Of a stretch of DNA of 64,000 nucleotides, positions 1 through 64,000 are shown one piece after another. The notes under the pieces were generated by a model that saw only the letters and a program-made list of their open reading frames with translations, did no database searches and was not told the origin of the DNA. Source of the DNA: Komarekiella atlantica HA4396-MV6 (lineage in GTDB: Bacteria; Cyanobacteriota; Cyanobacteriia; Cyanobacteriales; Nostocaceae); assembly GCA_019359395.1 (NCBI GenBank), contig JAHHHK010000007.1, positions 1 to 64,000 of the forward strand, written 5' to 3'. The position numbers and the translations under genes are program-made. Position 1 is the stretch's first letter. The number at the start of each line of letters is the position of its first letter.

Positions 1-457
1 ACCGAAAAACTTTATGTTATTCCAAGTCAGAACAAATGCTGAGATACTCAATTAAATTGTTACTCCATTATTTGAAGTATCAAACTGTACCTGCATAAGT
101 TAATTCATCCCTTTATTCAGCAACGCCGTTCCGCGGCTTATCTCCTTTAATAATCTCACTAATCGTCTCTGGCATCATGGTTGTACTTTTAACTTACGTT
201 GTTATGCCAAGGGTAAGCCGTTTATTTAAAAGATGGTTATATGCTAATTGACACTTCCCGGTAATGATGTAGTATCTCATCCGTTAGGCAGAACGGGAAA
301 TTGAGAATGTCGCCCCATTAGTCAGAGGGCACAGAAGATTTAGCTTTCTAAGATCAGCTTAGAAGATCAAACCATTAATTGAGAATGGGTGGTTTATTTC
401 TGCCCTACGTACTAAAAACCATAACAAGTCGTGCATTGAGATTAATTTGGAGGGACA
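1..457. other. Leading intergenic stretch, no gene recognised
   Basis: No ORF of useful length was found here. A 21-codon minus-strand reading frame (113-178) begins with two ATGs but has no Shine-Dalgarno sequence. The DUF2267 gene that follows has a clear GGAGG a few bases before its ATG. The stretch could hold a promoter for that gene, but no convincing -35/-10 pair was picked. Confidence 0.5.
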
Positions 458-865
458 ATGCAACACGATGAGTTTATTGGACAGGTGCAAAAGCGTGCTC
501 ATCTTAGTTCACGCGGTAATGCCGAACTTGCAACCCGTGCTACTCTAGAAACTCTGGCTGAACGCTTAGCTGGACGTGAGCCTTTCAATGCCGCCGCCCA
601 ACTACCAAAGGGAATTGCACAATATCTGCAACATGAACATGCAGGCGTTGGAGAGCGCTTTTCCCTAGATGAGTTTTTTCAACGAATTAGCCAACGCGAA
701 GGTGTAGAGCTTCCAGAAGCAGTTTATCATGCTCGTGTGGTGGTTGAGGTATTGAGTGAGGCAATTAGCTCAGGCGAAATTAATGATATTCGCTGTCAAC
801 TTCCACCGGACTTTGATGCGTTGTTTGAGTCAGGAAGTCAAGGGCAAATACGTGTAAGTACTTAA
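458..865 (+). CDS. DUF2267 domain-containing protein
   Basis: A 135-residue soluble protein with no signal peptide or membrane helix. The order of motifs, an N-terminal MQHDEFIGQVQ, a central AERL.GxE...LAAQLP-like stretch and a C-terminal LPPDFDALFE, is the usual layout of DUF2267 proteins. These are small helical proteins of unknown function, common near stress and general-metabolism genes in cyanobacteria and actinobacteria. The start is supported by GGAGG about 5 bases upstream of the ATG. The phosphoribosyltransferase gene starts 33 bp downstream on the same strand, so the two are probably co-transcribed, an arrangement I have the impression recurs. The family call is confident; no biochemical role can be given. 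Confidence 0.85.
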   Translation: MQHDEFIGQVQKRAHLSSRGNAELATRATLETLAERLAGREPFNAAAQLPKGIAQYLQHEHAGVGERFSLDEFFQRISQREGVELPEAVYHARVVVEVLSEAISSGEINDIRCQLPPDFDALFESGSQGQIRVST

Positions 866-898
866 GTTATTTGATATGGTTGTCAGGAGTATCACACC

Positions 899-1564
899 AT
901 GTTATTCAAAGATCGGAGGTTGGCGGGTCAAGTTTTGGCTGGAGAATTAACGGCTTATGTTAATCGCTCAGATGTATTGGTATTAGGACTGCCGAGAGGT
1001 GGTGTACCCGTTGCTTTTGAGGTTGCTAAAGCGTTAAATGCTCCCTTAGATGTTTTGGTGGTACGTAAATTAGGTGTGCCTAATCATGAAGAGTTGGCTA
1101 TGGGAGCGATCGCTTCTGGTGGTGTGCGGATCCTGAATACACATATTGTTGATGAAGTCAAGATATCCGATGAAGCAATTGCGAGGATTGCGGCGCAAGA
1201 ACAACGCGAACTAGAGCGGCGGGAACGTTTATATCGAGGCGATAAACCTGATGCAGATTTATCAGGACGCATTGTAATTTTAGTTGATGACGGCTTAGCG
1301 ACAGGTGCAACTATGTGGGCTGCTATTGTGGCTGTACGGAAACAGCAACCCGCTAAGATTATAGTTGCTGTGCCGGTTGCTGCACTCGAAACCTGCGAAG
1401 CGTTGGAAGCTGAGGTAGATGAAATGGTATATGTTGCGACACCCAGCCCCTTCTACAGTGTTAGTCTCTGGTACGACAACTTTCCCCAAACTACAGATGA
1501 AGAAGTTCGTGACCTACTTACAAAAGCTGGGAACAACTATCAATTATTGTCCCTGAATAGTTAG
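899..1564 (+). CDS. Phosphoribosyltransferase family protein
   Basis: A 221-residue type I phosphoribosyltransferase fold. The PRPP-binding loop is visible as VILVDDGLATGAT at about residues 125-137, with the two acidic residues followed by the flexible TGAT. The N-terminus (FKDRRLAGQVLA...) and the LGLPRGGVPVAFEVA stretch (about 29-43) match the stand-alone PRTases often annotated beside erythromycin-esterase or dienelactone-hydrolase domains. The substrate base is not evident from sequence; it could equally be a salvage enzyme or a PRPP-sensing regulator. An AGGAG lies about 9 bases before the ATG. It follows the DUF2267 gene closely, which suggests a two- or three-gene operon. Confidence 0.85.
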   Translation: MLFKDRRLAGQVLAGELTAYVNRSDVLVLGLPRGGVPVAFEVAKALNAPLDVLVVRKLGVPNHEELAMGAIASGGVRILNTHIVDEVKISDEAIARIAAQEQRELERRERLYRGDKPDADLSGRIVILVDDGLATGATMWAAIVAVRKQQPAKIIVAVPVAALETCEALEAEVDEMVYVATPSPFYSVSLWYDNFPQTTDEEVRDLLTKAGNNYQLLSLNS

Positions 1565-1676
1565 CATATCTCAATATTTATTGGAGGATGGGCATCTTGC
1601 CCGTCCTGTGAACTGGGCGCTCATGTTGCCCATTCCACAAGATTAAATAATTTATTTGTTGGAGTTCTCTAAGCGT

Positions 1677-1895
1677 ATGAATTTACAAGTTAATGAGTTG
1701 AAACAAACTGCATCTCAACTGCTGGCTGCTATGCTATCCAACCCTCATATTTACTCGCAAGTCAGTGATGAGGGAGGCTATGGACAGACGGAACAGCAAC
1801 TAATTCTTGTGGCTGTTGAAATGGCTGAAAGCTTAATCGAGCATATCGAAAATGCTCATCCCCAGAGTGAGCGGGAAGTGAGTCAAAAAAACTAG
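1677..1895 (+). CDS. Small hypothetical protein (72 aa)
   Basis: The ATG at 1677 has GGAG 12 bases upstream. A TTG at 1656 could extend the frame by seven residues, but it would consume that site, so ATG is preferred. The protein is acidic and helical with no signal or membrane segment; residues such as NELKQTASQLLAAML and ILVAVEMAESLIEHIE suggest two amphipathic helices. It is on the same strand as the phosphoribosyltransferase, 112 bp after its stop. I do not recognise a family. The coding call rests on length, RBS and natural amino-acid composition. Confidence 0.55.
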   Translation: MNLQVNELKQTASQLLAAMLSNPHIYSQVSDEGGYGQTEQQLILVAVEMAESLIEHIENAHPQSEREVSQKN

Positions 1896-2546
1896 AAGCG
1901 CTAATTACTCAGCACTACTAAATAACTACTGTTACGACTTTTCATAAAGTATTATTGTCGGGGTGTAGCCCCAGAGCGAATTGTTTAAACTAAGTAATGC
2001 AAAATACTTGTTGAACATAGTTAGGACTTACGCACAAGTTACGGAAGAATCGAACCACAGAGGTACAGAGAAGCCAGTGCGTTGCGGGGGTTCCCCCCGT
2101 TGTAGCAACTGGCGCGACACGGAGAGAAGTCTGAGCGGAGCGCAAAGTCTGAGCGGAGGAAACCTCCGCTCAGAACTTTGTAAGAGAAGCTTCCGACGCT
2201 CGTTCGCAAAGCGTGCCGTAGGCAAGACTCGCTCTAAGCGTAGCCATGCCGCAGGCTTTACGCTGCGCTATCCGTTGACGCAGCCCGCCGCAGCGAAAAG
2301 TTCTGTAGGCGGGTTTCCCGCCGTAGGAAACTTTTCAAGACAGGCATCAGAACTTCGGGAGAAATGAGATTTAGAGAGGTATTTTGCGTAAGTTCTAATA
2401 GTAAGTTTTCCTACTAAGCCAAAAAAATTAATGCAATCATACATCAAAGTTAAACACACTACAATACACTTTTCTACGCCTTACTGGTTTCGATTTTACA
2501 TAGGCGATCGCAATTATTTTATCGCGCGATCGCCTTCAATTGTGAG
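1896..2546. repeat. Dispersed-repeat cluster in a gene-free stretch
   Basis: No credible gene lies here. The segment from about 2040 to 2385 is GC-richer than its surroundings. It holds phrases that recur elsewhere in the window: AAGTCTGAGCGGAGG and a 3' part containing TTCAAGACAGGCATCAGAAC, which returns at about 18830-18855. It also has the ACCACAGAGG opening typical of cyanobacterial intergenic repeats. Reading frames through it on both strands (for example 1981-2367) are compositional by-products. Two HIP1-like GCGATCGC palindromes lie at about 2503-2533 next to the end of the macroglobulin gene. Confidence 0.65.
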
Positions 2547-5500
2547 TTAATTAAGCTCCTCTAATATCAGCGTAGACTCAGCAGTACGCCCAAATTCTTC
2601 TGGTGCATATTGCAGATGAACTTCAGCACCAGGCCAGAGGTATGTACCAGGGGTAACAGAACGTACTAAATAATGCAGACTGTAAACACCTGGTTCTAAG
2701 TGGTCAGCGTAAGCGATAATGCGATCGCGATGGATAGTTTTAAACCCAAGTTCCCAGCTATCTGCTTTTGCTTGTAATGCTGCTGTAGCAGTTTGAAAAC
2801 TTGCATCCACTGCCTCAAATCCTGCTGGTAGCGGATCTTTAATTACTATATGTTCTACAGGATGATCTGCAATAATTTCTAAGCCAATATCAAACACCTG
2901 ACCACTTTCTAAAGTTAGTGGTTTATCAAATGCATAAAGACCTAATTTTTGCAATATTTTTTCCTGGTTTATACTGCGAATTTCTCGTGATACCCGTAAG
3001 CCATTAAATCTCCCCGGTTGATTTCCCTGCAAGCGATAATTATAGGCAACTAAATAATGCAAAGTGCCTTTACCTGCTTTTGTTAATAATAAATCGTGAC
3101 GCCCACGGGGTAGATTATTCATTGGCAACTTCATCTGTAAGCTAGGATTTTGGTAGCCATCAAAGCGATTTTCTCCTAACTTTTTACTAGCTAATTGTAC
3201 TGTAGCGACAAAATTAGGCGGCGTCGGTTGTAGTTGGCTATATTCAACCAAAGCTGTTAAAGCTTGAGCATTATTATAGTTAGTTTGCCATGTGCCATCC
3301 CGTCGTAATGCAAGAAGACTTTGGAATAACTTATCTATAATTTCTGGTTTACTTTGTTTGGCTATAAATAGGCGTAAAGCTTGCGCTTGGGCTGTGGTAG
3401 ATGAACTCATCCATCCCCAACTACGGGGTAAACTTACAACTGCTGTGCGACCAGTTTCATATATATTTTGTTGTAACTTTGACAACATTTGTTGTGACTC
3501 ATCTCGCCATTCTGAGAATTGAGATAAGTACCGCGCTAGTTTAATTTGAGTGACTAAATCAAAGTTGTTACGCTGTTGATAAATATCTGCTAAGAAACTA
3601 TTGCGTTTATCTCCCAATTCTGCTATGGCTATTAATACATTAAGTTGCAATTGAGTTTTGCATAGTTGCTGTTTGCAAAATTCAAACTGTCCGGGGTTAG
3701 CTAGAACTTTTTGCAAATAAGCTTTCAGGCGCGAAAGCATTCCAGAATCTACCAAACCAGGGAATCCCTGACTTGCTTGAACCAAAGACTCTGCTGCATA
3801 AGAAGAAACCCAAGGATCAGATTTTTCTTGTCCTGGGAAAGCAGCAAAACCACCATCTGATATTTGAAGTTTTTGGAGTTTTTCCAGTGCTAGATTTGCC
3901 TGGTTGCTAGGATTAAATTCTGCAAATGTTTGACCATATTTTTGGCCAAGAGTTTGCAGATTAGCTGCAATTATCAGTTGACTTGCTGCTGGTTCTGCAA
4001 ATGGTAAATCATCATCTGCTAAAACCTGCTTTGCTGGTGCTTTAATCTCTGGTATTAAGGTACTCGCTAATTGAATATCTAAACCTCCGGTTTCCGGGAA
4101 GATATTTTTATCGACATTTAAGGGAATCTTTACTTGTTTTTCGGTGACGCCAGTTTCAACGACTTGTTCGGTAATTTCTAGTGGCTTAATTTCCAAAGGC
4201 ACTTCAAAAGCATCTGCTGTGCCATTTAGCTGGGTGGTAAAGCGAACTTTTCCAACTCCTACAGTACTCGCCACCATAGGAAAGCGATAAGCATGAGTTG
4301 CTGATTCAGCCTTGGTTTGCAGAGAGGTAACTGTAGGGTTATTCTCCGCAAACTTCACCGTACCGCTAAGTTCGCCATTTATTGTGATATTTCCTGTATT
4401 TCCAGTGTTGTTAGTTACTGATAAACCACCAAGGAGGCGATCGCCTGGACGGGCAAACTGTGGCAAAATGGCATTAGTTAGCAATGGTTTAGTTGTGATA
4501 AACGTCGCATCACCATTACCGAAACGCAGATTTCCATCGGTAGCGACAGCCATCACTCGCCATGTAGTTAAGTCATCCGGCAATTTAAAGCTAATCTGTG
4601 CTTTACCATTAGTATCGGTAATTACAGAACCATTGTAGTAAGCTAAAGCTTGAAAATCTGTGCGAACGCGCGTATTTGCTGCACCAGTTGATGACCCACC
4701 ACCGTAACCCCAGCCTTTGGGTTTAGCAACATCTTGGGGTTGTAAGATGACATCCGGTCGATTATCGCTAAAGCGAGTAGATATCGGTTGTTCCGCATAA
4801 ACTGTATCTACTAAATTTGGTGGACGATAACCAGAAAGTTGTAGCACCGCCTCATTTACCACCATGACTGTAAACTGTCCTTGGGTGGGTTTGCCTTGAT
4901 TATCTTGAAGTTCCAGTTGTACCGTTTCCTCTGCGCCAGGTTCCAGTGATGTTTGCACTGGCTTAACTTGCAGTTTTAAATACTTATCTTCCAAGTTGAC
5001 TTTAAAGGGTGTAAAGCCAATGCGTACCAAATTATCTAAACTTCCAGCTTCTACCTGGCTAATTGGTGTTCCTTGTCTTACCAACACAGCTTCCACCGCT
5101 GCATTTGGCAGCATTTCTGGCGTAACTTCAAACTGAATTTGTGGCGCTCCTCCTTTAACTCTGGTAATCTGCTGATAAAGAGGTTTATCTTTAACAATAG
5201 CAAAGTACAATTCGGCATCGGGATAGGGAGATTGAATTAGTGCGGTAGCAGTTTCACCTGGTTTAAACTCTGTTTTATCAAGTTTAACTTCTAGGATATT
5301 TCGCTCTCTCGAACCCCAAAATACGGGATTTTCTCCAGTTACCCAAATTTGTAAATCTGTAGAGACGTTACATGTAACGTCTCTACATGTAACGTCTCTA
5401 CTACCATCGCTAAAATTAGCTCTGATGCGGTACGAACCTGATTCAGTTGGTGTCAGTGTCGCTGATTGTGGATTACTGGCAGATATAACTTCTGTTTGTC

Positions 5501-8285
5501 CTACTGTTTTATATTCAACTTGATTTTTTGGTGTGCGGCTACCTTCAATTAATTGCGTGACACTGCTATATTTCATCTGTTGTAATTCCAAGCGCACCCG
5601 TTGACCTGTTATTGGTTTTCCTGTAGGGTCAGTAACAATAACTTCAATGGGAAAAGCTTTACCAGCATCGGCAACAAAATTACTTTTTAACCCAATGAGA
5701 CGATTACTTGGTAAAGCTGTAAAAGTTTGAGAATCTGCTACAGATAGATTAGAAACATCTTCAACTTGTACATCTACCCGATAAGTCATTGGATAAGGCA
5801 AATCTTTAGCTACAGTTACCATTTGACTAATATTACCCTTAGCATCCAACTGAGCATCAGTTTGCAACACATCACTAGCTATAGAAGGACTTTCCTCTGG
5901 CCATAACCATTGTCTACCAAAAGCAAATCCCTCCCATCCTTTGGGGATAAAATCAGTTTGCTGGCGAGTAATAAAATACTTAGCTTTACCTCCTTCCACA
6001 GGCGCACCAAATAGATAATTACTTGTAGCTTTAGCCTCTACTTTCTCGTCAATTAAGGCAAATTCTTTATCTAAATTAAGTTCGACTTTAAAATTTGGTG
6101 GCTTAAACTCAGCTACGCGAAACTCTCCAGTAATTTCTTGTCTGTTCTTACCTTTAGCCTGAATTGTATAGTAGCCTAAAGGCTGAGTCTTGTTGATTGG
6201 CAATTCTAACGAAAACGTCCCAAATTCATTTGTAGTTTGCGTACCTAAATCAGTTTTTTTGCCATCGGGATTTACTAGAGTTAATTGGTAAACAGCTTTT
6301 TTATCTTGTTGGATTGTGCCATTTTGCAAGTAGTCAGCAAAACCAGTCAACCAAGCTTTTTCTCCTGGTTGATATAACTGCCTATCTGAGAAGATTACCC
6401 CACGCGATTCTGGTTTACCATCTTGCCAGCCTGCATCAATACCATAGCCATAAACACCGCTATATTCTTCAGTTCTCGTAAATGCCCAATCTTGATTCTC
6501 ACGGGCAATTACTAATAATTGTGGTAATTTAACAGAACTTTGGTTTCCTAGATAACATTGCTGTAAATCTTGACGATTAATTCTCAAAGTTCCATTCTCA
6601 TCAGTTTTACCTGTTGCACAAGCTACTGGCTGAGTGCGAGATTTTTCCTGTAATTTTGATTGATAAATTTCGATAGCAGCGGCTTGAACTGGTGAACCAT
6701 CACTCAGATGATTGACGCGAATTAATCCTGACTCAGGAAACCATTGGCTAAATACACCTAAATTTGTCAATTCAACCAAACCATAAGTCACCGGTTCGCG
6801 CCACAGTTCTTTACCATTGTCTTGATATTTATTAGTGCGTGCTTGTACTCCATAAGCTAACATTCCTGTAGTAGCACCTATTTTTTCGCGTAAAGGAACA
6901 TTAACGTCAACTGACTGATTTTTCTTAGCTGCTAACTTGAAACTTTGCCATTGCGAAGGTTTTGGCAATAAATCATTACCGTAATTGAAATAAACTAGAT
7001 CTGTTGGTTTAACAACTCGATAAGCAGCTTTGTAATTGGATTCTGGCAAATTTACTGTACTAATATTTAGCTGCAAATCTTTACCTGTGGGGAAAATATT
7101 TAAATCTGATGGTGTCCAGATATCCCCAGCTAAATCTCCAGTATCATACTTCACTGTGAGAGGTTTACCCAAAGTCTGACCAAACTTATCTTTAAGATTT
7201 GCACCGATAGTAATTGTATAAGTCGTGGCTGGTGCTAAAGCATAAGGATTGATACTGACAATTCTATCTTCGTCATTTACTTGTATTATTCGTGAAATAG
7301 CTTTTGGCGTCGGCTCAATTTTAATATTTTCTCTAGCTACATCTGCTATTAAAACGTTATTAAATTCTAGCTGGGGACTACCTTTAATAAATCTTCCATA
7401 GGTTCCCGCTGCATCAGGCTGTCCATAAAATTTAATTCCTTGAAATGTCAAAGGAAAACAAGTGGTTAACTTACTGGCAAATTGTTTATTTGTGGGTATA
7501 TTGCCATAAGCTGGAAGTATCCCCGGAGAAAATTCTAAGCGATAACGGTTTGCTTTTTCTAGACTTGGCTGGGGAATAAGATTATAAATCCAATTACGTG
7601 CCGAAGGGTCAAACTTTTCTAAAGGGTCTTCATTTTCTAATGGTTCTTCTTTAGCTAATTCAACTTGGAAACGCACACCCCTATTGTTACCTTCTGGAAT
7701 TAGCCGTAAATGTTTTTGTACGGAAGCTAAATCTAGTTCTACATTTGAGTTAAATTGCAACTTCTGCTGTAAATCAATTGGTTCAGCATCAGCCTTTTCA
7801 ATAGGGTTAACACCAGGTAGATTAGTCAGTTTAATAGGTTCAGTATTAAAAGTCCAAGCTAAATCTTTGTCTAATCGGTGATTTGTTAAGTCTGCCAAAC
7901 CTGCTTTAAGAGTAACTTGAAATCTAGTTGCTTTTGGTAATGCTTTATCAGCTTGAAATCCCACCATTCGCGGTGTCAAAAACCGAAATTGACCGGGTAA
8001 AGGCGGCCAAAGCTCAAACTTTTGTAACAGCTTTTGTTGTTCTAGACTGTCAAGGCTTTCAACTGGTATTAAAGCCTCTTTAAACCGGATGCGAATTTGA
8101 TTAAAAGGTTGAGTATCCCCAATCGGACTAATTTGTTCAATCCAGTCTGGTAACTTTGGTGGTGTGAGTGGGGAAACTGCTGGTAGTTTTTCTCTACCTG
8201 GGGCAACACCAAATAAATTACATCCTGCTATCCCTAATAAAAGTGTAATGATAATTATAAACTGAATTAAAATTCTGATAATCAT
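2547..8285 (-). CDS. Bacterial alpha-2-macroglobulin lipoprotein, thioester motif absent
   Basis: A 1912-residue envelope protein. It opens with a lipoprotein signal ending IAGC (Cys22), so it should be lipid-anchored. It then runs through serial macroglobulin (MG) beta-sandwich domains, an A2M signature region (DDLTTWRVMAVATDG, about residue 1230), a TED-like alpha/alpha barrel (about 1420-1700) and a C-terminal MG10-like domain. In family members the TED carries a CxEQ thioester; here the equivalent stretch reads LPFAEPAASQLI (about 1425-1437), with no Cys or Gln pair. It therefore resembles the non-thioester bacterial class, which may trap proteases without covalent bonding. It is divergent from pbpC; A2M-PbpC linkage is known in enterobacteria and suggests protection or repair of the breached envelope. 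A palindromic repeat is embedded in frame at 5359-5401. Confidence 0.93.
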   Translation of the reverse strand: MIIRILIQFIIIITLLLGIAGCNLFGVAPGREKLPAVSPLTPPKLPDWIEQISPIGDTQPFNQIRIRFKEALIPVESLDSLEQQKLLQKFELWPPLPGQFRFLTPRMVGFQADKALPKATRFQVTLKAGLADLTNHRLDKDLAWTFNTEPIKLTNLPGVNPIEKADAEPIDLQQKLQFNSNVELDLASVQKHLRLIPEGNNRGVRFQVELAKEEPLENEDPLEKFDPSARNWIYNLIPQPSLEKANRYRLEFSPGILPAYGNIPTNKQFASKLTTCFPLTFQGIKFYGQPDAAGTYGRFIKGSPQLEFNNVLIADVARENIKIEPTPKAISRIIQVNDEDRIVSINPYALAPATTYTITIGANLKDKFGQTLGKPLTVKYDTGDLAGDIWTPSDLNIFPTGKDLQLNISTVNLPESNYKAAYRVVKPTDLVYFNYGNDLLPKPSQWQSFKLAAKKNQSVDVNVPLREKIGATTGMLAYGVQARTNKYQDNGKELWREPVTYGLVELTNLGVFSQWFPESGLIRVNHLSDGSPVQAAAIEIYQSKLQEKSRTQPVACATGKTDENGTLRINRQDLQQCYLGNQSSVKLPQLLVIARENQDWAFTRTEEYSGVYGYGIDAGWQDGKPESRGVIFSDRQLYQPGEKAWLTGFADYLQNGTIQQDKKAVYQLTLVNPDGKKTDLGTQTTNEFGTFSLELPINKTQPLGYYTIQAKGKNRQEITGEFRVAEFKPPNFKVELNLDKEFALIDEKVEAKATSNYLFGAPVEGGKAKYFITRQQTDFIPKGWEGFAFGRQWLWPEESPSIASDVLQTDAQLDAKGNISQMVTVAKDLPYPMTYRVDVQVEDVSNLSVADSQTFTALPSNRLIGLKSNFVADAGKAFPIEVIVTDPTGKPITGQRVRLELQQMKYSSVTQLIEGSRTPKNQVEYKTVGQTEVISASNPQSATLTPTESGSYRIRANFSDGSRDVTCRDVTCNVSTDLQIWVTGENPVFWGSRERNILEVKLDKTEFKPGETATALIQSPYPDAELYFAIVKDKPLYQQITRVKGGAPQIQFEVTPEMLPNAAVEAVLVRQGTPISQVEAGSLDNLVRIGFTPFKVNLEDKYLKLQVKPVQTSLEPGAEETVQLELQDNQGKPTQGQFTVMVVNEAVLQLSGYRPPNLVDTVYAEQPISTRFSDNRPDVILQPQDVAKPKGWGYGGGSSTGAANTRVRTDFQALAYYNGSVITDTNGKAQISFKLPDDLTTWRVMAVATDGNLRFGNGDATFITTKPLLTNAILPQFARPGDRLLGGLSVTNNTGNTGNITINGELSGTVKFAENNPTVTSLQTKAESATHAYRFPMVASTVGVGKVRFTTQLNGTADAFEVPLEIKPLEITEQVVETGVTEKQVKIPLNVDKNIFPETGGLDIQLASTLIPEIKAPAKQVLADDDLPFAEPAASQLIIAANLQTLGQKYGQTFAEFNPSNQANLALEKLQKLQISDGGFAAFPGQEKSDPWVSSYAAESLVQASQGFPGLVDSGMLSRLKAYLQKVLANPGQFEFCKQQLCKTQLQLNVLIAIAELGDKRNSFLADIYQQRNNFDLVTQIKLARYLSQFSEWRDESQQMLSKLQQNIYETGRTAVVSLPRSWGWMSSSTTAQAQALRLFIAKQSKPEIIDKLFQSLLALRRDGTWQTNYNNAQALTALVEYSQLQPTPPNFVATVQLASKKLGENRFDGYQNPSLQMKLPMNNLPRGRHDLLLTKAGKGTLHYLVAYNYRLQGNQPGRFNGLRVSREIRSINQEKILQKLGLYAFDKPLTLESGQVFDIGLEIIADHPVEHIVIKDPLPAGFEAVDASFQTATAALQAKADSWELGFKTIHRDRIIAYADHLEPGVYSLHYLVRSVTPGTYLWPGAEVHLQYAPEEFGRTAESTLILEELN
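5359..5401. repeat. Palindromic repeat inside the macroglobulin CDS
   Basis: A perfect 28-bp palindrome begins GTAGAGACGTTACA and is followed by a second copy of its right half. It lies within the open reading frame and is translated as a short insert containing RDVTCRDVTC. The same family (GTAGAGACG core) occurs between genes at 29465, 44629 and 54116, so here it has invaded a coding sequence without breaking the frame. Confidence 0.9.
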
Positions 8286-8654
8286 ATTTAATTAATTTAA
8301 ATTAAAAATTGATAGCAAGCAAAAATGGACATTTACCCATTATGTGGGCAACTCTTAGCTTACTGAAGGACGCAAAATAAGTTGTTATTTTTGTCTAAAG
8401 TTTGAATATCTACATAGATAACCAATTCCTTATAATAGTTCCTAAAAATTACTACAATTCTTAACAATTAAATTTAGTGAAATTATGTAAATGTTAATTT
8501 AACTTGGTGTCTTTGTGTCTTGGTGGTTAGTCAAATTTTTATTTGAACACAAAGTTATTGCAGATAGATTGTTAAATATTGAATATATTTGCTGATATAT
8601 CTTTAATCACAGCGTCAAAATTAAGGTAAGTTTTCCTGGGCAAGGGATTCCTTG
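8286..8654. promoter_or_regulatory. Divergent intergenic region between A2M and pbpC
   Basis: An AT-rich, 369-bp gene-free stretch from which both the macroglobulin gene (minus) and pbpC (plus) must be transcribed. AAGGGA seven bases before the ATG at 8655 serves pbpC. Phrases such as GTGTCTTTGTGTCTTGGTGG near 8505-8525 belong to a common cyanobacterial intergenic repeat. No specific operator was recognised. Confidence 0.5.
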
Positions 8655-10958
8655 ATGAAAATTAAGCATAAACTTTGGCGTCTGCTGCATCGCAAAACAA
8701 GTAAAGTTATCTTGGCTATACTGCTAATTTGCTTATTAGTACGCCTACTGCCTTATTTTGCGCCCATTCGTGCCGCAGATATTGTACAAAATCAGTTGGC
8801 AATGCAGTTTAGCGATCGCAATGGGCTACCATTAGGAACATTGCTCACTCGTGACCAAGAGCATACAGCAGTAGTACCCCTAAATCAGGTTTCCCCCCAG
8901 TTTATCAATGCCATTTTAGCCGCCGAAGATGGTAGCTTTTATGAACACGGGGCGTTGGATATGAAAGCAATTATCCGCGCTATCAAAGAAGCCATTCACG
9001 CTAAAAGAATTGTTTCCGGTGCTTCCACTATTACTATGCAGTTGGCGCGGATGTTAGATCCCGTCCCCCGCACCCTGTCAGGTAAAATGAGTGAGATTTG
9101 GTTATCTTGGCGGTTAACAGCGGGGATGAATAAAGATGAAATTCTCGCTGCATACATCAATCGGCTGCCAATGGGAGGGAATATATATGGTGTAGAAGCA
9201 GCAGCGCGGATTTATTTCTCTATCCCAGCCAGTGAATTAAACCTCGCTCAATCTACTCTTCTCGCCGCTATTCCTAATAATCCCACCTACTTCAATCCTT
9301 ACGAACATTGGCAACGGTTAAAGCAACGCCAGAAATATGTCCTCAATCGCATGGTACAGGATGGATATATTACTCGCCTAATGGCACGAACATCCGCCGA
9401 AAAAGTTGTATTTCAGTCTCGTCAGCGGGGAATTATTGCTGCACCACATTTTTTGTTTTGGTTAGCCAGTCAATTGTCTGAGACGCAAACCCTAGATTCC
9501 TCCCCCATCCGCACTACTATAAATCGTCCCTTGCAGCAATTTGTAGAAGCACAAGTGCAGCAAGTAATTTCTTCTCTGGCTGCTAACAACGTCCATGATG
9601 CAGCTGCTTTAGTAATTAACAACCACACTGGCGAAGTTTTAGCTTATGTCGGTTCGCCTGATTACTTCAATCAAACAAAACTAGGACGCAATGATGGAGT
9701 GCAAGCTTTGCGTCAACCAGGTTCTACCCTCAAGCCTTTTGTATATGAATTAGCTTTAGAAAAACGTATAATTCGCCCACATACTATTTTGGCAGATGTC
9801 CCTGCTCACTACGCCATTCCGGGCGCAAAACTGTATAGTCCTACAGATTATACCGAAAGTTTTCTTGGCCCTGTGCGGGTACGAGTTGCTTTAGCGAATT
9901 CTCTAAATGTCCCAGCAGTCAGAGTTTTAGAAAAAGTAGGTGTGCAGACTTTCCTAGAACGTCTGCATCAACTAGGATTTGAACACCTCAATCAAACCGC
10001 GGAACATTACGGTTTAGGGTTGACTCTTGGTAGTGGCGAAGTCAGTTTGTGGGAGTTAGCTAGGGCTTACGTGACTATGGCCAAACTAGGAGAAGCCACC
10101 CCATTAGTAACAACGCTCTCTAATTCCCCCTTACCCCTTACCCCTTCCCCATTCCCCAACCCTACAACATGGCAATTAATTATTGATATGTTAAGCGATC
10201 GCCATGCGCGTGCAACAGCTTTTGGTGTAGACTCTGTATTAAACTTACCCTTCCCTGCTGCTGTTAAAACTGGCACTTCCTCCAACTTTCGTGATACTTG
10301 GACGGTTGGCTTTACTACCGATTACACCGTTGCTACTTGGGTAGGCAATTTCAACGGCGAACCGATGAGAAAAGTTTCAGGTGTTACAGGTGCAGCGCCT
10401 CTGTGGAATCGAATTATGCTACATCTGCACGAACATCAAGAACCAGCAGATTTTCAACCTCCAAAAAGCTTAGTAAAACTACCTCTTTGTGCAATTTCCG
10501 GGTTACGACCAACACCAAAATGTACCTCAGTAGTACAAGAATATTTTTACCCAGAAGACAAACAAGCCTACGAAACTCAAAACAACTTTAATTTGCCACC
10601 AGAGTATGATGAATGGTTAGCAAAACAGCAGCAATCTAGTTTTACTACTGGCAATCTGAGGATTTTATCTCCGCATAATGGCGATTTGTTCTTACTGTAT
10701 CCAGGCAATGAAGCGAAGCAGAAGTTAGAGTTTAAGCTAGCAGGAACACCATCTCAACCTGTAGAGTGGTGGCTGAATGGTGAAAAGTTAGCTACACAAT
10801 CAGCTAATTCTTTATTTTGGTATTTGCGCCCTGGTAACTGGACTTTGGAAGCAAAAAGCGGTGAAATCAGCGATAAAGTAAGTTTTCAAGTTGAGTTAGC
10901 TAGTATCAAACCCACGCGACGCGGCTTTTCTATTGTTAATTCTCAAATAAAGCAGTAG
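8655..10958 (+). CDS. pbpC: Penicillin-binding protein 1C
   Basis: A 767-residue bifunctional peptidoglycan synthase with one N-terminal membrane anchor (about residues 17-36). The GT51 transglycosylase domain shows AAEDGSFYEHG (about 89-99) with the catalytic Glu. The transpeptidase domain has the active-site Ser in PGSTLKPF (about 354-361), an SLN motif (about 414) and KTGTSS (about 536). A C-terminal PBPC-type (BiPBP_C) beta domain follows. Together this order is diagnostic of PbpC. A TTG at 8652 directly precedes the ATG; AAGGGA spaced seven bases from the ATG supports 8655. It is divergent from the macroglobulin gene, matching the known functional pairing. Both proteins act in the periplasm or inner membrane on cell-wall upkeep. 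Confidence 0.93.
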   Translation: MKIKHKLWRLLHRKTSKVILAILLICLLVRLLPYFAPIRAADIVQNQLAMQFSDRNGLPLGTLLTRDQEHTAVVPLNQVSPQFINAILAAEDGSFYEHGALDMKAIIRAIKEAIHAKRIVSGASTITMQLARMLDPVPRTLSGKMSEIWLSWRLTAGMNKDEILAAYINRLPMGGNIYGVEAAARIYFSIPASELNLAQSTLLAAIPNNPTYFNPYEHWQRLKQRQKYVLNRMVQDGYITRLMARTSAEKVVFQSRQRGIIAAPHFLFWLASQLSETQTLDSSPIRTTINRPLQQFVEAQVQQVISSLAANNVHDAAALVINNHTGEVLAYVGSPDYFNQTKLGRNDGVQALRQPGSTLKPFVYELALEKRIIRPHTILADVPAHYAIPGAKLYSPTDYTESFLGPVRVRVALANSLNVPAVRVLEKVGVQTFLERLHQLGFEHLNQTAEHYGLGLTLGSGEVSLWELARAYVTMAKLGEATPLVTTLSNSPLPLTPSPFPNPTTWQLIIDMLSDRHARATAFGVDSVLNLPFPAAVKTGTSSNFRDTWTVGFTTDYTVATWVGNFNGEPMRKVSGVTGAAPLWNRIMLHLHEHQEPADFQPPKSLVKLPLCAISGLRPTPKCTSVVQEYFYPEDKQAYETQNNFNLPPEYDEWLAKQQQSSFTTGNLRILSPHNGDLFLLYPGNEAKQKLEFKLAGTPSQPVEWWLNGEKLATQSANSLFWYLRPGNWTLEAKSGEISDKVSFQVELASIKPTRRGFSIVNSQIKQ

Positions 10959-11016
10959 ATGCACAGCCGCTTGGAGATAGACATCACTCATAATGAAAAT
11001 TAAAAAGGCAAGAATT

Positions 11017-11091
11017 ATGACACTCACAAGCACTGAACATAAATACGTGCAACTCGATGAGCGTGGTATACCCATCATTGCGGGTACAACA
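11017..11091 (+). pseudogene. DUF433 gene, 5' half (interrupted by the IsrB element)
   Basis: Twenty-five codons from ATG 11017 encode the N-terminus of a DUF433 protein (MTLTSTEHKYVQLDE... ending PIIAGTT). The frame then runs into the inserted element and stops at TGA 11149-11151. The rest of the protein resumes at 12483 as MKITEIIEAQMAYGWSPEE. Joined, the halves give a 99-residue DUF433 protein of normal length with no residue lost. DUF433 proteins are small, probably antitoxin-like helix-turn-helix proteins often placed beside PIN-like genes. This half is unlikely to be functional. Confidence 0.85.
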
Positions 11092-11305
11092 GTCAATAAC
11101 CCCACCCCTCTTCAGGGTGGGGCTTGTAAAGAACAAACTTTACGTGTTTGACTAGCTCACTGAGACTAATCCTGATACGCACTTTCAAATACTTCCCCAG
11201 TTTGGATTATCTGCAAGACTGTTTGTTCAGTCGTTGGTTAAAGACAAGACATTTTGGATTAGTTGAGCGAGGGGACTTAAACTTTACTCCAAGGATTATA
11301 TCTTT
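11092..11305 (+). ncRNA. Putative omega RNA region of the IsrB element
   Basis: In IscB and IsrB loci the omega RNA is encoded upstream of the nuclease gene. Its 5' guide comes from the DNA flanking the element's end. Here 214 bp separate the element's left end from isrB. They contain the terminal GC-rich hairpin and further short complementary stretches, with no ORF. The guide would therefore be about the last 16-20 bases of the DUF433 5' half (up to 11091). Exact ends are not determinable by eye, and the scaffold may extend into the isrB reading frame. Confidence 0.5.
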
Positions 11306-12418
11306 ATGCGAGTACCCGTAACTTCAGAAGACAATAAGCCTTTAATGCCAACAAAACCTAGCCGTGCTAGACGTTGGATTAAAGAAGGTAAAGCAATAGG
11401 TAGATTCAACAAACTAGGTATTTTTTATGTTCAATTGACCTCTGTAGCATCTGACAATCAGACTCAAGATGTTGTGATTGGACTTGACCCTGGAAAAATG
11501 TTCTCTGGTGTAGCAGTTCAATCTCAAAAATACACACTACAAATGTTGCACCTAGTCCTTGCATTTAAAACAGTTAAAGACAGAATGGAACAACGGTCTA
11601 TGATGCGGCGCGGAAGACGTGGAAGAAGGATTAACCGTAAATTATCATTTAATAAACGTAGCCATCGTCAAGTTAGATTTGATAATCGTCGTAGCTACAA
11701 GCTACCTCCAAGTATTCAAGCAAATAAAGACTTGGAATACCGAACAATTACTTTATTGTGTGAAATATACCCAGTAAATAAAATTGTTATTGAAGAGGTT
11801 AAAGTGCGTGGCAACAAAAGTTTTAGTCCTGTAATGGTTGGTCAAAAATATCAAATTAACCGATTATCTAAACTGACTAATGTGGAATTAAAAAAGGGTT
11901 GGGAAACATCTAACCTTCGGAAATATTTAGGGCTACATAAAGAAAAGTCTGACAAGTCTTTACAAATACCTGAGACTCACGCAGTAGATGCTGTCACACT
12001 TGCTTGCTCTAAGTTTGTTCAATACAAAACATGGGAAGGTGTTAAAAATCATGGTGCGACATGGGTAGGTGATGTAACTATTACCCATTCACAATTTACA
12101 ATTTTACGTCGTCCTCCAATTAGTCGTAGACAACTACATTTAATGGCTCCATCTAAGGGTGGCAGCAGACGTAAATACGGTGGAACTACAACTAGACATG
12201 GATTTAGAAAAGGCGATTTTGTTGAAGCTACTCAAGGTAAAAAATCATTTTTCGGTTGGGTAAGTGGCGATACCGAAAAGCAAGTTTCAGTTAGCGATTG
12301 TAACTGGAAAAGGTTAGGGCAATGTACGGCTAAAAAAGTCCGATTGATACAGCGAAACACGGGTTTAATCGTGTTGTCAACTCGGAAAATGTTTAATTTA
12401 ATGGCATCGAACCATTAA
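11306..12418 (+). CDS. isrB: IsrB-like OMEGA RuvC nickase (RRXRR protein)
   Basis: A 370-residue basic protein. The N-terminus carries the PLMP motif (KPLMPTKPSRARRW, about residues 12-25) that names the IscB/IsrB PLMP domain. RuvC-I is IGLDPGKMFSGVA (about 58-70, Asp). An arginine-rich bridge follows (MMRRGRRGRRINRK, about 98-111). RuvC-II is IVIEEVKV (about 159-166, Glu), and RuvC-III is ETHAVDAVTLA (about 223-233, His/Asp). Between II and III only about 55 residues occur and no HNH motif is present, so this is IsrB (nickase) rather than IscB. The C-terminal PPISRRQLH...GGTTTRHGFRKGD segment is the conserved target-interacting part. The ATG at 11306 begins MRVPVTSEDNKPLMP, as in relatives. 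It should act as an RNA-guided single-strand cutter; all catalytic residues look intact. Confidence 0.88.
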   Translation: MRVPVTSEDNKPLMPTKPSRARRWIKEGKAIGRFNKLGIFYVQLTSVASDNQTQDVVIGLDPGKMFSGVAVQSQKYTLQMLHLVLAFKTVKDRMEQRSMMRRGRRGRRINRKLSFNKRSHRQVRFDNRRSYKLPPSIQANKDLEYRTITLLCEIYPVNKIVIEEVKVRGNKSFSPVMVGQKYQINRLSKLTNVELKKGWETSNLRKYLGLHKEKSDKSLQIPETHAVDAVTLACSKFVQYKTWEGVKNHGATWVGDVTITHSQFTILRRPPISRRQLHLMAPSKGGSRRKYGGTTTRHGFRKGDFVEATQGKKSFFGWVSGDTEKQVSVSDCNWKRLGQCTAKKVRLIQRNTGLIVLSTRKMFNLMASNH

Positions 12419-12482
12419 ATTAAACGCGCTATCCCTCCCCAGGTTGCTTCGCTGAACCTGGGGTATCTTGCGGAAAAATATA

Positions 12483-12707
12483 ATGAAAATTACTGAAATA
12501 ATTGAGGCTCAAATGGCTTATGGCTGGAGTCCTGAAGAGATTCATTTTCGACATCCTTATCTATCCATGAGCCAGATTCATTCTTTTCTAGCTTACTACT
12601 GGGATTCTAAAGTAGAGGTTAACGCTGATATTGAAAGGAGCTTCGAGTATGCAGAACGGATGAGGAAGCAAGCTACAACCCAACCTTGTATCTTAAAAGA
12701 AGTGTAG
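12483..12707 (+). pseudogene. DUF433 gene, 3' half
   Basis: Seventy-four codons from ATG 12483 encode the C-terminal three quarters of a DUF433 protein, including AQMAYGWSPEEIHFRHPYLS and a helix ending EYAERMRKQ. The upstream quarter lies at 11017-11091, beyond the IsrB element. A TTG at 12468 inside the element could lengthen the frame by five residues. Because an ATG falls at the junction, this half could still be translated as a truncated protein, but it lacks the N-terminal strand-turn of the family. A Uma2 gene follows 24 bp downstream. Confidence 0.8.
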
Positions 12708-12731
12708 ACCGTCCTAACTTCAAAACTAACC

Positions 12732-13304
12732 ATGACTCAATTCAAAACTCAACTTACCCTTGAGGAATTCCTCGCACTTCCTGAAGAAGATATCACCTAC
12801 GAACTCATTGACGGAGAAGCTATTCCCAAATTTAAAAACGATGAAATGTCACCAAAATTTTTTCATAGTTCTATAACAGGCGCGTTATTTATACTATTAT
12901 CTGCATGGGCGCAAGGAAAGGGGCGGGTTGTAATAGAATGGGCAATTAAGCTAACACGAAATCAACAAGACTGGGTTCCTGTAGCAGATTTGACTTATGT
13001 TTCTTCTCATCGTCTTTCTGCTGATTGGTTGCAAGATGAGGTTTGTCCTGTCGTACCCGAATTAGTCATTGAAATTATCTTCCCTGGTCAAACTTTCGGA
13101 GAAATGACAGAAAAAGCAATTGATTATCTGAAAGCTAAAGTTCAACGAGTTTGGATTATTGATACTAGAGCAAAAACTATTACTATTTTCTATCCAGATA
13201 TTCTCCCTCAAACCAAACGCGGTACTGATAGTTTAGAAGATTCCCTATTGGAAGGGCTACAAATTACACCTCAACAAATCTTCCAACAAGCAAGAATTCC
13301 CTAA
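12732..13304 (+). CDS. Uma2 family (DUF820) endonuclease-fold protein
   Basis: A 190-residue protein of the PD-(D/E)xK Uma2 family, greatly expanded in cyanobacteria. Visible family landmarks are LTLEEFLALPEEDITYELIDGE at the start, the metal-binding Asp in VPVADLTYV (about residue 95), the Glu in PELVIEII (about 115) and the Lys of the KAIDYLKAKVQRVWIID segment (about 134-150). The commonly seen PS following the Glu strand is FPGQ here. Function is unproved; suggested roles include mobile-element-linked nuclease activity. It lies directly after the interrupted DUF433 gene. Four Uma2 genes occur in this window. Confidence 0.85.
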   Translation: MTQFKTQLTLEEFLALPEEDITYELIDGEAIPKFKNDEMSPKFFHSSITGALFILLSAWAQGKGRVVIEWAIKLTRNQQDWVPVADLTYVSSHRLSADWLQDEVCPVVPELVIEIIFPGQTFGEMTEKAIDYLKAKVQRVWIIDTRAKTITIFYPDILPQTKRGTDSLEDSLLEGLQITPQQIFQQARIP

Positions 13305-13502
13305 CTTGCATATTGGTATCTAAAATCTATTTTATACTTGTGTGTAAATAATATTGCTACAGATATTATCAATATATTAAGCGTTGCCACGGTCATAGCG
13401 ATCGCCTAAAAAACAACTAATATCTATCTTCCGAAATTTGCCCTTTAGAAATTGGTGTTATAAATTATTGATGCTCAAATCTTAATCTTAAATTTATCAC
13501 CA

Positions 13503-13670
13503 ATGACAAGCACACAAGTCAGTACAAACACAAAAGAAAACAAATCAGCCAAGAAAAAACAACAGTTTTTTACTAGTGTGGCTGTTGGTTCCCCTAAAGT
13601 ACCACTCCGCCAACCCAACAAGACAAAGCAAGAACACGAGTTACTGAGTGACTGGGAACATGCAAGTTAA
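13503..13670 (+). CDS. Small hypothetical protein (55 aa)
   Basis: ATG at 13503 and TAA at 13668-13670 give a 55-residue basic, Lys/Gln/Thr-rich peptide. A disordered N-terminus (TSTQVSTNTKENKSAKKKQQ) is followed by FFTSVAVGSPKVPLRQP and a C-terminal LLSDWEHAS. No membrane segment or known domain is evident, and the upstream TTATCACCA offers only weak ribosome binding. It ends 5 bp from the convergent secreted-protein gene. The coding call is tentative. Confidence 0.4.
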   Translation: MTSTQVSTNTKENKSAKKKQQFFTSVAVGSPKVPLRQPNKTKQEHELLSDWEHAS

Positions 13671-13674
13671 TTTG

Positions 13675-14250
13675 CTACTTTGCCTTCCAATCACACAATT
13701 GAGATGGAGATGTCATCCTAGGGCGATTATATTGGTAAAATCCTTCAACATTAAGCGAAGCATTACGATACAAAATCCACTTAACATCATCCTTATGATC
13801 ATCAGGGGTAGTAATCAAATGTCCTTGGCTAAGTGTTAAGCGTCCCTCAAAATCCCACTTAAATAAAGATTCAGGTTTGTTTTCCCACTGATTACCAGCC
13901 CATGATATCGCTAAAGCTTCACCTGTGATGCAGTCGCCATTTACTGCCCCTCGAATACAGATAAAATGATCTGAATGAGGATAGCCGTAATATCCATCAA
14001 CGCGATTTCCCGTCTTATTAAAATTGAAACAAACTCCCGCCCCGTCTCGCCAATCTTTGGGATCAGGTTGACTACAAAACTGATAATTGCTATTTGCTAA
14101 GCTTGCAATATTAACTGGTCGGTCTAGAATCCAACTCTGGTTTTCAGAAGATGGAATTTGTTTACCTTTAACTTGGCTGTAAGAAATTAGCGAACCTGCT
14201 AGTAAGGTTGCGAAGACCACACCCAACGATAAGAGATTGCTTCTATGCAT
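13675..14250 (-). CDS. Secreted or membrane-anchored hypothetical protein
   Basis: A 191-residue protein with an N-terminal hydrophobic export segment (LLSLGVVFATLLAGSLISYS, about residues 5-24). An extracytoplasmic domain follows, containing four cysteines (FCSQ, VCFN, ICIR, DCIT), a fifth near the C-terminus (LCDWKAK), and a YYGYPHSDHFICIRGAVNG core. The latter resembles cyanobacterial proteins that report a change from glycan- or wall-related loci, but I do not recognise a named family. Paired cysteines suggest disulfides and a periplasmic location. The short single-helix peptide at 14318-14431 lies upstream on the same strand. Confidence 0.65.
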   Translation of the reverse strand: MHRSNLLSLGVVFATLLAGSLISYSQVKGKQIPSSENQSWILDRPVNIASLANSNYQFCSQPDPKDWRDGAGVCFNFNKTGNRVDGYYGYPHSDHFICIRGAVNGDCITGEALAISWAGNQWENKPESLFKWDFEGRLTLSQGHLITTPDDHKDDVKWILYRNASLNVEGFYQYNRPRMTSPSQLCDWKAK

Positions 14251-14317
14251 AATCTCACATCCAACTCTTTAGAAGGATGGCGTTTGTAGAAGATTTAAGG
14301 TTGAAATCGGCTAATTT

Positions 14318-14431
14318 TTAAATAGCTGGAGCCGCAGATACCACTAACAGTATTAGTAGTACTAAAATTAACAAACTGATTTTGGTAATCAGATAGGTGG
14401 TAAAATCATCTAAGGGAAAATTGTTAATCAT
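14318..14431 (-). CDS. Single-pass membrane micropeptide (37 aa)
   Basis: A minus-strand ATG at 14431 follows a strong GGAGGTG (about 6 bases spacing). It encodes 37 residues: a short polar N-terminus (MINNFPLDDFTTYL) and then one hydrophobic helix made almost entirely of Leu/Ile/Val and ending SAAPAI. The composition resembles small thylakoid or stress membrane peptides, or type I toxin peptides, but no named homologue is recognised. The strong RBS is the main reason to call it a gene. It lies 67 bp upstream of, and in the same direction as, the secreted hypothetical gene. Confidence 0.6.
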   Translation of the reverse strand: MINNFPLDDFTTYLITKISLLILVLLILLVVSAAPAI

Positions 14432-14764
14432 TTCACACCTCCATGAAGAGATCGTGTAAAGTTATTTGAGGCGTTGAGCAACCGTGAAAGCGGGGCTAGT
14501 TTTTATTTAGCCTATCGTTTCCTACATCTTTATTTTCCCTTAATAATAACCACCTAAGATGTTATAGAAATTTTAGGTAACATTTTGTAGCCTTCTGACA
14601 TCATCAGACCTCGTGAACAACAAGCTCCCCGGCTTCTTCTAAGTTATAGGCTTTTGTTTTAACCAAGTCCGATAAAACCAATAGCAGCCGCGATGGTCAA
14701 TGAAAGGGAACAGGGAACAGGGGAAAGTAAGTCGCCCACAATTCCACTCGCTTTCAACCTACCT

Positions 14765-14840
14765 TGCAACACAAGGACTATTTCGCCCACGAGGGGCGTT
14801 AGCATAGCGGGACGTTCGCGCAAGCGTCTCGTAGAGAAGT
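14765..14840. repeat. Dispersed repeat of the GTCTCGTAGAGAAG family
   Basis: This GC-rich patch contains GTTCGCGCAAGCGTCTCGTA and GAGAAGTACGG. Close variants occur at about 48470-48511, 49430-49471 and 52985-53085, always between genes. The unit is internally palindromic. It belongs to the set of short cyanobacterial intergenic repeats and not to a gene. Confidence 0.75.
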
Positions 14841-14846
14841 ACGGCT

Positions 14847-15017
14847 TTAAACCTTTACTTCCTTTCGTAAAAACAAAGGATTGAAAGCAATTACATAACT
14901 AGCACCTGGTTCATAGCGCGAACGCAATAACCAAAATGTGTCATTGCCAATCACCAAAGAAGGCACTTTCAGAATAGTGAACAATACAAGCAGTAGTAAA
15001 GCGATCGCACTCAACAA
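14847..15017 (-). pseudogene. Possible membrane-protein remnant (56 codons)
   Basis: A minus-strand frame open from TTG 15017 to the stop at 14847-14849. It reads as a hydrophobic helix (LLSAIALLLLVLFTIL) followed by a protein-like tail (KVPSLVIGNDTFWLLRSRY, then EPGASYVIAFNPLF). An in-frame TGA lies just upstream and no ATG or RBS is evident, so it looks like the remains of a longer or differently started gene. I do not recognise the family, and it might instead be a real small gene with a TTG start. Confidence 0.3.
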
Positions 15018-15357
15018 TAAGAATGCTGATCAAGTAATTTTTAACCAAAACCAGAAAAGAGTATAGAGCTTTTGTGCTGAGATATACTAAAGCAATTTTT
15101 CATATAAATTTATAAGTAAAGTCTGGCAAGTTGAGAAACTCAAAATACTTACCTATTTTCAAACTACATCTTAAATGTGAGTATAAATTAACAATAGACT
15201 CAAACCAAAATAGGAAAATAATTTTTAAATTTTATATTTACTAAGTTTAAAATGATTCGTCACTTTCTAGTCACATTTGCTTGTCATCCTCAGAAGATGA
15301 TTGCATTCAACTGAGATTTTGCCTCAGTCCCAAAAACCACTTTAATCAGATAGCCTT

Positions 15358-16140
15358 ATGGATTTACAGGTTATTTTTCACTGGATTTATGTTGCTGGAA
15401 TGGCAATCGGTGCGTTACATTTTTGGTCACTTAGTCGCAATCCGCGCGGTGTTCCGCAATACGAATATCTGGTTGCGATGTTCATTCCGATTTGGTCAGG
15501 ACTTGCTTATATGGCAATGGCTATAGGGCAGGGTAAAGTTGAAGCTGCGGGCCAAATTGCCCACTATGCTCGTTATATTGATTGGATTGTTACTACACCT
15601 TTATTACTGCTATCTCTAGCTTGGACATCGATGCAGTTTATCAAAAAAGATTGGACGCTGATCGGCTTTTTGATGAGTACTCAGGTAGTTGTGATTACCA
15701 CTGGATTGATTGCAGATTTATCAGAACGGAATTGGGTGAGATATTTATGGTATATCTGCGGAGTTTTCGCTTTTGTCATTGTTCTCTGGGGAATTTGGGG
15801 GCCATTACGCGCCAAGACTAGAACTCAAGGGACGGAATTATCAAGCTTATACGATAAACTTGTGACTTATTTTACAGTACTTTGGATTGGCTACCCAACT
15901 GTCTGGATTATCGGCCCTAGTGGTTTTGGCTGGATGAACCAAACTATAGATACCTTTTTGTTTTGCTTACTTCCTTTTTTCTCCAAAGTCGGATTTAGCT
16001 TCCTTGATTTACATGGTTTACGTAATCTGCAAGATTCAACGCGCCAAACAACTGGCGATCGCATGGTTAACACTACCTTGAATTTTGTAGAAAATATTAC
16101 AGTGTTTGCACAACCCAAGCCATCACGTCGAAGAGTCTGA
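15358..16140 (+). CDS. Anabaena-type sensory rhodopsin
   Basis: A 260-residue seven-helix microbial rhodopsin, nearly collinear with Anabaena sensory rhodopsin (ASR). The retinal-binding Lys210 is in LPFFSKVGFSFLDLHG, with Pro206 before it and Asp217 after it. The Schiff-base counterion is Asp75 in ARYIDWIVTTP, and Ser86 occupies the position of the proton donor in pumps, all as in ASR. These features predict a photochromic green-light sensor and not a proton pump. The hydrophilic C-terminus ends SRRRV, like ASR. The ATG at 15358 gives the family's usual length. In Nostoc PCC 7120 the transducer gene follows ASR; here the next gene, 41 bp on, is a flavin oxidoreductase. Confidence 0.95.
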   Translation: MDLQVIFHWIYVAGMAIGALHFWSLSRNPRGVPQYEYLVAMFIPIWSGLAYMAMAIGQGKVEAAGQIAHYARYIDWIVTTPLLLLSLAWTSMQFIKKDWTLIGFLMSTQVVVITTGLIADLSERNWVRYLWYICGVFAFVIVLWGIWGPLRAKTRTQGTELSSLYDKLVTYFTVLWIGYPTVWIIGPSGFGWMNQTIDTFLFCLLPFFSKVGFSFLDLHGLRNLQDSTRQTTGDRMVNTTLNFVENITVFAQPKPSRRRV

Positions 16141-16181
16141 TATTTATCATTGCTGACGCTAACAATTAGGTGAGATGGTTT

Positions 16182-17168
16182 ATGGCACACTTTGGTTATC
16201 ATGCCTCCCACGAGCAATTTAAGCCAAGTCAGCTTTTGCAGTACGCACAAGCTGCCTACCACGCAGGTTTTGAGCGCATATCTTCCTCAGACCACTTTCA
16301 TCCGTGGAGTGTGCAACAAGGGGAAAGCGGCTTTGCTTGGTCTTGGCTAGGTGCAGCTATGCAAGCAGTACCGCTTAGCTTTGGCGTAGTTTGCGCTCCC
16401 GGACAGCGTTATCATCCTGCGATTATTGCCCAAGCAGCAGCTACTCTTACTGAAATGTTTCCCAACCGCTTTTGGTTAGCTTTGGGAAGTGGTCAAGCTT
16501 TGAACGAAAAAATTACAGGCGATCGCTGGCCCGCTAAAATCGAGCGCAATGTCCGCCTTAAAGAATGCGCTGACGTAATTCGCGCCCTTTGGACAGGAAA
16601 AACTGTAACTCATTATGGTTTCGTGCGCGTAGAAGAAGCAAAACTTTATACGCGTCCAGAAATTCCTCCATTAATTATTGGTGCAGCAATTACCCCAGAA
16701 ACCGCCGAGTGGCTTGGTGGATGGGCTGATGGACTGATTACAATTTCTCATCCTTACGACAAATTAAAAGAAATAGTGGACGCTTTCCGTAGAGGTGGCG
16801 GCAAAAGAAAGCCAATGTACCTAAAGGTACAACTTTCTTATGCTGAAGATGAAGAAACAGCTCTTAGAGGTGCTTATGAACAGTGGCGTACGAATATTTT
16901 TCAAAGTCCGGTATTAGCAGACCTCCGCAGTCCCCAGCAGTTTGATGCAATGGCAAAATTTGTGAAACCAGAGGATATGTATGAATATGTGCGGATTTCC
17001 GCTGATCCCCAACGGCATATTGAGTGGTTGCAACAGTATGTAGAACTAGGTTTTACGGAAATTTATCTGCACAACGTCAACAAAGAACAGCAGAGGTTTA
17101 TTCAAGTCTTTGGTGAGCAGGTTCTCCCAACACTCGTAGAAGAACGGCAAATAGTTTTGCAAGTTTAG
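16182..17168 (+). CDS. LLM-class (luciferase-like) flavin oxidoreductase, TIGR03885-type
   Basis: A 328-residue TIM-barrel protein of the luciferase-like monooxygenase superfamily. FGYHASHEQF at the start, SSDHFHPW (about 35-42), GVVCAPGQRYHPAI (about 69-82) and LGSGQALNE (about 105-113) match the non-F420 subgroup with an FGYHASHEQ opening. The bound cofactor is probably FMN or F420; cyanobacteria make F420-like cofactors only in part, so flavin is likelier. A GTG at 16170 would add four residues, but AGGTGAG seven bases before ATG 16182 supports the later start. It lies immediately downstream of the rhodopsin gene on the same strand, so co-transcription is plausible, though no functional link is known. 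Confidence 0.85.
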   Translation: MAHFGYHASHEQFKPSQLLQYAQAAYHAGFERISSSDHFHPWSVQQGESGFAWSWLGAAMQAVPLSFGVVCAPGQRYHPAIIAQAAATLTEMFPNRFWLALGSGQALNEKITGDRWPAKIERNVRLKECADVIRALWTGKTVTHYGFVRVEEAKLYTRPEIPPLIIGAAITPETAEWLGGWADGLITISHPYDKLKEIVDAFRRGGGKRKPMYLKVQLSYAEDEETALRGAYEQWRTNIFQSPVLADLRSPQQFDAMAKFVKPEDMYEYVRISADPQRHIEWLQQYVELGFTEIYLHNVNKEQQRFIQVFGEQVLPTLVEERQIVLQV

Positions 17169-17342
17169 TTTTATGCATTAATAAATCGTTGCAACTATTA
17201 AGTTGAAAATGATGTGCTACCAATGACGGATGTCAAGATTTACCAAGTCCCTCAGGATCAAGTAAGTGTTTAAATATTCATTGCCTATGTCCAAATAGAC
17301 TGATATTCTAGTTTTTTACTTCTCATTCTCAAAGGAGGATCT

Positions 17343-17513
17343 ATGAACGGAAAATTTTGTTTTCTCGCTTCATCTATTGGACTTAGCCTACTTCTAGGAG
17401 CCTGTGAACCTGCTGCACAAACCCCAACAGCACCACCAGCAGCAACTCCAACAGGAGCACCACCAGCAGTACCACCAGCTGCGACTCCAACTGTCCCCCC
17501 GGCTACGCCTTAA
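17343..17513 (+). CDS. Proline/threonine-rich mini-lipoprotein (56 aa)
   Basis: An AAAGGAGG sits four bases before ATG 17343, an unusually strong ribosome-binding site. The product starts with a signal sequence ending LLLGAC (lipobox, Cys at about residue 21). It then consists almost only of Pro, Ala and Thr (repeats around TPTAPPAATPTGAPPA). It should be a small lipid-anchored, unstructured peptide of the outer or plasma membrane. Similar short PAT-rich lipoproteins are common in cyanobacteria; their function is unknown. It lies between the LLM gene and a decayed phospholipase D gene. Confidence 0.75.
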   Translation: MNGKFCFLASSIGLSLLLGACEPAAQTPTAPPAATPTGAPPAVPPAATPTVPPATP

Positions 17514-17706
17514 CAAAACTTTTTTCTGACTTGAGATTTCTCAATTAAAGGTTGTGTCACTTTGTCAGCTTTAATAGAAGCTTGCGTAGTGGCACAAAAT
17601 TACTATTAGTGATACCAGTAGCTAATAATATTTACCAATGGAGCTACTCATTACTATTTTGGCGTGGCTTGGTGCGTAGGCGTAGCCCGCACTTCAACTT
17701 GGCTCA

Positions 17707-18535
17707 GTGACCATCGTAGACATCGCCTTATTCATTGGGTTTAGCCTAATAGTTGTCTTCTATCTTCGGGGAGCTTTCCGCGATTACATTGATTATAGAG
17801 CCATCAATGTTCCCAGCCCTCATGAACGCCACTTTGCTGTGGCTTTAGGCAGCTTATCTAATTCTTTGAATACAACTGGTTGCGTCACCAATTTCTGGAA
17901 GGTGCTGTGGTATCTGTTCTAGAAGAAATGTTCATGCAGCATTGGGCATCTGCTCGCGGCACAGTAGACTTGGGTGCAGAAAATTTTTGTCCTGTGCTCC
18001 ACCAGTTGACTCAATGATTCTGGTAACTCCGGGTGACGCCCCTTCTAATCTCTCTTCTGCCATCAGAGCTTTGTTTACTACGGCTATCTTTGCAGCCCAA
18101 GAGCGAGTTTGGATTGCTAGTCCTTACTTTTTGCCAGACCATCAATCGCGCCAAGCGCTAATCACAGCTAAAAAAAGGGGAATAGAGGTGCATATCCTGA
18201 CTTGTGGGCCACGCAACGATAAAAAATTGGTTTATTACGCCTCCGTTGAACTTTACGGCTACTTATTGCCAGCAGGAATCAAAATTTCCGAGCATCAACC
18301 GAGTATGCTGCACGCTAAGTGTTTGCTAGTTGATGATAAATGGGTGAGTACTGGTAGTGTTAACTTCGACCCACGCAGTTTTTTTCATAATGATGAACTG
18401 GATATTTCTACAGCTGAGTCGCAAATGGTGCAACATATCGAGCAGCTTTTCCACACTGGCTTTGAACGCAGCAAACTAGTGAGTATGACAGACTGGCAAA
18501 CTCGACCCTTGTGCCAGCGAATTGTGGACATTTAG
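17707..18535 (+). pseudogene. Phospholipase D/cardiolipin-synthase-like pseudogene
   Basis: Three successive reading frames carry one protein. Frame 1 (from GTG 17707) begins with a membrane helix (ALFIGFSLIVVFYLRG). A second frame, about 17880-18017, gives HQFLEGAVVSVLEEMFMQHW and ends at TGA 18015. A third frame, from about 18018, reads ILVTPGDAPSNLSS and on through the C-terminal PLD domain. That domain has the HKD motif HAKCLLVDDKWVSTGSVNFD (about 18312-18371). At least two frameshifts and loss of the first HKD motif show that the gene is broken. The C-terminal half (17942-18535) remains open and could be made as a fragment from an internal start, but is unlikely to be active. Confidence 0.8.
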
Positions 18536-18942
18536 TTTTGTTTTTGCAATCGCAACTTTAGAGATTACTGTTCACTTATTTTTATATTTTTCTAGACTAG
18601 CCCTTTGAAGGTGAGTAAAAAATCCTCAAAAATTTATCAAATTTTAGGCTTTTCATCTTTGTGTCTTAGTGCCTTAGTGGTTCAAAAGTCAATTTTTTCA
18701 CCACTAAGATACAGCGAAAAGTCTGAGCGGAGGCTTTCGACGCGGGAGACGCAATCATGCGAACGGGGTTTCCCAACCTAGGAACGCCACTTGCTACAAG
18801 CCGGGAAACCCGTCCAACGCAGTGGCTCAACTTTTCAAGACAGGCATCAGAACTTTTCAAGAGAAAGACACCAAGAAAAATACATTACACCTTGAAAGAG
18901 ATAGTCCTATTTTCTTTTCAAATATCGTCAAATAAACAAATT
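18536..18942. repeat. Intergenic stretch with a dispersed repeat shared with 2040-2385
   Basis: No gene. From about 18655 it holds the CTTTGTGTCTTAGTGCCTTA phrase, then AAGTCTGAGCGGAGG and TTCAAGACAGGCATCAGAAC, all also found near 2130-2360. The central part varies between the two sites, which suggests a modular repeat. The open frame of the downstream glucosidase extends back into it (to 18757), but that extension is repeat-derived. Confidence 0.7.
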
Positions 18943-21105
18943 ATGAGAATCAATGTTGGCCCCCCAAACTTAACAATTAATCACGGCAGAACCTTTATGG
19001 TATCTGACTTAAGTGGCAATATTAATACTGAAACTCAGCAAGGCATTTTTGCAGACGATACTCGGTTTTTGAGTTACTATGCCTGTTATATCAACGGTAA
19101 AAATTGGATACGTGCTACCTCTGCAACAACTGCTTATTATGCAGCTCGAATTTATCTCATCAACCCAGAATTTAAAACTGATGATGGCTTATATACCAAG
19201 GGTACTCTATCACTAATAATTAGTCGGGTTGCTAGCGAGGGTATCCGTGAAGAGTTGCAGTTGACTAACCACGGACTGAAAAAAGTTCATTTCAATCTTG
19301 AGATTGCGCTGCGTTCAGATTTTGGTGACATTTTTGAGGTATCGGCTCAAAACATTGTGCGTCGCGGATATATTGAAACGCAATGGCATAAAGACAAAAG
19401 TGAACTGGTGACTACCTACACTAATGGCGATTTTTTCCGCTGTCTGAGTTATCGCTTAGCCAGTTGTCCTGTGCAACCTCATTACGGCAATGGGCGGATT
19501 ATTTTTGAAATTACTTTAGAACCTGGTGCTACTTGGGATACTTGTTGCCTTTATACCTTGGCAGATAATAAACGCGTCCGCAGACCATTAGACTTAGCTT
19601 ACCAAAAAGCGATTGAGACAAGATTAGGCCAAGTTCAACAACTATGGCGAAATAAAGTTACTGATGTTACCTCTGCTAATGAAGATATTAATCGACTTTA
19701 CCGCCAATCAATAGAAGATTTAGGGGCATTGCGATTGTATGATTATCAATTTACTGAGGATACTTGGATACCTGCGGCAGGTGTACCTAGATTTGTAACT
19801 TTATTTGGTCGAGATAGTTTGATTATTAGCCTACAAAATATGATTGTGCATCCTGGTTTTGTCAAGGGTACGTTGCAAAAATTGGCACAATTCCAGGCAA
19901 AAGAGTGGGATGATTGGCGGGATGCTGAACCAGGCAAGATTTTGCACGAGATTCGCATGGGTGAACTGGCGTATTTTAATAAGATACCGCACACTCCCTA
20001 TTATGGTGCTGCCGATACCGCGCCTTTGTTTTTAATTGCCTTGCACGAAGCTTGGAAATGGCTAGGGGATGAGTCGCTGTTGCGAGACTATCGGGATGTC
20101 GCGCTGCGTTGCTTGCAATGGATTGAACAGTATGGTGATTTAGATAGCGATCGCTTTCAAGAATACCAAAAACGTTCCAAAGATGGACTAGATAATCAAA
20201 GTTGGAAAGATTCGGGTGATGCGATCGTCTATCCTGATGGTAGTCAAGTGAATCCTCCCAAAGCATTATGCGAACTCCAAGGCTACGCTTTTGATGCATA
20301 TATGCGAATGGCAGAAGCTTTTAATTTTTTAGGAGAAAGCAATTACGCTAGTGAACTACGCACCAAAGCCACCGAATTGCAAGCACAATTTGAGAAGCAG
20401 TTTTGGTGTGAAGATTTAGGCTTTTATGCTTTAGCTCTTGACTCTGAAAAACAACCCGTTCGCGCGATCGCTTCCAATCCAGGTCATTGTCTTTGGAGTG
20501 GTATAGTTAGTCCTGAACGGGCAGCGCGTGTTGTCAAAAGACTTCTGCAAGCAGATATGTGGAGTGGTTGGGGAATTCGCACAATATCTACCCAAAACCC
20601 TGCATATAATCCTTTTTCTTATCATTTGGGTTCAGTTTGGCCTCATGATAATGGTATCATTGCGATGGGATTTAAACGTTATGGTTTTGCCAAAGAAGTA
20701 GCGCAGGTTGCAAACGGAATTTTTGATGCAGCTAAATATTTTGCAAGCTACCGTCTACCAGAACTCTATGCTGGTATTGAGCAAGAACCAGGAGCATTTC
20801 CAGTTCCCTATCTAGAAGCGAATGTGCCGCAAGGTTGGGCAGCTGCATCCGTTTTTCAACTTTTGCAAGCGTTGCTCGGTTTACAAGCAGATGCTCCCAA
20901 TGGGCAGCTTTATGTTGATCCACATTTACCAGAATGGTTGCCTAATATTACCCTGCGTCAGGTTGAAATTAACAATGCACTTGTTGATTTGCAGTTTTGG
21001 CGTGAAGGCGATATTACTCGTTGGGATGCTTCTGTTACTAGTGGTGAGGTAAATGTTAAACAGCAAGCTTGGCAACTTTGGCATAATTCTACTAACTTTT
21101 CTTAA
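18943..21105 (+). CDS. Amylo-alpha-1,6-glucosidase-type glycogen debranching protein
   Basis: A 720-residue protein. It has an N-terminal beta-rich domain of the bacterial debranching-enzyme type (VSDLSGNINTETQQGIFADDTRFLSYY, in two parts around residues 20-50). A C-terminal (alpha/alpha)6 barrel follows, with FVTLFGRDSLIISLQNM (about 285-301), a DSGDAIVYPDGS segment (about 423-434) and YHLGSVWPHDNGIIAMG (about 563-579); the last two hold the likely catalytic acids. It probably trims alpha-linked glucans (GH63/GH15-like clan), but the exact substrate is not shown by sequence. ATG 18943 is chosen because upstream in-frame codons are repeat DNA and because MRINVGPPNLTI is the natural start. No neighbouring glycogen genes occur. 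Confidence 0.85.
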   Translation: MRINVGPPNLTINHGRTFMVSDLSGNINTETQQGIFADDTRFLSYYACYINGKNWIRATSATTAYYAARIYLINPEFKTDDGLYTKGTLSLIISRVASEGIREELQLTNHGLKKVHFNLEIALRSDFGDIFEVSAQNIVRRGYIETQWHKDKSELVTTYTNGDFFRCLSYRLASCPVQPHYGNGRIIFEITLEPGATWDTCCLYTLADNKRVRRPLDLAYQKAIETRLGQVQQLWRNKVTDVTSANEDINRLYRQSIEDLGALRLYDYQFTEDTWIPAAGVPRFVTLFGRDSLIISLQNMIVHPGFVKGTLQKLAQFQAKEWDDWRDAEPGKILHEIRMGELAYFNKIPHTPYYGAADTAPLFLIALHEAWKWLGDESLLRDYRDVALRCLQWIEQYGDLDSDRFQEYQKRSKDGLDNQSWKDSGDAIVYPDGSQVNPPKALCELQGYAFDAYMRMAEAFNFLGESNYASELRTKATELQAQFEKQFWCEDLGFYALALDSEKQPVRAIASNPGHCLWSGIVSPERAARVVKRLLQADMWSGWGIRTISTQNPAYNPFSYHLGSVWPHDNGIIAMGFKRYGFAKEVAQVANGIFDAAKYFASYRLPELYAGIEQEPGAFPVPYLEANVPQGWAAASVFQLLQALLGLQADAPNGQLYVDPHLPEWLPNITLRQVEINNALVDLQFWREGDITRWDASVTSGEVNVKQQAWQLWHNSTNFS

Positions 21106-21529
21106 CTAAGTGTGTAAATAAATTAAAGTTTGTAGTCGGAACTTTAGTCCTGATAATCTTTGTTTTGGGAGCATCTCACTTTTTGCTGCTCTGATTAATG
21201 ATGACAATACAAACATTAATCAAAAATCTTTTGTAAAAACTGAATATGAGTAGCAAATCAACTTTGAGATGGATAAATCAATCTCATGAGGAGTAGAACC
21301 ATATTTTACTAATAGGAGTGTGGTTAGGATTATTGTGCGATCGCATTGCCACAATGACGAAGTTTTCACCCAATGCTGTCACTTTTTGCTCACATTCGTT
21401 TTACATATTAAATCTAGATGGCATAGTTTTAAAACTTTAATTCTTAACATACTCAACATTACAAGTACTTTATGTCAAGAATTAACATAATAGCAGCAAG
21501 TAAGTACTTATGCTCAAGAGGTAAGTGAT
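21106..21529. other. Gene-free AT-rich stretch
   Basis: No reading frame, tRNA or strong hairpin was recognised. One HIP1-like octamer (GCGATCGC) lies near 21338. AT content rises toward the membrane-protein gene at 21530, whose promoter is probably here. Confidence 0.45.
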
Positions 21530-21964
21530 ATGGTGGTGAAAGAATTTTTAGGACAACATACACCAGGCGAGATAAATCCTAATTTTTTGAAATTGAGTGA
21601 AACAAACTTAGCTAGAGTAATGAGTACAGAAAAATCTGATAGCGAAAAGCTGAGTGGAGATAATATAAGTGCAGCAACAACTCCCGATTTATCTCTGATT
21701 TTCGCTCCTATTGTATTATTCGCAATGGCAGGGATAGTTATTTTTCATAAGCGTAGTCTGTTTCATCAGAATAATAAGCTAAATAATTTACATCAATCAC
21801 CCTGTAGAAATTGCCGTTTTTTTTCTAACAACAATTATCTTCAGTGTGCAGTAAATCCTTCCACTGTTTCTACAAAAGCATCAATTAATTGTTGTGATTA
21901 TAGTCCTTTAAGAAATAGAAAGTTTTTTTGGGGTTTCAAAAGTTCTGATAATAAACCTAATTAA
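21530..21964 (+). CDS. Single-pass membrane protein with a cytosolic-type Cys cluster
   Basis: A 144-residue protein. It has a Ser/Thr/Lys-rich N-terminal half, one membrane helix (LIFAPIVLFAMAGIVIF, about residues 56-72) and a cysteine-containing tail. The tail spacing is CRNCRFF, then CAVNP, then NCCDYSP (about 92-124), which resembles cyanobacterial C..CxFFxxNxYLxCAVxP modules that could bind zinc or a cluster. I recognise the module as recurrent but cannot name a function. The start with MVVKEFLG follows AGAGGTAAGTGAT about 10 bases upstream. Confidence 0.7.
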   Translation: MVVKEFLGQHTPGEINPNFLKLSETNLARVMSTEKSDSEKLSGDNISAATTPDLSLIFAPIVLFAMAGIVIFHKRSLFHQNNKLNNLHQSPCRNCRFFSNNNYLQCAVNPSTVSTKASINCCDYSPLRNRKFFWGFKSSDNKPN

Positions 21965-22051
21965 TTAGTGCAATAAAGTAAATTGCTATAGTATTTTTCG
22001 GTCAAATCAAGAGGTTCGTGATGTGGATTTTTAAATGAAAAAACTCTAAAA

Positions 22052-23725
22052 CTACTCTAAATTATATTTTTCATCTTGAGATTTTGCAACTTGATTATTA
22101 GTACCACTTGAGTTGTCTGTCTGCAAGTGACTTTTTAACAAAGCGATCATACTTTCGGAAAGTTGAGATAAGGAATTTTCTAGTTTAGGTGAAAGTTCCA
22201 ATGGTAAGCTTCCAGAACGTAAATTTAGAGAGCGTTGGGGAAAGGGAATATGAATATTCTCTTGTCGCAGTATTTCATCAATCTGAAAATATAAATCGCT
22301 CTTAATTTGAAACTGCTTCCGGGGTTTGGAAATCCAGACTAATAACTGAAAATTTAAAAAATCCTCACCATATCCTTGAAACCAAACAAGAGGTGTTGGT
22401 TTTTTTAATACATCATGATTTTCACGTGCTACTTTTAATAATGCAGAGCGTATAGTATTGATATTGACTTCATAAGCCACACGCACAGGTAATACTAGAC
22501 GAGATGTCGAACTCTGATGGTTCCAATTTACTACTTCTGTATCTAATAAACGCGAATTAGGCACAATCACTACTATGTCATCTAAAGTACGAATATAAGT
22601 ACTGCGTGCATTTAAGCGCTCTACTGTTCCCATAAACTCACCAATTTTTACAAAGTCACCAACTGCAATAGCACGCTCAAAGGTAATTACAAAACCGCTA
22701 ACCAACTCTTTAGCAACTCCCTGTAAGCCAAACCCGATCGCCACACCAAATACACTGGCTAATATTGCTAATGAACTGATATCTAAACCCCAAATTTGCA
22801 GCAATAAAACTGTACCAATAAAAATCAAAGTATAATGGGTAGCAACGGCAATTGATTCTTGAACACCACGGCTAACATTAGTAATCCGTAATACGCGCGA
22901 TCGCAACAAATTAGTGAGAGTTCCAGCAACAGCCAAAACTCCAAAAAATAAGCTGATCAAGATAATTATATTGATTACTGAATAAGAACTTTCTCCAATA
23001 GTAATTACTGGTGATGTTAAGCTCATCAAAAGAATATTGGCAATGCGCCTACTCCATTCTCGTGTGAAAGGAAATAAGTCAGTAATATAAATAGTTGTTC
23101 CGATCCATAAAAGCGATCGCACTACAACCAGCGTCAATTGTAAAAATAATTCAATTCCTTTGGGTTGCGCTCCCGTTTCGGGATGATTTGCTTCTCTAGG
23201 AACCAGCCGGCGTAACCAATAGCGCCAAACCCAACCTAAAATTAAATGGAGAGCGATCGCACCAAATACAGATAAAACTATTAGTAATATTGCTCTCCAA
23301 AAATAACTTAATTTTCGTTCTTCTTGACCTTGCTGAACCGCTTCAGTAATTCGTTGCACCCAGATTTTTGCTTGTTCATCTTTTGTTCTACCCGTAGGAG
23401 TGTCTTGTTGTGTTACTGTCAGTAGGTGGCGGTTATTCACCAAAATTACAGGTAATTGATTACTTTCTACAATCTCCACCTTTACAGAATTTGGGGAACG
23501 AACAGCTTCTCTTAAAATTAAGTTGGCATCAGCAGCGCGGTTTTCAGCACTAAATTGTCCGGCTTCAGTGACTTCAAATAACTTGCGGCCATCTACTGTA
23601 ATAATATCTATTGGTGTTGATTGAGCTTGCACAGATATTTCAGTAGTTAAAAGGCATCCTAAAAGCATGAGTGCAACAATTATCAAGATGACAACAGCAT
23701 TCCGAAATCGATGAAAGTTATTCAT
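22052..23725 (-). CDS. MscS-family mechanosensitive channel
   Basis: A 557-residue membrane protein. It has a signal-like N-terminus, an extracytoplasmic N-terminal domain (about 35-130) and four or five membrane helices. The MscS pore and beta domain follow: GFGLQGVAKELVSGFVITFE (about 330-349), then DFVKIGEFMGTVERLNARST and DIVVIVPNSRLL. A C-terminal alpha/beta vestibule domain closes the protein. It would release solutes on hypo-osmotic shock. The N-terminal extension is typical of cyanobacterial MscS proteins larger than the E. coli one (286 residues). No operon partners are on the same strand. Confidence 0.9.
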   Translation of the reverse strand: MNNFHRFRNAVVILIIVALMLLGCLLTTEISVQAQSTPIDIITVDGRKLFEVTEAGQFSAENRAADANLILREAVRSPNSVKVEIVESNQLPVILVNNRHLLTVTQQDTPTGRTKDEQAKIWVQRITEAVQQGQEERKLSYFWRAILLIVLSVFGAIALHLILGWVWRYWLRRLVPREANHPETGAQPKGIELFLQLTLVVVRSLLWIGTTIYITDLFPFTREWSRRIANILLMSLTSPVITIGESSYSVINIIILISLFFGVLAVAGTLTNLLRSRVLRITNVSRGVQESIAVATHYTLIFIGTVLLLQIWGLDISSLAILASVFGVAIGFGLQGVAKELVSGFVITFERAIAVGDFVKIGEFMGTVERLNARSTYIRTLDDIVVIVPNSRLLDTEVVNWNHQSSTSRLVLPVRVAYEVNINTIRSALLKVARENHDVLKKPTPLVWFQGYGEDFLNFQLLVWISKPRKQFQIKSDLYFQIDEILRQENIHIPFPQRSLNLRSGSLPLELSPKLENSLSQLSESMIALLKSHLQTDNSSGTNNQVAKSQDEKYNLE

Positions 23726-24017
23726 AAAATCGTGAAAACTTCTACAAAAAAATTTATCTGAGGCATTGAGAAAAACTTACGAGAATACCAAAAAATAAAT
23801 CATTTATTAGTTCTAGTGGCTGATACTGATAAAATTCGCAGTAAAAATAAGGGAATCAGCAGAGGGAGTGAAACAAAAATTACTCCAGTCCCTACTTCTT
23901 CACTCCTGATGAATCACAGTCATTTTTGAATCACATTTACTTTTAATACTATATCTATATATAGATGTAATTTGTAATCAAACAGATAATCATAGGTTTA
24001 AAAAGAGAGGAATACTC

Positions 24018-24371
24018 ATGATAGGTCTAATCCTTACTTGGTTAGTTACTGCTGTAAGCTTCTTGATTATTGCTAAACTGCCATTTTTAGGAATTGAAAT
24101 AGACAGTTTTGGTAAAGCAGCAATTTCTGCCGTAGTTTTTGGACTCTTGAATGCTATTCTGTTGCCAATTCTTACCTTGTTTACCTTACCATTTATTATC
24201 ATTACATTAGGGCTATTTTTCTTTATTTTGAATGCCATAATCTTTGGCTTAGCAGCAGCTTTAGTACCTGGTTTTAGATTGCGTCATGGCTTTTGGAGTG
24301 CTTTGCTTGGTTCAATTTGCTTGACAATCATCAACTCAATACTTTTAAGAATTGTGGCTCAAATTGCCTAA
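24018..24371 (+). CDS. Phage-holin-4-type membrane protein
   Basis: A 117-residue protein of four hydrophobic helices (WLVTAVSFLIIAKLP, FGLLNAILLPILTLF, PFIIITLGLFFFILNAIIFG and ALLGSICLTIINSILL) typical of the phage_holin_4_2/YvlD family. In cyanobacteria these genes are chromosomal and not phage-linked, and their role is unclear. AGAGAGGAATACTC before ATG 24018 is a good ribosome-binding site. It lies 45 bp upstream of the superoxide dismutase gene on the same strand, suggesting co-expression. Confidence 0.85.
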   Translation: MIGLILTWLVTAVSFLIIAKLPFLGIEIDSFGKAAISAVVFGLLNAILLPILTLFTLPFIIITLGLFFFILNAIIFGLAAALVPGFRLRHGFWSALLGSICLTIINSILLRIVAQIA

Positions 24372-24416
24372 AGAAAATGTAATATGAAAAAATACTCTTT
24401 TCAGTAGGAATAGTTG

Positions 24417-25229
24417 ATGAAATCATTTTTCTGGCAGCCTGTTGTTTGGTTTTTCACAGCAGTTTTACTAGTATCTACTCTCTTTGCTTGTCAACCTCAA
24501 CAGGTAACAGAGTCGCCTTCAACCACTACAGCAACTCCTATACAAACCACCACTACACCCGTAACAAATACACGTCCCGTAGCTGTTCTTAATAACCAAC
24601 TCAGTGCAAATCCGGCTCAATTACCGCCATTACCTTACGCTTATAACGCACTAGAGAAAGCCATTGATGCAGAAACCATGAAACTGCATCATGATAAGCA
24701 TCATGCAGCTTACGTCAATAACCTCAACGATGCCTTAAAAAAATATCCGCAACTACAAAATAGCAGTGTGGAATCATTGTTACGCGATTTAAATAGTGTT
24801 CCTGAAGATATTCGGACAACAGTACGTAATAATGGTGGCGGTCATCTTAATCATACGATTTTTTGGCAAATTATGAGTCCTCAAGGTGGTGGACAACCAA
24901 CAGGAAACATTGCCCAAGAAATTAACCAAAGCTTCGGTAGTTTTGATGCATTTAAGAAACAGTTTAATCAAGCAGGAGGCGATCGCTTCGGTAGTGGTTG
25001 GGTTTGGTTAGTGCGTAATCCCCAAGGTCAGTTGCAAATCACCAGTACACCAAATCAAGATAGCCCAATTACAGAAGGCTTGTTTCCAATTATGGGTAAT
25101 GATGTATGGGAACACGCTTACTACCTAAGATATCAAAATCGCCGTGCTGACTATTTAAATAACTGGTGGAATGTAGTCAACTGGACGGAAATCAACAGAC
25201 GCGCCGAAGCCTCACGCCAAAAGACTTAG
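24417..25229 (+). CDS. sodA: Lipoprotein-type Fe/Mn superoxide dismutase
   Basis: A 270-residue enzyme. A lipoprotein signal (STLFAC, Cys25) and a Thr/Pro-rich linker (about 30-65) precede a full Fe/Mn SOD domain. Family landmarks and metal-binding histidines and Asp are in [11 protein letters not shown] (about 92), NHTIFWQIM (about 146), and [19 protein letters not shown] (about 231). A membrane- or lumen-facing Mn-SOD is known in heterocystous cyanobacteria, where it protects photosynthetic membranes and nitrogenase. The ATG at 24417 directly follows a TTG at 24414; AGTAGGAA lies suitably upstream. The region after the stop contains a MITE-like element. Confidence 0.92.
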
Positions 25230-25272
25230 AAAGTTATCAGTAAACGGTAAACAGTAAACATAATTGAGTTTA

Positions 25273-25447
25273 AGAGGATGTTTGTAAAGTCTAAGATGGT
25301 ATAAAAATGTCATTCTGAGTGGAGCAAAGCGTAAGGAAGAATCTAGGTTTTTGACCACATATTGAGATGTTTCATTCCGCTACGCTGCATACCCTGCGGG
25401 AAGCAAGCTACAACATGACAGACAAAGACCCTTTTAAAACATCCTCT
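25273..25447. mobile_element. MITE-like element with 11-bp terminal inverted repeats
   Basis: Ends AGAGGATGTTT (25273-25283) and AAACATCCTCT (25437-25447) are perfect inverted repeats enclosing 175 bp. The interior has phrases common in cyanobacterial genomes (ATGTCATTCTGAGTGG, GCAAAGCGTAAGGAAGAATC). No coding sequence is present. It lies in a 326-bp gap between sodA and the efflux-adaptor gene. Confidence 0.75.
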
Positions 25448-25529
25448 AAGAGAAACCACTAAGGGGGCGCTCACTGACAACTGAAAACCCAAAGCCGATT
25501 AGTACGAGGCGCTATCTAGCGGATTTAAA

Positions 25530-25572
25530 TCCCCCAACTGTTTACTGTTTACTCTTTACTGTTTACTGTTTT
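25530..25572. repeat. Heptamer tandem repeat (TTTACTG)
   Basis: Five or so copies of TTTACTG/TTTACTC run across the end of the efflux-adaptor gene, overlapping its stop codon at 25556. A related stretch (GTAAACGGTAAACAGTAAAC) sits at 25239-25260, on the other side of the MITE-like element. This short repeat class is usual in filamentous cyanobacteria. Confidence 0.7.
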
Positions 25573-27139
25573 CAGACGCAAGCGTAATAGGAGCACCATT
25601 AGTTAGGTTGAGAATGCCTGAAACCACAATTTTTTCTCCAGCTTTTAATCCTTCAAGAATTTGATAATTATTCCCTTCAATTGCTCCCAACTTCACGCGT
25701 TTTTGCTGAGCCACCAAAGACGGCGCTCCAGGTTTGGGCTGTTCTGGCGTTTGAGCCACAAATACAAAAGTCTCCCCACCCAAGCGAGATATTGCGATAA
25801 CTGGAATTTTAATTCCAGGGCGTTCCTCCCAGATTACTTTTGTTTCTATTGACTGACGATTAATCAGTTGATTCCTGGAATTGCCAAAGTTGGCTTTAGC
25901 CAAAACTGTTTGCGAATTGGAAGTAGCATCAGGGGAGATGAAACTCACCTTACCCGTTGCTGTGGGTTTGCCTTGAGCATCCAGCATTTGCACTGGTAAT
26001 CCCAACCGCAACCGTTTAGACTCGTTGAGCGGTATGGATATATTCAACTCTAAAGAATCGTTTTTAGTGAGTGTGGTAAGTTGATCTCCTTTGGCCACAT
26101 ACTCTCCTACCTTTACTGGAATATCACCGAGAGTGCCACTAAAAGGAGCAAAGACATTTGTATATTGTAGTTGCACTTGTGCTGCCTGAACTTGAGCCGC
26201 TGCCTGATTTACTTGCGATCGCGCCTGAGCAATCTCTTCAGAACGGGGGCCATTCACCTGCTGCTTTAAGTTTTGTCTTTGTTGTTCAAGGGCCGCACCC
26301 AGGGCGCTGACATCAGAACTTCTACTTTGACGTAGTTGTTCTAAACGTTTTTGAGCTGCGACAAGCGCAGCTTCCGCACTGCGCTGTTCTCTGGTATATC
26401 CTTCTAACGAATCTTGGGAAATTGCCCCCTCTTTTCTTAGTTGTTCGTAGCGTTTTGCTCGTGACTTTGCTAATTCCAAATCGGATTTAGCTGACTCAAT
26501 TTGAGCTTCAGCCTGAGCAATTTCTGCTGGTTGTGATCCGGCTTGAGCATCTTTAAGGCGAGCTTCAGCTTGAGCTAGCTGAGCTCTTACTTGAGCAATT
26601 TCTTCTGGACGTGTACCTGCTTTGAGTTCAGCAAGATTTGCACGAGCTTGTTCTAGTGCTGCTTTCCTTTGTTGTAGCTGGGCTGCGGCGTCATCACTTT
26701 GCAGACTTATGACAACTTGTCCTTGCTTGACGCGATCGCCCTCTTTAAAGAAAATTCGAGTAACTCGTCCTTCAATCTGTGGTTTCAATTGCACTGAGCG
26801 TGGAGCCTCTAATGTGCCAACAAATACCGAACTTTCCTGTACAGTTCCAGCCTCCACAGTTGCTAATCTTACAGGAATTCCCATAGGTTTACTACCAGCA
26901 GCCCCATTACTTGAGCGTGCATTACTAGCACGGCTATGCCACAACCACCAACCAAAACCTACACCTGCAATCAACAACACGATTCCCAATATCAAAGGCC
27001 AACGCCGCTTTTCAGGTGGCTTGGGCGGTTTCTCTGGCTCTGGGGGTAACTCTTGTTGTTCAGGCTGACTGAAATCAATAATAGCCAGCTGTTCTGTTTC
27101 AATCGGAACCTGGGATTCAGGGAACTCAGAATTAGACAT
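25556..27139 (-). CDS. RND efflux periplasmic adaptor (HlyD/MFP family)
   Basis: A 527-residue membrane-fusion protein. It has a Pro-rich cytosolic N-terminus, one anchor helix (WPLILGIVLLIAGVGFGWWL, about 45-64) and a biotinyl-lipoyl half-motif (IFFKEGDRVKQGQVVISLQS, about 136-155). A long Ala/Gln-rich coiled coil (about 160-300) carries duplicated GTRPEEIAQ/GSQPAEIAQ blocks. Next come the second lipoyl half (GTLGDIPVKVGEYVAKGDQL, about 335-354), a beta-barrel and a membrane-proximal domain. It would bridge an inner-membrane pump to an outer-membrane channel. No RND pump gene adjoins it here, so its partner must be elsewhere. Confidence 0.9.
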   Translation of the reverse strand: MSNSEFPESQVPIETEQLAIIDFSQPEQQELPPEPEKPPKPPEKRRWPLILGIVLLIAGVGFGWWLWHSRASNARSSNGAAGSKPMGIPVRLATVEAGTVQESSVFVGTLEAPRSVQLKPQIEGRVTRIFFKEGDRVKQGQVVISLQSDDAAAQLQQRKAALEQARANLAELKAGTRPEEIAQVRAQLAQAEARLKDAQAGSQPAEIAQAEAQIESAKSDLELAKSRAKRYEQLRKEGAISQDSLEGYTREQRSAEAALVAAQKRLEQLRQSRSSDVSALGAALEQQRQNLKQQVNGPRSEEIAQARSQVNQAAAQVQAAQVQLQYTNVFAPFSGTLGDIPVKVGEYVAKGDQLTTLTKNDSLELNISIPLNESKRLRLGLPVQMLDAQGKPTATGKVSFISPDATSNSQTVLAKANFGNSRNQLINRQSIETKVIWEERPGIKIPVIAISRLGGETFVFVAQTPEQPKPGAPSLVAQQKRVKLGAIEGNNYQILEGLKAGEKIVVSGILNLTNGAPITLASENSKQ

Positions 27140-27272
27140 CTTGTTTTTCTCATTTTTTAGATTTTGACTTTGGCAATCTACTCTAATCTGAAAAAGCTTT
27201 ATTTACAGCACATTGGGACTTCTGCTCTTTTATAGCCGTAGTCACATAGGTTAGGAAAGTGCTGAGTGATGA

Positions 27273-27485
27273 GTCAAGAGTAGAGACGCGATTAATCAGT
27301 AGAGACGCGATGAATCGCGTCTGTACAAGGGTCAAGAGTAGAGACGCGATGAATCGCGTCTGTACAAGGGTCAAGAGTAGAGACGCGATTCATCGCATCT
27401 GTACAAGGGTCAAGAGTAGAGACGCGATTAATTGCATCTGTACAAGGGTCAAGAGTAGAGACGCGATTAATTGCATCTGTACAAG
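27273..27485. repeat. Array of 39-bp hairpin repeats
   Basis: Units of 39 bp start GTCAAGAGTAGAGACGCGAT and end GTCTGTACAAGG, at 27331, 27370, 27409 and 27448. Two shortened units precede them (27273 and 27299). Each has an imperfect inverted repeat, GACGCGAT against ATCGCGTC, with compensating variants (CATCGCATC, TAATTGCATC). The array lies between the efflux-adaptor and glycosyltransferase genes. It is not a CRISPR: units abut without unique spacers. A related 36-bp array occurs at 40521-40699. Confidence 0.85.
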
Positions 27486-27507
27486 TAATTAATCCCCAAT
27501 TCCCAAT

Positions 27508-28797
27508 TCAAACATCCACAACCGATCCCTGAGAATCCAACTTGGGCAAGATACCTAAACTTGATGCTTGGTTGGCAACAACATGAGAGAATAATCCCTC
27601 GTAGCGATCAAGTGCTTGCTCCAAAGAATAGTTTTCTACAGCAAATCGTCTGCCTTTTTTACCTAACTTTCTCCCTAGAGCCGGATTGGTATATAAATCC
27701 TGCACTGCATCTGCCAAAGCATCGGGTGATTCTGGCTCAACAACTACACCACCACCACTCAGTTTAATTGCTTTCGCAGCAGTGCCAGTGTCGGGAACTG
27801 AACCGACAATTGGCCGACCACTCGCTAGCAGCAGTGGTATTTTGGAAGGCATGTTGAATGAAATTACATTACGCTTTTGCACAATCAATCCCACATCGGC
27901 TGCTGCGAGCATTTGGGGTAGTTTGTCTCGTGGTTGCAACGGTAGCAACAGAACGTTATCTGCCCTATTTAATAAACAATATTTCTGCAATCTTTGCAAT
28001 GCTCTTGATTCACCGACGATCACAAAGACAATTTCTTTGATTTGACGCAAGCGGACTGCTGCTTCTATTACTGTTTCTAAACCTTGTGTGAGAGCAATAT
28101 TGCCTGAATAGAGTACTACAAATTTTCCATTTAGTTGATGGGCTGTTCTCCAGGAGTTGTTTTCTTTGGGCAAAGGGTAGATGAAGTTTACATTCACCCA
28201 ATTAGGAATACAAACAATTTTATTAACAGGTACTCCCTTACTCACTAAATTCTCACTAAACCCATCAGTGATGACGCTAATGGTGTGTGCAGTCCGATAT
28301 GCAAATTTCTCTAGAGCTGCAAGTGCTTGGATCATTTTCTGATTTTTTAGCAGCCCGACGCGCACGGCTGCTTCTGGTAAGATATCTTGCACATTTAGCA
28401 CTACTGGACAGTTATATAGCCAGCTAAGTAGAGTTGCTGGCATTGTAACTAGTAGAGGTGGAACTGTTAATATAATGACATCGGGTCGTTTACCTTTGAG
28501 AGCTTGTGGCAAGCTGGCGAAAACAAAGCTCAACTCTAGGAGCAGCCGATCCACAAGGTTGGGTTTAGACTTAATCCGTAAGTAACTCCGCTGGATAGTG
28601 ACGCCATTTTTTTGTTCAGTAACATACCACTTACCCTGATACCCATCGTAAATTTCGCGCTGAGGATAGTTGGGCATTCCTGTAATCACCCGCACTTCAT
28701 GACCCCGCTCCACCAGTCCTTCTGCTAGTTCAGTCATTAAGGGAGCAATGCCAATCGGCTCTGGATGATAGTTGTAGGAATAAATCAGAATGTGCAT
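27508..28797 (-). CDS. WcaI-like glycosyltransferase (GT4)
   Basis: A 429-residue GT-B glycosyltransferase. The N-terminal half opens with HILIYSYNYHPEPIGIAPLM, the opening seen in the WcaI colanic-acid family. The C-terminal nucleotide-sugar domain has VVLYSGNIALTQGLETVIEA (about 228-247) and FNMPSKIPLLLASGRPIVGS (about 322-341). It probably adds a sugar (often fucose or similar) to an exopolysaccharide lipid intermediate. No other polysaccharide genes adjoin, so it may be an orphan or serve a dispersed pathway. The ATG at 28797 gives the family's usual length. Confidence 0.88.
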   Translation of the reverse strand: MHILIYSYNYHPEPIGIAPLMTELAEGLVERGHEVRVITGMPNYPQREIYDGYQGKWYVTEQKNGVTIQRSYLRIKSKPNLVDRLLLELSFVFASLPQALKGKRPDVIILTVPPLLVTMPATLLSWLYNCPVVLNVQDILPEAAVRVGLLKNQKMIQALAALEKFAYRTAHTISVITDGFSENLVSKGVPVNKIVCIPNWVNVNFIYPLPKENNSWRTAHQLNGKFVVLYSGNIALTQGLETVIEAAVRLRQIKEIVFVIVGESRALQRLQKYCLLNRADNVLLLPLQPRDKLPQMLAAADVGLIVQKRNVISFNMPSKIPLLLASGRPIVGSVPDTGTAAKAIKLSGGGVVVEPESPDALADAVQDLYTNPALGRKLGKKGRRFAVENYSLEQALDRYEGLFSHVVANQASSLGILPKLDSQGSVVDV

Positions 28798-29122
28798 GAG
28801 CTATTTGTGAGTTTCGTGAAAACAGCGTGAGATGGTTGGATTTATTCCTAATTTCAGTGGGGGCTGCTACTTTTTTTCTAATTTATGACAGTACTTAGTC
28901 TAGTTGATTTTGGCTAATGCCTTAATTTACACTTGGGGGATTGTAGCATTATATTCAAGCTTGTGCATGTGACCGACATTACGCACTTGAAACTGGCACA
29001 TGGAGTGTTTTTAACGACGCAAGTCACAAGCTTGTAGGGTAGGCATTGTAATGCCCACCCGACTCTAGCTACTCTGGCTGCTTTGCGTATGGGTATTGTC
29101 GAATTTGTAGTTCTGAGCATGA
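28798..29122. other. Gene-free stretch with a short palindrome
   Basis: No gene recognised. Near 29034-29064 it has a GTAGGGTAGGCATTGTAATG phrase followed by CCCACCC, a relative of the GTAGGGTAGGCATT palindrome at 39297. It leads directly into the 21-bp tandem repeats. Confidence 0.55.
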
Positions 29123-29353
29123 AGTTCCGAGTTCTGAGCATGAAGTTCCGAGTTCTGAACACCAAGTTCCAAGTTCTGAGCACCAAGTTCCGAGTTCTGA
29201 GCACCAAGTTCCGAGTTCTGAGCACCAAGTTCCGAGTTCTGAGCACCAAGTTCCGAGTTCTGAGCACCAAGTTCCGAGTTCTGAACACCAAGTTTCGAGT
29301 TCTGAACACGAAGTTCCGAGTTCTGAAGGTGAAAACTGGAGTTTTGAGCTTTA
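29123..29353. repeat. 21-bp minisatellite (about ten copies)
   Basis: Ten tandem 21-bp units of consensus AGTTCCGAGTTCTGAGCACC plus A run from 29123 to 29332, with degenerate units at both ends. Because 21 is divisible by three, several frames on both strands stay open (for example KFRVLST or QNSELGA heptapeptides), which mimics coding. Units 4 to 7 are identical, so recent expansion is likely. No start with a ribosome-binding site favours any frame, and I treat it as non-coding. Confidence 0.88.
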
Positions 29354-29464
29354 ATAGACCTGCCTAAAGTTGAGGGTGAAGACCTTAGCAATAAAGCGCA
29401 TACTACAAACCTATTTGGCAAGGTACACTGTTGAAAATAAAGAGACGTTGCATTGCAAAATAAT

Positions 29465-29493
29465 GTAGAGACGTTGCAATGCAACGTCTCTAC
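29465..29493. repeat. GTAGAGACG palindrome, intergenic copy
   Basis: A near-perfect inverted repeat (GTAGAGACGTTGCA against TGCAACGTCTCTAC) of the family found inside the macroglobulin gene (5359). Half of another copy lies just upstream (about 29440-29455). It sits 43 bp before the Trypco1 gene and could form a strong hairpin in its leader. Confidence 0.88.
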
Positions 29494-29535
29494 ATGTTAT
29501 GTATGTCACATTTTTTTAATTGGTATAAGTTTATT

Positions 29536-29874
29536 GTGAAACATATAGTAGAATTTCCTTTAGAAAGCGGCGAATCCATCCTGATAGAAGTGGATGAACC
29601 GGCACAAATTGACGATCGCATTAGCTTAGGAGATAAAGTGATCGAAAAAGCTACGCAGACTTTCGAGTCAGCTTTATCAACCGTCAAGCCTGTAGCTAAT
29701 GCAATCATTGCGAAGATGAGCAGCCTCCACCAGCCAGCAGATGAAGTAGAAGTTAAGTTTGGCATTAAAATCAGCGCTCAACTAGGTGCAGTTGTCGCTT
29801 CTGGCAATGGTGAGGTCAATTATGAAATTACTCTGAAGTGGAAACGGGAGTCATCAGATGACCGCACCGCTTGA
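29536..29874 (+). CDS. Trypco1 (CU044_2847) conflict-system partner
   Basis: A 112-residue protein. KHIVEFPLESGESILIEVDE opens it, then VIEKATQTFESALSTVKPVA (about 36-55), VEVKFGIKISAQLGAVVAS (about 73-91) and NYEITLKWKR, the landmarks of the CU044_2847 or trypsin-co-occurring domain 1 family. These small beta-rich domains are encoded beside, or fused to, trypsin-like or NTPase proteins in predicted biological-conflict systems. A GTG at 29536 is preferred, since that position begins the conserved strand; in-frame upstream codons run into repeat DNA. The end overlaps the next gene by 17 bp, so translation is coupled and the two products are likely to work together. Confidence 0.85.
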   Translation: MKHIVEFPLESGESILIEVDEPAQIDDRISLGDKVIEKATQTFESALSTVKPVANAIIAKMSSLHQPADEVEVKFGIKISAQLGAVVASGNGEVNYEITLKWKRESSDDRTA

Positions 29875-32800
29875 GTTGTCTGTTGTCAGAATTTATTCCA
29901 ACAGTGGCAAAGTAATCGGTGCTGGCTTCTTATCCCAAAAGTATATCCTTACCTGCGCCCATGTGATTGCTGATGCTTTGGGACTTCCAAGAAAAACTAC
30001 CCAAATGCCAGATGCAGAAATCACCGTGGATTTTCCTCTAGTGGCGGCTAAACAACTGCTCAAAGCTAAGGTTGTTTTCTGGCTACCTGTGAATCCTGAT
30101 GTGGAAGTAGAAGATATTGCAGGTTTGGAATTAAAACATTATCCCTTAGATCAAGCTCTACTCGCGCCATTAATTACATCTGATGATTGGGCGGGACATC
30201 CTTTACGAGTGTTGGGTTTTCCAGCGGGACAACCAGATGGTGTTTGGGCTACTGGCGTCTTACGTGGACGCACAGCTAAAGGTTGGGTGCAGCTAGAGGA
30301 TGTGAAACAACCAGGTTATCGGCTAGAGCCTGGTTTCAGTGGTGCACCGATATGGGATAGTGAGCTTCAGGGTATAGCAGGAATAGCAGTAGCGGTAGAC
30401 ATCAACCGACCAGAAGCCAAAGTTGGGTTTATGATTCCTACACAGGTGTTGGTGAATGCGTGGCCTGTGTTGCGTGAGCAAGCGATCGCTTCTTGTCCTT
30501 ATCGCGGTTTATTTCCTTTTCGGGAAGAAGATAAAAGTTTTTTCTTTGGGCGGGATATTTTCACCCAGAAACTTGTAGATACAGTCCCAAAACAGTCATT
30601 GATAGCGGTGATTGGGGCGTCTGGTAGTGGTAAATCCAGTGTAGTGTTTGCGGGTTTAATTCCTAATTTACGCCAGCAAGATAACTGGCTGCTCGAATCT
30701 TTTCGTCCAAAAACGCATCCTGTAGATGAACTCGCAGCAGTAATTGTGCGCTTGCGTGAACCAGATAAAGGAAAGACGCAACAAGATATTGATGCAGGAA
30801 AATTAGCTTGTGGGTTGCGAGCAGGACAACTAGCAGCACATACTGTTTTATCCCGAATTTTGTCTGAGAACGAGGATAAGCGCCTGTTGCTGGTAGTCGA
30901 TCAATTTGAAGAACTTTACGCTTCTTGCTCAGATATTAAGGAGCGCCAATTATTTTTAAATCAATTACTAGAAGCCGCTGAACTGGTAGAGAATTTTACC
31001 CTTTTGCTGACTCTGCGGGCTGATTTTTTGGGGTATGCGCTTTCTGATCGTTGCTTTGCCGATGCTTTGCAGAATGCTGATTTAAAACTTGCTCCAATGA
31101 ACCAACAAGAATTGCAGCAGGCGATCGCTCAACCTGCAAACAAGCAAGGGGTAAGGTTAGAAGAGGGTCTTGCAGAGCGGATTCTCAACGCGGTGATAAA
31201 TTCACCAGGGAATTTGCCATTACTAGAGTTTACTTTGACGCAACTATGGGCAAAACAGCAAAATCGCCAGATGACTCATGCTGCTTATGAAGCCATCGGC
31301 GGTGTCGAAAAGTCGTTGGCGAACCATGCAGAAGCCGAGTTTGCGAAGTTCAAGCCAGAGGAACAACAACAAGCGCAGCAAATATTTGTCCAGCTAGTAC
31401 GGCCTGGGGAAGGTACAGAAGACACCCGCCGACTAGCTACTAGAAATGAGGTAGGAGACAATAATTGGGATTTGGTTAAGCGTCTAGCGGATGCGCGGTT
31501 AGTGGTGACTGGACTTGATGAAACTGTTGGTAAAGAAACAGTAGAGATTGTCCATGAAACCTTGATTCGGGAATGGGGACGATTGCATGGATGGATGGAA
31601 AGCGATCGCTCTTTTCGCACTTGGCAAGAATTACTGCGCTCTAGAATGCGCCAGTGGGAAAATACTGGCAAAGATGAGGGGCCATTACTGCGAGGTGTCC
31701 CGTTAGGACAAGCTGAAAACTGGCTCAAGCAGCGGCGAGAGGAATTGAGCCAAGCAGAGCAAGATTTTATTCAGCAGAGTTTAGCATTGCGCGATCGCGA
31801 TCGGCAGCAAAAAGAACAGCGCCGCAAACTCACTCTATTTGGGCTAACCAGTGGTTTAGTAGTAGTCTCAATCCTGGCTATGGTTGCATTTTGGCTACGA
31901 TGGACAGCTGAAGTTGAAGGCTTAGGAGTCACTGCTTTAAAAAATTTTGAGTCTGGCGCTGGAGAAATTGAGGCCTTAGTGTCAGCAATGGCAGCCGGAC
32001 AAGAAGTCAAAAAGATGGCTTTTTGGAATCATCAATGTTTGCAAGACTGTCCAGCCACAAGTCCGCTGCTAGCTTTGCAGAAGATTTTAGATCATATTTA
32101 TCAAACAAATCAAATCAATACTTATCAAAGAGGTATCAACAGTATTCGTTTTCTGAAAAAGGAAAAACAAGAGGAGTTAATTGTTGCTGGTGGAGAAAAT
32201 GGCACAGCTACGTGGCGAAATTTCCAGGGAAATGAATTGAAAAAGCCTAAATTGCACAATAACAGTATCAAGAGTATCGATTTTAGTGAAGATCTAACAA
32301 TATTGGCTACAGGTGCAACTAACGGTTGGGTAAAACTGTGGAATGTCTCGACAAGTCAGCAGTCACCTTCCTTAATAACATCTATGCATCATAAATGTGT
32401 TAATGGAAAACAATTAGGAGAATACGACCGACCAAAAGACGGTGATAAATGTAGCATTAACAATGTTCGTTTTCTTCCCAAGAGCAACCTACTGGCAACA
32501 ACTGGGGATGATGGCAAAGTCAAGCTGTGGCGTTTCAACGGAGAACCTGTTTTAACAATAGATGCCCATCAGGGAAGTATCAAAAGTCTCAATCCTAATC
32601 TTGATAATATTCAGCAATTTGCCACAGCTGGAGAGGATGGCTTGGCAAAGCTTTGGGATATCAAAGGGACAGAATTGGCAACATTTAAGGGTCATGAATG
32701 CAGCGTCAAAGATCCTAAAAAATGTAGTGTTAATAGTGTCTGGTTTTACCCCAAGAAACAGCAAGTTGCTACTGCTGGAGATGATGGTACAGTTCGGCTG

Positions 32801-34051
32801 TGGAATCTTGCTGGTGAAGAACTAGCAAAATTTGAGGCTCACCCTGAAGGTGTTGAGACAGTTCGTATTCGCAACGATGGTTTGATTGCTACATCAGGTA
32901 GCAATGGCAAAGTTCGGCTATGGAATAATTTCAAGGGAACACTACAAGCAGAATTTCTGGGTCATCAGGGTAGTGTTGTGAGCATCCGGTTTAATGAAGG
33001 GGGCGATACTCTTGCCACCGCTGGAAAAAATGATGGTACGGTAAGAATCTGGGCAGTTCCAGGAAAATCATTAATCAAACCCAAAAATCCCTTAACTAAA
33101 TTAAGGGGGCACGAAAAAGCTGTTGGTAGTGTCCGTTTTAGCCCAGATGGTAAGTTAATGGTTACAGCTTCAGATGATGACATCATTAGGCTTTGGAACC
33201 TCCAAGGAAAGCTGATAAGACAATTCAAAGCCAATCAAGGCGGTGTCAGCAGTGTGCGTTTTAGCCCAAAAGAAGCAGAAAACCTGATTGTTACAGGTGG
33301 AAAAGATGGCACAATTAAGCTCTGGACGCGCACTGGAGAATCTTTAAAGCCTTTGAAACCTTTCGAGGGACATTCTCAAGCAATACGAAGTATCAATTTT
33401 AATAATGAAGGAGATAGACTTGTTACTGCTGGAGATGATGGCATGGCGAAACTGTGGGATCTTAAAGGAACCAAGTTGCAAGAGTTTCCGCATACAAGCA
33501 AAATCGAGACTACCAGATTTAGTCCAGATGGCAAGCTGGTAGCTACAGTTGGAGAAAATGGAACAGCGTTACTGTGGAATATTAATGGTAAGCCGTCTAA
33601 ACAATTAACAGGTCATAAGGGCTATGTTAATACTGTCGGTTTTAGCCCTACAGAAAATAAACTGGCTACAGCTGGAGATGACGGTACTGTTAGGCTGTGG
33701 GATTATGCAGGAAATCAGTTAAAAGAATTTCAGACTTATGAAGGCAGAGTCACACAAATAACTTTCAGTCGGGATGGCAAGCTGCTAACTACATCTTCAG
33801 CAACCTATACAACTAGGCTATGGAATTTATCAGGGCAACAAGTAGCAGAATTTACAGGTCATCAAGGCAGTGTGAGAAGCGCAGATTTTAGCCCGGATAG
33901 CAAACTACTAGCTACAGCCAATGAGGACAAGACAGCAATTGTGTGGCGCGTTAGAGGATTAGATGAATTGCTGCATGAAGGGTGCGATCGCCTCAAAGAT
34001 TACTTTGTAACTTATCCCGAAGAAAAGAAAAAACTTGATGTGTGTCGTTGA
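29858..34051 (+). CDS. Trypsin-nSTAND1-WD40 conflict protein (1397 aa)
   Basis: A large multi-domain protein. Residues 1-200 form a trypsin-like protease with a visible triad: His35 (TCAHV), Asp86 (VEDIAGLEL) and Ser161 (GFSGAPIWD). The nSTAND1 NTPase begins with CPYRGLFPFREEDKSFFFGR (about 213-232). It has Walker A GASGSGKS (253-260), Walker B LLLVVDQFEEL (about 343-353, Asp348), a winged-helix-like part, and one predicted membrane helix (about 660-680). From about 760 to 1380 lie about 14 WD40 repeats (for example AGDDGTVRLWN), probably two seven-bladed propellers. STAND proteins oligomerise when the propeller senses a trigger; the protease would be the effector. The overlap with Trypco1 marks an operon. 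Confidence 0.93.
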   Translation: MTAPLELSVVRIYSNSGKVIGAGFLSQKYILTCAHVIADALGLPRKTTQMPDAEITVDFPLVAAKQLLKAKVVFWLPVNPDVEVEDIAGLELKHYPLDQALLAPLITSDDWAGHPLRVLGFPAGQPDGVWATGVLRGRTAKGWVQLEDVKQPGYRLEPGFSGAPIWDSELQGIAGIAVAVDINRPEAKVGFMIPTQVLVNAWPVLREQAIASCPYRGLFPFREEDKSFFFGRDIFTQKLVDTVPKQSLIAVIGASGSGKSSVVFAGLIPNLRQQDNWLLESFRPKTHPVDELAAVIVRLREPDKGKTQQDIDAGKLACGLRAGQLAAHTVLSRILSENEDKRLLLVVDQFEELYASCSDIKERQLFLNQLLEAAELVENFTLLLTLRADFLGYALSDRCFADALQNADLKLAPMNQQELQQAIAQPANKQGVRLEEGLAERILNAVINSPGNLPLLEFTLTQLWAKQQNRQMTHAAYEAIGGVEKSLANHAEAEFAKFKPEEQQQAQQIFVQLVRPGEGTEDTRRLATRNEVGDNNWDLVKRLADARLVVTGLDETVGKETVEIVHETLIREWGRLHGWMESDRSFRTWQELLRSRMRQWENTGKDEGPLLRGVPLGQAENWLKQRREELSQAEQDFIQQSLALRDRDRQQKEQRRKLTLFGLTSGLVVVSILAMVAFWLRWTAEVEGLGVTALKNFESGAGEIEALVSAMAAGQEVKKMAFWNHQCLQDCPATSPLLALQKILDHIYQTNQINTYQRGINSIRFLKKEKQEELIVAGGENGTATWRNFQGNELKKPKLHNNSIKSIDFSEDLTILATGATNGWVKLWNVSTSQQSPSLITSMHHKCVNGKQLGEYDRPKDGDKCSINNVRFLPKSNLLATTGDDGKVKLWRFNGEPVLTIDAHQGSIKSLNPNLDNIQQFATAGEDGLAKLWDIKGTELATFKGHECSVKDPKKCSVNSVWFYPKKQQVATAGDDGTVRLWNLAGEELAKFEAHPEGVETVRIRNDGLIATSGSNGKVRLWNNFKGTLQAEFLGHQGSVVSIRFNEGGDTLATAGKNDGTVRIWAVPGKSLIKPKNPLTKLRGHEKAVGSVRFSPDGKLMVTASDDDIIRLWNLQGKLIRQFKANQGGVSSVRFSPKEAENLIVTGGKDGTIKLWTRTGESLKPLKPFEGHSQAIRSINFNNEGDRLVTAGDDGMAKLWDLKGTKLQEFPHTSKIETTRFSPDGKLVATVGENGTALLWNINGKPSKQLTGHKGYVNTVGFSPTENKLATAGDDGTVRLWDYAGNQLKEFQTYEGRVTQITFSRDGKLLTTSSATYTTRLWNLSGQQVAEFTGHQGSVRSADFSPDSKLLATANEDKTAIVWRVRGLDELLHEGCDRLKDYFVTYPEEKKKLDVCR

Positions 34052-34202
34052 AGTACTTGTCTAATCGAAATTCTCAGTCGGGAAAGAACAACTAGTAGCG
34101 AGTTACTCAAAAAATTACTGCGGAATTATTTGGGTGCGGCTCTTTTAAAAAGAGGGAGTGCCAAGGCAGTATCCTAGTTAGTAAGGGTTTAGAGAAAGGA
34201 AA

Positions 34203-34457
34203 ATGTTAGCCAGTTACATCGACAAAGCAATGGAATTCGCCATCTACGAAATCATTGAGGACGATCAAACCTATTGGGGTGAAATTCCAGATATACAAGG
34301 AGTTTGGGCAAACCAACCAACCCTAGAAAGCTGTCGTCAGGAATTGCGAGAGGCGCTGAGTGATTGGCTTGCCCTTCGTCTTAGATTAGGATTACCCATT
34401 CCTGTTATTGCAGAAATTAACCTAAATCTCTTCACTGAACCTCTGATCACCGCTTAA
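34203..34457 (+). CDS. hicB: HicB-family antitoxin
   Basis: An 84-residue protein with the HicB partial RNase-H-like fold: FAIYEIIEDDQTYWGEIPDI followed by GVWANQPTLESCRQELREAL (about 12-52), the usual substrate-mimic sheet and helix. No DNA-binding C-terminus is seen beyond the short IAEINLNLF tail, so it is a short HicB. The HicA toxin begins 2 bp after its stop, so the pair is one operon in antitoxin-toxin order. It follows the STAND-protease gene by about 150 bp. The start could also be the internal ATG in KAMEFAIYE, since the first ten codons are less conserved-looking. Confidence 0.85.
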   Translation: MLASYIDKAMEFAIYEIIEDDQTYWGEIPDIQGVWANQPTLESCRQELREALSDWLALRLRLGLPIPVIAEINLNLFTEPLITA

Positions 34458-34459
34458 GG

Positions 34460-34678
34460 ATGCCCAAACTAACCCCCATATCTTGGCTTGACCTAGTTCA
34501 ACGACTACGCCAACTTGGTTTTGAGGGGCCTTACTCTGGCGGGAAACATCCTCAAATGCGTCGTAATGACCTAACGGTAATTATTCCTAATCCTCATCAG
34601 AGCGATATTAGTGTAGGACTCTTGCAGCGCATTTTACGTCAAGCAGGCATTACGCGGGAAGAATGGTTTGGAGAATAG
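34460..34678 (+). CDS. hicA: HicA-family mRNA interferase toxin
   Basis: A 72-residue double-stranded-RNA-binding-fold protein. The fold and catalytic signature are SWLDLVQRLRQLGFEGPYSG followed by GKHPQMRRND, where the His is the conserved catalytic residue, then VIIPNPHQSDISVGLLQRIL. These match HicA toxins, which cleave mRNA and are blocked by HicB. Coupled to hicB (2-bp gap). It may serve stress response or defence; its neighbour is a protease-NTPase conflict gene. There is no sign of damage. Confidence 0.88.
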   Translation: MPKLTPISWLDLVQRLRQLGFEGPYSGGKHPQMRRNDLTVIIPNPHQSDISVGLLQRILRQAGITREEWFGE

Positions 34679-34867
34679 GAATCGATAAACTGGCGATCGC
34701 TAAGTGCCGCCCCTTGTCAAACGCATTTGTCAAATCAACTTTCAATATCTAACAGATATATAATTTTGGTGGTACAAAAGTTTGTGTAGCATTTAAGTAA
34801 TAAATATTACTAAAAATCGCTATCACTTAACTAGTCTAATATTGTATATCTTTTGTGTAATATTCTG

Positions 34868-37054
34868 ATGACAAAGGTTAAGAGTGTTGATATATCAGGA
34901 AATTTAGCGTTTTTATTAGAAGTTGGTACAGAAGAATTACCTGCAAGTTTTCTTAGTCATGCCTTAGTACAGTGGCAAGAACGCATTCCTCAAAGTCTAG
35001 AAGCAAATAGTCTTAGCAGCGCATCTGTAGAAGTTTACGGTACTCCCCGGCGCTTGGCGGTACTAATTAAAGGTCTACCATCCCAGCAACCCAACCGCGA
35101 AGAGGAAATTAAAGGGCCACCCGCACAAGCAGCCTTTAAAGATGGCAAGCCAACACCCGCAGCAGTAGGCTTTGCCAAAAAGCAAGGCGTGGAAATAGAC
35201 GCTTTAGAAATCCGTCCCACTGACAAAGGGGAATTTGTCTTTGTGCAAAAAAGAATTCCCGGCCGTCCTGTGGCGGAAATTTTGACAGAACTTGTTCCTC
35301 AGTGGATTTGGGGTTTAGAAGGTAAGCGGTTAATGCGTTGGGGTGATGGGGATGCCAAGTTTTCTCGACCAATTCGTTGGTTAGTAGCTTTGTTAGATGC
35401 AGAGGTGCTACCGATTGAATTAGTGAATGGTTCGGAAACGATAAAGAGCGATCGCATTTCCCAAGGTCATCGTGTTTTACATCCAGAAACCGTGACAATT
35501 ACTCAAGCCACCGATTATGTAAATACTCTCCATTCTGCCTATGTTACTGTTGACCCAGCGGAACGGGCAAATTTGATTAAAAAGCAAGTGCAAGTAGCAG
35601 CGCAACAATCAGGTGGACATACAGTACTTTATCCTGATTTGTTAGAGGAAGTTACTAATCTTGTAGAATATCCTTCAGCTGTTGTTGGCAAATTTGAACC
35701 AGAGTTTTTGCAGTTACCAACTGAAGTTATTACTGAAGTTATGGTGACTCATCAGCGTTATTTTCCTGTATTTCAAGAAGGTAGTTTCCAAGAAGAATTA
35801 TTGCCAAATTTCATCACTGTTTCTAATGGTGATCCTGCCAAATCAGACATCATTGCCGTTGGGAATGAAAGAGTTATCCGCGCCAGATTAGCAGATGGTC
35901 AATTTTTCTATCAAGCTGATTTAGCCAAGCCTCTAGAGAACTTTTTACCACAATTAGAAAAAGTCACTTTCCAAGAAGATTTGGGTTCTGTACGGCTCAA
36001 GGTAGATAGAATAGTCAAGATTACTGGTCAAATTAATACCCAATTACAGCTAGAGGAAAATCAAAGCCAAAAAAATCAACGTGCTGCTTTATTATGTAAA
36101 GCCGATTTGGTTACTCAAATGGTCTATGAATTCCCCGAATTGCAAGGAATAATGGGACAAAAGTATGCCTTAGCCAGTGGTGAAGATGCCGAAGTCGCAA
36201 ACGCAATTTTTCAGCATTATCTACCCACGGGAGCGGGTGATATTTTGCCTGAAACTCTCACAGGTCAGGTTGTCGGTTTAGCAGACAGATTAGACACATT
36301 GGTCAGTATTTTTGGACTAGGTTTAATACCTACAGGTTCTTCAGATCCTTTTGCTTTGCGGCGGGCAGCAAATGCTGTAATTAACATTACATGGGCGGCT
36401 AATTTGCCAATTAATTTAGAAAATTTATTGCAGCAAATAATAGCAGACTTTGCAGCAGCTTACAACAAAAATCAAGGGCAATTAACTATAGCATTGCAAG
36501 AGTTTTTCTTACAACGAATTCGTACCTTATTGCAAGAAGAAAAGCAAATTGATTACGACTTGGTAAATGCAGTCTTGGGAGAAAATGACCCAGAGTATAC
36601 AGAACGTACGTTACAGGATTTATTAGATGTGCGCGATCGCGCTTTATACTTGCAACAAATCCGCAACGACAACACCTTAGATAACATCTACGAAACTGTT
36701 AACCGTTCCACACGATTAGCGGCGCAAGGTGATTTGGATACAAAACAGCTAGAACCAACAAGCGTAGTCCGTCAAGAACTATTCCAAAAATCTTCTGAGG
36801 TTGCTCTGTATAATGCCTTAGTTGACTTAGTGCCACAAACTCAAGCAGCACAGCAGACACGAAATTATCAACTATTAGTAGCAGCATTAGCAAACATTGC
36901 CCCGGCTGTTAGTAGCTTTTTTGACGGGCCGGATAGCGTTTTAGTCATGGATACTGATCCTGAAGTGAAGCGTAATCGATTACATTTGCTGGGATTAGTT
37001 CGCAATCATGCCCGTGTGCTGGCTGATTTTGGGGCGATCGTCAAAAATCTGTAG
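34868..37054 (+). CDS. glyS: Glycyl-tRNA synthetase beta subunit
   Basis: A 728-residue protein beginning with the family's [15 protein letters not shown]. It continues with [10 protein letters not shown] (about 57), [20 protein letters not shown] (about 155-174), HQRYFPVF (about 296) and a C-terminal anticodon-binding region. It is the beta subunit of the alpha2beta2 glycyl-tRNA synthetase used by bacteria, including cyanobacteria, for charging tRNA-Gly. The alpha subunit gene is not in the window. A TTG (34853) could add five residues, but ATG 34868 precedes a natural MTKVKS start. Full length, no damage. Confidence 0.95.
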
Positions 37055-37071
37055 CACAGGCTAACAAAAAG

Positions 37072-37101
37072 TTGTGTAATTTTGCTAATAAGCGCTACTA
37101 T
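37072..37101 (+). promoter_or_regulatory. Candidate sigma70-type promoter for murD
   Basis: TTGTGT (37072-37077) and TACTAT (37096-37101) are spaced 18 bp and lie about 35 bp before the murD ATG. This matches the usual cyanobacterial -35/-10 layout. There is no independent evidence such as a mapped transcript. Confidence 0.35.
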
Positions 37102-37135
37102 AGGGAGTGCTTAACCAGGGACTCTGCTGCAATCT

Positions 37136-38617
37136 ATGCCTAGAGCTACTGTGATTGGATTGGGAAAGTCCGGTGTTGCTGCGGCGAGATTGTTGCAACG
37201 GGAAGGTTGGGAGGTGGAGCTAAGCGATCGCACCATCTCCGAAACCCTCCTTCAGCAACAACAAGAACTCGTTGCCGAGCAAATAACCGTTAAACTAGGT
37301 CAATCCTTAGAATTGAATGGTGCTAATTTACCCCAATTAATAGTCGTCAGTCCTGGCGTGCCTTGGGATATTCCTGTATTAATTCAGGCACGAAAACTAG
37401 GCATTGAAACTATTGGGGAAATAGAACTCGCCTGGCGACATCTGCAATCTCTACCTTGGGTAGGAATTACCGGCACTAACGGCAAAACTACTACCACAGC
37501 TTTAATTGCTGCCATTTTTCAAGCAGCAGGATTGAATGCACCCGCCTGCGGTAATATTGGCTACGCTGCTTGCGAAGTTGCTCTGTCCCTAACAGAGGGA
37601 GGGAGGGAAACTCCAATCCAAAATCTAAAATCTAAAATCCAAAATCATATTGATTGGGTAATTGCCGAAGTCAGTAGCTATCAAATAGAATCTTCTAATA
37701 CTCTTGCTCCCCGTATTGGTGTTTGGACGACCTTCACACCAGATCACCTTAGTCGCCATAAGACTTTAGAGAATTACTACAACATCAAAGCTAAACTGTT
37801 GCATCAGTCTAAGTTTCAAGTTTTCAATGGCGATGATGGCTATTTGAGCAAGCTAGGTCAAAGTCATTGGCCTGATGCTTATTGGACAAGTGTCAAAGGG
37901 AAAGATTCTCTGATTGGTGAACAAGGCTTTTACATTGAAAATGGCTGGGTTGTCGAAAAGTTGACTGCATCCTCAGTACCAGCACCCGTTGTGGAAGTGT
38001 CTGCTTTACGGATGGTGGGAGAACACAACCAGCAAAATTTACTCATGGCTGTAGCAGCAGCGCGGTTAGCAAAGATTGATTGTGATGCTATTGCGCGTGC
38101 AATTCGTGAATTCCCTGGCGTCGCTCATCGTTTAGAGCATATCTGCACTTGGGAAGGCATTGATTTTATTAACGATAGCAAAGCCACCAACTACGATGCA
38201 GCCGAAGTTGGCTTAGCATCTGTGAAAAGTCCAGCAATTTTGATTGCTGGCGGAGAAGCCAAAGCAGGTGATGATACTGGTTGGCTAACAAAAATTCGCT
38301 CCTCAACTGCTGCTGTATTATTAATTGGTTCTGCCGCACCTGCGTTTGCCCAACGTCTCCAAGAGGTAGGGTATTATTCTTACGAAATTGTGGAAACGAT
38401 GGAAAGGGCGGTCATCAGGTCGGCAGAATTAGCCAAGCAGTATCATGCATCTGTAGTTTTGCTATCTCCAGCTTGCGCGAGTTTCGACCAGTACCCGAAT
38501 TTTGAGGTACGGGGTGATCATTTCCGCCAGTTATGTCTTGGGGCAACAGACAGAAAGTTTACTACGAAATTAGACTCTGCAAGCTCAGGTCAAGAGTCCA
38601 TAGTCCGAAGTCGGTAG
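37136..38617 (+). CDS. murD: UDP-N-acetylmuramoyl-alanine--D-glutamate ligase
   Basis: A 493-residue Mur ligase for the second peptide addition in peptidoglycan precursor synthesis, acting in the cytosol. The N-terminal Rossmann part opens [17 protein letters not shown]. The ATP-binding [15 protein letters not shown] is at about 110-124; the central FTPDHLSRH and the C-terminal FINDSKATN and [20 protein letters not shown] close the usual order. It is slightly long: about 20 extra residues (around 155-170) come from an in-frame heptamer repeat, and the C-terminus has an extra [10 protein letters not shown] tail. The active-site residues are intact. A terminator follows at 38676. Confidence 0.95.
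37616..37646. repeat. In-frame heptamer repeat (ATCCAAA/ATCTAAA) in murD
   Basis: Four tandem heptamers (ATCCAAA, ATCTAAA, ATCTAAA, ATCCAAA) plus ATC form part of the murD reading frame. They are translated as [11 protein letters not shown] before the conserved [11 protein letters not shown]. This is the short-tandem-repeat class usually found between genes in filamentous cyanobacteria. Its location is a surface loop between the ATP-binding strand region and the catalytic domain, so it is likely to be tolerated. Confidence 0.9.
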
Positions 38618-38675
38618 TTAGCTTTACTCCCCTTACGAGGATTTTCAGTTGATTGATAGCATTAGCTTCTATTAT

Positions 38676-38715
38676 TTAGGGACGTAACTGTAATAGTTAT
38701 GTCCCTAATTTTTTT
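38676..38715 (+). terminator. Rho-independent terminator after murD
   Basis: A 14-bp near-perfect stem (TTAGGGACGTAACT against AGTTATGTCCCTAA, with one G-U pair in RNA) with a five-base loop, followed by a run of seven T. It lies 58 bp after the murD stop on the same strand. The inverted repeat would also function in the other direction less well. Confidence 0.8.
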
Positions 38716-38796
38716 CAACTAATAGAGCTGGATATTTATGTATACAAGTGATATTTTGCATCTGTGCGATGAAATTTGTGAGAAGTCGCGGTATTC

Positions 38797-38834
38797 AGAT
38801 CCCCGACTTCTCAAAGAAAAGAAGTCGGGGATCT
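38797..38834. repeat. 15-bp inverted repeat (AGATCCCCGACTTCT)
   Basis: Perfect arms of 15 bp at 38797-38811 and 38820-38834 with an eight-base loop, in the 407-bp gap between murD and the graspetide precursor. This palindrome family is frequent in filamentous cyanobacteria. No gene lies in this gap; the rest is AT-rich and likely holds the precursor promoter. Confidence 0.85.
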
Positions 38835-39024
38835 TGGTTCTCACTCACGAATGATTGAATTTTTGCAAACTTGGTATAAGCATAAGTGAATTAATTATGT
38901 CCCAAAAAACTATATAAGAACCTGCTGAAGACAAAATTCCATTAATTATGATGATTATAGTTATTGTTTTAAAGCCACTAATTGAGTATTAATTTACATT
39001 CACTTGACTAAAGGAGTTAAAATT

Positions 39025-39282
39025 ATGTCTAACATCAAAGTAGAAGATTTAGATTCGCAAGCAGTTCCATTTTTTGCCCGCTTTCTAGAAGGACAATCTC
39101 CTGAAGAGTTGTCTGAAGAGGAAATGGAAGCAATCGGAGGCGGGTGTGGTGGAATAGTTACGACTCTGAAGTTTCCTTCTGATAACGAAGATGTCGTTAC
39201 TAAGAAATACCCATCTGATAGCGATGAATATGCTGTTACTCAAAAGTACCCTTCAGATGGTGAAGATAGCAGCGGGTTTTAG
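39025..39282 (+). CDS. mdnA: Three-core microviridin-type graspetide precursor
   Basis: An 85-residue precursor. The leader contains the ligase-recognition motif PFFARFLE (15-22), an acidic helix (SPEELSEEEMEAI) and a GGG site (38-40). Three cores follow at residues 47-56 (TLKFPSDNED), 59-68 (TKKYPSDSDE) and 72-81 (TQKYPSDGED), fitting TxK(Y/F)PSDxxx: Thr and Ser form omega-esters and Lys an omega-amide with the acidic side chains. The short linkers between cores suggest one precursor could yield three tricyclic peptides or one linked product. ATG 39025 is chosen, with AAAGGAG eight bases upstream, over an ORF start at 39004. Two ATP-grasp ligase genes follow. Microviridins typically inhibit serine proteases; the target here is unknown. 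Confidence 0.93.
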   Translation: MSNIKVEDLDSQAVPFFARFLEGQSPEELSEEEMEAIGGGCGGIVTTLKFPSDNEDVVTKKYPSDSDEYAVTQKYPSDGEDSSGF

Positions 39283-39296
39283 ATGAGTAGACCACA

Positions 39297-39325
39297 GTAG
39301 GGTAGGCATTGCAATGCTTACCCTA
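39297..39325. repeat. GTAGGGTAGGCATT palindrome between the precursor and a lost core
   Basis: An inverted repeat (GTAGGGTAGGCATT against AATGCTTACCCTAT) lies 15 bp after the precursor stop codon and 44 bp before the remnant core. A related copy is at about 29034. Its position suggests insertion of a mobile palindrome in the tail of the original precursor gene. Confidence 0.8.
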
Positions 39326-39368
39326 TAAACTACTCGTTGCTCACGGGGAAAAGTCTTTGTGCGATGGC

Positions 39369-39434
39369 AAAAATTCCAAACAAGATGAGTTTGTCATGAA
39401 TCAATACTCATCTGATAGTGAGGATTACATATAA
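39369..39434 (+). pseudogene. Degenerate fourth graspetide core (out of frame)
   Basis: Reading from 39369 in the frame ending TAA 39432-39434 gives KNSKQDEFVMNQYSSDSED and then YI. The DExxxxQYxSDxED pattern aligns with the third core's linker and core of the precursor (DEYAVTQKYPSDGED). The essential Thr and Lys are lost and Pro has become Ser. The frame differs from that of the precursor, and the palindrome at 39297 lies between them. No start codon or RBS precedes it, so it is not expected to be made. Confidence 0.65.
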
Positions 39435-39514
39435 GTTTTATAAAGTAACTGCCTACTTATTTCTAGTTGGTAGTAGGCTGCAAAAGAAAAAAACCAACAC
39501 TGATTCGATATTTT

Positions 39515-40507
39515 ATGCGCCCCTCGCGTGATGTGGTTTTGTTAATCACCCACAGCGGTGATTACTTCACAATAGATAGAGTCGCAGATGCCCTATCAAA
39601 ACGGGGCGCACAACCATTTCGCTTTGATACTGATCAATTTCCGATCGCAATACAACTTCAAGCACATCTTGATCACTCTGGGAGTCATCACAAGCTAAAA
39701 TATGGCGATCGCTCTATCAGCACAGAGCAAGTTCAAGCGGTGTGGATGCGTCGGATTTGGCAGCCTCAGTTAGGCACAGAATTGGCTCCACAATTTCAAC
39801 AAGCCTGCATCAGAGAATCACTCACAACTTTAGATGGTTTCTGGGACAGTCTCAGGGGAGCTATGTGGGTGGATGATTTGCAGCGGATTAATGCCGCAGA
39901 GAACAAGCTACGTCAATTGAGGGTTGCTCGTGAAGTTGGTCTGGTGATTCCTCGGACTCTCGTCACAAATGACCCTGAAGAAGTACGAGAATTTTTCTTT
40001 GCGGTCAAAGGAAAGATGATTGCTAAGCTATTAACGCCTCTTTCATCTGGGATGAAAGGCTCAACTTTTTTTCTATATACCAGATTAGTTAAAGAGGAAG
40101 ACTTACTGGATGCTCAAACACTGCGTTATTGTCCGATGGTCTTTCAAGAGCAAATCCCTAAACATTTGGAACTAAGGGCAGTATTTGTGAATGGAAAACT
40201 ATTTGTCGGGGCGTTAGATGCGTCTCGTTATGCGGCATTTACCCAAGATTGGCGACGCGCTAAATCTGAGGATTGTGTATGGCAAACTCATGAACTTCCA
40301 ACAGATGTAGTTAATTGTCTCAATGCTTTTATGGCCAGGTTTGGGCTAGTTTTTGGCGCATTGGACTTGATTCAAACACCATCAGGAGAATACGTGTTTT
40401 TGGAAGTTAATCCTACAGGCGAGTGGGGAATGCTAGAACGAGATTTAGGCTACCCCATTTCGGAAGCGATCGCTGATACCCTGCTTTCAAAAAGTCCTGA
40501 GTCATAA
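39515..40507 (+). CDS. mdnB: MvdC/MdnB-like ATP-grasp ligase (omega-amide)
   Basis: A 330-residue ATP-grasp ligase of the microviridin family. DVVLLITHSGDYFTIDRVAD starts the pre-ATP-grasp part, FRFDTDQFP (about 36-44) and VWMRRIWQP (about 75-83) follow. The ATP-grasp core has AKLLTP, MVFQEQIPK (about 208-216), and the metal-binding LIQTPSGEYVFLEVNPTGEW (about 287-306). The opening and WMRRIWQP resemble MvdC/MdnB, the enzyme that forms the Lys-acid omega-amide after esterification. The ATG at 39515 matches the family start; an upstream in-frame codon at 39467 has no support. Catalytic residues look intact. Confidence 0.92.
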   Translation: MRPSRDVVLLITHSGDYFTIDRVADALSKRGAQPFRFDTDQFPIAIQLQAHLDHSGSHHKLKYGDRSISTEQVQAVWMRRIWQPQLGTELAPQFQQACIRESLTTLDGFWDSLRGAMWVDDLQRINAAENKLRQLRVAREVGLVIPRTLVTNDPEEVREFFFAVKGKMIAKLLTPLSSGMKGSTFFLYTRLVKEEDLLDAQTLRYCPMVFQEQIPKHLELRAVFVNGKLFVGALDASRYAAFTQDWRRAKSEDCVWQTHELPTDVVNCLNAFMARFGLVFGALDLIQTPSGEYVFLEVNPTGEWGMLERDLGYPISEAIADTLLSKSPES

Positions 40508-40520
40508 CTCAATACTCAAC

Positions 40521-40699
40521 ACAGACGCGATGAATCGCGTCTCTACTCAGCACTCACTTGTACAGATGCGATTCATCGCGTCTCAGCACTCACTTGTACA
40601 GACGCGATTCATCGCGTCTCAACACTCACTTGTACAGATGCGATTCATCGCGTCTCAACACTCACTTGTACAGATGCGATTCATCGCGTCTCAACACTC
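40521..40699. repeat. Array of 36-bp hairpin repeats between the two ligase genes
   Basis: Units of 36 bp, beginning TACAGATGCGATTCATCGCG and ending TCTCAACACTCACTTG, start at 40561, 40597, 40633 and 40669; a variant copy precedes them (40521). Each forms a hairpin (GATGCGAT against ATCGCGTC). The GACGCGAT/ATCGCGTC core is shared with the 39-bp array at 27273, but the spacer part differs. It fills the whole gap between the ligase genes and ends 3 bp before the second gene's ATG, so it lies in the leader of that gene. Confidence 0.88.
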
Positions 40700-40702
40700 A
40701 AT

Positions 40703-41719
40703 ATGACTATTTTACTTATTACTCACAGCGAAGATAACGAAAGCATTTCCTTGGTTCTCCAAGCAATTGCAGATCAAGGAGGGAAAGCATTTCGTTTTGA
40801 CACAGATAGATTTCCTACAGAAGTGCAGTTAGATGTTTACTATGGTGAAGAATCTGAACGAGTGATTCTGAGTTGTGATCACCAGAAGCTAGATCTAAAT
40901 GAGGTGTTGGCAGTTTGGTATCGGCGAATTGCGATCGGGGCAAAAATTCCCAAAACGATGGATCAGCAACTTCGACAAGCTTCGATTCAGGAATCACGCG
41001 TCACGATTCAAGGGATGATTGCTAGCATCAACGGATTTCATTTTGATTATCAACCAAATATCCGCCGAGCAGAAAATAAACAACTACAACTACAAGTGGC
41101 CCGGGAGGTTGGTTTAGATACCCCGCGCACCTTGACGACGAACAATCCACTTACAGTCAGGCGATTTGCTCAAGAGTGCGAGCATGGCATGATTACCAAG
41201 ATGCTTTCTTCCTTTGCTATCTACGACGAACAAGGGCAAGAGAATGTTGTGTTCACCAATCCAGTAAAATCTGAAGATCTAGACAACCTCGATGGACTGC
41301 GTTTCTGCCCGATGACCTTTCAGGAGAAAATCCCGAAAGCGCTAGAATTACGGACAATTATTGTAGGTAAGCGTGTTTTCACCGCTGCGGTTGACTCCCA
41401 AGCTTTGGAAAAAGCGCAATATGACTGGCGGCGACAGGGAATTGCTTTACTTAACGCTTGGCAAGCCTACACCCTACCTCAAGATGTGGAGGAGAAGCTA
41501 CTTAAATTAATGGCTAACTTTGGCTTGAATTATGGGGCGATTGATATTATTTTGACGCCAGGCGATCGCTATATATTCCTTGAAGTTAACCCAGTGGGAG
41601 AGTTTTTCTGGCTGGAACGTTGCCCTGGCTTACCTATTTCTCAAGCAATAGCTGAACTTCTACTTGCTGAGTCTGAGGCTTGTGAAACTAGTAAATATGT
41701 TGTAGCAGACAAATTATGA
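40703..41719 (+). CDS. mdnC: MvdD/MdnC-like ATP-grasp ligase (omega-ester)
   Basis: A 338-residue ATP-grasp ligase. TILLITHSEDNESISLVLQA starts it, FRFDTDRFPTEVQLD is at about 32-46, AVWYRRI (about 71-77), ITKMLSSFAIYDEQGQENVV (about 164-183), MTFQEKIPKALELRTIIVG (about 211-229) and FLEVNPVGEFFWLE (about 292-305). The pattern VWYRR and ...NPVGEFFWLE matches MvdD/MdnC, which forms the two omega-ester bonds first. It follows the MvdC-like gene after a hairpin-repeat array that leaves no ordinary RBS, which could affect relative expression. A separate acetyltransferase and transporter gene, known from other microviridin clusters, are absent. Confidence 0.92.
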   Translation: MTILLITHSEDNESISLVLQAIADQGGKAFRFDTDRFPTEVQLDVYYGEESERVILSCDHQKLDLNEVLAVWYRRIAIGAKIPKTMDQQLRQASIQESRVTIQGMIASINGFHFDYQPNIRRAENKQLQLQVAREVGLDTPRTLTTNNPLTVRRFAQECEHGMITKMLSSFAIYDEQGQENVVFTNPVKSEDLDNLDGLRFCPMTFQEKIPKALELRTIIVGKRVFTAAVDSQALEKAQYDWRRQGIALLNAWQAYTLPQDVEEKLLKLMANFGLNYGAIDIILTPGDRYIFLEVNPVGEFFWLERCPGLPISQAIAELLLAESEACETSKYVVADKL

Positions 41720-41825
41720 TCTGCATACGCTCTCAAGATAGATGAACTGCAAAAATAAGGATGATTAAATTTATCTGAGTCTTTCACTTCTGTTTACCAG
41801 GTTTGGTGTATCACCAAGCCTTTTT

Positions 41826-43187
41826 TCATGTCAAGTTAGTTAATATTTGCCTGCCTTCAGGGAGAAACTTCGGGTGAAAATATTGTCGGTATAACTGACA
41901 ACTGAGCATTGCTTTGTTGTTATCTAACTTAATTAGCCCCATACTGCTTAACTTGTAAGCCAAAATTGGTTCTAATCGAACAGGTTCAGTAGCATTTATG
42001 ACAGTATTAAGGGCGATCGCTAATTCTGGCTGTTCTTGTAAAGTTGCACAGTGACGTTGCAAGTGATGCTGATAAATTCCAGTAGATGTGGGGGCAGTTT
42101 CTAGTAACTCTGGGAGAGTTAGCTCACCCTGGTTAAGGTGATAGAGTGCTATGTTAACTAGTGCCGGATGTCCTCCAAGCATATCTATTAGTTGTTTGGC
42201 TTCTTGACCATCAGTCCAGTCAAGTCCATAGCGCTGAGCTAACTGTTGCACCTGGTCTAGATTAAACCAGGTTAGCTGAACTGGTAGTCCCACATTGAAA
42301 GGAGACTGATGAAGTTGCAGGGGAACATAAATATCAGTCGAGTGAACTACAATGAGGCGCAGCTTTTGCCAAATGGGCAGTCTTTTGGCTTCTTCATACC
42401 ATGAACGCAACAAGGGTAAAACTTCTTTTGCCACTTGTGGATGCTCAAACAATTGGTTCACCTCGTCCAATGCTAAAACAAGAGGAGTATCAATTTGTTC
42501 AAGCACATAGCTTCTCAGGTAGAGGCTGCAACTGACTTTACTGCCAATATCTTCATCCCAATAATCGTCTAGTCTTGGTTCGAGTCGAAGTTGCAGAGCG
42601 ACGTTGGCACATAGCCAGCGCAGAAACCGATTTAGATCGCTCAAAATATTCTGATCAATTTGCTCAAGGTTCAGGCTAACTGTGCGATAGCCCAGGCGAT
42701 TGGCATGTTCTAGAATCCTCAACAGCATTGAGGTTTTACCCATTTCTTTAGGGGCTTTAATCCGTACTAAGGCTCCTGGTTTACTGATTTCTGTATAAGC
42801 CTGTCTCTCAACCGGAGAGTTTTCAATGTAAAAAGGGGAGTTAATAGGAACTGAACCACTAGGAAAGCGAGGCGATGAGATATCCTGCTTGATATCGAGG
42901 ATGTTGCCCACACTGCTTGTTTGTGCAGCTGCATAAGACTCCAGTAGCGCCCGACAGTTTTTCTTGGTGACACGCTCGCCGATAATATCAGTGAGTCGTC
43001 GGCATAACTCTGGAGCGACGACATTAGTAAAGTAGCCAGGGCTATAGCCTTGTTCTTGAGCAATTTGGCTATAGGTATGATACTGCCATGTACCCCGCAA
43101 AATCAGAACTTCTGTGGAATTGAGGGGACGATGTTGAATTTCAACCAGCTTGCGGTTAACAATATTGAGAATAGATTCGAGGTTCAT
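41826..43187 (-). CDS. vMAP-HTH / AAA-like ATPase protein
   Basis: A 453-residue protein. Residues 1-85 are a helix-turn-helix of the vWA-MoxR-associated protein type (LNSTEVLILRGTWQYHTYSQ then IAQEQGYSPGYFTNVV). The AAA-like (AAA_35) NTPase begins at about 120 (PFYIENSPVERQAYTEISKP) with Walker A APKEMGKTSML (about 152-162) and Walker B PLVLALDEVNQLF (about 238-250), and a winged C-terminal part. Such genes are cyanobacterial relatives of STAND-like signalling NTPases in predicted conflict systems. It lies convergent to the graspetide ligase genes, 106 bp apart; functional connection is not established. The gene is intact. Confidence 0.87.
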   Translation of the reverse strand: MNLESILNIVNRKLVEIQHRPLNSTEVLILRGTWQYHTYSQIAQEQGYSPGYFTNVVAPELCRRLTDIIGERVTKKNCRALLESYAAAQTSSVGNILDIKQDISSPRFPSGSVPINSPFYIENSPVERQAYTEISKPGALVRIKAPKEMGKTSMLLRILEHANRLGYRTVSLNLEQIDQNILSDLNRFLRWLCANVALQLRLEPRLDDYWDEDIGSKVSCSLYLRSYVLEQIDTPLVLALDEVNQLFEHPQVAKEVLPLLRSWYEEAKRLPIWQKLRLIVVHSTDIYVPLQLHQSPFNVGLPVQLTWFNLDQVQQLAQRYGLDWTDGQEAKQLIDMLGGHPALVNIALYHLNQGELTLPELLETAPTSTGIYQHHLQRHCATLQEQPELAIALNTVINATEPVRLEPILAYKLSSMGLIKLDNNKAMLSCQLYRQYFHPKFLPEGRQILTNLT

Positions 43188-43424
43188 GGAAGTTCTATAG
43201 CCATCTGCTTAAGTATGAATCGACTCGACCATAACCAAATAATATCAGGATAGTGCGAGTGTAATACCAAGACTTACTCAAGCAAGTTTGTTGCGCGTTT
43301 ACTAACGCTGTGCCATGGCATGATTGTATCTCCCTTTCTCCATCAGTTGTCTGTATTCGCCTATGGATAGAGGCATTGCCCCATTACTACATAGAAACTA
43401 GATGTATGATTGGGTCAAGTTTTA

Positions 43425-44477
43425 ATGAATTGGTATCCATTAAAGTTAACTACTAATATCCAAAAATACACTTTTGGAGAACGAATGATTCCAGAACGTC
43501 TTGGAAAGCGCGGCTTACCTTCTGGGAGAATAGCTGAAACTTGGGAAGTGAGCGACTACAAAGACAAAAAAGGAACTGTGGTTAATGGCTCTTTGGCTGG
43601 CCGCACCTTACATGAACTCACGTTGGCTTATCCTAACGAACTCGTTGGTAAGGGCTGGCAGGGGCCACACTTCCCTTTACTATGCAAGTTTATTGATGCT
43701 TCTCATATGCTGCCCGTACATCTTCATGCAGATGATGAAACAGCTCGGAAATTGCACAACGAACCAAATGGTAAAACCGAAGCTTGGCACATCCTCTGGG
43801 CAGCACCGGGTGCAACAGTACTGACAGGACTCAAGTCAGAATTTACACCAGAGCAGCTATTTGAAGCTTTTGTAGCCTGTGACTATGATTCTGTTATGGT
43901 GCGTCACTCAATCCAATCGGGAGATACTATCTACGTGCCAGCAGGTATCATTCACTCTTTCGGCCCGGATACACTTGTTTTTGAAATTCAACAAACCTCA
44001 AATTTGGCTCAATCTGTGATGCCGACGGATTTGTATGGAAACGAGTACAGCCAACAAGAGTGGTATGCCAATATTAATGCTGCCCTTGATGAGCTAAAAA
44101 CCCATTATCAACCTCGTCCGAACAGTGGGCTAAAGTTACAGTCGGGAGCTAATTCTCGGATTTTTGGCTGCGCTAGTCATTACTTTGCCCTTGAACACTG
44201 GATTTTAAATGAATCTTATTTAGAACCATCTCATCCCCGCCGTTGTCTGATTCTCTCCAATGTCGGCAATGTTGTGCAGCTAGAATTTAGCTCTGGTATC
44301 GAGCCGCTTGAGCAAGGAGAATCTTGCATTTTGCCAGCAGCTATTGGAGAGGTTCGTATTGTTCCAGAGCATCAAGCCAATCTGATAGTCTGTTACGTGC
44401 CAGATTTGCAACGAGATGTAATCGAGCCACTCCAAGCAGCAGGATATGAACAACAGCAAATACAGAAATTAGGTTAG
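43425..44477 (+). CDS. manA: Class I mannose-6-phosphate isomerase
   Basis: A 350-residue zinc-dependent cupin enzyme that interconverts fructose-6-phosphate and mannose-6-phosphate for GDP-sugar and polysaccharide synthesis. The metal site is in LPVHLHADDETARK (about 90-103) and GKTEAWHILW (about 107-116, Glu), with His in IYVPAGIIHSFG (about 167-178). A TTG at 43410 would add five residues, but ATG 43425 gives the usual MNWYPLKLTTNIQKY start. It stands alone. Downstream (44478-44856) no gene is seen, only palindromes. Confidence 0.9.
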   Translation: MNWYPLKLTTNIQKYTFGERMIPERLGKRGLPSGRIAETWEVSDYKDKKGTVVNGSLAGRTLHELTLAYPNELVGKGWQGPHFPLLCKFIDASHMLPVHLHADDETARKLHNEPNGKTEAWHILWAAPGATVLTGLKSEFTPEQLFEAFVACDYDSVMVRHSIQSGDTIYVPAGIIHSFGPDTLVFEIQQTSNLAQSVMPTDLYGNEYSQQEWYANINAALDELKTHYQPRPNSGLKLQSGANSRIFGCASHYFALEHWILNESYLEPSHPRRCLILSNVGNVVQLEFSSGIEPLEQGESCILPAAIGEVRIVPEHQANLIVCYVPDLQRDVIEPLQAAGYEQQQIQKLG

Positions 44478-44523
44478 GTGAACTCAATAAATCTCTGGCA
44501 TAAGTCGAGATTTGTTAAATCGA

Positions 44524-44565
44524 ACCACAGATAAACACAGATATTTATCTGTGTTTATCTGTGGT
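44524..44565. repeat. 42-bp perfect palindrome after manA
   Basis: Arms of 20 bp, ACCACAGATAAACACAGATA and its exact complement, enclose only TT. It lies 47 bp after manA and could work as a bidirectional terminator, but it belongs to the ACCACAGA family of intergenic repeats. A T-rich tail follows. Confidence 0.8.
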
Positions 44566-44608
44566 TTATTTTCGTTTTATTCCGATTTTTGCAAGAAGTC
44601 TAATCTAA

Positions 44609-44699
44609 TAGACATCTCCAAAATGAATGTAGAGACGTAGCAGTGCTACGTCTCTACAAGGGTTATGGATAACGTATATTTAATTTCTGGAGATGTCTA
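44609..44699. mobile_element. Short MITE-like repeat with a nested hairpin
   Basis: TAGACATCTCCA (44609-44620) and its complement TGGAGATGTCTA (44688-44699) form 12-bp ends of a 91-bp unit. Inside it is a GTAGAGACGTAGCA palindrome (44629-44657) of the family seen at 5359, 29465 and 54116. Thus one repeat type seems to have landed within another. No coding potential. Confidence 0.75.
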
Positions 44700-44856
44700 A
44701 TTGTGATATTTGACGCAAGCCGCAGTCATATAGTTTTAAATTATAGATGTGTCTGGTACGCTGGTGCTTGTAAAGAAAATCTAAAAAAAGCAAAGGGCGA
44801 TCGCAACAAAACTGGATAATGCACTTGAATTAGCTAATCCATAAACTGATATTTTT

Positions 44857-45435
44857 ATGGCATATACGCCCAAAATCTTGGCTTTTGCTGGTAGCACCCG
44901 CACTGATTCCTACAACAAAAAATTGGTAAAAATTGCGGCAGATGGTGCTAAGACAGCAGGTGCGGAAGTAACTTATATAGATCTGCGGGATTTGCCCCTA
45001 CCTCTTTTTGATGAGGATTTAGAAGCTCAAGAAGGGCTACCTGCTAATGCTCGCACGTTTAAGGACTTGCTGATTTCTCATCAAGGATTGCTAATTGCTT
45101 CACCCGAATATAATAGTTCACTGACAGCAGTTTTGAAGAATGCCATCGACTGGGCATCTCGTCCGTCTCCTAACGAACCCCCGTTAGCTGCTTTTGTAGA
45201 CAAGGTTGCTGCGATTATGAGCGCTTCACCAGGTGGTTTGGGTGGTCTACGGGGCTTGGTTCACTTACGGGCTATCTTAGGAAACATCAAAGTTTTGGTA
45301 CTTCCTGATCAGGTTGCTGTACCCAAAGCTTACGAAGCTTTTAATGCCGATGGCACGTTAAAGGACGCTAAACAACAGGAATCTATTGAGAAGTTAGGTG
45401 AGAATGTAGCAAATATATTGCTAAAGCTCAACTAA
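44857..45435 (+). CDS. NAD(P)H-dependent FMN reductase
   Basis: A 192-residue flavodoxin-fold enzyme. The FMN-phosphate loop is GSTRTDSYNKKLV (about residues 12-24). SPEYNSSLTAVLKNAIDWAS (about 81-100) is the conserved isoalloxazine loop of the FMN_red family, and ASPGGLGGLRG (about 119-129) follows. It reduces FMN, quinones or similar with NAD(P)H in the cytosol; exact substrates are not clear. There is a weak RBS before the ATG. It faces the rca gene convergently, 28 bp away. Confidence 0.88.
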   Translation: MAYTPKILAFAGSTRTDSYNKKLVKIAADGAKTAGAEVTYIDLRDLPLPLFDEDLEAQEGLPANARTFKDLLISHQGLLIASPEYNSSLTAVLKNAIDWASRPSPNEPPLAAFVDKVAAIMSASPGGLGGLRGLVHLRAILGNIKVLVLPDQVAVPKAYEAFNADGTLKDAKQQESIEKLGENVANILLKLN

Positions 45436-45463
45436 ATATTGTAAACATCGAAAATTTACACTT

Positions 45464-46732
45464 TTAGTTTTTGCCATTCGGTCGTTGAATAATCGTCTCC
45501 AAAACCCGCCGTTTAGCTTTTGGATCAATACCTACTAAGCGCACATACTCACCGCTATATTCTGCCAGAGATGATTCCAAATTTGAGATTGCATCCGTCT
45601 CTGCATCGATGTGGCTGTTAACGCAAGTTTGCCAAGAACCTGTGCGGAAACGTCGTTCATCTACATGTTCAATGCTAATTTTGTAACCTTGAGATAATAA
45701 TTGCCTGATTTGTGCTTGCGTCTCTAAACTCAAATGGGTATTCGATACTTCCTGTTTACGGGATCTATTAGTTGCTTGTTGAGTTGAGCCGTTAGTTGAT
45801 GGCTGACTAATTGGTGTTGCAGGGGGTGGCGCAGCTTGATAATTTCTGCCTCTATTGAGTCGGTTGTACTCATCAACCAACTGAGAATTTTCTACTCGTT
45901 TTTGTTCACCAACCATCAAGTTACCAGACTCGATTAAGTGAGATAGGCTGAAATCTGGCTTTTTAAATTCTGGTGGCCCTTCTTGGCTATTAACTACACG
46001 CAAGGATACGCGCTCAAAACCTATTTTATGGATAAAGTTACGGATTTGTTCGTCATAAATACGCGATCGCAAAGCGCTAAAAAAGTCAACTGACTGATTC
46101 GCAAAGGTATCAACTAACTGCTCAATTTCCCGGCGCGAAAGTCCATCCGGTTCAAAAATCCCTTCAACAATGCCCACTTTATCATCTCTATCAGGTTCCC
46201 AGTAAAATTTCTCCATCCGACCATCCCGAATTAATGGCGCGTAGAGGGTGGAAAAATCATTCCCTGTGACAATAATCGGTACACGATGTAATGGCGTGGA
46301 ATCGTAGCTTCCAGGTAACTGCACATCTGTGGGATTATCGGCAATATTCATCAGTGTGGCGTTCACTAACTGCGTGTTTACAGTGTATTGAGTACCTTCA
46401 TCAAAGCGGCCTGCACCCGCATCTAAATCGTTAATCATCAAAACACACATTTTTCCGCGTACTTTGATCAGTTCTGCTGTTTCGCGGTAGCGCAGACGAA
46501 TCAAACGTGCTGGGTCTCCGGCATCTGGACTTTCTAATTCACCACCAGAGATGTGAGTCACCTCAACACCCATTTTCTCAAAGACCAACTCACATTGAAA
46601 GGACTTGCCTTCACCTTTGCGTCCATGAATCCCCAAAATTATGGGTACTCGCACACCAGGGAGTTTCAAGAAGTTTTTGGTGATGTGAACAGCAAGTTTG
46701 TCCAAAAAGCGGGGAGCAATGTAGTAACCCAT
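45464..46732 (-). CDS. rca: Rubisco activase with C-terminal SSU-like module
   Basis: A 422-residue AAA+ protein. Walker A is GRKGEGKS (37-44) and Walker B is VLMINDLDAGAG (about 95-106). The arginine-finger and sensor region includes IVTGNDFSTLYAPLIRDGRM. After a flexible Pro/Ser/Thr linker (about 295-325) there is a C-terminal Rubisco small-subunit-like (SSUL) domain: LSSEAQ-like IRQLLSQGYKISIEHVDERR and FRTGSWQTC (about 328-372), resembling RbcS. Such Rca proteins are found in filamentous beta-cyanobacteria, where SSUL anchors Rca to Rubisco in the carboxysome. The gene lies near rbcLXS (2.8 kb away) in the same direction. Confidence 0.95.
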   Translation of the reverse strand: MGYYIAPRFLDKLAVHITKNFLKLPGVRVPIILGIHGRKGEGKSFQCELVFEKMGVEVTHISGGELESPDAGDPARLIRLRYRETAELIKVRGKMCVLMINDLDAGAGRFDEGTQYTVNTQLVNATLMNIADNPTDVQLPGSYDSTPLHRVPIIVTGNDFSTLYAPLIRDGRMEKFYWEPDRDDKVGIVEGIFEPDGLSRREIEQLVDTFANQSVDFFSALRSRIYDEQIRNFIHKIGFERVSLRVVNSQEGPPEFKKPDFSLSHLIESGNLMVGEQKRVENSQLVDEYNRLNRGRNYQAAPPPATPISQPSTNGSTQQATNRSRKQEVSNTHLSLETQAQIRQLLSQGYKISIEHVDERRFRTGSWQTCVNSHIDAETDAISNLESSLAEYSGEYVRLVGIDPKAKRRVLETIIQRPNGKN

Positions 46733-46944
46733 GAGCCTGTCTTATAAATAGTTAGCACTTCTAAATATAATGTTAAGTTTTTCTGGGGACAGCGATCACT
46801 CTTTCATATTTTTATGTGGCGGATGCGATCGCACCAAGAAGTGAGAAATGGTCTTAATTAAGATGGTATTTCTGTCACAGAGGCGATCGCTTAAAAAATA
46901 TCAATGCTTGTATCTGCTATTTAAAGATATATCAATCTAGAGAT

Positions 46945-47652
46945 TTATGCCTGGGACTTTCTTGCTAACTGCTGCACAAACTCACTGTGCGAGTCACTAC
47001 TCAAACCTTGTTGTAGCATAGTCAAAACTCTTGTCATATCTCCGGTATATAATGCTTGTATATCTAACCATAAACCCGGAAAAACCTTACTTTTAATCGT
47101 ACCACTTTTATCCAGTTCCAATGATATATATTCACCATTTTCTAGGCAGAACCAATCTAGTTTATTTTCTAAAATTTGCCAAACAATATATTCTTTTACT
47201 CCGTTCCGACGGTAAGCTTTTTTCTTATCGTATAAGTCATTTGCAGCACTGCTAGCTGCAACTTCAGCAACTAATTCTGGTGCGCCTTCGATGTAGTCAT
47301 CTTCACTAATGCGTGCTTGTCCACCCAATATTTCATCAATTAACAACACAACATCAGGCTGAGGTTCGTTATCTAAGTCTAAGCGGACTGTGGCATTATC
47401 ACCTAACTCCACACCTGGAGTGGAAACTTTATAAGTTCCTAACCAGATTATCAAGTCACCATGAGGTTTTCCATGACTTCTGAAACGTAAGGGTGATGCC
47501 ACGTAGACGACTCCTTCTATTAGTTCTGCTTTTTTAGTATCTGGCATAGCGTGATAGCGACGCTCAAATTCATGGCAAGTGAGTCTGTCGCCACTTTCTA
47601 AGGGTGGAATGGGTGGGTTTTTGCCTAGGTTATGCCTGATTGATGCCGTCAT
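46945..47652 (-). CDS. Uma2 family (DUF820) protein
   Basis: A 235-residue member of the Uma2 PD-(D/E)xK family. KAELIEGVVYVASPLRF (about 44-60) marks the first strand; the putative metal ligands are the Asp of EPQPDVVLLID (about 98-108) and the Glu of APELVAEVAAS (about 125-135), with Lys in YRRNGVKEYIVWQ (about 147-159). The C-terminal region after the core is longer than in the window's shortest Uma2. ATG 47652 is used, with AGGA eight bases upstream, rather than the ORF's earlier ATG at 47682. Its role is unknown; it separates rca from a GDSL gene. Confidence 0.82.
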   Translation of the reverse strand: MTASIRHNLGKNPPIPPLESGDRLTCHEFERRYHAMPDTKKAELIEGVVYVASPLRFRSHGKPHGDLIIWLGTYKVSTPGVELGDNATVRLDLDNEPQPDVVLLIDEILGGQARISEDDYIEGAPELVAEVAASSAANDLYDKKKAYRRNGVKEYIVWQILENKLDWFCLENGEYISLELDKSGTIKSKVFPGLWLDIQALYTGDMTRVLTMLQQGLSSDSHSEFVQQLARKSQA

Positions 47653-47759
47653 GAGCAGATTCCTGGAGGAATGTCTTTGCATCTAGTATACCGATAATTG
47701 TTCTGAGGAAGCTCAAGGCAGGCGATCGCGCAAAGCGCACACTGAAAGCGATCGCTTTA

Positions 47760-48362
47760 TTAAATTAGAGGAAACCAATTTAACCAAGCGTCCCAATTTT
47801 CTACAATTTGGGCAAATTCTGTATAGCCTCCAGATCTAGGATGAACCCCGTCATTAGTTCTTGCTTCATTTATCCAAATACTTGAATTTTCTAATATTGG
47901 AAAAACGTCTAAATAAGGTATATTAAATTCTTGACAAATCCAAGCAAACTGTTTGGATAAATTGATAGTTCTCTGCTTTCTTTGAGGGTCTTCCTCGTCT
48001 ACATAAGGCGCAGGGCCAACCATTAATACAGGATATAACTGTTTAGCTTCACTTAAAATTTTGCTAGCATTTTTGATAGACTCTGTAAAACTCACACGGG
48101 TTTGACCATTTTCCAGAGTCGTGTCATTTAGCCCAAAAGAAAACACAACTCTACCGTCATACTCTTGAGGCAATCGATCTGATACTTCTTGTATCCAGCG
48201 CTTTGCTATATCAGTACTCGTATCTCGCCTAATTCCTAAATTATAGTAAGTAATTTCATAACCTTTTTTGTTAGCATTAACGCATATTCTACCTGTCCAA
48301 CCAAGACATTCTGGGTCGCCAGTACCATTAACAAAAGAGTCACCAACAAAACAAATTCTCAT
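47760..48362 (-). CDS. SGNH/GDSL-type esterase
   Basis: A 200-residue SGNH hydrolase. Block I is VGDSFVNGTG (about 6-15, nucleophile Ser9), block II the Gly in NLGIRRDTS (about 42-50), block III the Asn in FGLNDTT (about 76-82), and block V DGVHPRSGG (about 171-179) with the catalytic Asp and His. All four are intact. No signal peptide is seen, so it should be cytosolic and probably acts on acyl or carbohydrate esters; substrate is unknown. It lies 226 bp after rbcS in the same direction, with a terminator and a repeat in between, so it is probably transcribed separately. Confidence 0.88.
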   Translation of the reverse strand: MRICFVGDSFVNGTGDPECLGWTGRICVNANKKGYEITYYNLGIRRDTSTDIAKRWIQEVSDRLPQEYDGRVVFSFGLNDTTLENGQTRVSFTESIKNASKILSEAKQLYPVLMVGPAPYVDEEDPQRKQRTINLSKQFAWICQEFNIPYLDVFPILENSSIWINEARTNDGVHPRSGGYTEFAQIVENWDAWLNWFPLI

Positions 48363-48469
48363 TTAGCGTAGAACTTAGAAAAACGCAAAGGCACACGGAG
48401 GAAAACGCAGAGTACCGCAAAGAATAGCTAGCTCCGCGTACTTTTGCGTAAACCTCTGCGTACCTACTC

Positions 48470-48511
48470 CTGCAAGAAGGCGTTCGCGTAGCGTCTCGTA
48501 GAGAAGCGCCT
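48470..48511. repeat. Dispersed repeat (GTAGCGTCTCGTAGAGAAG family)
   Basis: A member of the same palindromic intergenic family as 14765, 49430 and 52985. It lies between the GDSL gene and rbcS. The phrase GAAGGCGTTCGCGTAGCGTC is followed by TCGTAGAGAAGCGCC. Confidence 0.75.
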
Positions 48512-48533
48512 ATGCGTTTAAAATCAATTAAAC

Positions 48534-48561
48534 AAGAGAGGCAGATAATTCTACCTCTCTT
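48534..48561 (-). terminator. Probable terminator after rbcS
   Basis: Arms AAGAGAGG(C) and CCTCTCTT form an eight- to nine-base stem with an inner AGAtAATTCT; on the minus strand this follows rbcS by 26 bp and precedes GTTTAATTGATTTT, a modest U-tract. It should end the rbcLXS transcript. The stem is symmetric, so direction is inferred from the neighbouring gene. Confidence 0.55.
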
Positions 48562-48587
48562 ATTAATTACTTTAAAGCGTGTAAGCC

Positions 48588-48923
48588 TTAGTATCTGCTA
48601 GCGTTAGGTTTGTGAACAAGAAAGCTCATAACTTGGCACTGCTTGATGTTATCAAAACCCACAACGCGGATATAAGAGTTGCTAAATTGAGAACGGCAAC
48701 CTTGGACTTCACTCAGTACTTCTTGAGTGGATTTAGCGCCAAACAAAGGCAGTTTCCACATTGTCCAGAATAATTCCGTTGGCTCAGAAGTTTCGTTAAA
48801 CTCGATCGCAGGAATAAAACCTTGATTCAGGATGTACTGGATCTGCTTGGCAATTTGAGCGTCAGACAGAGAAGGCAGATAAGAAAGGGTTTCGTAACGA
48901 CGCTCTTTTGGTAAAGTTTGCAT
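48588..48923 (-). CDS. rbcS: Rubisco small subunit
   Basis: A 111-residue form I small subunit of ribulose-bisphosphate carboxylase, the CO2-fixing enzyme of the Calvin cycle in carboxysomes. [20 protein letters not shown] (about 6-25), [13 protein letters not shown] (about 32-44), [19 protein letters not shown] (about 52-70) and [20 protein letters not shown] (about 84-103) are conserved. It ends the rbcL-rbcX-rbcS operon. Length and sequence are normal, with no damage. Confidence 0.97.
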
Positions 48924-48969
48924 AGCTGTTGATAATGGGTGGCAATTTTTTACTACTTAAGTTGACCGA

Positions 48970-49377
48970 TTAAGTGGATAAATTATCCAAGTTCGGATCT
49001 GAGGTTGCTTGCTGTTCTGGTTGCAGACTGGGGTTTGATGTATCTATTTGCGTGATCCGTTCTAGATGCTGGCGACGCTGTTCCATATTGGCTTGCTGAA
49101 TGCCAGTACAAACCATTTCCGGTAAAAATTCAGCGATTTCCTCCGCAATGTGTTCCCTGACAGTCATGATCCGCAATGCCAAATCTGGCTTTTCTCGGAA
49201 CAGTTGCTCAATGTATGATTCTCCGTCCTGAATTTTGCCGGACGAAAAGTTATGCAGCCAAAGTTCCAATGGCGGATTGGTCTCGCCTAGCTGTGCCAGT
49301 ACTGTCCTTAGAGCCTGATAAGTCAGGTAGCTTTGGAGAGTCTTGGCTGTGTCTTTCGCAATTTGCTTGAGATTCAT
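48970..49377 (-). CDS. rbcX: Rubisco assembly chaperone RbcX
   Basis: A 135-residue helical chaperone that binds the C-terminal tail of RbcL and helps L8 core assembly. MNLKQIAKDTAKTLQSYLTY and TYQALRTVLAQLGETNPPLE (about 1-38) are typical. The family's central YIEQLFREKPDLALRIMTVR (about 57-76) follows, and the C-terminal tail is variable. It lies between rbcL and rbcS on the same strand, as in other filamentous cyanobacteria. Full-length and intact. Confidence 0.95.
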   Translation of the reverse strand: MNLKQIAKDTAKTLQSYLTYQALRTVLAQLGETNPPLELWLHNFSSGKIQDGESYIEQLFREKPDLALRIMTVREHIAEEIAEFLPEMVCTGIQQANMEQRRQHLERITQIDTSNPSLQPEQQATSDPNLDNLST

Positions 49378-49429
49378 GCTTGACCCCAGCCTTTAAAAGT
49401 ATGAAGTGTAAAGGATGTAGACACCCTTT

Positions 49430-49475
49430 GGGTGGCTTCCCGTTCGCGTAGCGTCTCCGCTAGGAGAAGGGTAGG
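49430..49475. repeat. Palindromic repeat between rbcL and rbcX
   Basis: Phrases CCCTTTGGGTGGCTTCCCGT and CGCTAGGAGAAGGG surround a GCGTAGCGTCTCC core. This belongs to the GTAGCGTCTC family. It would form a stem-loop in the rbcL-rbcX message, a position compatible with tuning rbcX and rbcS amounts, but no function is shown. Confidence 0.75.
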
Positions 49476-49532
49476 ATGAAGTGATTAAAGTAATTTAACA
49501 TTCAGCCTTTATCCTTTCACCTTCAACCTTTA

Positions 49533-50963
49533 TCAGACGGTATCCATTGCTTCAAACTCGAACTTGATTTCTTTCCACAGTTCGCAAGCAACAGCCAATT
49601 CAGGAGACCACTTAGCGGCTTCGCGGATAATATCGTTACCTTCACGAGCCAAGTTGCGACCTTCGTTACGAGCTTGAACGCAAGCTTCTAAAGCTACGCG
49701 GTTAGCTGTAGCACCAGGAGCATTACCCCAGGGGTGCCCGAGAGTACCACCACCAAATTGTAGTACGGAGTCATCACCAAAGATTTCTACGAGTGCAGGC
49801 ATGTGCCAGATGTGGATACCACCAGAAGCAACTGCCATGACGCCAGGTAGAGAAGCCCAGTCTTGGGTAAAGTAGATACCGCGAGACTTGTCTTGCTCAA
49901 CGTAGTTTTCACGTAGTAGATCAACGAAGCCCATTGTGATACCGCGTTCACCTTCCAGCTTACCAACCACTGTTCCGGTGTGGATGTGGTCGCCGCCGGA
50001 CATCCGCAGCGCTTTAGCCAAAACGCGGAAGTGGATACCGTGGTTCTTTTGACGGTCGATAACAGCGTGCATAGCGCGGTGGATGTGCAGCAACAGACCG
50101 TTATCACGACACCAACGAGCCAATGTGGTGTTGGCGGTGAAACCTGCGGTGAGGTAGTCGTGCATAATGATGGGCATTTTGAGTTCTTTAGCGTACTCAG
50201 CCCGTTTCAGCATTTCTTCACAGGTAGGAGCGGTGACATTTAGGTAGTGACCTTTGATTTCACCGGTTTCAGCTTGAGCTTTGTGGATAGCTTCAGCAAC
50301 GAACAAGAAGCGATCGCGCCATCTTTGGAATGGAGCAGAGTTGATGTTTTCGTCGTCTTTGGTAAAGTCCAAACCACCGCGCAAACATTCATATACAGCG
50401 CGTCCGTAGTTCTTAGCAGAAAGACCTAATTTGGGCTTAATTGTACAACCCAGCAAAGGACGACCGTATTTGTTTAACTTATCACGCTCAACTTGAATAC
50501 CGTGGGGAGGCCCTTGGAAGGTCTTCAGGTAAGCTACAGGAATCCGTAAGTCTTCCAGACGCAGCGCCCGCAGAGCTTTAAAACCAAATACGTTACCTAC
50601 GATTGAGGTCAACATGTTGGTTACAGAGCCTTCTTCAAACAAATCCAAAGGATAGGCAATGTAAGCAATAAATTGGTTATCTTCGCCGGCAACTGGTTCG
50701 ATGTCGTAGCAACGACCTTTGTAGCGATCTAGGTCGGTGAGCAAGTCTGTCCATACAGTTGTCCAAGTACCAGTGGAAGACTCAGCCGCCACAGCCGCAG
50801 CTGCTTCTTCATAGGGAACTCCAGGCTGGGGTGTAACCCGGAATGCCGCCAGAATGTCTGTATCTTTGGGTGTGTAGTCGGGTGTGTAATAAGTTAGTCT
50901 GTAATCTTTTACACCAGCTTGATACCCAGTTTTGCTCTGAGTCTTAGTTTGAGCGTAAGACAT
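49533..50963 (-). CDS. rbcL: Rubisco large subunit (form IB)
   Basis: A 476-residue large subunit of ribulose-bisphosphate carboxylase/oxygenase. The catalytic signature GLDFTKDDE (about 197-205), with the carbamylated Lys201, is intact. KPKLGLS (about 175-181) is the active-site loop and [16 protein letters not shown] (about 401-416) the phosphate-binding region. It is a cyanobacterial form IB protein of normal length. It heads rbcL-rbcX-rbcS; a GAAGGAT RBS lies before the ATG. Its upstream region (50964-51766) contains no gene. Confidence 0.98.
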
Positions 50964-51766
50964 ATTTTATCCTTCCCAGAAGTCACTCTTTTTACTTATC
51001 AGATCACGTGCTGTGCAATTTCCCCTCATCCCCGCTCTTTCCCCCCTTCAGCGGGGAGAAGATCAGGAAACTTTTCTGTTAGGGGTTGCCTTTAGTAGAG
51101 GGTAGTAGTCTTTATGCGGCGGACACTTTGGTAGCGGTAGTAATTCTGCTCACCAGTGTGATTCCCTTCTAGAGACACACGACCTAGCGCTTCTACTTTC
51201 CTCTCTTCTATGAGTATCAAAATTCTTTTTTATCTCTTCCTCACACTCCACTAAACCTTTTCAATTCCACCAAAACCACCAGCACGCGGTAGTACTTAGA
51301 TAATTTCCCTACAAATCGGGGCATTCAGGGGAGTGGGCTGGCTGGCACACATTCCCGCCTCTGCATTCCTTTTACCTTCTCCCTTGACAGGAAAAAGACT
51401 ACAAGAGAATTTACTTGACAGCAAAGACAAAGGTTTAGCAAAGTTGTGAGCTAAAAATAAAAAATTGCACACCACGTAATTTGTAGCTTGTTTCACAATA
51501 TATCAAGAATTCGATAAGTTATTCTTTGAAACTTTTTAACTTAACTATATAAATTTGTTATTACATAAAGTTTTAAACATTTTGTTAAGAATGGTTTACA
51601 AAGGTTCATCAATAACTGTATAGAGCCTTGATGGACAAGAGTTTCCCTATTTGAAGGAAGATTGTCAGAATGCTTTTGAGGCTTTGAGTTGGAGAAAAAT
51701 TACCTGTGACGTTTAAAAAATCTCAGCTAGGGGAACACTGAAATTAATTCAAAGCCAGTTTAGGTA
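50964..51766. promoter_or_regulatory. Gene-free rbcL upstream region
   Basis: About 800 bp separates rbcL (minus) from the propeller gene (plus). The part near rbcL is GC-richer, the distal part AT-rich. In other filamentous cyanobacteria the rbcL message has a long leader controlled by global regulators; here no specific NtcA, RbcR/CcmR or promoter motif was picked confidently by eye. No gene or large repeat was recognised. Confidence 0.5.
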
Positions 51767-52957
51767 ATGGCTATGAGTATTGTCTCCAAAGGAAATGTCA
51801 CCGTGGTATTGATTCACAAGCGTACTAATCTATTGATTACTTCTATTTTGCTGGGGCTGATATCTTTGCCGAGCATGACGATTGTGGCAATGGGAACTCC
51901 GGCAATGTCTAACGACAAGTCGCCCCGCGCTTACGCACAAAAAATTGGTAATAGTATTCCGCCACAAAAAACTCCTGATATTAAGCCATCAGAGTTAACT
52001 CCAACTTATCCGGCTTCTGCACCGCCACCGCGAGTAGATTCCTTACCCAATCAGCGGGGAGTGCAAGAGCATACGCAAGAAACTGATTATCGTGTTAGCA
52101 ACTTGCTGGCAGATTTTACAGGTAATCTCTGGGTGGGTTCTTGGCGGGGATTATCACGGATTGACCCTAACACTGGCAAGATTATCGCTCGTGTTAGTTT
52201 ACCAAACATTGCCATTGGTGCTTTAGCTCAAGACAAAGTAGGCCGTCTGTGGGTGGGAAGTTATGAAGGACTGATTAGAGTAGAACCCCGCACTAATGAA
52301 ATTACAGCACAGAATTTATTTTTGCCTTCCAAACGAGTATTGTCACTGTTGCTTGACAAACGGGGTTATTTGTGGGCTGGAACTGATAACGGCTTAGCTT
52401 TAATTAGCCCCGACCAAGGCTTGATTATGACAACTTTAAAAAATCTGCCTGGTGTCAGCGCCAACACCCTAACCTTAGATGCTGAAGGCCACCTATGGGT
52501 CGGCACACTTGATGGATTGGTGCGGGTTAATACTGCCAATGCTTTGATAATAAAACGGATTGGTAATTTACCAGGAACAACTGTACAAGCTTTGGCTATC
52601 AGTCCAGAAGGGTTAATTTGGGCGGGAATGCCCAATAATTTGTTAGTTATCAACCCAAAAACTGGGGCTGTGCTGCGGTCTGTAACACGTCTACGGGGAC
52701 GTGACGTAACTTCGGTGCGCTTTGCTAAAGATGGTAGTATCTGGGTCGGGACTAATAATGGTTTGTTACGATTAAATCCAAATACAGGCGCGGTATTAGA
52801 CGAAGAAGTTACCGGACTTCCTTCTAGTCGAGTTCTGACTCTTGTGTCTGATGTTGGCAACAAATTATGGATTGGTACTAGTGAAGGTCTGGCTTGGTTA
52901 ATGCCCAAAATGGGCAGTGCAAAACCCCATATTGCTTTCAGTCGCGCCGTGAAATAG
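51767..52957 (+). CDS. Exported two-component-regulator-type propeller protein
   Basis: A 396-residue protein. An N-terminal hydrophobic export segment (LLITSILLGLISLPSMTIVA, about 22-41) and a Pro-rich linker (about 60-100) lead to a beta-propeller of about six repeats. Each has LWVGTxxGLxRxNPxTG-like signatures (for example LWVGSYEGLIRVEPRT and LWVGTLDGLVRVNTANA), as in the ligand-sensing propeller of hybrid sensor kinases. No kinase domain follows, so it is a stand-alone periplasmic propeller. Its partner is unknown. The ATG could be 51767 or 51773. It is divergent from rbcL. Confidence 0.83.
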   Translation: MAMSIVSKGNVTVVLIHKRTNLLITSILLGLISLPSMTIVAMGTPAMSNDKSPRAYAQKIGNSIPPQKTPDIKPSELTPTYPASAPPPRVDSLPNQRGVQEHTQETDYRVSNLLADFTGNLWVGSWRGLSRIDPNTGKIIARVSLPNIAIGALAQDKVGRLWVGSYEGLIRVEPRTNEITAQNLFLPSKRVLSLLLDKRGYLWAGTDNGLALISPDQGLIMTTLKNLPGVSANTLTLDAEGHLWVGTLDGLVRVNTANALIIKRIGNLPGTTVQALAISPEGLIWAGMPNNLLVINPKTGAVLRSVTRLRGRDVTSVRFAKDGSIWVGTNNGLLRLNPNTGAVLDEEVTGLPSSRVLTLVSDVGNKLWIGTSEGLAWLMPKMGSAKPHIAFSRAVK

Positions 52958-52969
52958 GGACTAGGGACT

Positions 52970-53100
52970 GGGGAACTTGTACTGAGCGTACCCCTACGGG
53001 GAAGCAAGCTACGCCTTGGTCTCGTAGAGAAGTCGTAAAGCCTGCGGCATAGCTACGCTTAGGGCGCAGCCTCGAAGTAGAGAAGTATGGGGAATGGGAA
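52970..53100. repeat. GTCTCGTAGAGAAG repeat cluster before panB
   Basis: Includes CTGAGCGTACCCCTACGGGG, TGGTCTCGTAGAGAAGTCGT and CGAAGTAGAGAAGT, members of the intergenic repeat family listed at 14765. A short TACTCAGCACTCATTACTCA direct repeat follows it up to panB. No gene is present. Confidence 0.7.
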
Positions 53101-53185
53101 GAAAAGACTACCCCTTCTCCCTTATCTCTCCAACTCTTCCACTTAGCACTCATTACTCAGCACTCATTACTCAGCACTAAAAAAA

Positions 53186-53956
53186 ATGGCAGTCACTACC
53201 CAGCAATTAATTCAATGGAAACAACAGGGGCGTTCGATTGTAGCGTTGACCGCTTGGGATTATGCGATCGCTCAACTCCTCGATGCCGCTGGTGTAGACT
53301 TAATCCTTGTGGGGGACTCAATGGCAGTAGTTCTAGGGTATGAAACAACACTGCCAATCACCCTAGAAGAAATGCTGTATCATGCCAAAGCTGTACGCCG
53401 TGGAGTTAAACGCGCATTAGTAGTTGTAGATTTACCATTTTTGACGTATCAAGAAAGTCTGCAACAAGCGATGCACTCAGCTGGGCGGGTATTGAAAGAA
53501 ACAGGCGCTCAAGCGGTAAAATTAGAAGGTGGGTATCCTGCGATCGCAGAAACTATTGCGCGGTTGGTACAAGCTGGAATTCCTGTCATGGGCCATGTAG
53601 GTTTAACACCGCAGTCAGTACATCAACTTGGTTTGCGACAACAAGGTAAAACCCAAGAAACGGGTGAGAGAATTTTAAATGAAGCGATCGCTCTAGAACA
53701 AGCTGGTGTATTTTCTATAGTGTTAGAGCATATACCCGCAGATTTGGCAATGCAGATTACACAAAAACTTAGCATTCCAACAATTGGTATTGGTGCAGGC
53801 TCTCACTGCGATGGACAAGTTTTAGTTACCTCTGATATCCTCGGTCTTACAGAGAAGCATCCACCATTCGCTAAAGTCTATACAAATCTACGGGAGACAA
53901 TTACCAAAGCCGTGCAAGATTATACTGTAGAAGTGCGAGAGCGAAAATTTCCATAA
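53186..53956 (+). CDS. panB: 3-methyl-2-oxobutanoate hydroxymethyltransferase
   Basis: A 256-residue PanB (TIM barrel) catalysing hydroxymethylation of alpha-ketoisovalerate by methylene-tetrahydrofolate, an early step of pantothenate/CoA synthesis. [19 protein letters not shown] (about 17-35), [17 protein letters not shown] (about 38-54), [14 protein letters not shown] (about 132-145) and [15 protein letters not shown] (about 192-206) contain the metal and substrate-binding residues. The family's usual length and conserved residues are intact. No other pan gene is adjacent. Confidence 0.95.
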
Positions 53957-54115
53957 ACGTTTGGCACAAAGGCTGAGAAACATGGGTATAAATTCAGATA
54001 AATCAGCCTTAACTTTGAGAATCTTGCTTTCTTTTGTTTGCTTGCTTAATTCGCTGCTTATGTCTTTACAGCAGATTTCAGGTAAATGAAGTACATCAAT
54101 AAAACCCGAAACCCT

Positions 54116-54143
54116 GTAGAGACGTTACATCTACGGTCTCTAC
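54116..54143. repeat. Imperfect GTAGAGACG palindrome
   Basis: GTAGAGACGTTACA facing a diverged GGTCTCTAC arm. Fourth copy of the family seen inside the macroglobulin gene and at 29465 and 44629. It lies between panB and a Uma2 gene. Confidence 0.75.
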
Positions 54144-54225
54144 ACATGTGATTCATGAAAATGCCAAACATCAATCTTTAAATATCAATTTTATGATATA
54201 AACAAGCCTCTCTATGGTCTAACTT

Positions 54226-54822
54226 ATGTCTTCCCCTGTTCTGGAAAAACCTACGACTTCTGAGACTTCCTACGTTATTCTGTACAATGTCAGTTGGGAA
54301 CAGTTAGAACAGCTTGATATCGCCCTTGCAGGGACAAGCGCACGACTAACTTATTTAGATGGTATTCTCGAAATTATGTCCCCACTTTCTGACGACCACG
54401 AGGACAATAAAAAAACTCTGGCGATGTTGCTGGAAGTCTATATGCGGACGGAGAAGATCCGGTTTTATGGACGGGGAAGTGCAACCATAGGTAAAAAGGA
54501 AGACAAAACGCGACGAGAACCCGATGAGTCTTATAATTTAGGGACAAAAAAACCTATTCCCGATTTAATCTTGGAAATAACTGTCACGAGTGGTGGAATT
54601 AATAAGCTAGAAATTTATCAGCGTTTACAAGTACCCGAAGTTTGGTTTTGGGAAGATGGTTTATTATCAATTTATTGCTTACAAGGTGACAGCTATACAA
54701 AAGTTACTAAAAGTACTTTGTTGCCAGATTTAAATTTAGATTTATTAGCAAAATATGCGCGAGTGGCTGACCAATATGATGCTGTGAATGAATATAGTCG
54801 GATAATCAAGAATAGTAATTAA
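54226..54822 (+). CDS. Uma2 family (DUF820) protein
   Basis: A 198-residue Uma2 protein. ARLTYLDGILEIMSPLSDDH (about 39-58) is the substrate-strand region of the family. The putative metal-binding acids are in RREPDESYNLG (about 95-105) and PDLILEITV (about 110-118), with the Lys/tyr-bearing LEIYQRLQVPEVWFWEDG (about 125-142) downstream. Function unproved. It stands between panB and the convergent MFS exporter gene, with no operon partners. Confidence 0.85.
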   Translation: MSSPVLEKPTTSETSYVILYNVSWEQLEQLDIALAGTSARLTYLDGILEIMSPLSDDHEDNKKTLAMLLEVYMRTEKIRFYGRGSATIGKKEDKTRREPDESYNLGTKKPIPDLILEITVTSGGINKLEIYQRLQVPEVWFWEDGLLSIYCLQGDSYTKVTKSTLLPDLNLDLLAKYARVADQYDAVNEYSRIIKNSN

Positions 54823-54949
54823 GAGATTTAATCATGGCAACAGAAACTTAATCAAGATTATCTGGATTAAATTATCTTAAATTTTGCTCAAGTTAACGAT
54901 TTTTTTCACTTGTGAGAAATCCGGGTAAAGGCAGCGTGAATTTAATTCA

Positions 54950-56281
54950 TTACTTTAACTGGCTATACTCCGCATCATGGTCAGGTAGAATATCTTCCAC
55001 ATCCCGCAGCACACGCACAGAAAAGCCTAGCCAACCGACCAACAACATAGACAAGGCACATATCACATATAGCAATGCTATCCCTGCACCAGAACCAGTC
55101 CCAAATAATCCTCCGAGAATACCAACTAGAACACCACCTGATTGCAACGCAGGTGTAAACACATGATCTGCCAATGGGCCTGCTATTAAATAGCCTACCG
55201 CAGAAGCGATTTGTAAAAGTAGCGATCGCGCCCCAAAAACTCTTCCTTGCACATTAGGCGCAACTTTCGCTAACCAAATAGCAGTATCCGAACTCCCATT
55301 CAAAGGAAAATTGCAAGAAGAACAAAATTGTGCCGGAATCCAAACCCAAGGTGTTCGACCCAAACCGAAAACAATCTTACTTAAACCTGCGCCTATCATC
55401 CCTAATAAAACACCTTTAATTTTCCGTCTAAATCCGCCCCAAGTGCTAATTATTATGGCTCCCGTCACACCACCAAAACCAGCCGCAGAAGCTAAACTTC
55501 CTAACACTAAAGTATTATTATCAGTGCGTGATAAAATCATCGGTGTATATAAAGAATCGCCAATATCATGGGGTAGCCAAAATAGTATATTAACTATCAA
55601 CAGCGCCAATAAACTTTTTTGAGTAGTAATATAACGCCAACCAAATCCCAAATCTTGCCAAATATTAGTTATTTTCTCAGTTTCTTTTGTAGGTGGTGGT
55701 TGAGGAATCCTAACTAAAAATAAAGTGCCAATTGCTATAGAGAAAGTAAAAATATCAATCAGCCAAATTCCTAAAAAACCAATGACTGTGTAAAGAAATC
55801 CAGCCAAAGCGGGCGCAATAATATTACTACCATAACTGGACAAAAATTCTAGACTACTGGCGCGGGTATAGTGTTGTTTGGGAATCATTAGCGAGACTGA
55901 AGCAGAATACGCCAAAGATTGAAATTGATTAAAAGTCCCGACGATAGCGCCTGTAAGATAAAAGTGCCAAATTTGTAAATTATTGGTGAGATGCAACAAC
56001 AAAATTATAATTGTGCTGATAACTGCAACTGTATCACCCACCATCATTAAAAGTTTGCGATTAAATCTGTCTACAATTACACCACTAATAGGGGTAATGA
56101 TAATACTGGGAAGTAAACTAAAAAAACCTACAAGAGTCAAAGTAGTGGCTTTACCTGTTATTTCCCATGCCCAAATTTCAATTGCAAACCCGGTCATGCT
56201 GCTACCGATGGTAGAAACTAGTTGACCAAGCCAGACAATGAAAAAATTACGCATACTGGCTGGGTTTGGTTGTTGTAACAT
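54950..56281 (-). CDS. MFS transporter (siderophore-type exporter)
   Basis: A 443-residue major-facilitator protein with about 12 predicted membrane helices. FFIVWLGQLVSTIGSSMTGF (about 12-31) opens helix 1, and PISGVIVDRFNRKLLMM (about 65-81) holds the inter-helix DRxxRK-like loop of MFS proteins. It resembles EntS/MFS_3 family exporters. It lies downstream of the iron-siderophore genes in the same direction (77 bp after FhuF-like), so a role in siderophore export or recycling is plausible but inferred from context. Confidence 0.85.
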   Translation of the reverse strand: MLQQPNPASMRNFFIVWLGQLVSTIGSSMTGFAIEIWAWEITGKATTLTLVGFFSLLPSIIITPISGVIVDRFNRKLLMMVGDTVAVISTIIILLLHLTNNLQIWHFYLTGAIVGTFNQFQSLAYSASVSLMIPKQHYTRASSLEFLSSYGSNIIAPALAGFLYTVIGFLGIWLIDIFTFSIAIGTLFLVRIPQPPPTKETEKITNIWQDLGFGWRYITTQKSLLALLIVNILFWLPHDIGDSLYTPMILSRTDNNTLVLGSLASAAGFGGVTGAIIISTWGGFRRKIKGVLLGMIGAGLSKIVFGLGRTPWVWIPAQFCSSCNFPLNGSSDTAIWLAKVAPNVQGRVFGARSLLLQIASAVGYLIAGPLADHVFTPALQSGGVLVGILGGLFGTGSGAGIALLYVICALSMLLVGWLGFSVRVLRDVEDILPDHDAEYSQLK

Positions 56282-56357
56282 TTGTGGGGCTTTGCTGAAT
56301 GTGGCGATGATTCACTCACGCACTAGATGTATTTTGCAGTATGTTGATGAGGTCAGT

Positions 56358-57257
56358 TCAGTCAACCTCTTTCATATCTTGCTTGATTTGTGCAATTCGT
56401 TCTTGGGGTTTTATCAAAGGACAGTTTGTACACTTTTCATCAAATGGAGGAATGAAAGCATATAAGCAGCAGGTAAGCCGGACTGTAGTCGTAGCAGGTA
56501 AACCGGGTTCGTTGAGTTGTTCTGTGCGTACCAAGTTATACAAGGGATTGCAGTCTGGCATGACTGAACTGTAGGGTTGTTCATATAAGACGGAATAATC
56601 TGTTTGTATCGCTTCGGGGTTGGTACATTGGCTGAGTTCGACAAACTGTCCTTCTGAGGCGTTCACCGCATTACCCCACATGGTTTTTTTGGAGAGTTTG
56701 GTTAAGTGATGAACGCGGTCTATCATTGGAGCTAGATTATGCTGGAATAAGCTAGTAAATACGGCTTGGTGTAAGGCTTCAACGCTGTTTACTATTTTTC
56801 CTGTGTAGTCTTGAGGAATTGGGACAGGCGTTAGCAAAGCTGAGCTGAGGTATCGCTTAGGATAAATTACAGTGCCGCTCAAGTCATGAAACCATAGCGC
56901 TTTGGGTTCACCGTCTTCTAACACAAAACTCACATTGTCAAGCCTAGCATCTAACCCAACTCCAGCCCAAGTCATCATAGCCAAAACCCCTGGTAATGTT
57001 TTCCAGCTATAAACTTTGTTCCAGATAGATGCAGCAATGCGAATATCTTGAGTTTTTCGGTATATGTCGCTTGCTTGCCAATGAGATAATAGTCTATCTG
57101 GTTGTAGGTAATTATTTAATGAAATCACCTCAGCACTATCAGGAGGCTGGGTCAAAATCAGGCAATCAGTATAAAAACTATCTAAATTGCTTTGAGCCAA
57201 AGTAAATATTTCTTCTATAAGATTAAACTCGCCACTGTAACGTGTTTTTTGTGACAT
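56358..57257 (-). CDS. FhuF-like siderophore-iron reductase
   Basis: A 299-residue protein. The C-terminal motif C-C-x11-C-x2-C (CCLYAFIPPFDEKCTNCPL, about 265-283) resembles the [2Fe-2S] binding site of FhuF-type ferric reductases, whose usual spacing is C-C-x10-C-x2-C. The upstream part is typical FhuF-like: a MTWAGVGLDARLDN stretch (about 94-107) and a central helical region. The protein would reduce ferric iron from a siderophore in the cytosol. The substrate-binding protein gene is 32 bp upstream. The extra residue in the Cys spacing should be checked. Confidence 0.78.
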   Translation of the reverse strand: MSQKTRYSGEFNLIEEIFTLAQSNLDSFYTDCLILTQPPDSAEVISLNNYLQPDRLLSHWQASDIYRKTQDIRIAASIWNKVYSWKTLPGVLAMMTWAGVGLDARLDNVSFVLEDGEPKALWFHDLSGTVIYPKRYLSSALLTPVPIPQDYTGKIVNSVEALHQAVFTSLFQHNLAPMIDRVHHLTKLSKKTMWGNAVNASEGQFVELSQCTNPEAIQTDYSVLYEQPYSSVMPDCNPLYNLVRTEQLNEPGLPATTTVRLTCCLYAFIPPFDEKCTNCPLIKPQERIAQIKQDMKEVD

Positions 57258-57289
57258 TTGTCTAGTTATCCTATCATTGAGATTTATTT

Positions 57290-58279
57290 TTATGAGTCTT
57301 CCACTAAGTATTTATATAAATCATCTAAAATAGCATTTGCTGATAGAATATTGCCAAATATCCAATAACCAGAATCAACGAGATAAATTCGTTGGTTTTT
57401 AACAACATTTAGCGTTTGCCATAAAGAACTATTTTTATATCTGTTAAAATTCTTTTCTGAACCTGGATCTAGTGCCACAAATAAAACATCTCCATCCACC
57501 AAGTCTAAGCGTTCTAAACTCACCTGTACATTGGTTCCATCTGAATCTATACCTTGACTAACTTGAAGTTGGGCTGCTGGTATTGAAAGTCCTAAATCCT
57601 CTAAAATACTTCCCGAAAAAGATAATTGAGTTTGGAACTGCGTGAAACTATGTCCTGCATAAAAACGAGTCACAGAAATTTCTAGTCTCCTCAATTTATT
57701 GCCTACAGATACTTGCATCTGTTGGACTCTTTTTTGATATTGGGAAAGTAAATCTTTTGCTTTTTCTTTTTTACCTATTATTTCAGAAAAAAGCCACAAA
57801 TAATTTTTCCAAGCATTATGTTCAGCAAATTCAATTGAAACTGTAGGAGCTATTTGAGAAAATAAATTATAATTTTGTTTGTCAACTCCAAATCCCAAAA
57901 TTAAATCTGGATGTAGTTGCACTATTTTTTCGATATTAGGTTGACTTTCTTTTCCTAAAGAAGTTATTTCATCAATTATTTCTCCGAATAAACGCGCCTT
58001 ACTCCCCACAATATTTGCCTGAACTGTTCCTAGTGGTTTTATACCCAATGCCACTAATATTTCTAAACTTTCTTGATCTGTTACAATCACCCGTTGAGGA
58101 TGGGGAGGAATACAGCTTTCTCCTAATTCATGCAGAATAATTCGACATGGGAATGCTATTAATTTTGTCTTTGGAAAATATACTTTTTGGGGAGAAAAAC
58201 TATGGCAACTTTTGAGCAATATTATAGTCAGGGTGATTATCAAAAACAACTTGATATAATGCGATCGTTGGCGTACCAT
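57290..58279 (-). CDS. Iron-siderophore ABC substrate-binding lipoprotein
   Basis: A 329-residue periplasmic-binding protein (FecB/FhuD type). The signal ends with LLKSC (Cys24). The mature part has PQRVIVTDQESLEILVALGI (about 60-79), NIEKIVQLHPDLILGFGVD (about 115-133) and a C-terminal VKNQRIYLVDSGYWIFGNIL (about 289-308), all typical of siderophore-binding proteins. It would deliver ferric siderophore to an ABC importer; no permease or ATPase gene is in the window. It is followed by the FhuF-like gene and preceded by the TonB receptor gene on the same strand. Confidence 0.88.
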   Translation of the reverse strand: MVRQRSHYIKLFLIITLTIILLKSCHSFSPQKVYFPKTKLIAFPCRIILHELGESCIPPHPQRVIVTDQESLEILVALGIKPLGTVQANIVGSKARLFGEIIDEITSLGKESQPNIEKIVQLHPDLILGFGVDKQNYNLFSQIAPTVSIEFAEHNAWKNYLWLFSEIIGKKEKAKDLLSQYQKRVQQMQVSVGNKLRRLEISVTRFYAGHSFTQFQTQLSFSGSILEDLGLSIPAAQLQVSQGIDSDGTNVQVSLERLDLVDGDVLFVALDPGSEKNFNRYKNSSLWQTLNVVKNQRIYLVDSGYWIFGNILSANAILDDLYKYLVEDS

Positions 58280-58305
58280 TTTTAGCTTCAGTAGTTAATT
58301 ATTTT

Positions 58306-58382
58306 GTAGGGTGTGTTGTTATAGAGCAGCGCACAATTTTAAATTATTGCGGTGCATTAGTCTGTGATATAACACATCCTAC
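58306..58382. repeat. Inverted repeat GTAGGGTGTGTT between the binding-protein and receptor genes
   Basis: GTAGGGTGTGTTGTTATA (58306-) and its near-complement ATATAACACATCCTAC (to 58382) flank an inner GCGCAC/GTGC segment, a common cyanobacterial repeat. It occupies most of the 121-bp gap and may limit transcription from the receptor gene into the binding-protein gene. Confidence 0.75.
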
Positions 58383-58400
58383 TGGAATGACAGAGGTGAA

Positions 58401-60974
58401 TTAAAATTGCCAACCCAAGGTAAATTTTACAGTGCGGGGTGCGCCAGGAAAAACACGCAAACTACTTTCACTTGTTTCAAAATATTCATTATCAAACAAG
58501 TTTTGCATATTCAAAGCAGCACGAAAGTTATTTCTGCGGTAAAACAAAGCTGCATCAGTACGTAAATAGCTTGGTACACTAAAACTATTGTCTAAATCTC
58601 CTTCTCTTTCTCCTACATAAAAAAGTCCTAAGCCAAACCCTAATCCTTGCAGATTACCTTTTTGAAGTTCGTAAGTACTCCACAAGCTAAAAGCATGTTC
58701 TGGCACATTGTTAATGCGGTTTCCTTCTGGAATATTAGGATTTTCCGACTCAGTAACTTCTGCATCAGTGTAAGCGTAGCCACCAATTATTTTCCATCCT
58801 GGTGCTATTTCACCTGTAATATCTAATTCAATACCCTGGCTTCTTTGTTCTCCTGTTTGGATAGAAGAATTTCCGCTAGGATCTCTGAGATCAGTAGTGA
58901 GAACGTTTGAGCGTGTGATTTGGTATAAAGCTAGAGTTGAAGAAAGATTGTTTGTCCAATCCACTTTTATTCCAACTTCATACTGAGTTCCCCGTTCTGG
59001 TTCAAAAAGTCTTCTGTCTAAATTTGTTCCCGTAACTTGTTGAAATGAACGGCTATAGTTAGTGTAGAGAGAAACAGCTTGACTCGGTTGATAGACTAAA
59101 CCAATGCGGGGGCTAAATGCTTCATCTTGTTGAAAAGAAGTGGTTTCACCTTGGGCATTTTCTAATTTTTGGGTAACAATATCAAATCTTCCACCTAAGA
59201 CTAATTTAAAGTTTTCTGAGAAGGCAATCTGGTCTTGTAAATAGATACCTAAACCATCGGAAATAGTAGGCTCATTAGGAATTTCTTCAAGGTCTGTACC
59301 AGCACTATCGCGTCGATAAATGGGATTAAAAATATCTATTGCTCCAAGTTCTCGAAAAAAGACTCTGCCTTCGTTGTACTCAACATTTCTCGATATATCA
59401 ATGCCAAACAACAATTTGTGGTCAATGCTGCCTGTTTTGAAATTACCCACAACATTTGTATCTAAATTATAGGCTTGTTGTGCAAATTTAGAGACGACTA
59501 AACCACGTTCAAGAGTGCGATTATCTTCTAAAAGTTCTGATGGAAATAGAGAATTTTGTGCCACACTCAGATAGGAGAAATTGAAGTTATTGCGGAATTG
59601 CCAATTTTCATCAAACCGATGCTCAAAATTGTAACCAATTCGCAGAGATTGACGATTGTTTTTGTCAATTTCAGAGAAAGGCTCGCCGATAAAACGACTG
59701 ATTGGTATTTTACCGTTGGGGTTAGGTAAGACTGTCCCAACAGCAGGTAAACCCCGGTCATTGGGTTGTTTTTGGTCTGAATATTCGGCTTCTAAAGTTA
59801 ATTGTGTATTGTCACCCATTAACCAAGTGAAGCTAGGAGCAATAAGGTAACGCTCTTTCTCAAAAAAATCAACAAATGTATCTGTCGTGGATGCAGATGC
59901 GTTTAACCGATACAGGAAAGTTTTGTCATCATTTAACGGCCCTGTAAAGTCTATAGAACCACCAAAGGTGTCAAAACTGCCGATAGTTCCCTCAATTGAG
60001 TAAGAAGGTGTACTTTGGGGTTTTTTCGTAACGATATTAATCGTACCTCCACCTCCACCTTGTCCAAATAGAACCGAGGCTGGCCCCCGCAAAACTTCTA
60101 TCTGCTCGATATTCTCAGTATTCACATTAGTTGTGATGTTAGTATCGTCTCTTAGTCCGTTACGGATAATATTGCGGTTACTAAAACCACGAATGGTAAA
60201 TCCTTCAAAAGCAGAACGTTCTGAATTATCAGCTATAACACCTGGTGCATTTCGTAAAGCTTCGTTTAAGCGTCTCACTTGTTGGTCTTGTAAGACTTGT
60301 TGCGGAATCACCTGAATTGCTTGGGGGACATCACGCAGGGGAGTGTCTGTTTTAGTTGCTGTGCTGGCTGTAGGTATGCGATAACTATTTTGTTCACCCG
60401 TCACAACCAATTCAATAGGTTCATCACTTTGGGTTGTTGGTGGTTCTGGCGGTGTTTCACTCGTCGGCTGTTCTGGTTGCTGTGGTGGCTGTGGCGTTGA
60501 AGCCACAGGTGCAAATTCCAAGATTAAACCTTCTTCACTGTCAAATAAATCTGCTGTGGGTAAACCTGCTTCACCCGTCACTGTTACCCGCACAGTATTA
60601 GCATCAGCTTGAGTCACACTTACAGATACAATCCCGCTAACTGGATTAGCAATGCTAAAATCTTTACCATCGGGTAGCGCTAGCAGCGCATTAGGGATAT
60701 CTGCAATGTAATTATTTTTCTCACTTTTAGCGACAGGTCGAAGTGCTTCTGGGTTAGCACTTTCTAAAATAATTTCGATACCCTTATCTCTGGTATTAAC
60801 TTTTACACCTGTAACTTTCACAGATGAAACATCACTTTGTTGCGCCAGTAATAATTTCGCTGTACTGGTAAAATGATGTGATTGAGTTTCTGCAATAGCT
60901 GGTTGTACAAGCAATGATACAAATGCAAACACAATTCCTGCTGAAATAATCTCTTTCGATGGTTGAAACTCCAT
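58401..60974 (-). CDS. TonB-dependent siderophore receptor with N-terminal AMIN domain
   Basis: An 857-residue outer-membrane receptor. After a signal peptide (IISAGIVFAFVSLLVQPAIA, about 10-29) it has an AMIN-type domain (about 48-150, VTGVKVNTRDKGIEIILES), a Pro/Thr linker, a plug (TDTPLRDVPQAIQVIPQQVL, about 204-223; IEQIEVLRGPASVLFGQGGG, about 284-303) and a 22-strand barrel ending VKFTLGWQF with terminal Phe. It would import ferric siderophore with TonB energy. ATG 60974 is chosen over the upstream 61010, because GGAG lies eight bases ahead. The AMIN addition is frequent in cyanobacterial TonB receptors. Candidate operators lie upstream. Confidence 0.93.
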   Translation of the reverse strand: MEFQPSKEIISAGIVFAFVSLLVQPAIAETQSHHFTSTAKLLLAQQSDVSSVKVTGVKVNTRDKGIEIILESANPEALRPVAKSEKNNYIADIPNALLALPDGKDFSIANPVSGIVSVSVTQADANTVRVTVTGEAGLPTADLFDSEEGLILEFAPVASTPQPPQQPEQPTSETPPEPPTTQSDEPIELVVTGEQNSYRIPTASTATKTDTPLRDVPQAIQVIPQQVLQDQQVRRLNEALRNAPGVIADNSERSAFEGFTIRGFSNRNIIRNGLRDDTNITTNVNTENIEQIEVLRGPASVLFGQGGGGGTINIVTKKPQSTPSYSIEGTIGSFDTFGGSIDFTGPLNDDKTFLYRLNASASTTDTFVDFFEKERYLIAPSFTWLMGDNTQLTLEAEYSDQKQPNDRGLPAVGTVLPNPNGKIPISRFIGEPFSEIDKNNRQSLRIGYNFEHRFDENWQFRNNFNFSYLSVAQNSLFPSELLEDNRTLERGLVVSKFAQQAYNLDTNVVGNFKTGSIDHKLLFGIDISRNVEYNEGRVFFRELGAIDIFNPIYRRDSAGTDLEEIPNEPTISDGLGIYLQDQIAFSENFKLVLGGRFDIVTQKLENAQGETTSFQQDEAFSPRIGLVYQPSQAVSLYTNYSRSFQQVTGTNLDRRLFEPERGTQYEVGIKVDWTNNLSSTLALYQITRSNVLTTDLRDPSGNSSIQTGEQRSQGIELDITGEIAPGWKIIGGYAYTDAEVTESENPNIPEGNRINNVPEHAFSLWSTYELQKGNLQGLGFGLGLFYVGEREGDLDNSFSVPSYLRTDAALFYRRNNFRAALNMQNLFDNEYFETSESSLRVFPGAPRTVKFTLGWQF

Positions 60975-61003
60975 ACCCCTCACTCCACAAAAACAAGCTC
61001 TAT

Positions 61004-61022
61004 ATTGCAAATTATTTGCAAT
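61004..61022. promoter_or_regulatory. 9-1-9 palindrome ahead of the receptor gene (Fur-box-like)
   Basis: A perfect inverted repeat ATTGCAAAT-T-ATTTGCAAT lies 30 bp upstream of the receptor start codon. The 9-1-9 spacing and AT content match the architecture of Fur boxes that repress iron-uptake genes. The exact sequence differs from the E. coli consensus, so Fur binding is an inference. Confidence 0.55.
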
Positions 61023-61070
61023 TGTCTGTGGAAAGAGTTTATTTAATTTACGAGGTGTAAGTCTATATAG

Positions 61071-61107
61071 TAGACGGAGAGTTTTGAACCATAGACGGAG
61101 AGTGTTG
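61071..61107. promoter_or_regulatory. Paired 16-bp direct repeats (candidate AraC-regulator site)
   Basis: TAGACGGAGAGTTTTG (61071-61086) is repeated as TAGACGGAGAGTGTTG (61092-61107), one base different, at a 21-bp period. Two direct repeats two helical turns apart are the classic binding pattern of AraC-type dimers. It lies between the AraC regulator gene and the receptor, about 100 bp before the receptor start. Confidence 0.55.
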
Positions 61108-61145
61108 TTAAATCCTGACTTGGGGAAGTAGCCTCTAGCCTGTCT

Positions 61146-62165
61146 TCACATAGCTTTTCGTCCTAACCGACAATCTTGGGGAGTGATGCCAAACTTACGT
61201 TTAAATGCAGCGGCGAAATGACTTTGATTTGCATAACCAACTATGTTGACTACAGTTCTCACATTCTGCTTTTGTTCTTGTAGCAACTTTCGCGCTATTT
61301 CTAGGCGATAGTCACGTAAATAGCCAAATACTGTAGTGCCAAACACTTCACGAAAACCGTACTTTAGTTTGTTGTCATTTATACCAATTTGTTGCGCTAA
61401 GTCAATTAATGAGGGTGGATGATCATAGTTCTTGGTTAAAATATCCCTGGCTTGATGAATTTTCTCAACATCGCCAGCTTTAAGATTAATCAAGGGTTGT
61501 TGATTTCCTTCAGCCTCTATTAGTTGGGCAAACTGCAAAGCCAGTAATTCTAGTACCTTGCCTTCGAGATACATTCTTTGTATCATCCCTTGATAGGGTA
61601 CATTGAGAATTTGCTGTAATGCTGTCTGCATTGGAAGAGTAATCTTACTTACTGGATGGTGAAACAGAGGTGGAGAGTCTTTTTCTAAGAAAGGCTGCAA
61701 CTGTTTTGGTAGATGCTCTAGTCCATCAATGAATGATTTAAAGAAGTCTAGGTCTATACAAATTTTAATTAAATAGATGCGATCGCCTGCAAAATATTGT
61801 TCTATTTCTTCTATATCTGGCAAGTAAAATAAGTAATTATTTCCTACTGTTTCTTGATAATTTTCCTTAACTCCTTCAATTCCAGGACAAATTACATTAT
61901 GATTACCTGCTAAATAAAATTTGGCTGTTAATCCGTAGTAACCATAGTGATTAATTTTACAACTAACTTGCTGGTAGTAATGATCATCAAAAATTTCTAG
62001 ACTTAATCCGGGACGGAATTCAACTACTTGACAACAAGTATCATATAAGCTGTTGCGGAATCTTTGAATTTTGTCAAAACCTTTATTGTTATACGATACC
62101 TCTAAATTTTCTGGAGTTTCCTGTTCAATTTGATTGATTTGGTCTTCCGTCAGGATATTTGTCAT
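61146..62165 (-). CDS. AraC-family regulator (PchR-like)
   Basis: A 339-residue regulator. The N-terminal three quarters form a sensory domain (LEIFDDHYYQQVSCKINHYG, about 54-73) and a helical part. The C-terminal AraC DNA-binding domain has LIDLAQQIGINDNKLKYGFR (about 256-275), REVFGTTVFGYLRDYRLEIA and SHFAAAFKRKFGITPQDCR (about 314-332). PchR-type activators turn on siderophore-uptake genes when the ferric siderophore is bound. It lies directly upstream of the TonB receptor gene on the same strand, and a direct-repeat pair lies between them. Confidence 0.9.
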   Translation of the reverse strand: MTNILTEDQINQIEQETPENLEVSYNNKGFDKIQRFRNSLYDTCCQVVEFRPGLSLEIFDDHYYQQVSCKINHYGYYGLTAKFYLAGNHNVICPGIEGVKENYQETVGNNYLFYLPDIEEIEQYFAGDRIYLIKICIDLDFFKSFIDGLEHLPKQLQPFLEKDSPPLFHHPVSKITLPMQTALQQILNVPYQGMIQRMYLEGKVLELLALQFAQLIEAEGNQQPLINLKAGDVEKIHQARDILTKNYDHPPSLIDLAQQIGINDNKLKYGFREVFGTTVFGYLRDYRLEIARKLLQEQKQNVRTVVNIVGYANQSHFAAAFKRKFGITPQDCRLGRKAM

Positions 62166-62605
62166 GTTTTAAGGGCTAAAAGAATATCAAGTTCGAGATA
62201 AAAGAAGTCTAACCCGACATTTTATCTCTTGTGTCAGAAATCTTTTTATACTTGCGTCAACATCAACCGAGAAATCTTTGGCAAGAAGTAGTGATTTATC
62301 CCAGCAAGAATATAGATATAAATGAGCAAGAATATTTTCTAGAATTCTTCCTAATATGAGTCAAGAGGAGATAGATTAAAATCCTGATATGATCAAGTGC
62401 GATCGCCTGCCATAATATCAACATCGCCAGTCTTATCCTCAAAACCCAATAGCTTAATGTCCCGATAGCAATTTAATAACAGCTGATTGACATAGTTCAA
62501 AGACTCATTGACGAGTATCTATTAACTAACAAAAGCCTCAAACCTAGATACAGTATCTTAAGACAGTCCTGATAACTGTGAATCGATAATATTAGGAGTA
62601 ATTCT
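62166..62605. other. Gene-poor stretch after the AraC regulator
   Basis: No intact gene. It holds one HIP1-type octamer near 62400, a possible protein remnant (62393-62527) on the minus strand, and an AT-rich part that should contain the promoters of the AraC gene (minus) and the Uma2 gene (plus). Confidence 0.45.
62393..62527 (-). pseudogene. Possible protein remnant, unrecognised
   Basis: On the minus strand a protein-like frame of about 44 codons ends at TGA 62393-62395. It reads LVNESLNYVNQLLLNCYRDI, then KLLGFEDKTGDVDIMAGDRT. A TAG lies just upstream and no start codon with an RBS is seen. It looks like the end of a decayed gene of unknown family. It is short enough that chance cannot be excluded. 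Confidence 0.25.
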
Positions 62606-63394
62606 ATGGTTCTACAAGTTAAACCCAGCCACAAAGAACCAACTGTTACCTGGGAGACACTTCCAGCCGACTTTATTTTACCTGACGATCCAGTGGAAAA
62701 TATTCAGCAACCCTCTCTCGCTGCGGCGCTTACTGATGCTTTGGGTAGCGCAGGACGCATTCAACCCCAAATGCTGATTGGTTCTAATTTTGGACTGGTA
62801 GCCACAGTCAACAAAAAAATCGTTGTTAAAGCACCTGACTGGCTTTACGTCCCTCAAGTGAAACCTGTAGCAGATAATGTAATTCGTCGTAGTTATACCC
62901 CGAATTTAGAAGGCGCTGCTGTGGCTGTGGTGATGGAGTTTCTATCAGACACCGAGGGTGGAGAATTATCAGTGCGCTCAACTCCACCCTATGGCAAACT
63001 CTATTTTTACGAACGGATTCTTGAGGTTCTAGCCTACGTAACCTACGACCCCTACGAACCCAGTTTAGAAGTACGATGCTTGCAAAATGGACAATATATT
63101 TTACAGCAAGTAGATGCCAATGGACGTTTCTGGATTTCTGAGTTAGAGTTATTTCTCGGAATTTGGTACGGTGAAAGACTTTGCCAAACCACAAATTGGC
63201 TGCGTTGGTGGGATAGAGAAGGAAACTTACTGTTGTGGAGCGACGAACAAGCTGAACAAGAACGTCAGCGTGCTGAACAAGAACGTCAGCGTGCTGAACA
63301 AGAGCGTCAACGTGCTGAACAAGAACGTCAGCGTGCTGATATTTTAGCAGCTAAGTTACGCGAGCTAAATATTGACCCGGATGCGATCGCATAA
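62606..63394 (+). CDS. Uma2 family protein with C-terminal coiled coil
   Basis: A 262-residue Uma2 protein of the class with a C-terminal helix. The N-terminal half reads LPDDPVENIQ then KKIVVKAPDWLYVPQVKP (about 70-87); MEFLSDTEGGELSVRSTPPY (about 112-131) is a family landmark. Four identical-in-frame blocks of AEQERQR (about 216-243) form a Glu/Arg heptad coiled coil, encoded by four 21-bp repeats at 63251-63334. The protein ends LAAKLRELNIDPDAIA. The coil probably mediates oligomerisation; copy number of such units varies among relatives. Function unknown. Confidence 0.88.
   Translation: MVLQVKPSHKEPTVTWETLPADFILPDDPVENIQQPSLAAALTDALGSAGRIQPQMLIGSNFGLVATVNKKIVVKAPDWLYVPQVKPVADNVIRRSYTPNLEGAAVAVVMEFLSDTEGGELSVRSTPPYGKLYFYERILEVLAYVTYDPYEPSLEVRCLQNGQYILQQVDANGRFWISELELFLGIWYGERLCQTTNWLRWWDREGNLLLWSDEQAEQERQRAEQERQRAEQERQRAEQERQRADILAAKLRELNIDPDAIA
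63251..63334 (+). repeat. Four 21-bp coding repeats in the Uma2 gene
   Basis: GCTGAACAAGAACGTCAGCG plus T is repeated four times with minor changes in the third copy. Each unit encodes AEQERQR. Such in-frame units can expand or contract by slippage, changing coiled-coil length. Confidence 0.9.
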
Positions 63395-63486
63395 AAAGAA
63401 TAAAGGGGTAATAAACTTTGCAAGAAAGGGTGTGTGCTGAGTACATTAGTACTTAGTTACTTAGCACATACGTGTATTCAAGTTTC

Positions 63487-64000
63487 ATGAAACAGCAAAA
63501 AAATCAATTTAGTCATCTCACGGCAATAGAAAGAACTTACCTATCATTCCCTGCCCAGTTTTTATTTAATCAAAACTTGCTACACGGCAAAATCCTAGAT
63601 TTTGGTTGTGGTTTTGGTAACGATGTTAAATTGTTGCGCCAAAAGGGTTGTGATATTACAGGTTATGACCCTTATTATTTTCCACAGTATCCTGATGATA
63701 AATTTGATACAATTATTTGCTTTTATGTTTTAAATGTATTGTTGCTTGAAGAACAAGCTAATGTTCTTATGGAAGTATCACACTTATTAAAACCAGGCGG
63801 TAAAGCTTATTATGTTGTGAGAAGGGATCTTAAAAAAGAAGGTTTTAGAGAACATTATATACATAAAAAACCTACATATCAATGTATTGTAAAACTTCCC
63901 TTTCAATCAATTTATTTAGATGAAAATCGAGAATTTTATGAATATATCCATTATAATCATCAGCATAATTCATCTAATAAGTGTATATTTTGCAATCCTT
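63487..64000 (+). CDS. Class I SAM methyltransferase, probably fused to HIT; truncated by window end
   Basis: The frame from ATG 63487 is open to the window end (171 codons visible). Motif I of class I methyltransferases is ILDFGCGFGNDVKLL (about 38-52) for SAM binding, followed by DITGYDPYYFPQY and LKPGGKAYYVVRRDL (about 104-118). The last visible residues, NKCIFCNP, are the typical beginning of a HIT-family domain. I therefore expect a fused methyltransferase-HIT protein, an architecture I have seen annotated in bacteria. Start choice is the first ATG; a weak RBS precedes it. The C-terminal domain lies outside the window. Confidence 0.8.
   Translation, partial: MKQQKNQFSHLTAIERTYLSFPAQFLFNQNLLHGKILDFGCGFGNDVKLLRQKGCDITGYDPYYFPQYPDDKFDTIICFYVLNVLLLEEQANVLMEVSHLLKPGGKAYYVVRRDLKKEGFREHYIHKKPTYQCIVKLPFQSIYLDENREFYEYIHYNHQHNSSNKCIFCNP

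Follow-up and report, generated by a model that had tools for sequence, protein, structure and literature searches.

The stretch of DNA analysed here (the window) comprises 64,000 nucleotides, positions 1-64,000 of the forward strand of contig JAHHHK010000007.1 in the Komarekiella atlantica HA4396-MV6 assembly GCA_019359395.1. Within it, a DUF433 gene is split by an insert carrying an isrB gene and a putative omega RNA. The features of the locus, with the basis of each in brackets, are as follows.

11017..11091, + strand: 5' part of the DUF433 gene, 25 codons (sequence; uninterrupted homologue at the empty site in genome G004)
11072..11091, + strand: predicted 20-nt guide from the host flank, its length taken by analogy with DtIsrB (IsrB architecture, PMC9581776; empty site)
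11092..12482, + strand: whole inserted element, 1391 bp, with a one-base end ambiguity (empty site; starts and ends of relatives)
11092..11305, + strand: putative omega-RNA scaffold, with an Rfam HEARO match at 11092-11282 (Rfam; covariation in a 30-sequence alignment)
11100..11122, + strand: left-end subterminal hairpin (sequence; helix 2 of the covariation fold)
11306..12418, + strand: isrB gene, 370 aa, with a PLMP motif and no HNH; RuvC residues D61, E163, H225 and D228, TAM-reader residues R336 and Q339 (Pfam, PDB match, residue alignment)
12437..12463, + strand: right-end subterminal hairpin (sequence; comparable hairpin before the end in relatives)
12483..12486, + strand: ATGA, target tetramer and predicted TAM, host DNA (present in the empty site; common to relatives)
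12483..12707, + strand: 3' part of the DUF433 gene (Pfam DUF433 just below cut-off; empty site)

Joined directly, the DUF433 parts at 11017-11091 and 12483-12707 form a single reading frame, with no bases lost and no target duplication, as the original prediction had held, and the intact gene that it expected in a related genome was found in a member of the same genus (G004:C22, locus L037), where the uninterrupted ORF encodes 105 aa. The joined window flanks align with this empty site at 95.2% identity over 483 nt; the alignment runs unbroken through the junction, exactly at 11091/12483, and its sole gap, of 1 nt, lies elsewhere. Positions 11091 and 12482 are both A, which makes the boundary ambiguous by one base. 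The predicted 1391-bp insert with a hairpin at each end was recovered in the sequence (11100-11122 and 12437-12463), and no transposase-like ORF, in keeping with the same prediction, was present among the ORFs listed within 11092-12482. The limits of the element are also backed by relatives, which have starts of the form GTCAN or TTCAN and ends lying directly before NTGA. The precise empty site and the common right flank are not due to chance. Subterminal hairpins, a fixed target tetramer and the lack of a target duplication, all found here, are hallmarks of the IS200/IS605 family; a further hallmark, a Y1 transposase (TnpA) encoded in the insert, is missing. Judged by its sequence, the insert is an IS200/IS605-type element that lacks its own transposase and carries IsrB with an omega RNA. 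An AT-rich inverted repeat with 13-bp arms (12392-12424), also seen in close relatives, overlaps the isrB stop and is perhaps a terminator.

The 370-aa ORF matched Pfam RRXRR (E 2e-47), whereas its NCBIfam IscB score of 99.6 lay below the cut-off of 175. The best PDB match was IsrB 8dmb (E 5e-52), colinear over aligned residues 2-354, and this alignment contained no HNH-sized insertion, such as the HNH between RuvC-II and RuvC-III by which IscB is recognised. The earlier reading of the gene as isrB-like was thus upheld by alignment. The numbering offset of R336 and Q339 was fixed by hand and checked against the 8dmb alignment, in which positions N265, R100 and R104 carry N, R and R. Across 152 aligned copies, D61, E163, H225 and D228 are kept in 151, 152, 151 and 152, respectively. 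The protein would accordingly be classed as IsrB, having a predicted split RuvC nuclease and a PLMP motif without HNH.

The HEARO match at 11092-11282 covers the full model from the first base of the element, with 47.5 bits (E 8.5e-8) against a gathering score of 83. None of the 20 relatives scanned reached the gathering score either, so the omega RNA is argued by covariation. Thirty omega-RNA regions were aligned, giving 50 pairs, 39 of which show compensatory change. In this fold 95.1% of cells were paired, compared with 73.4% after shuffling and at most 49.7% after sliding by 1 to 3 columns, and the covariation score was 0.592, far outside the shuffled value of 0.183, with the fold favoured in these comparisons since it was derived from the same 30-sequence alignment used to score it. 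These data point to a HEARO-type omega RNA directly upstream of isrB, with a guide presumably taken from the left flank. The left flank followed directly by ATGA is present in the G004 empty site, in agreement with the earlier proposal that the guide equals the end of the DUF433 5' half and targets the element's own empty site.

Several other loci retain the RNA region in different surroundings. A Cuspidothrix element of ~450 bp (L046:1013-1462) has both ends and an ATGA flank with most or all of isrB missing, and the omega-RNA start is likewise present, with most or all of isrB missing, at L055, L059, L060, L062 and L074. Because L046 keeps both ends and the ATGA flank, the ends plus the omega RNA can survive, and may be able to move, in the absence of isrB. 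On a Dolichospermum plasmid (CP070234.1, 1-1407; L262), an annotated reverse transcriptase CDS ends 94 nt before isrB, inside the stretch expected for the omega RNA.

At least 91 of 291 genomes of the order, the own genome included, contain an IsrB match at E 1e-60 or better. From part of the matches listed, 163 unique IsrB copies, window included, were collected; ten with unclear or missing right ends were left out and 153 were scored. The right ends of 37 of these, including all four ATGG copies and 8 of the 18 TTGA copies, were set by hand from subfamily context, and a scripted ATGG call at L187 was reset to ATGA. All right ends were fixed before the residue table was printed. The right flanks were ATGA in 130 copies, TTGA in 18, ATGG in 4 and GTGA in 1, the fifth base being free, in a flank search that was not blind, since right ends were assigned from conserved end context. 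The flank tetramer is host DNA, as it is present in empty sites. Element starts (GTCAA, TTCAA, TTCAC and similar) were called in 109 of 153 copies with a pattern that replaced a stricter first one calling 72 of 153. In these 109 relatives both ends lie within ~350 nt of isrB, a span beyond which longer elements would be missed, and there is no room for a transposase in them.

The original prediction took the right-flank ATGA for an NTGA-type TAM and proposed a survey of other copies, and both points gained support: ATGA is in the empty site, the flank is NTGA in 149 of 153 copies, with ATGG in the other 4, and Q339 covaries with the fourth base. DtIsrB has an NTGA TAM, of which R323 and Q326 read bases G3 and A4 (PMC9581776); they correspond to R336 and Q339 of the window protein. 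Wherever the fourth flank base is A and the residue is readable, the Q326 position holds Q (137 of 137 copies); the 4 copies in which that base is G have R (three) or K (one). These ATGG copies (L058, L220, L221 and L222) form two small lineages, and ATGG arose twice on a 151-row tree. The natural pairing of R or K with ATGG has the same direction as the DtIsrB Q326R mutant, which also accepts G (PMC9581776). The ten left-out copies have Q (6), R (2), H (1) or E (1) at this position; one of the two with R (L056) shows an apparent ATGT flank rather than ATGG, which counts against the link, as does the setting of all four ATGG ends by hand, and the other (L261) has no flank assigned. On balance, the covariation between reader residue and fourth base suggests that the right flank is what IsrB reads, and in the window the ATGA flank together with R336 and Q339 corresponds to an NTGA TAM that would be read by the Arg and Gln of the TI domain.

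It is improbable that the window copy is an inactive fossil, moved once by a transposase since lost and now without function. In favour of such a reading, the element is single copy in its own assembly, no matching TnpA end was found there, and the protein has A at the position of DtIsrB N265, where N265A lowers DtIsrB nicking (PMC9581776). However, N occurs there in only 19 of 152 aligned copies, so N265 is not a requirement in the clade; the ORF is full-length with RuvC and TAM-reader residues kept, and the insertion looks recent because the empty site is 95% identical.

The mobilising transposase was sought by similarity of ends. The own genome has four Y1 genes, the tnpA of an IS605-type tnpA/tnpB pair and three others of the Y1 family (C56:190000-193000, L077; C5, L078; C56:341087, L079; C26, L080), and no matching TnpA end was present beside these four. 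Thirty Y1 loci from eight relatives, among the matches listed, gave no convincing match to the ends. Among the matches listed for seven genomes, 30 further Y1 loci included four that have this end type in common but are flanked by ATAA, and no TnpA-carrying element with an ATGA-type end.

Comparison with other genomes made two properties visible that the window by itself does not display: docking at gene starts and an end type common to TnpB elements. ORF starts were called by script, not taken from annotation, and independent counts exclude orthologous insertions, which leaves 150 of 153 copies. In 81 of 152 copies the flank NTG is the start of an ORF of 100 aa or more, as against 293 of 1938 control sites with the same tetramer (p 4e-25). 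Relative to host genes, 95 copies could be placed, namely those whose two ends were called and whose tetramer begins with A, with nearby matched ATGA/ATGG sites as controls; 42 of 95 coincide exactly with the first start codon of an ORF (80 aa or longer), compared with 51 of 1552 controls (p 3e-31). Orthologous insertions were left in the 81/152 and 42/95 counts. The remaining placed copies were near a start (6), inside ORFs (22) or intergenic (25), while the other controls fell near a start (12), inside ORFs (1196) or between genes (293). When start and intergenic sites only are considered, 42 of 67 copies are at a start versus 51 of 344 controls (p 4e-15).

Insertions within ORFs follow the same direction. 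All 27 ORF-internal copies are in sense, compared with 758 of 1275 control sites, and they lie a median of 93 nt from the ORF start as against 403 in controls; under other settings 21 of 22 were in sense, with one unassigned. The window copy, in sense and 75 nt inside its gene, fits this sense-near-start rule and not exact docking. The proportion docked was 5 of 19 among copies at least 75% identical to the window copy, partial ones included, and 1 of 18 in the TTGA clade.

From the 48 proteins docked at or near a start, ten were selected for a Pfam scan, and each gave a match. In eight the domain match starts within the first 28 residues (PheS, DapB, GshB, argininosuccinate synthase, ATP sulfurylase, thioredoxin, an epimerase and an aconitase-C protein, LeuD by eye); in SecF and in a type II/IV secretion ATPase (by eye PilB) it starts at residues 34 and 101, respectively. 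For the gshB copy, empty sites were found in congeners by adjoining match coordinates (G301, G172, G109, G268). The dapB copy also has empty sites in congeners (G109, G274, G301), with the two matches overlapping by 8 nt, and three relatives of the pheS host have both flanks ~0.3 kb apart, which leaves no room for the element. Ends were assigned in two of five annotated plasmid records: in one (H1) the CDS starts exactly at the TAM ATG, and in the other (H2) the annotated start is an out-of-frame ATG 7 nt downstream. At 9 of the 42 start-class sites an open forward frame of at least 60 codons runs up to the left end, so a few of them may be mis-framed. Gene-start docking of IsrB copies, in sense, is new here. 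No report of start-codon docking by IsrB or IscB elements was recognised in the literature searched, mostly papers available without subscription. Weinberg 2009 reportedly may have described ATGA/GTGA insertion sites for HEARO elements.

The simplest source of such a bias would be the transposase alone, since ATGA is a common start context that a TCAT/ATGA-targeting enzyme would hit, and ATGA is the target of 130 of the 153 copies. The matched ATGA/ATGG controls argue against this, only 51 of 1552 being at start codons, and so do TnpB elements that have the end in common with IsrB. One large IsrB group has a right end that matches, over 52 to 59 nt and at 84-95% identity, the end of TnpB elements in which the gene runs opposite to isrB. 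From 54 TnpB loci, 8 without an ATGA end and 6 duplicates were removed, leaving 40 independent ATGA-ending elements; a stricter first pattern, since replaced, had given 11 independent ends and the same direction of result. An ORF of at least 100 aa is opened by 7 of these 40, a background level of docking, versus 75 of 126 independent ATGA-flanked IsrB copies, and by 36 of 53 IsrB copies that have the TnpB-common end type. Within one genus the docked copies number 4 of 20 for TnpB and 8 of 10 for IsrB. Because ATGA TnpB elements with the same end rarely dock, end type and target do not explain docking, and a start-codon bias from the transposase alone, already disfavoured, is very improbable.

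TnpB elements with an IsrB-like end and the target TCAT, the complement of ATGA, were seen at L281, L286, L287, L288 and L293-L342, and others with nearly the same end but a GTCA flank at L273-L277 and L279 (G038). The bases adjoining the hairpin seem to vary along with the target, being TTTCA for ATGA, TTTTA for ATAA and CTTGA for GTCA; pairing between end and target would predict this.

IsrB and TnpB elements with a common end differ in the direction of their cargo and in the side of the guide, which for IsrB lies at the 5' end, outside the element, and for TnpB at the 3' end of the reRNA (PMC8612924). The nearest downstream ORF is in sense for 109 IsrB copies and not for 17, as against 22 and 18 for TnpB copies. 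Since TnpB also runs antisense to the downstream gene, this contrast does not isolate guide position alone.

The same circumstance keeps a second explanation alive, in which docking reflects survival of the host gene: insertion in sense at a start leaves the ORF whole, and translation and transcription signals come from the element's end or the isrB transcript, so that it is chiefly insertions of this kind that the host tolerates. TnpB copies, antisense to the gene, might block host expression, and the docked genes include housekeeping ones, with Pfam domains of PheS, DapB, GshB, argininosuccinate synthase, SecF and ATP sulfurylase. A Shine-Dalgarno-like run of at least 5 nt precedes the ATG in 33 of 130 ATGA copies, as against 72 of 2655 control ATGA sites; counted over distinct ends, 14 of 85 have such a run. 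Copies with the run do not dock more often, however (15 of 33 with it, 53 of 82 without), and supply of a ribosome-binding site was rejected as the main cause of docking: the run is real in some ends and not tied to docking. Intergenic sites should be tolerated too, yet starts are over-represented among start and intergenic sites (42/67 against 51/344), and tolerance by the host gene does not predict that ORF-internal insertions are all in sense (27/27). We consider this account rather unlikely, although of the rivals to the promoter-based reading set out below it stays a live one. Individual ends with AAGGAG or GAGGT a few nucleotides before the flank ATG include L228, L229, L249, L255, L144, L147, L162 and L183, among others.

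The explanation that we prefer, with somewhat better than even confidence, is that of a trans-mobilised IsrB element whose guide comes from the host flank and which persists in sense behind host promoters. A Y1 transposase probably moves the element in trans, recognising the hairpins at its ends and, on one strand, the target TCAT, read as ATGA on the strand of isrB. The omega RNA would take its guide from host DNA just left of the element, and because guide plus ATGA recreates the empty site, the RNP should nick a sister copy that has lost the element. From known IsrB and TnpB behaviour, nicking of the element-free sister copy may favour the element's return. Guide-directed nicking of the non-target strand by the window IsrB is accordingly a prediction, and a retention ('peel-and-paste') role may follow, though such a role is less evident in a nickase than in TnpB or IscB.

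The guide being the 5' end of the RNA and outside the element, an upstream host promoter would have to transcribe it; copies would therefore persist mainly in sense, just downstream of a host promoter. Many would dock exactly at a host start codon, whose ATG lies within the TAM ATGA. The position bias itself is observed in the relatives, and we infer that its cause is the need of IsrB for a host promoter to make the guide. For the window copy, guide, omega RNA and isrB would be produced as a single transcript from the DUF433 promoter.

The window element resembles DtIsrB (8dmb, Desulfovirgula thermocuniculi) in its colinear protein without HNH, in R323/Q326 matching R336/Q339, in the NTGA TAM (PMC9581776) and in a putative omega RNA directly upstream with the guide at its 5' end. 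It differs in a clearly diverged protein in which N265 is replaced by A, and in an omega-RNA scaffold of ~214 nt versus ~262 nt in DtIsrB. Comparable anatomy and the same ATGA target are described for the Microcystis orf2067 IsrB in cyanophage Mic1 gp49, where the segment inserted at ATGA comprises the IsrB gene plus 207 bp on its upstream and 59 bp on its downstream side (PMC11237433). The available part of that account treats one phage-gene insertion as gene transfer, and within that part there is no start-codon docking, TnpB end comparison or family survey (PMC11237433). With IS200/IS605 elements (ISDra2, IS608) the window element has in common subterminal hairpins, a fixed tetramer flank and no target duplication, and the end type of many IsrB relatives is common to TnpB- and TnpA-carrying elements. 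Unlike them, it has no tnpA, and isrB lies opposite to tnpB relative to the common end; its predicted guide is at the 5' end, whereas that of TnpB reRNA is at the 3' end (PMC8612924). IscB (the HEARO ORF) belongs to the same RRXRR family and has a HEARO-type RNA, but the window protein has no HNH and falls below the NCBIfam IscB cut-off.

In its general form, this reading holds that IsrB transposons are start-codon-docking elements, kept by selection in sense between host promoter and gene because their 5' guide can be transcribed only from host DNA. Retention would then be tied to host transcription, unlike that of TnpB, whose 3' guide is made from inside the element. We regard the chances of this generalisation as about even. 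In these cyanobacteria, a number of housekeeping genes stand directly behind an IsrB element, which matters for annotation. IsrB and TnpB elements have an end type and a target in common, which they read from opposite strands, and natural evidence suggests that one residue sets the fourth TAM base, in line with DtIsrB Q326R. The position of the guide, 5' or 3', appears to set where RNA-guided transposons can live in genomes.
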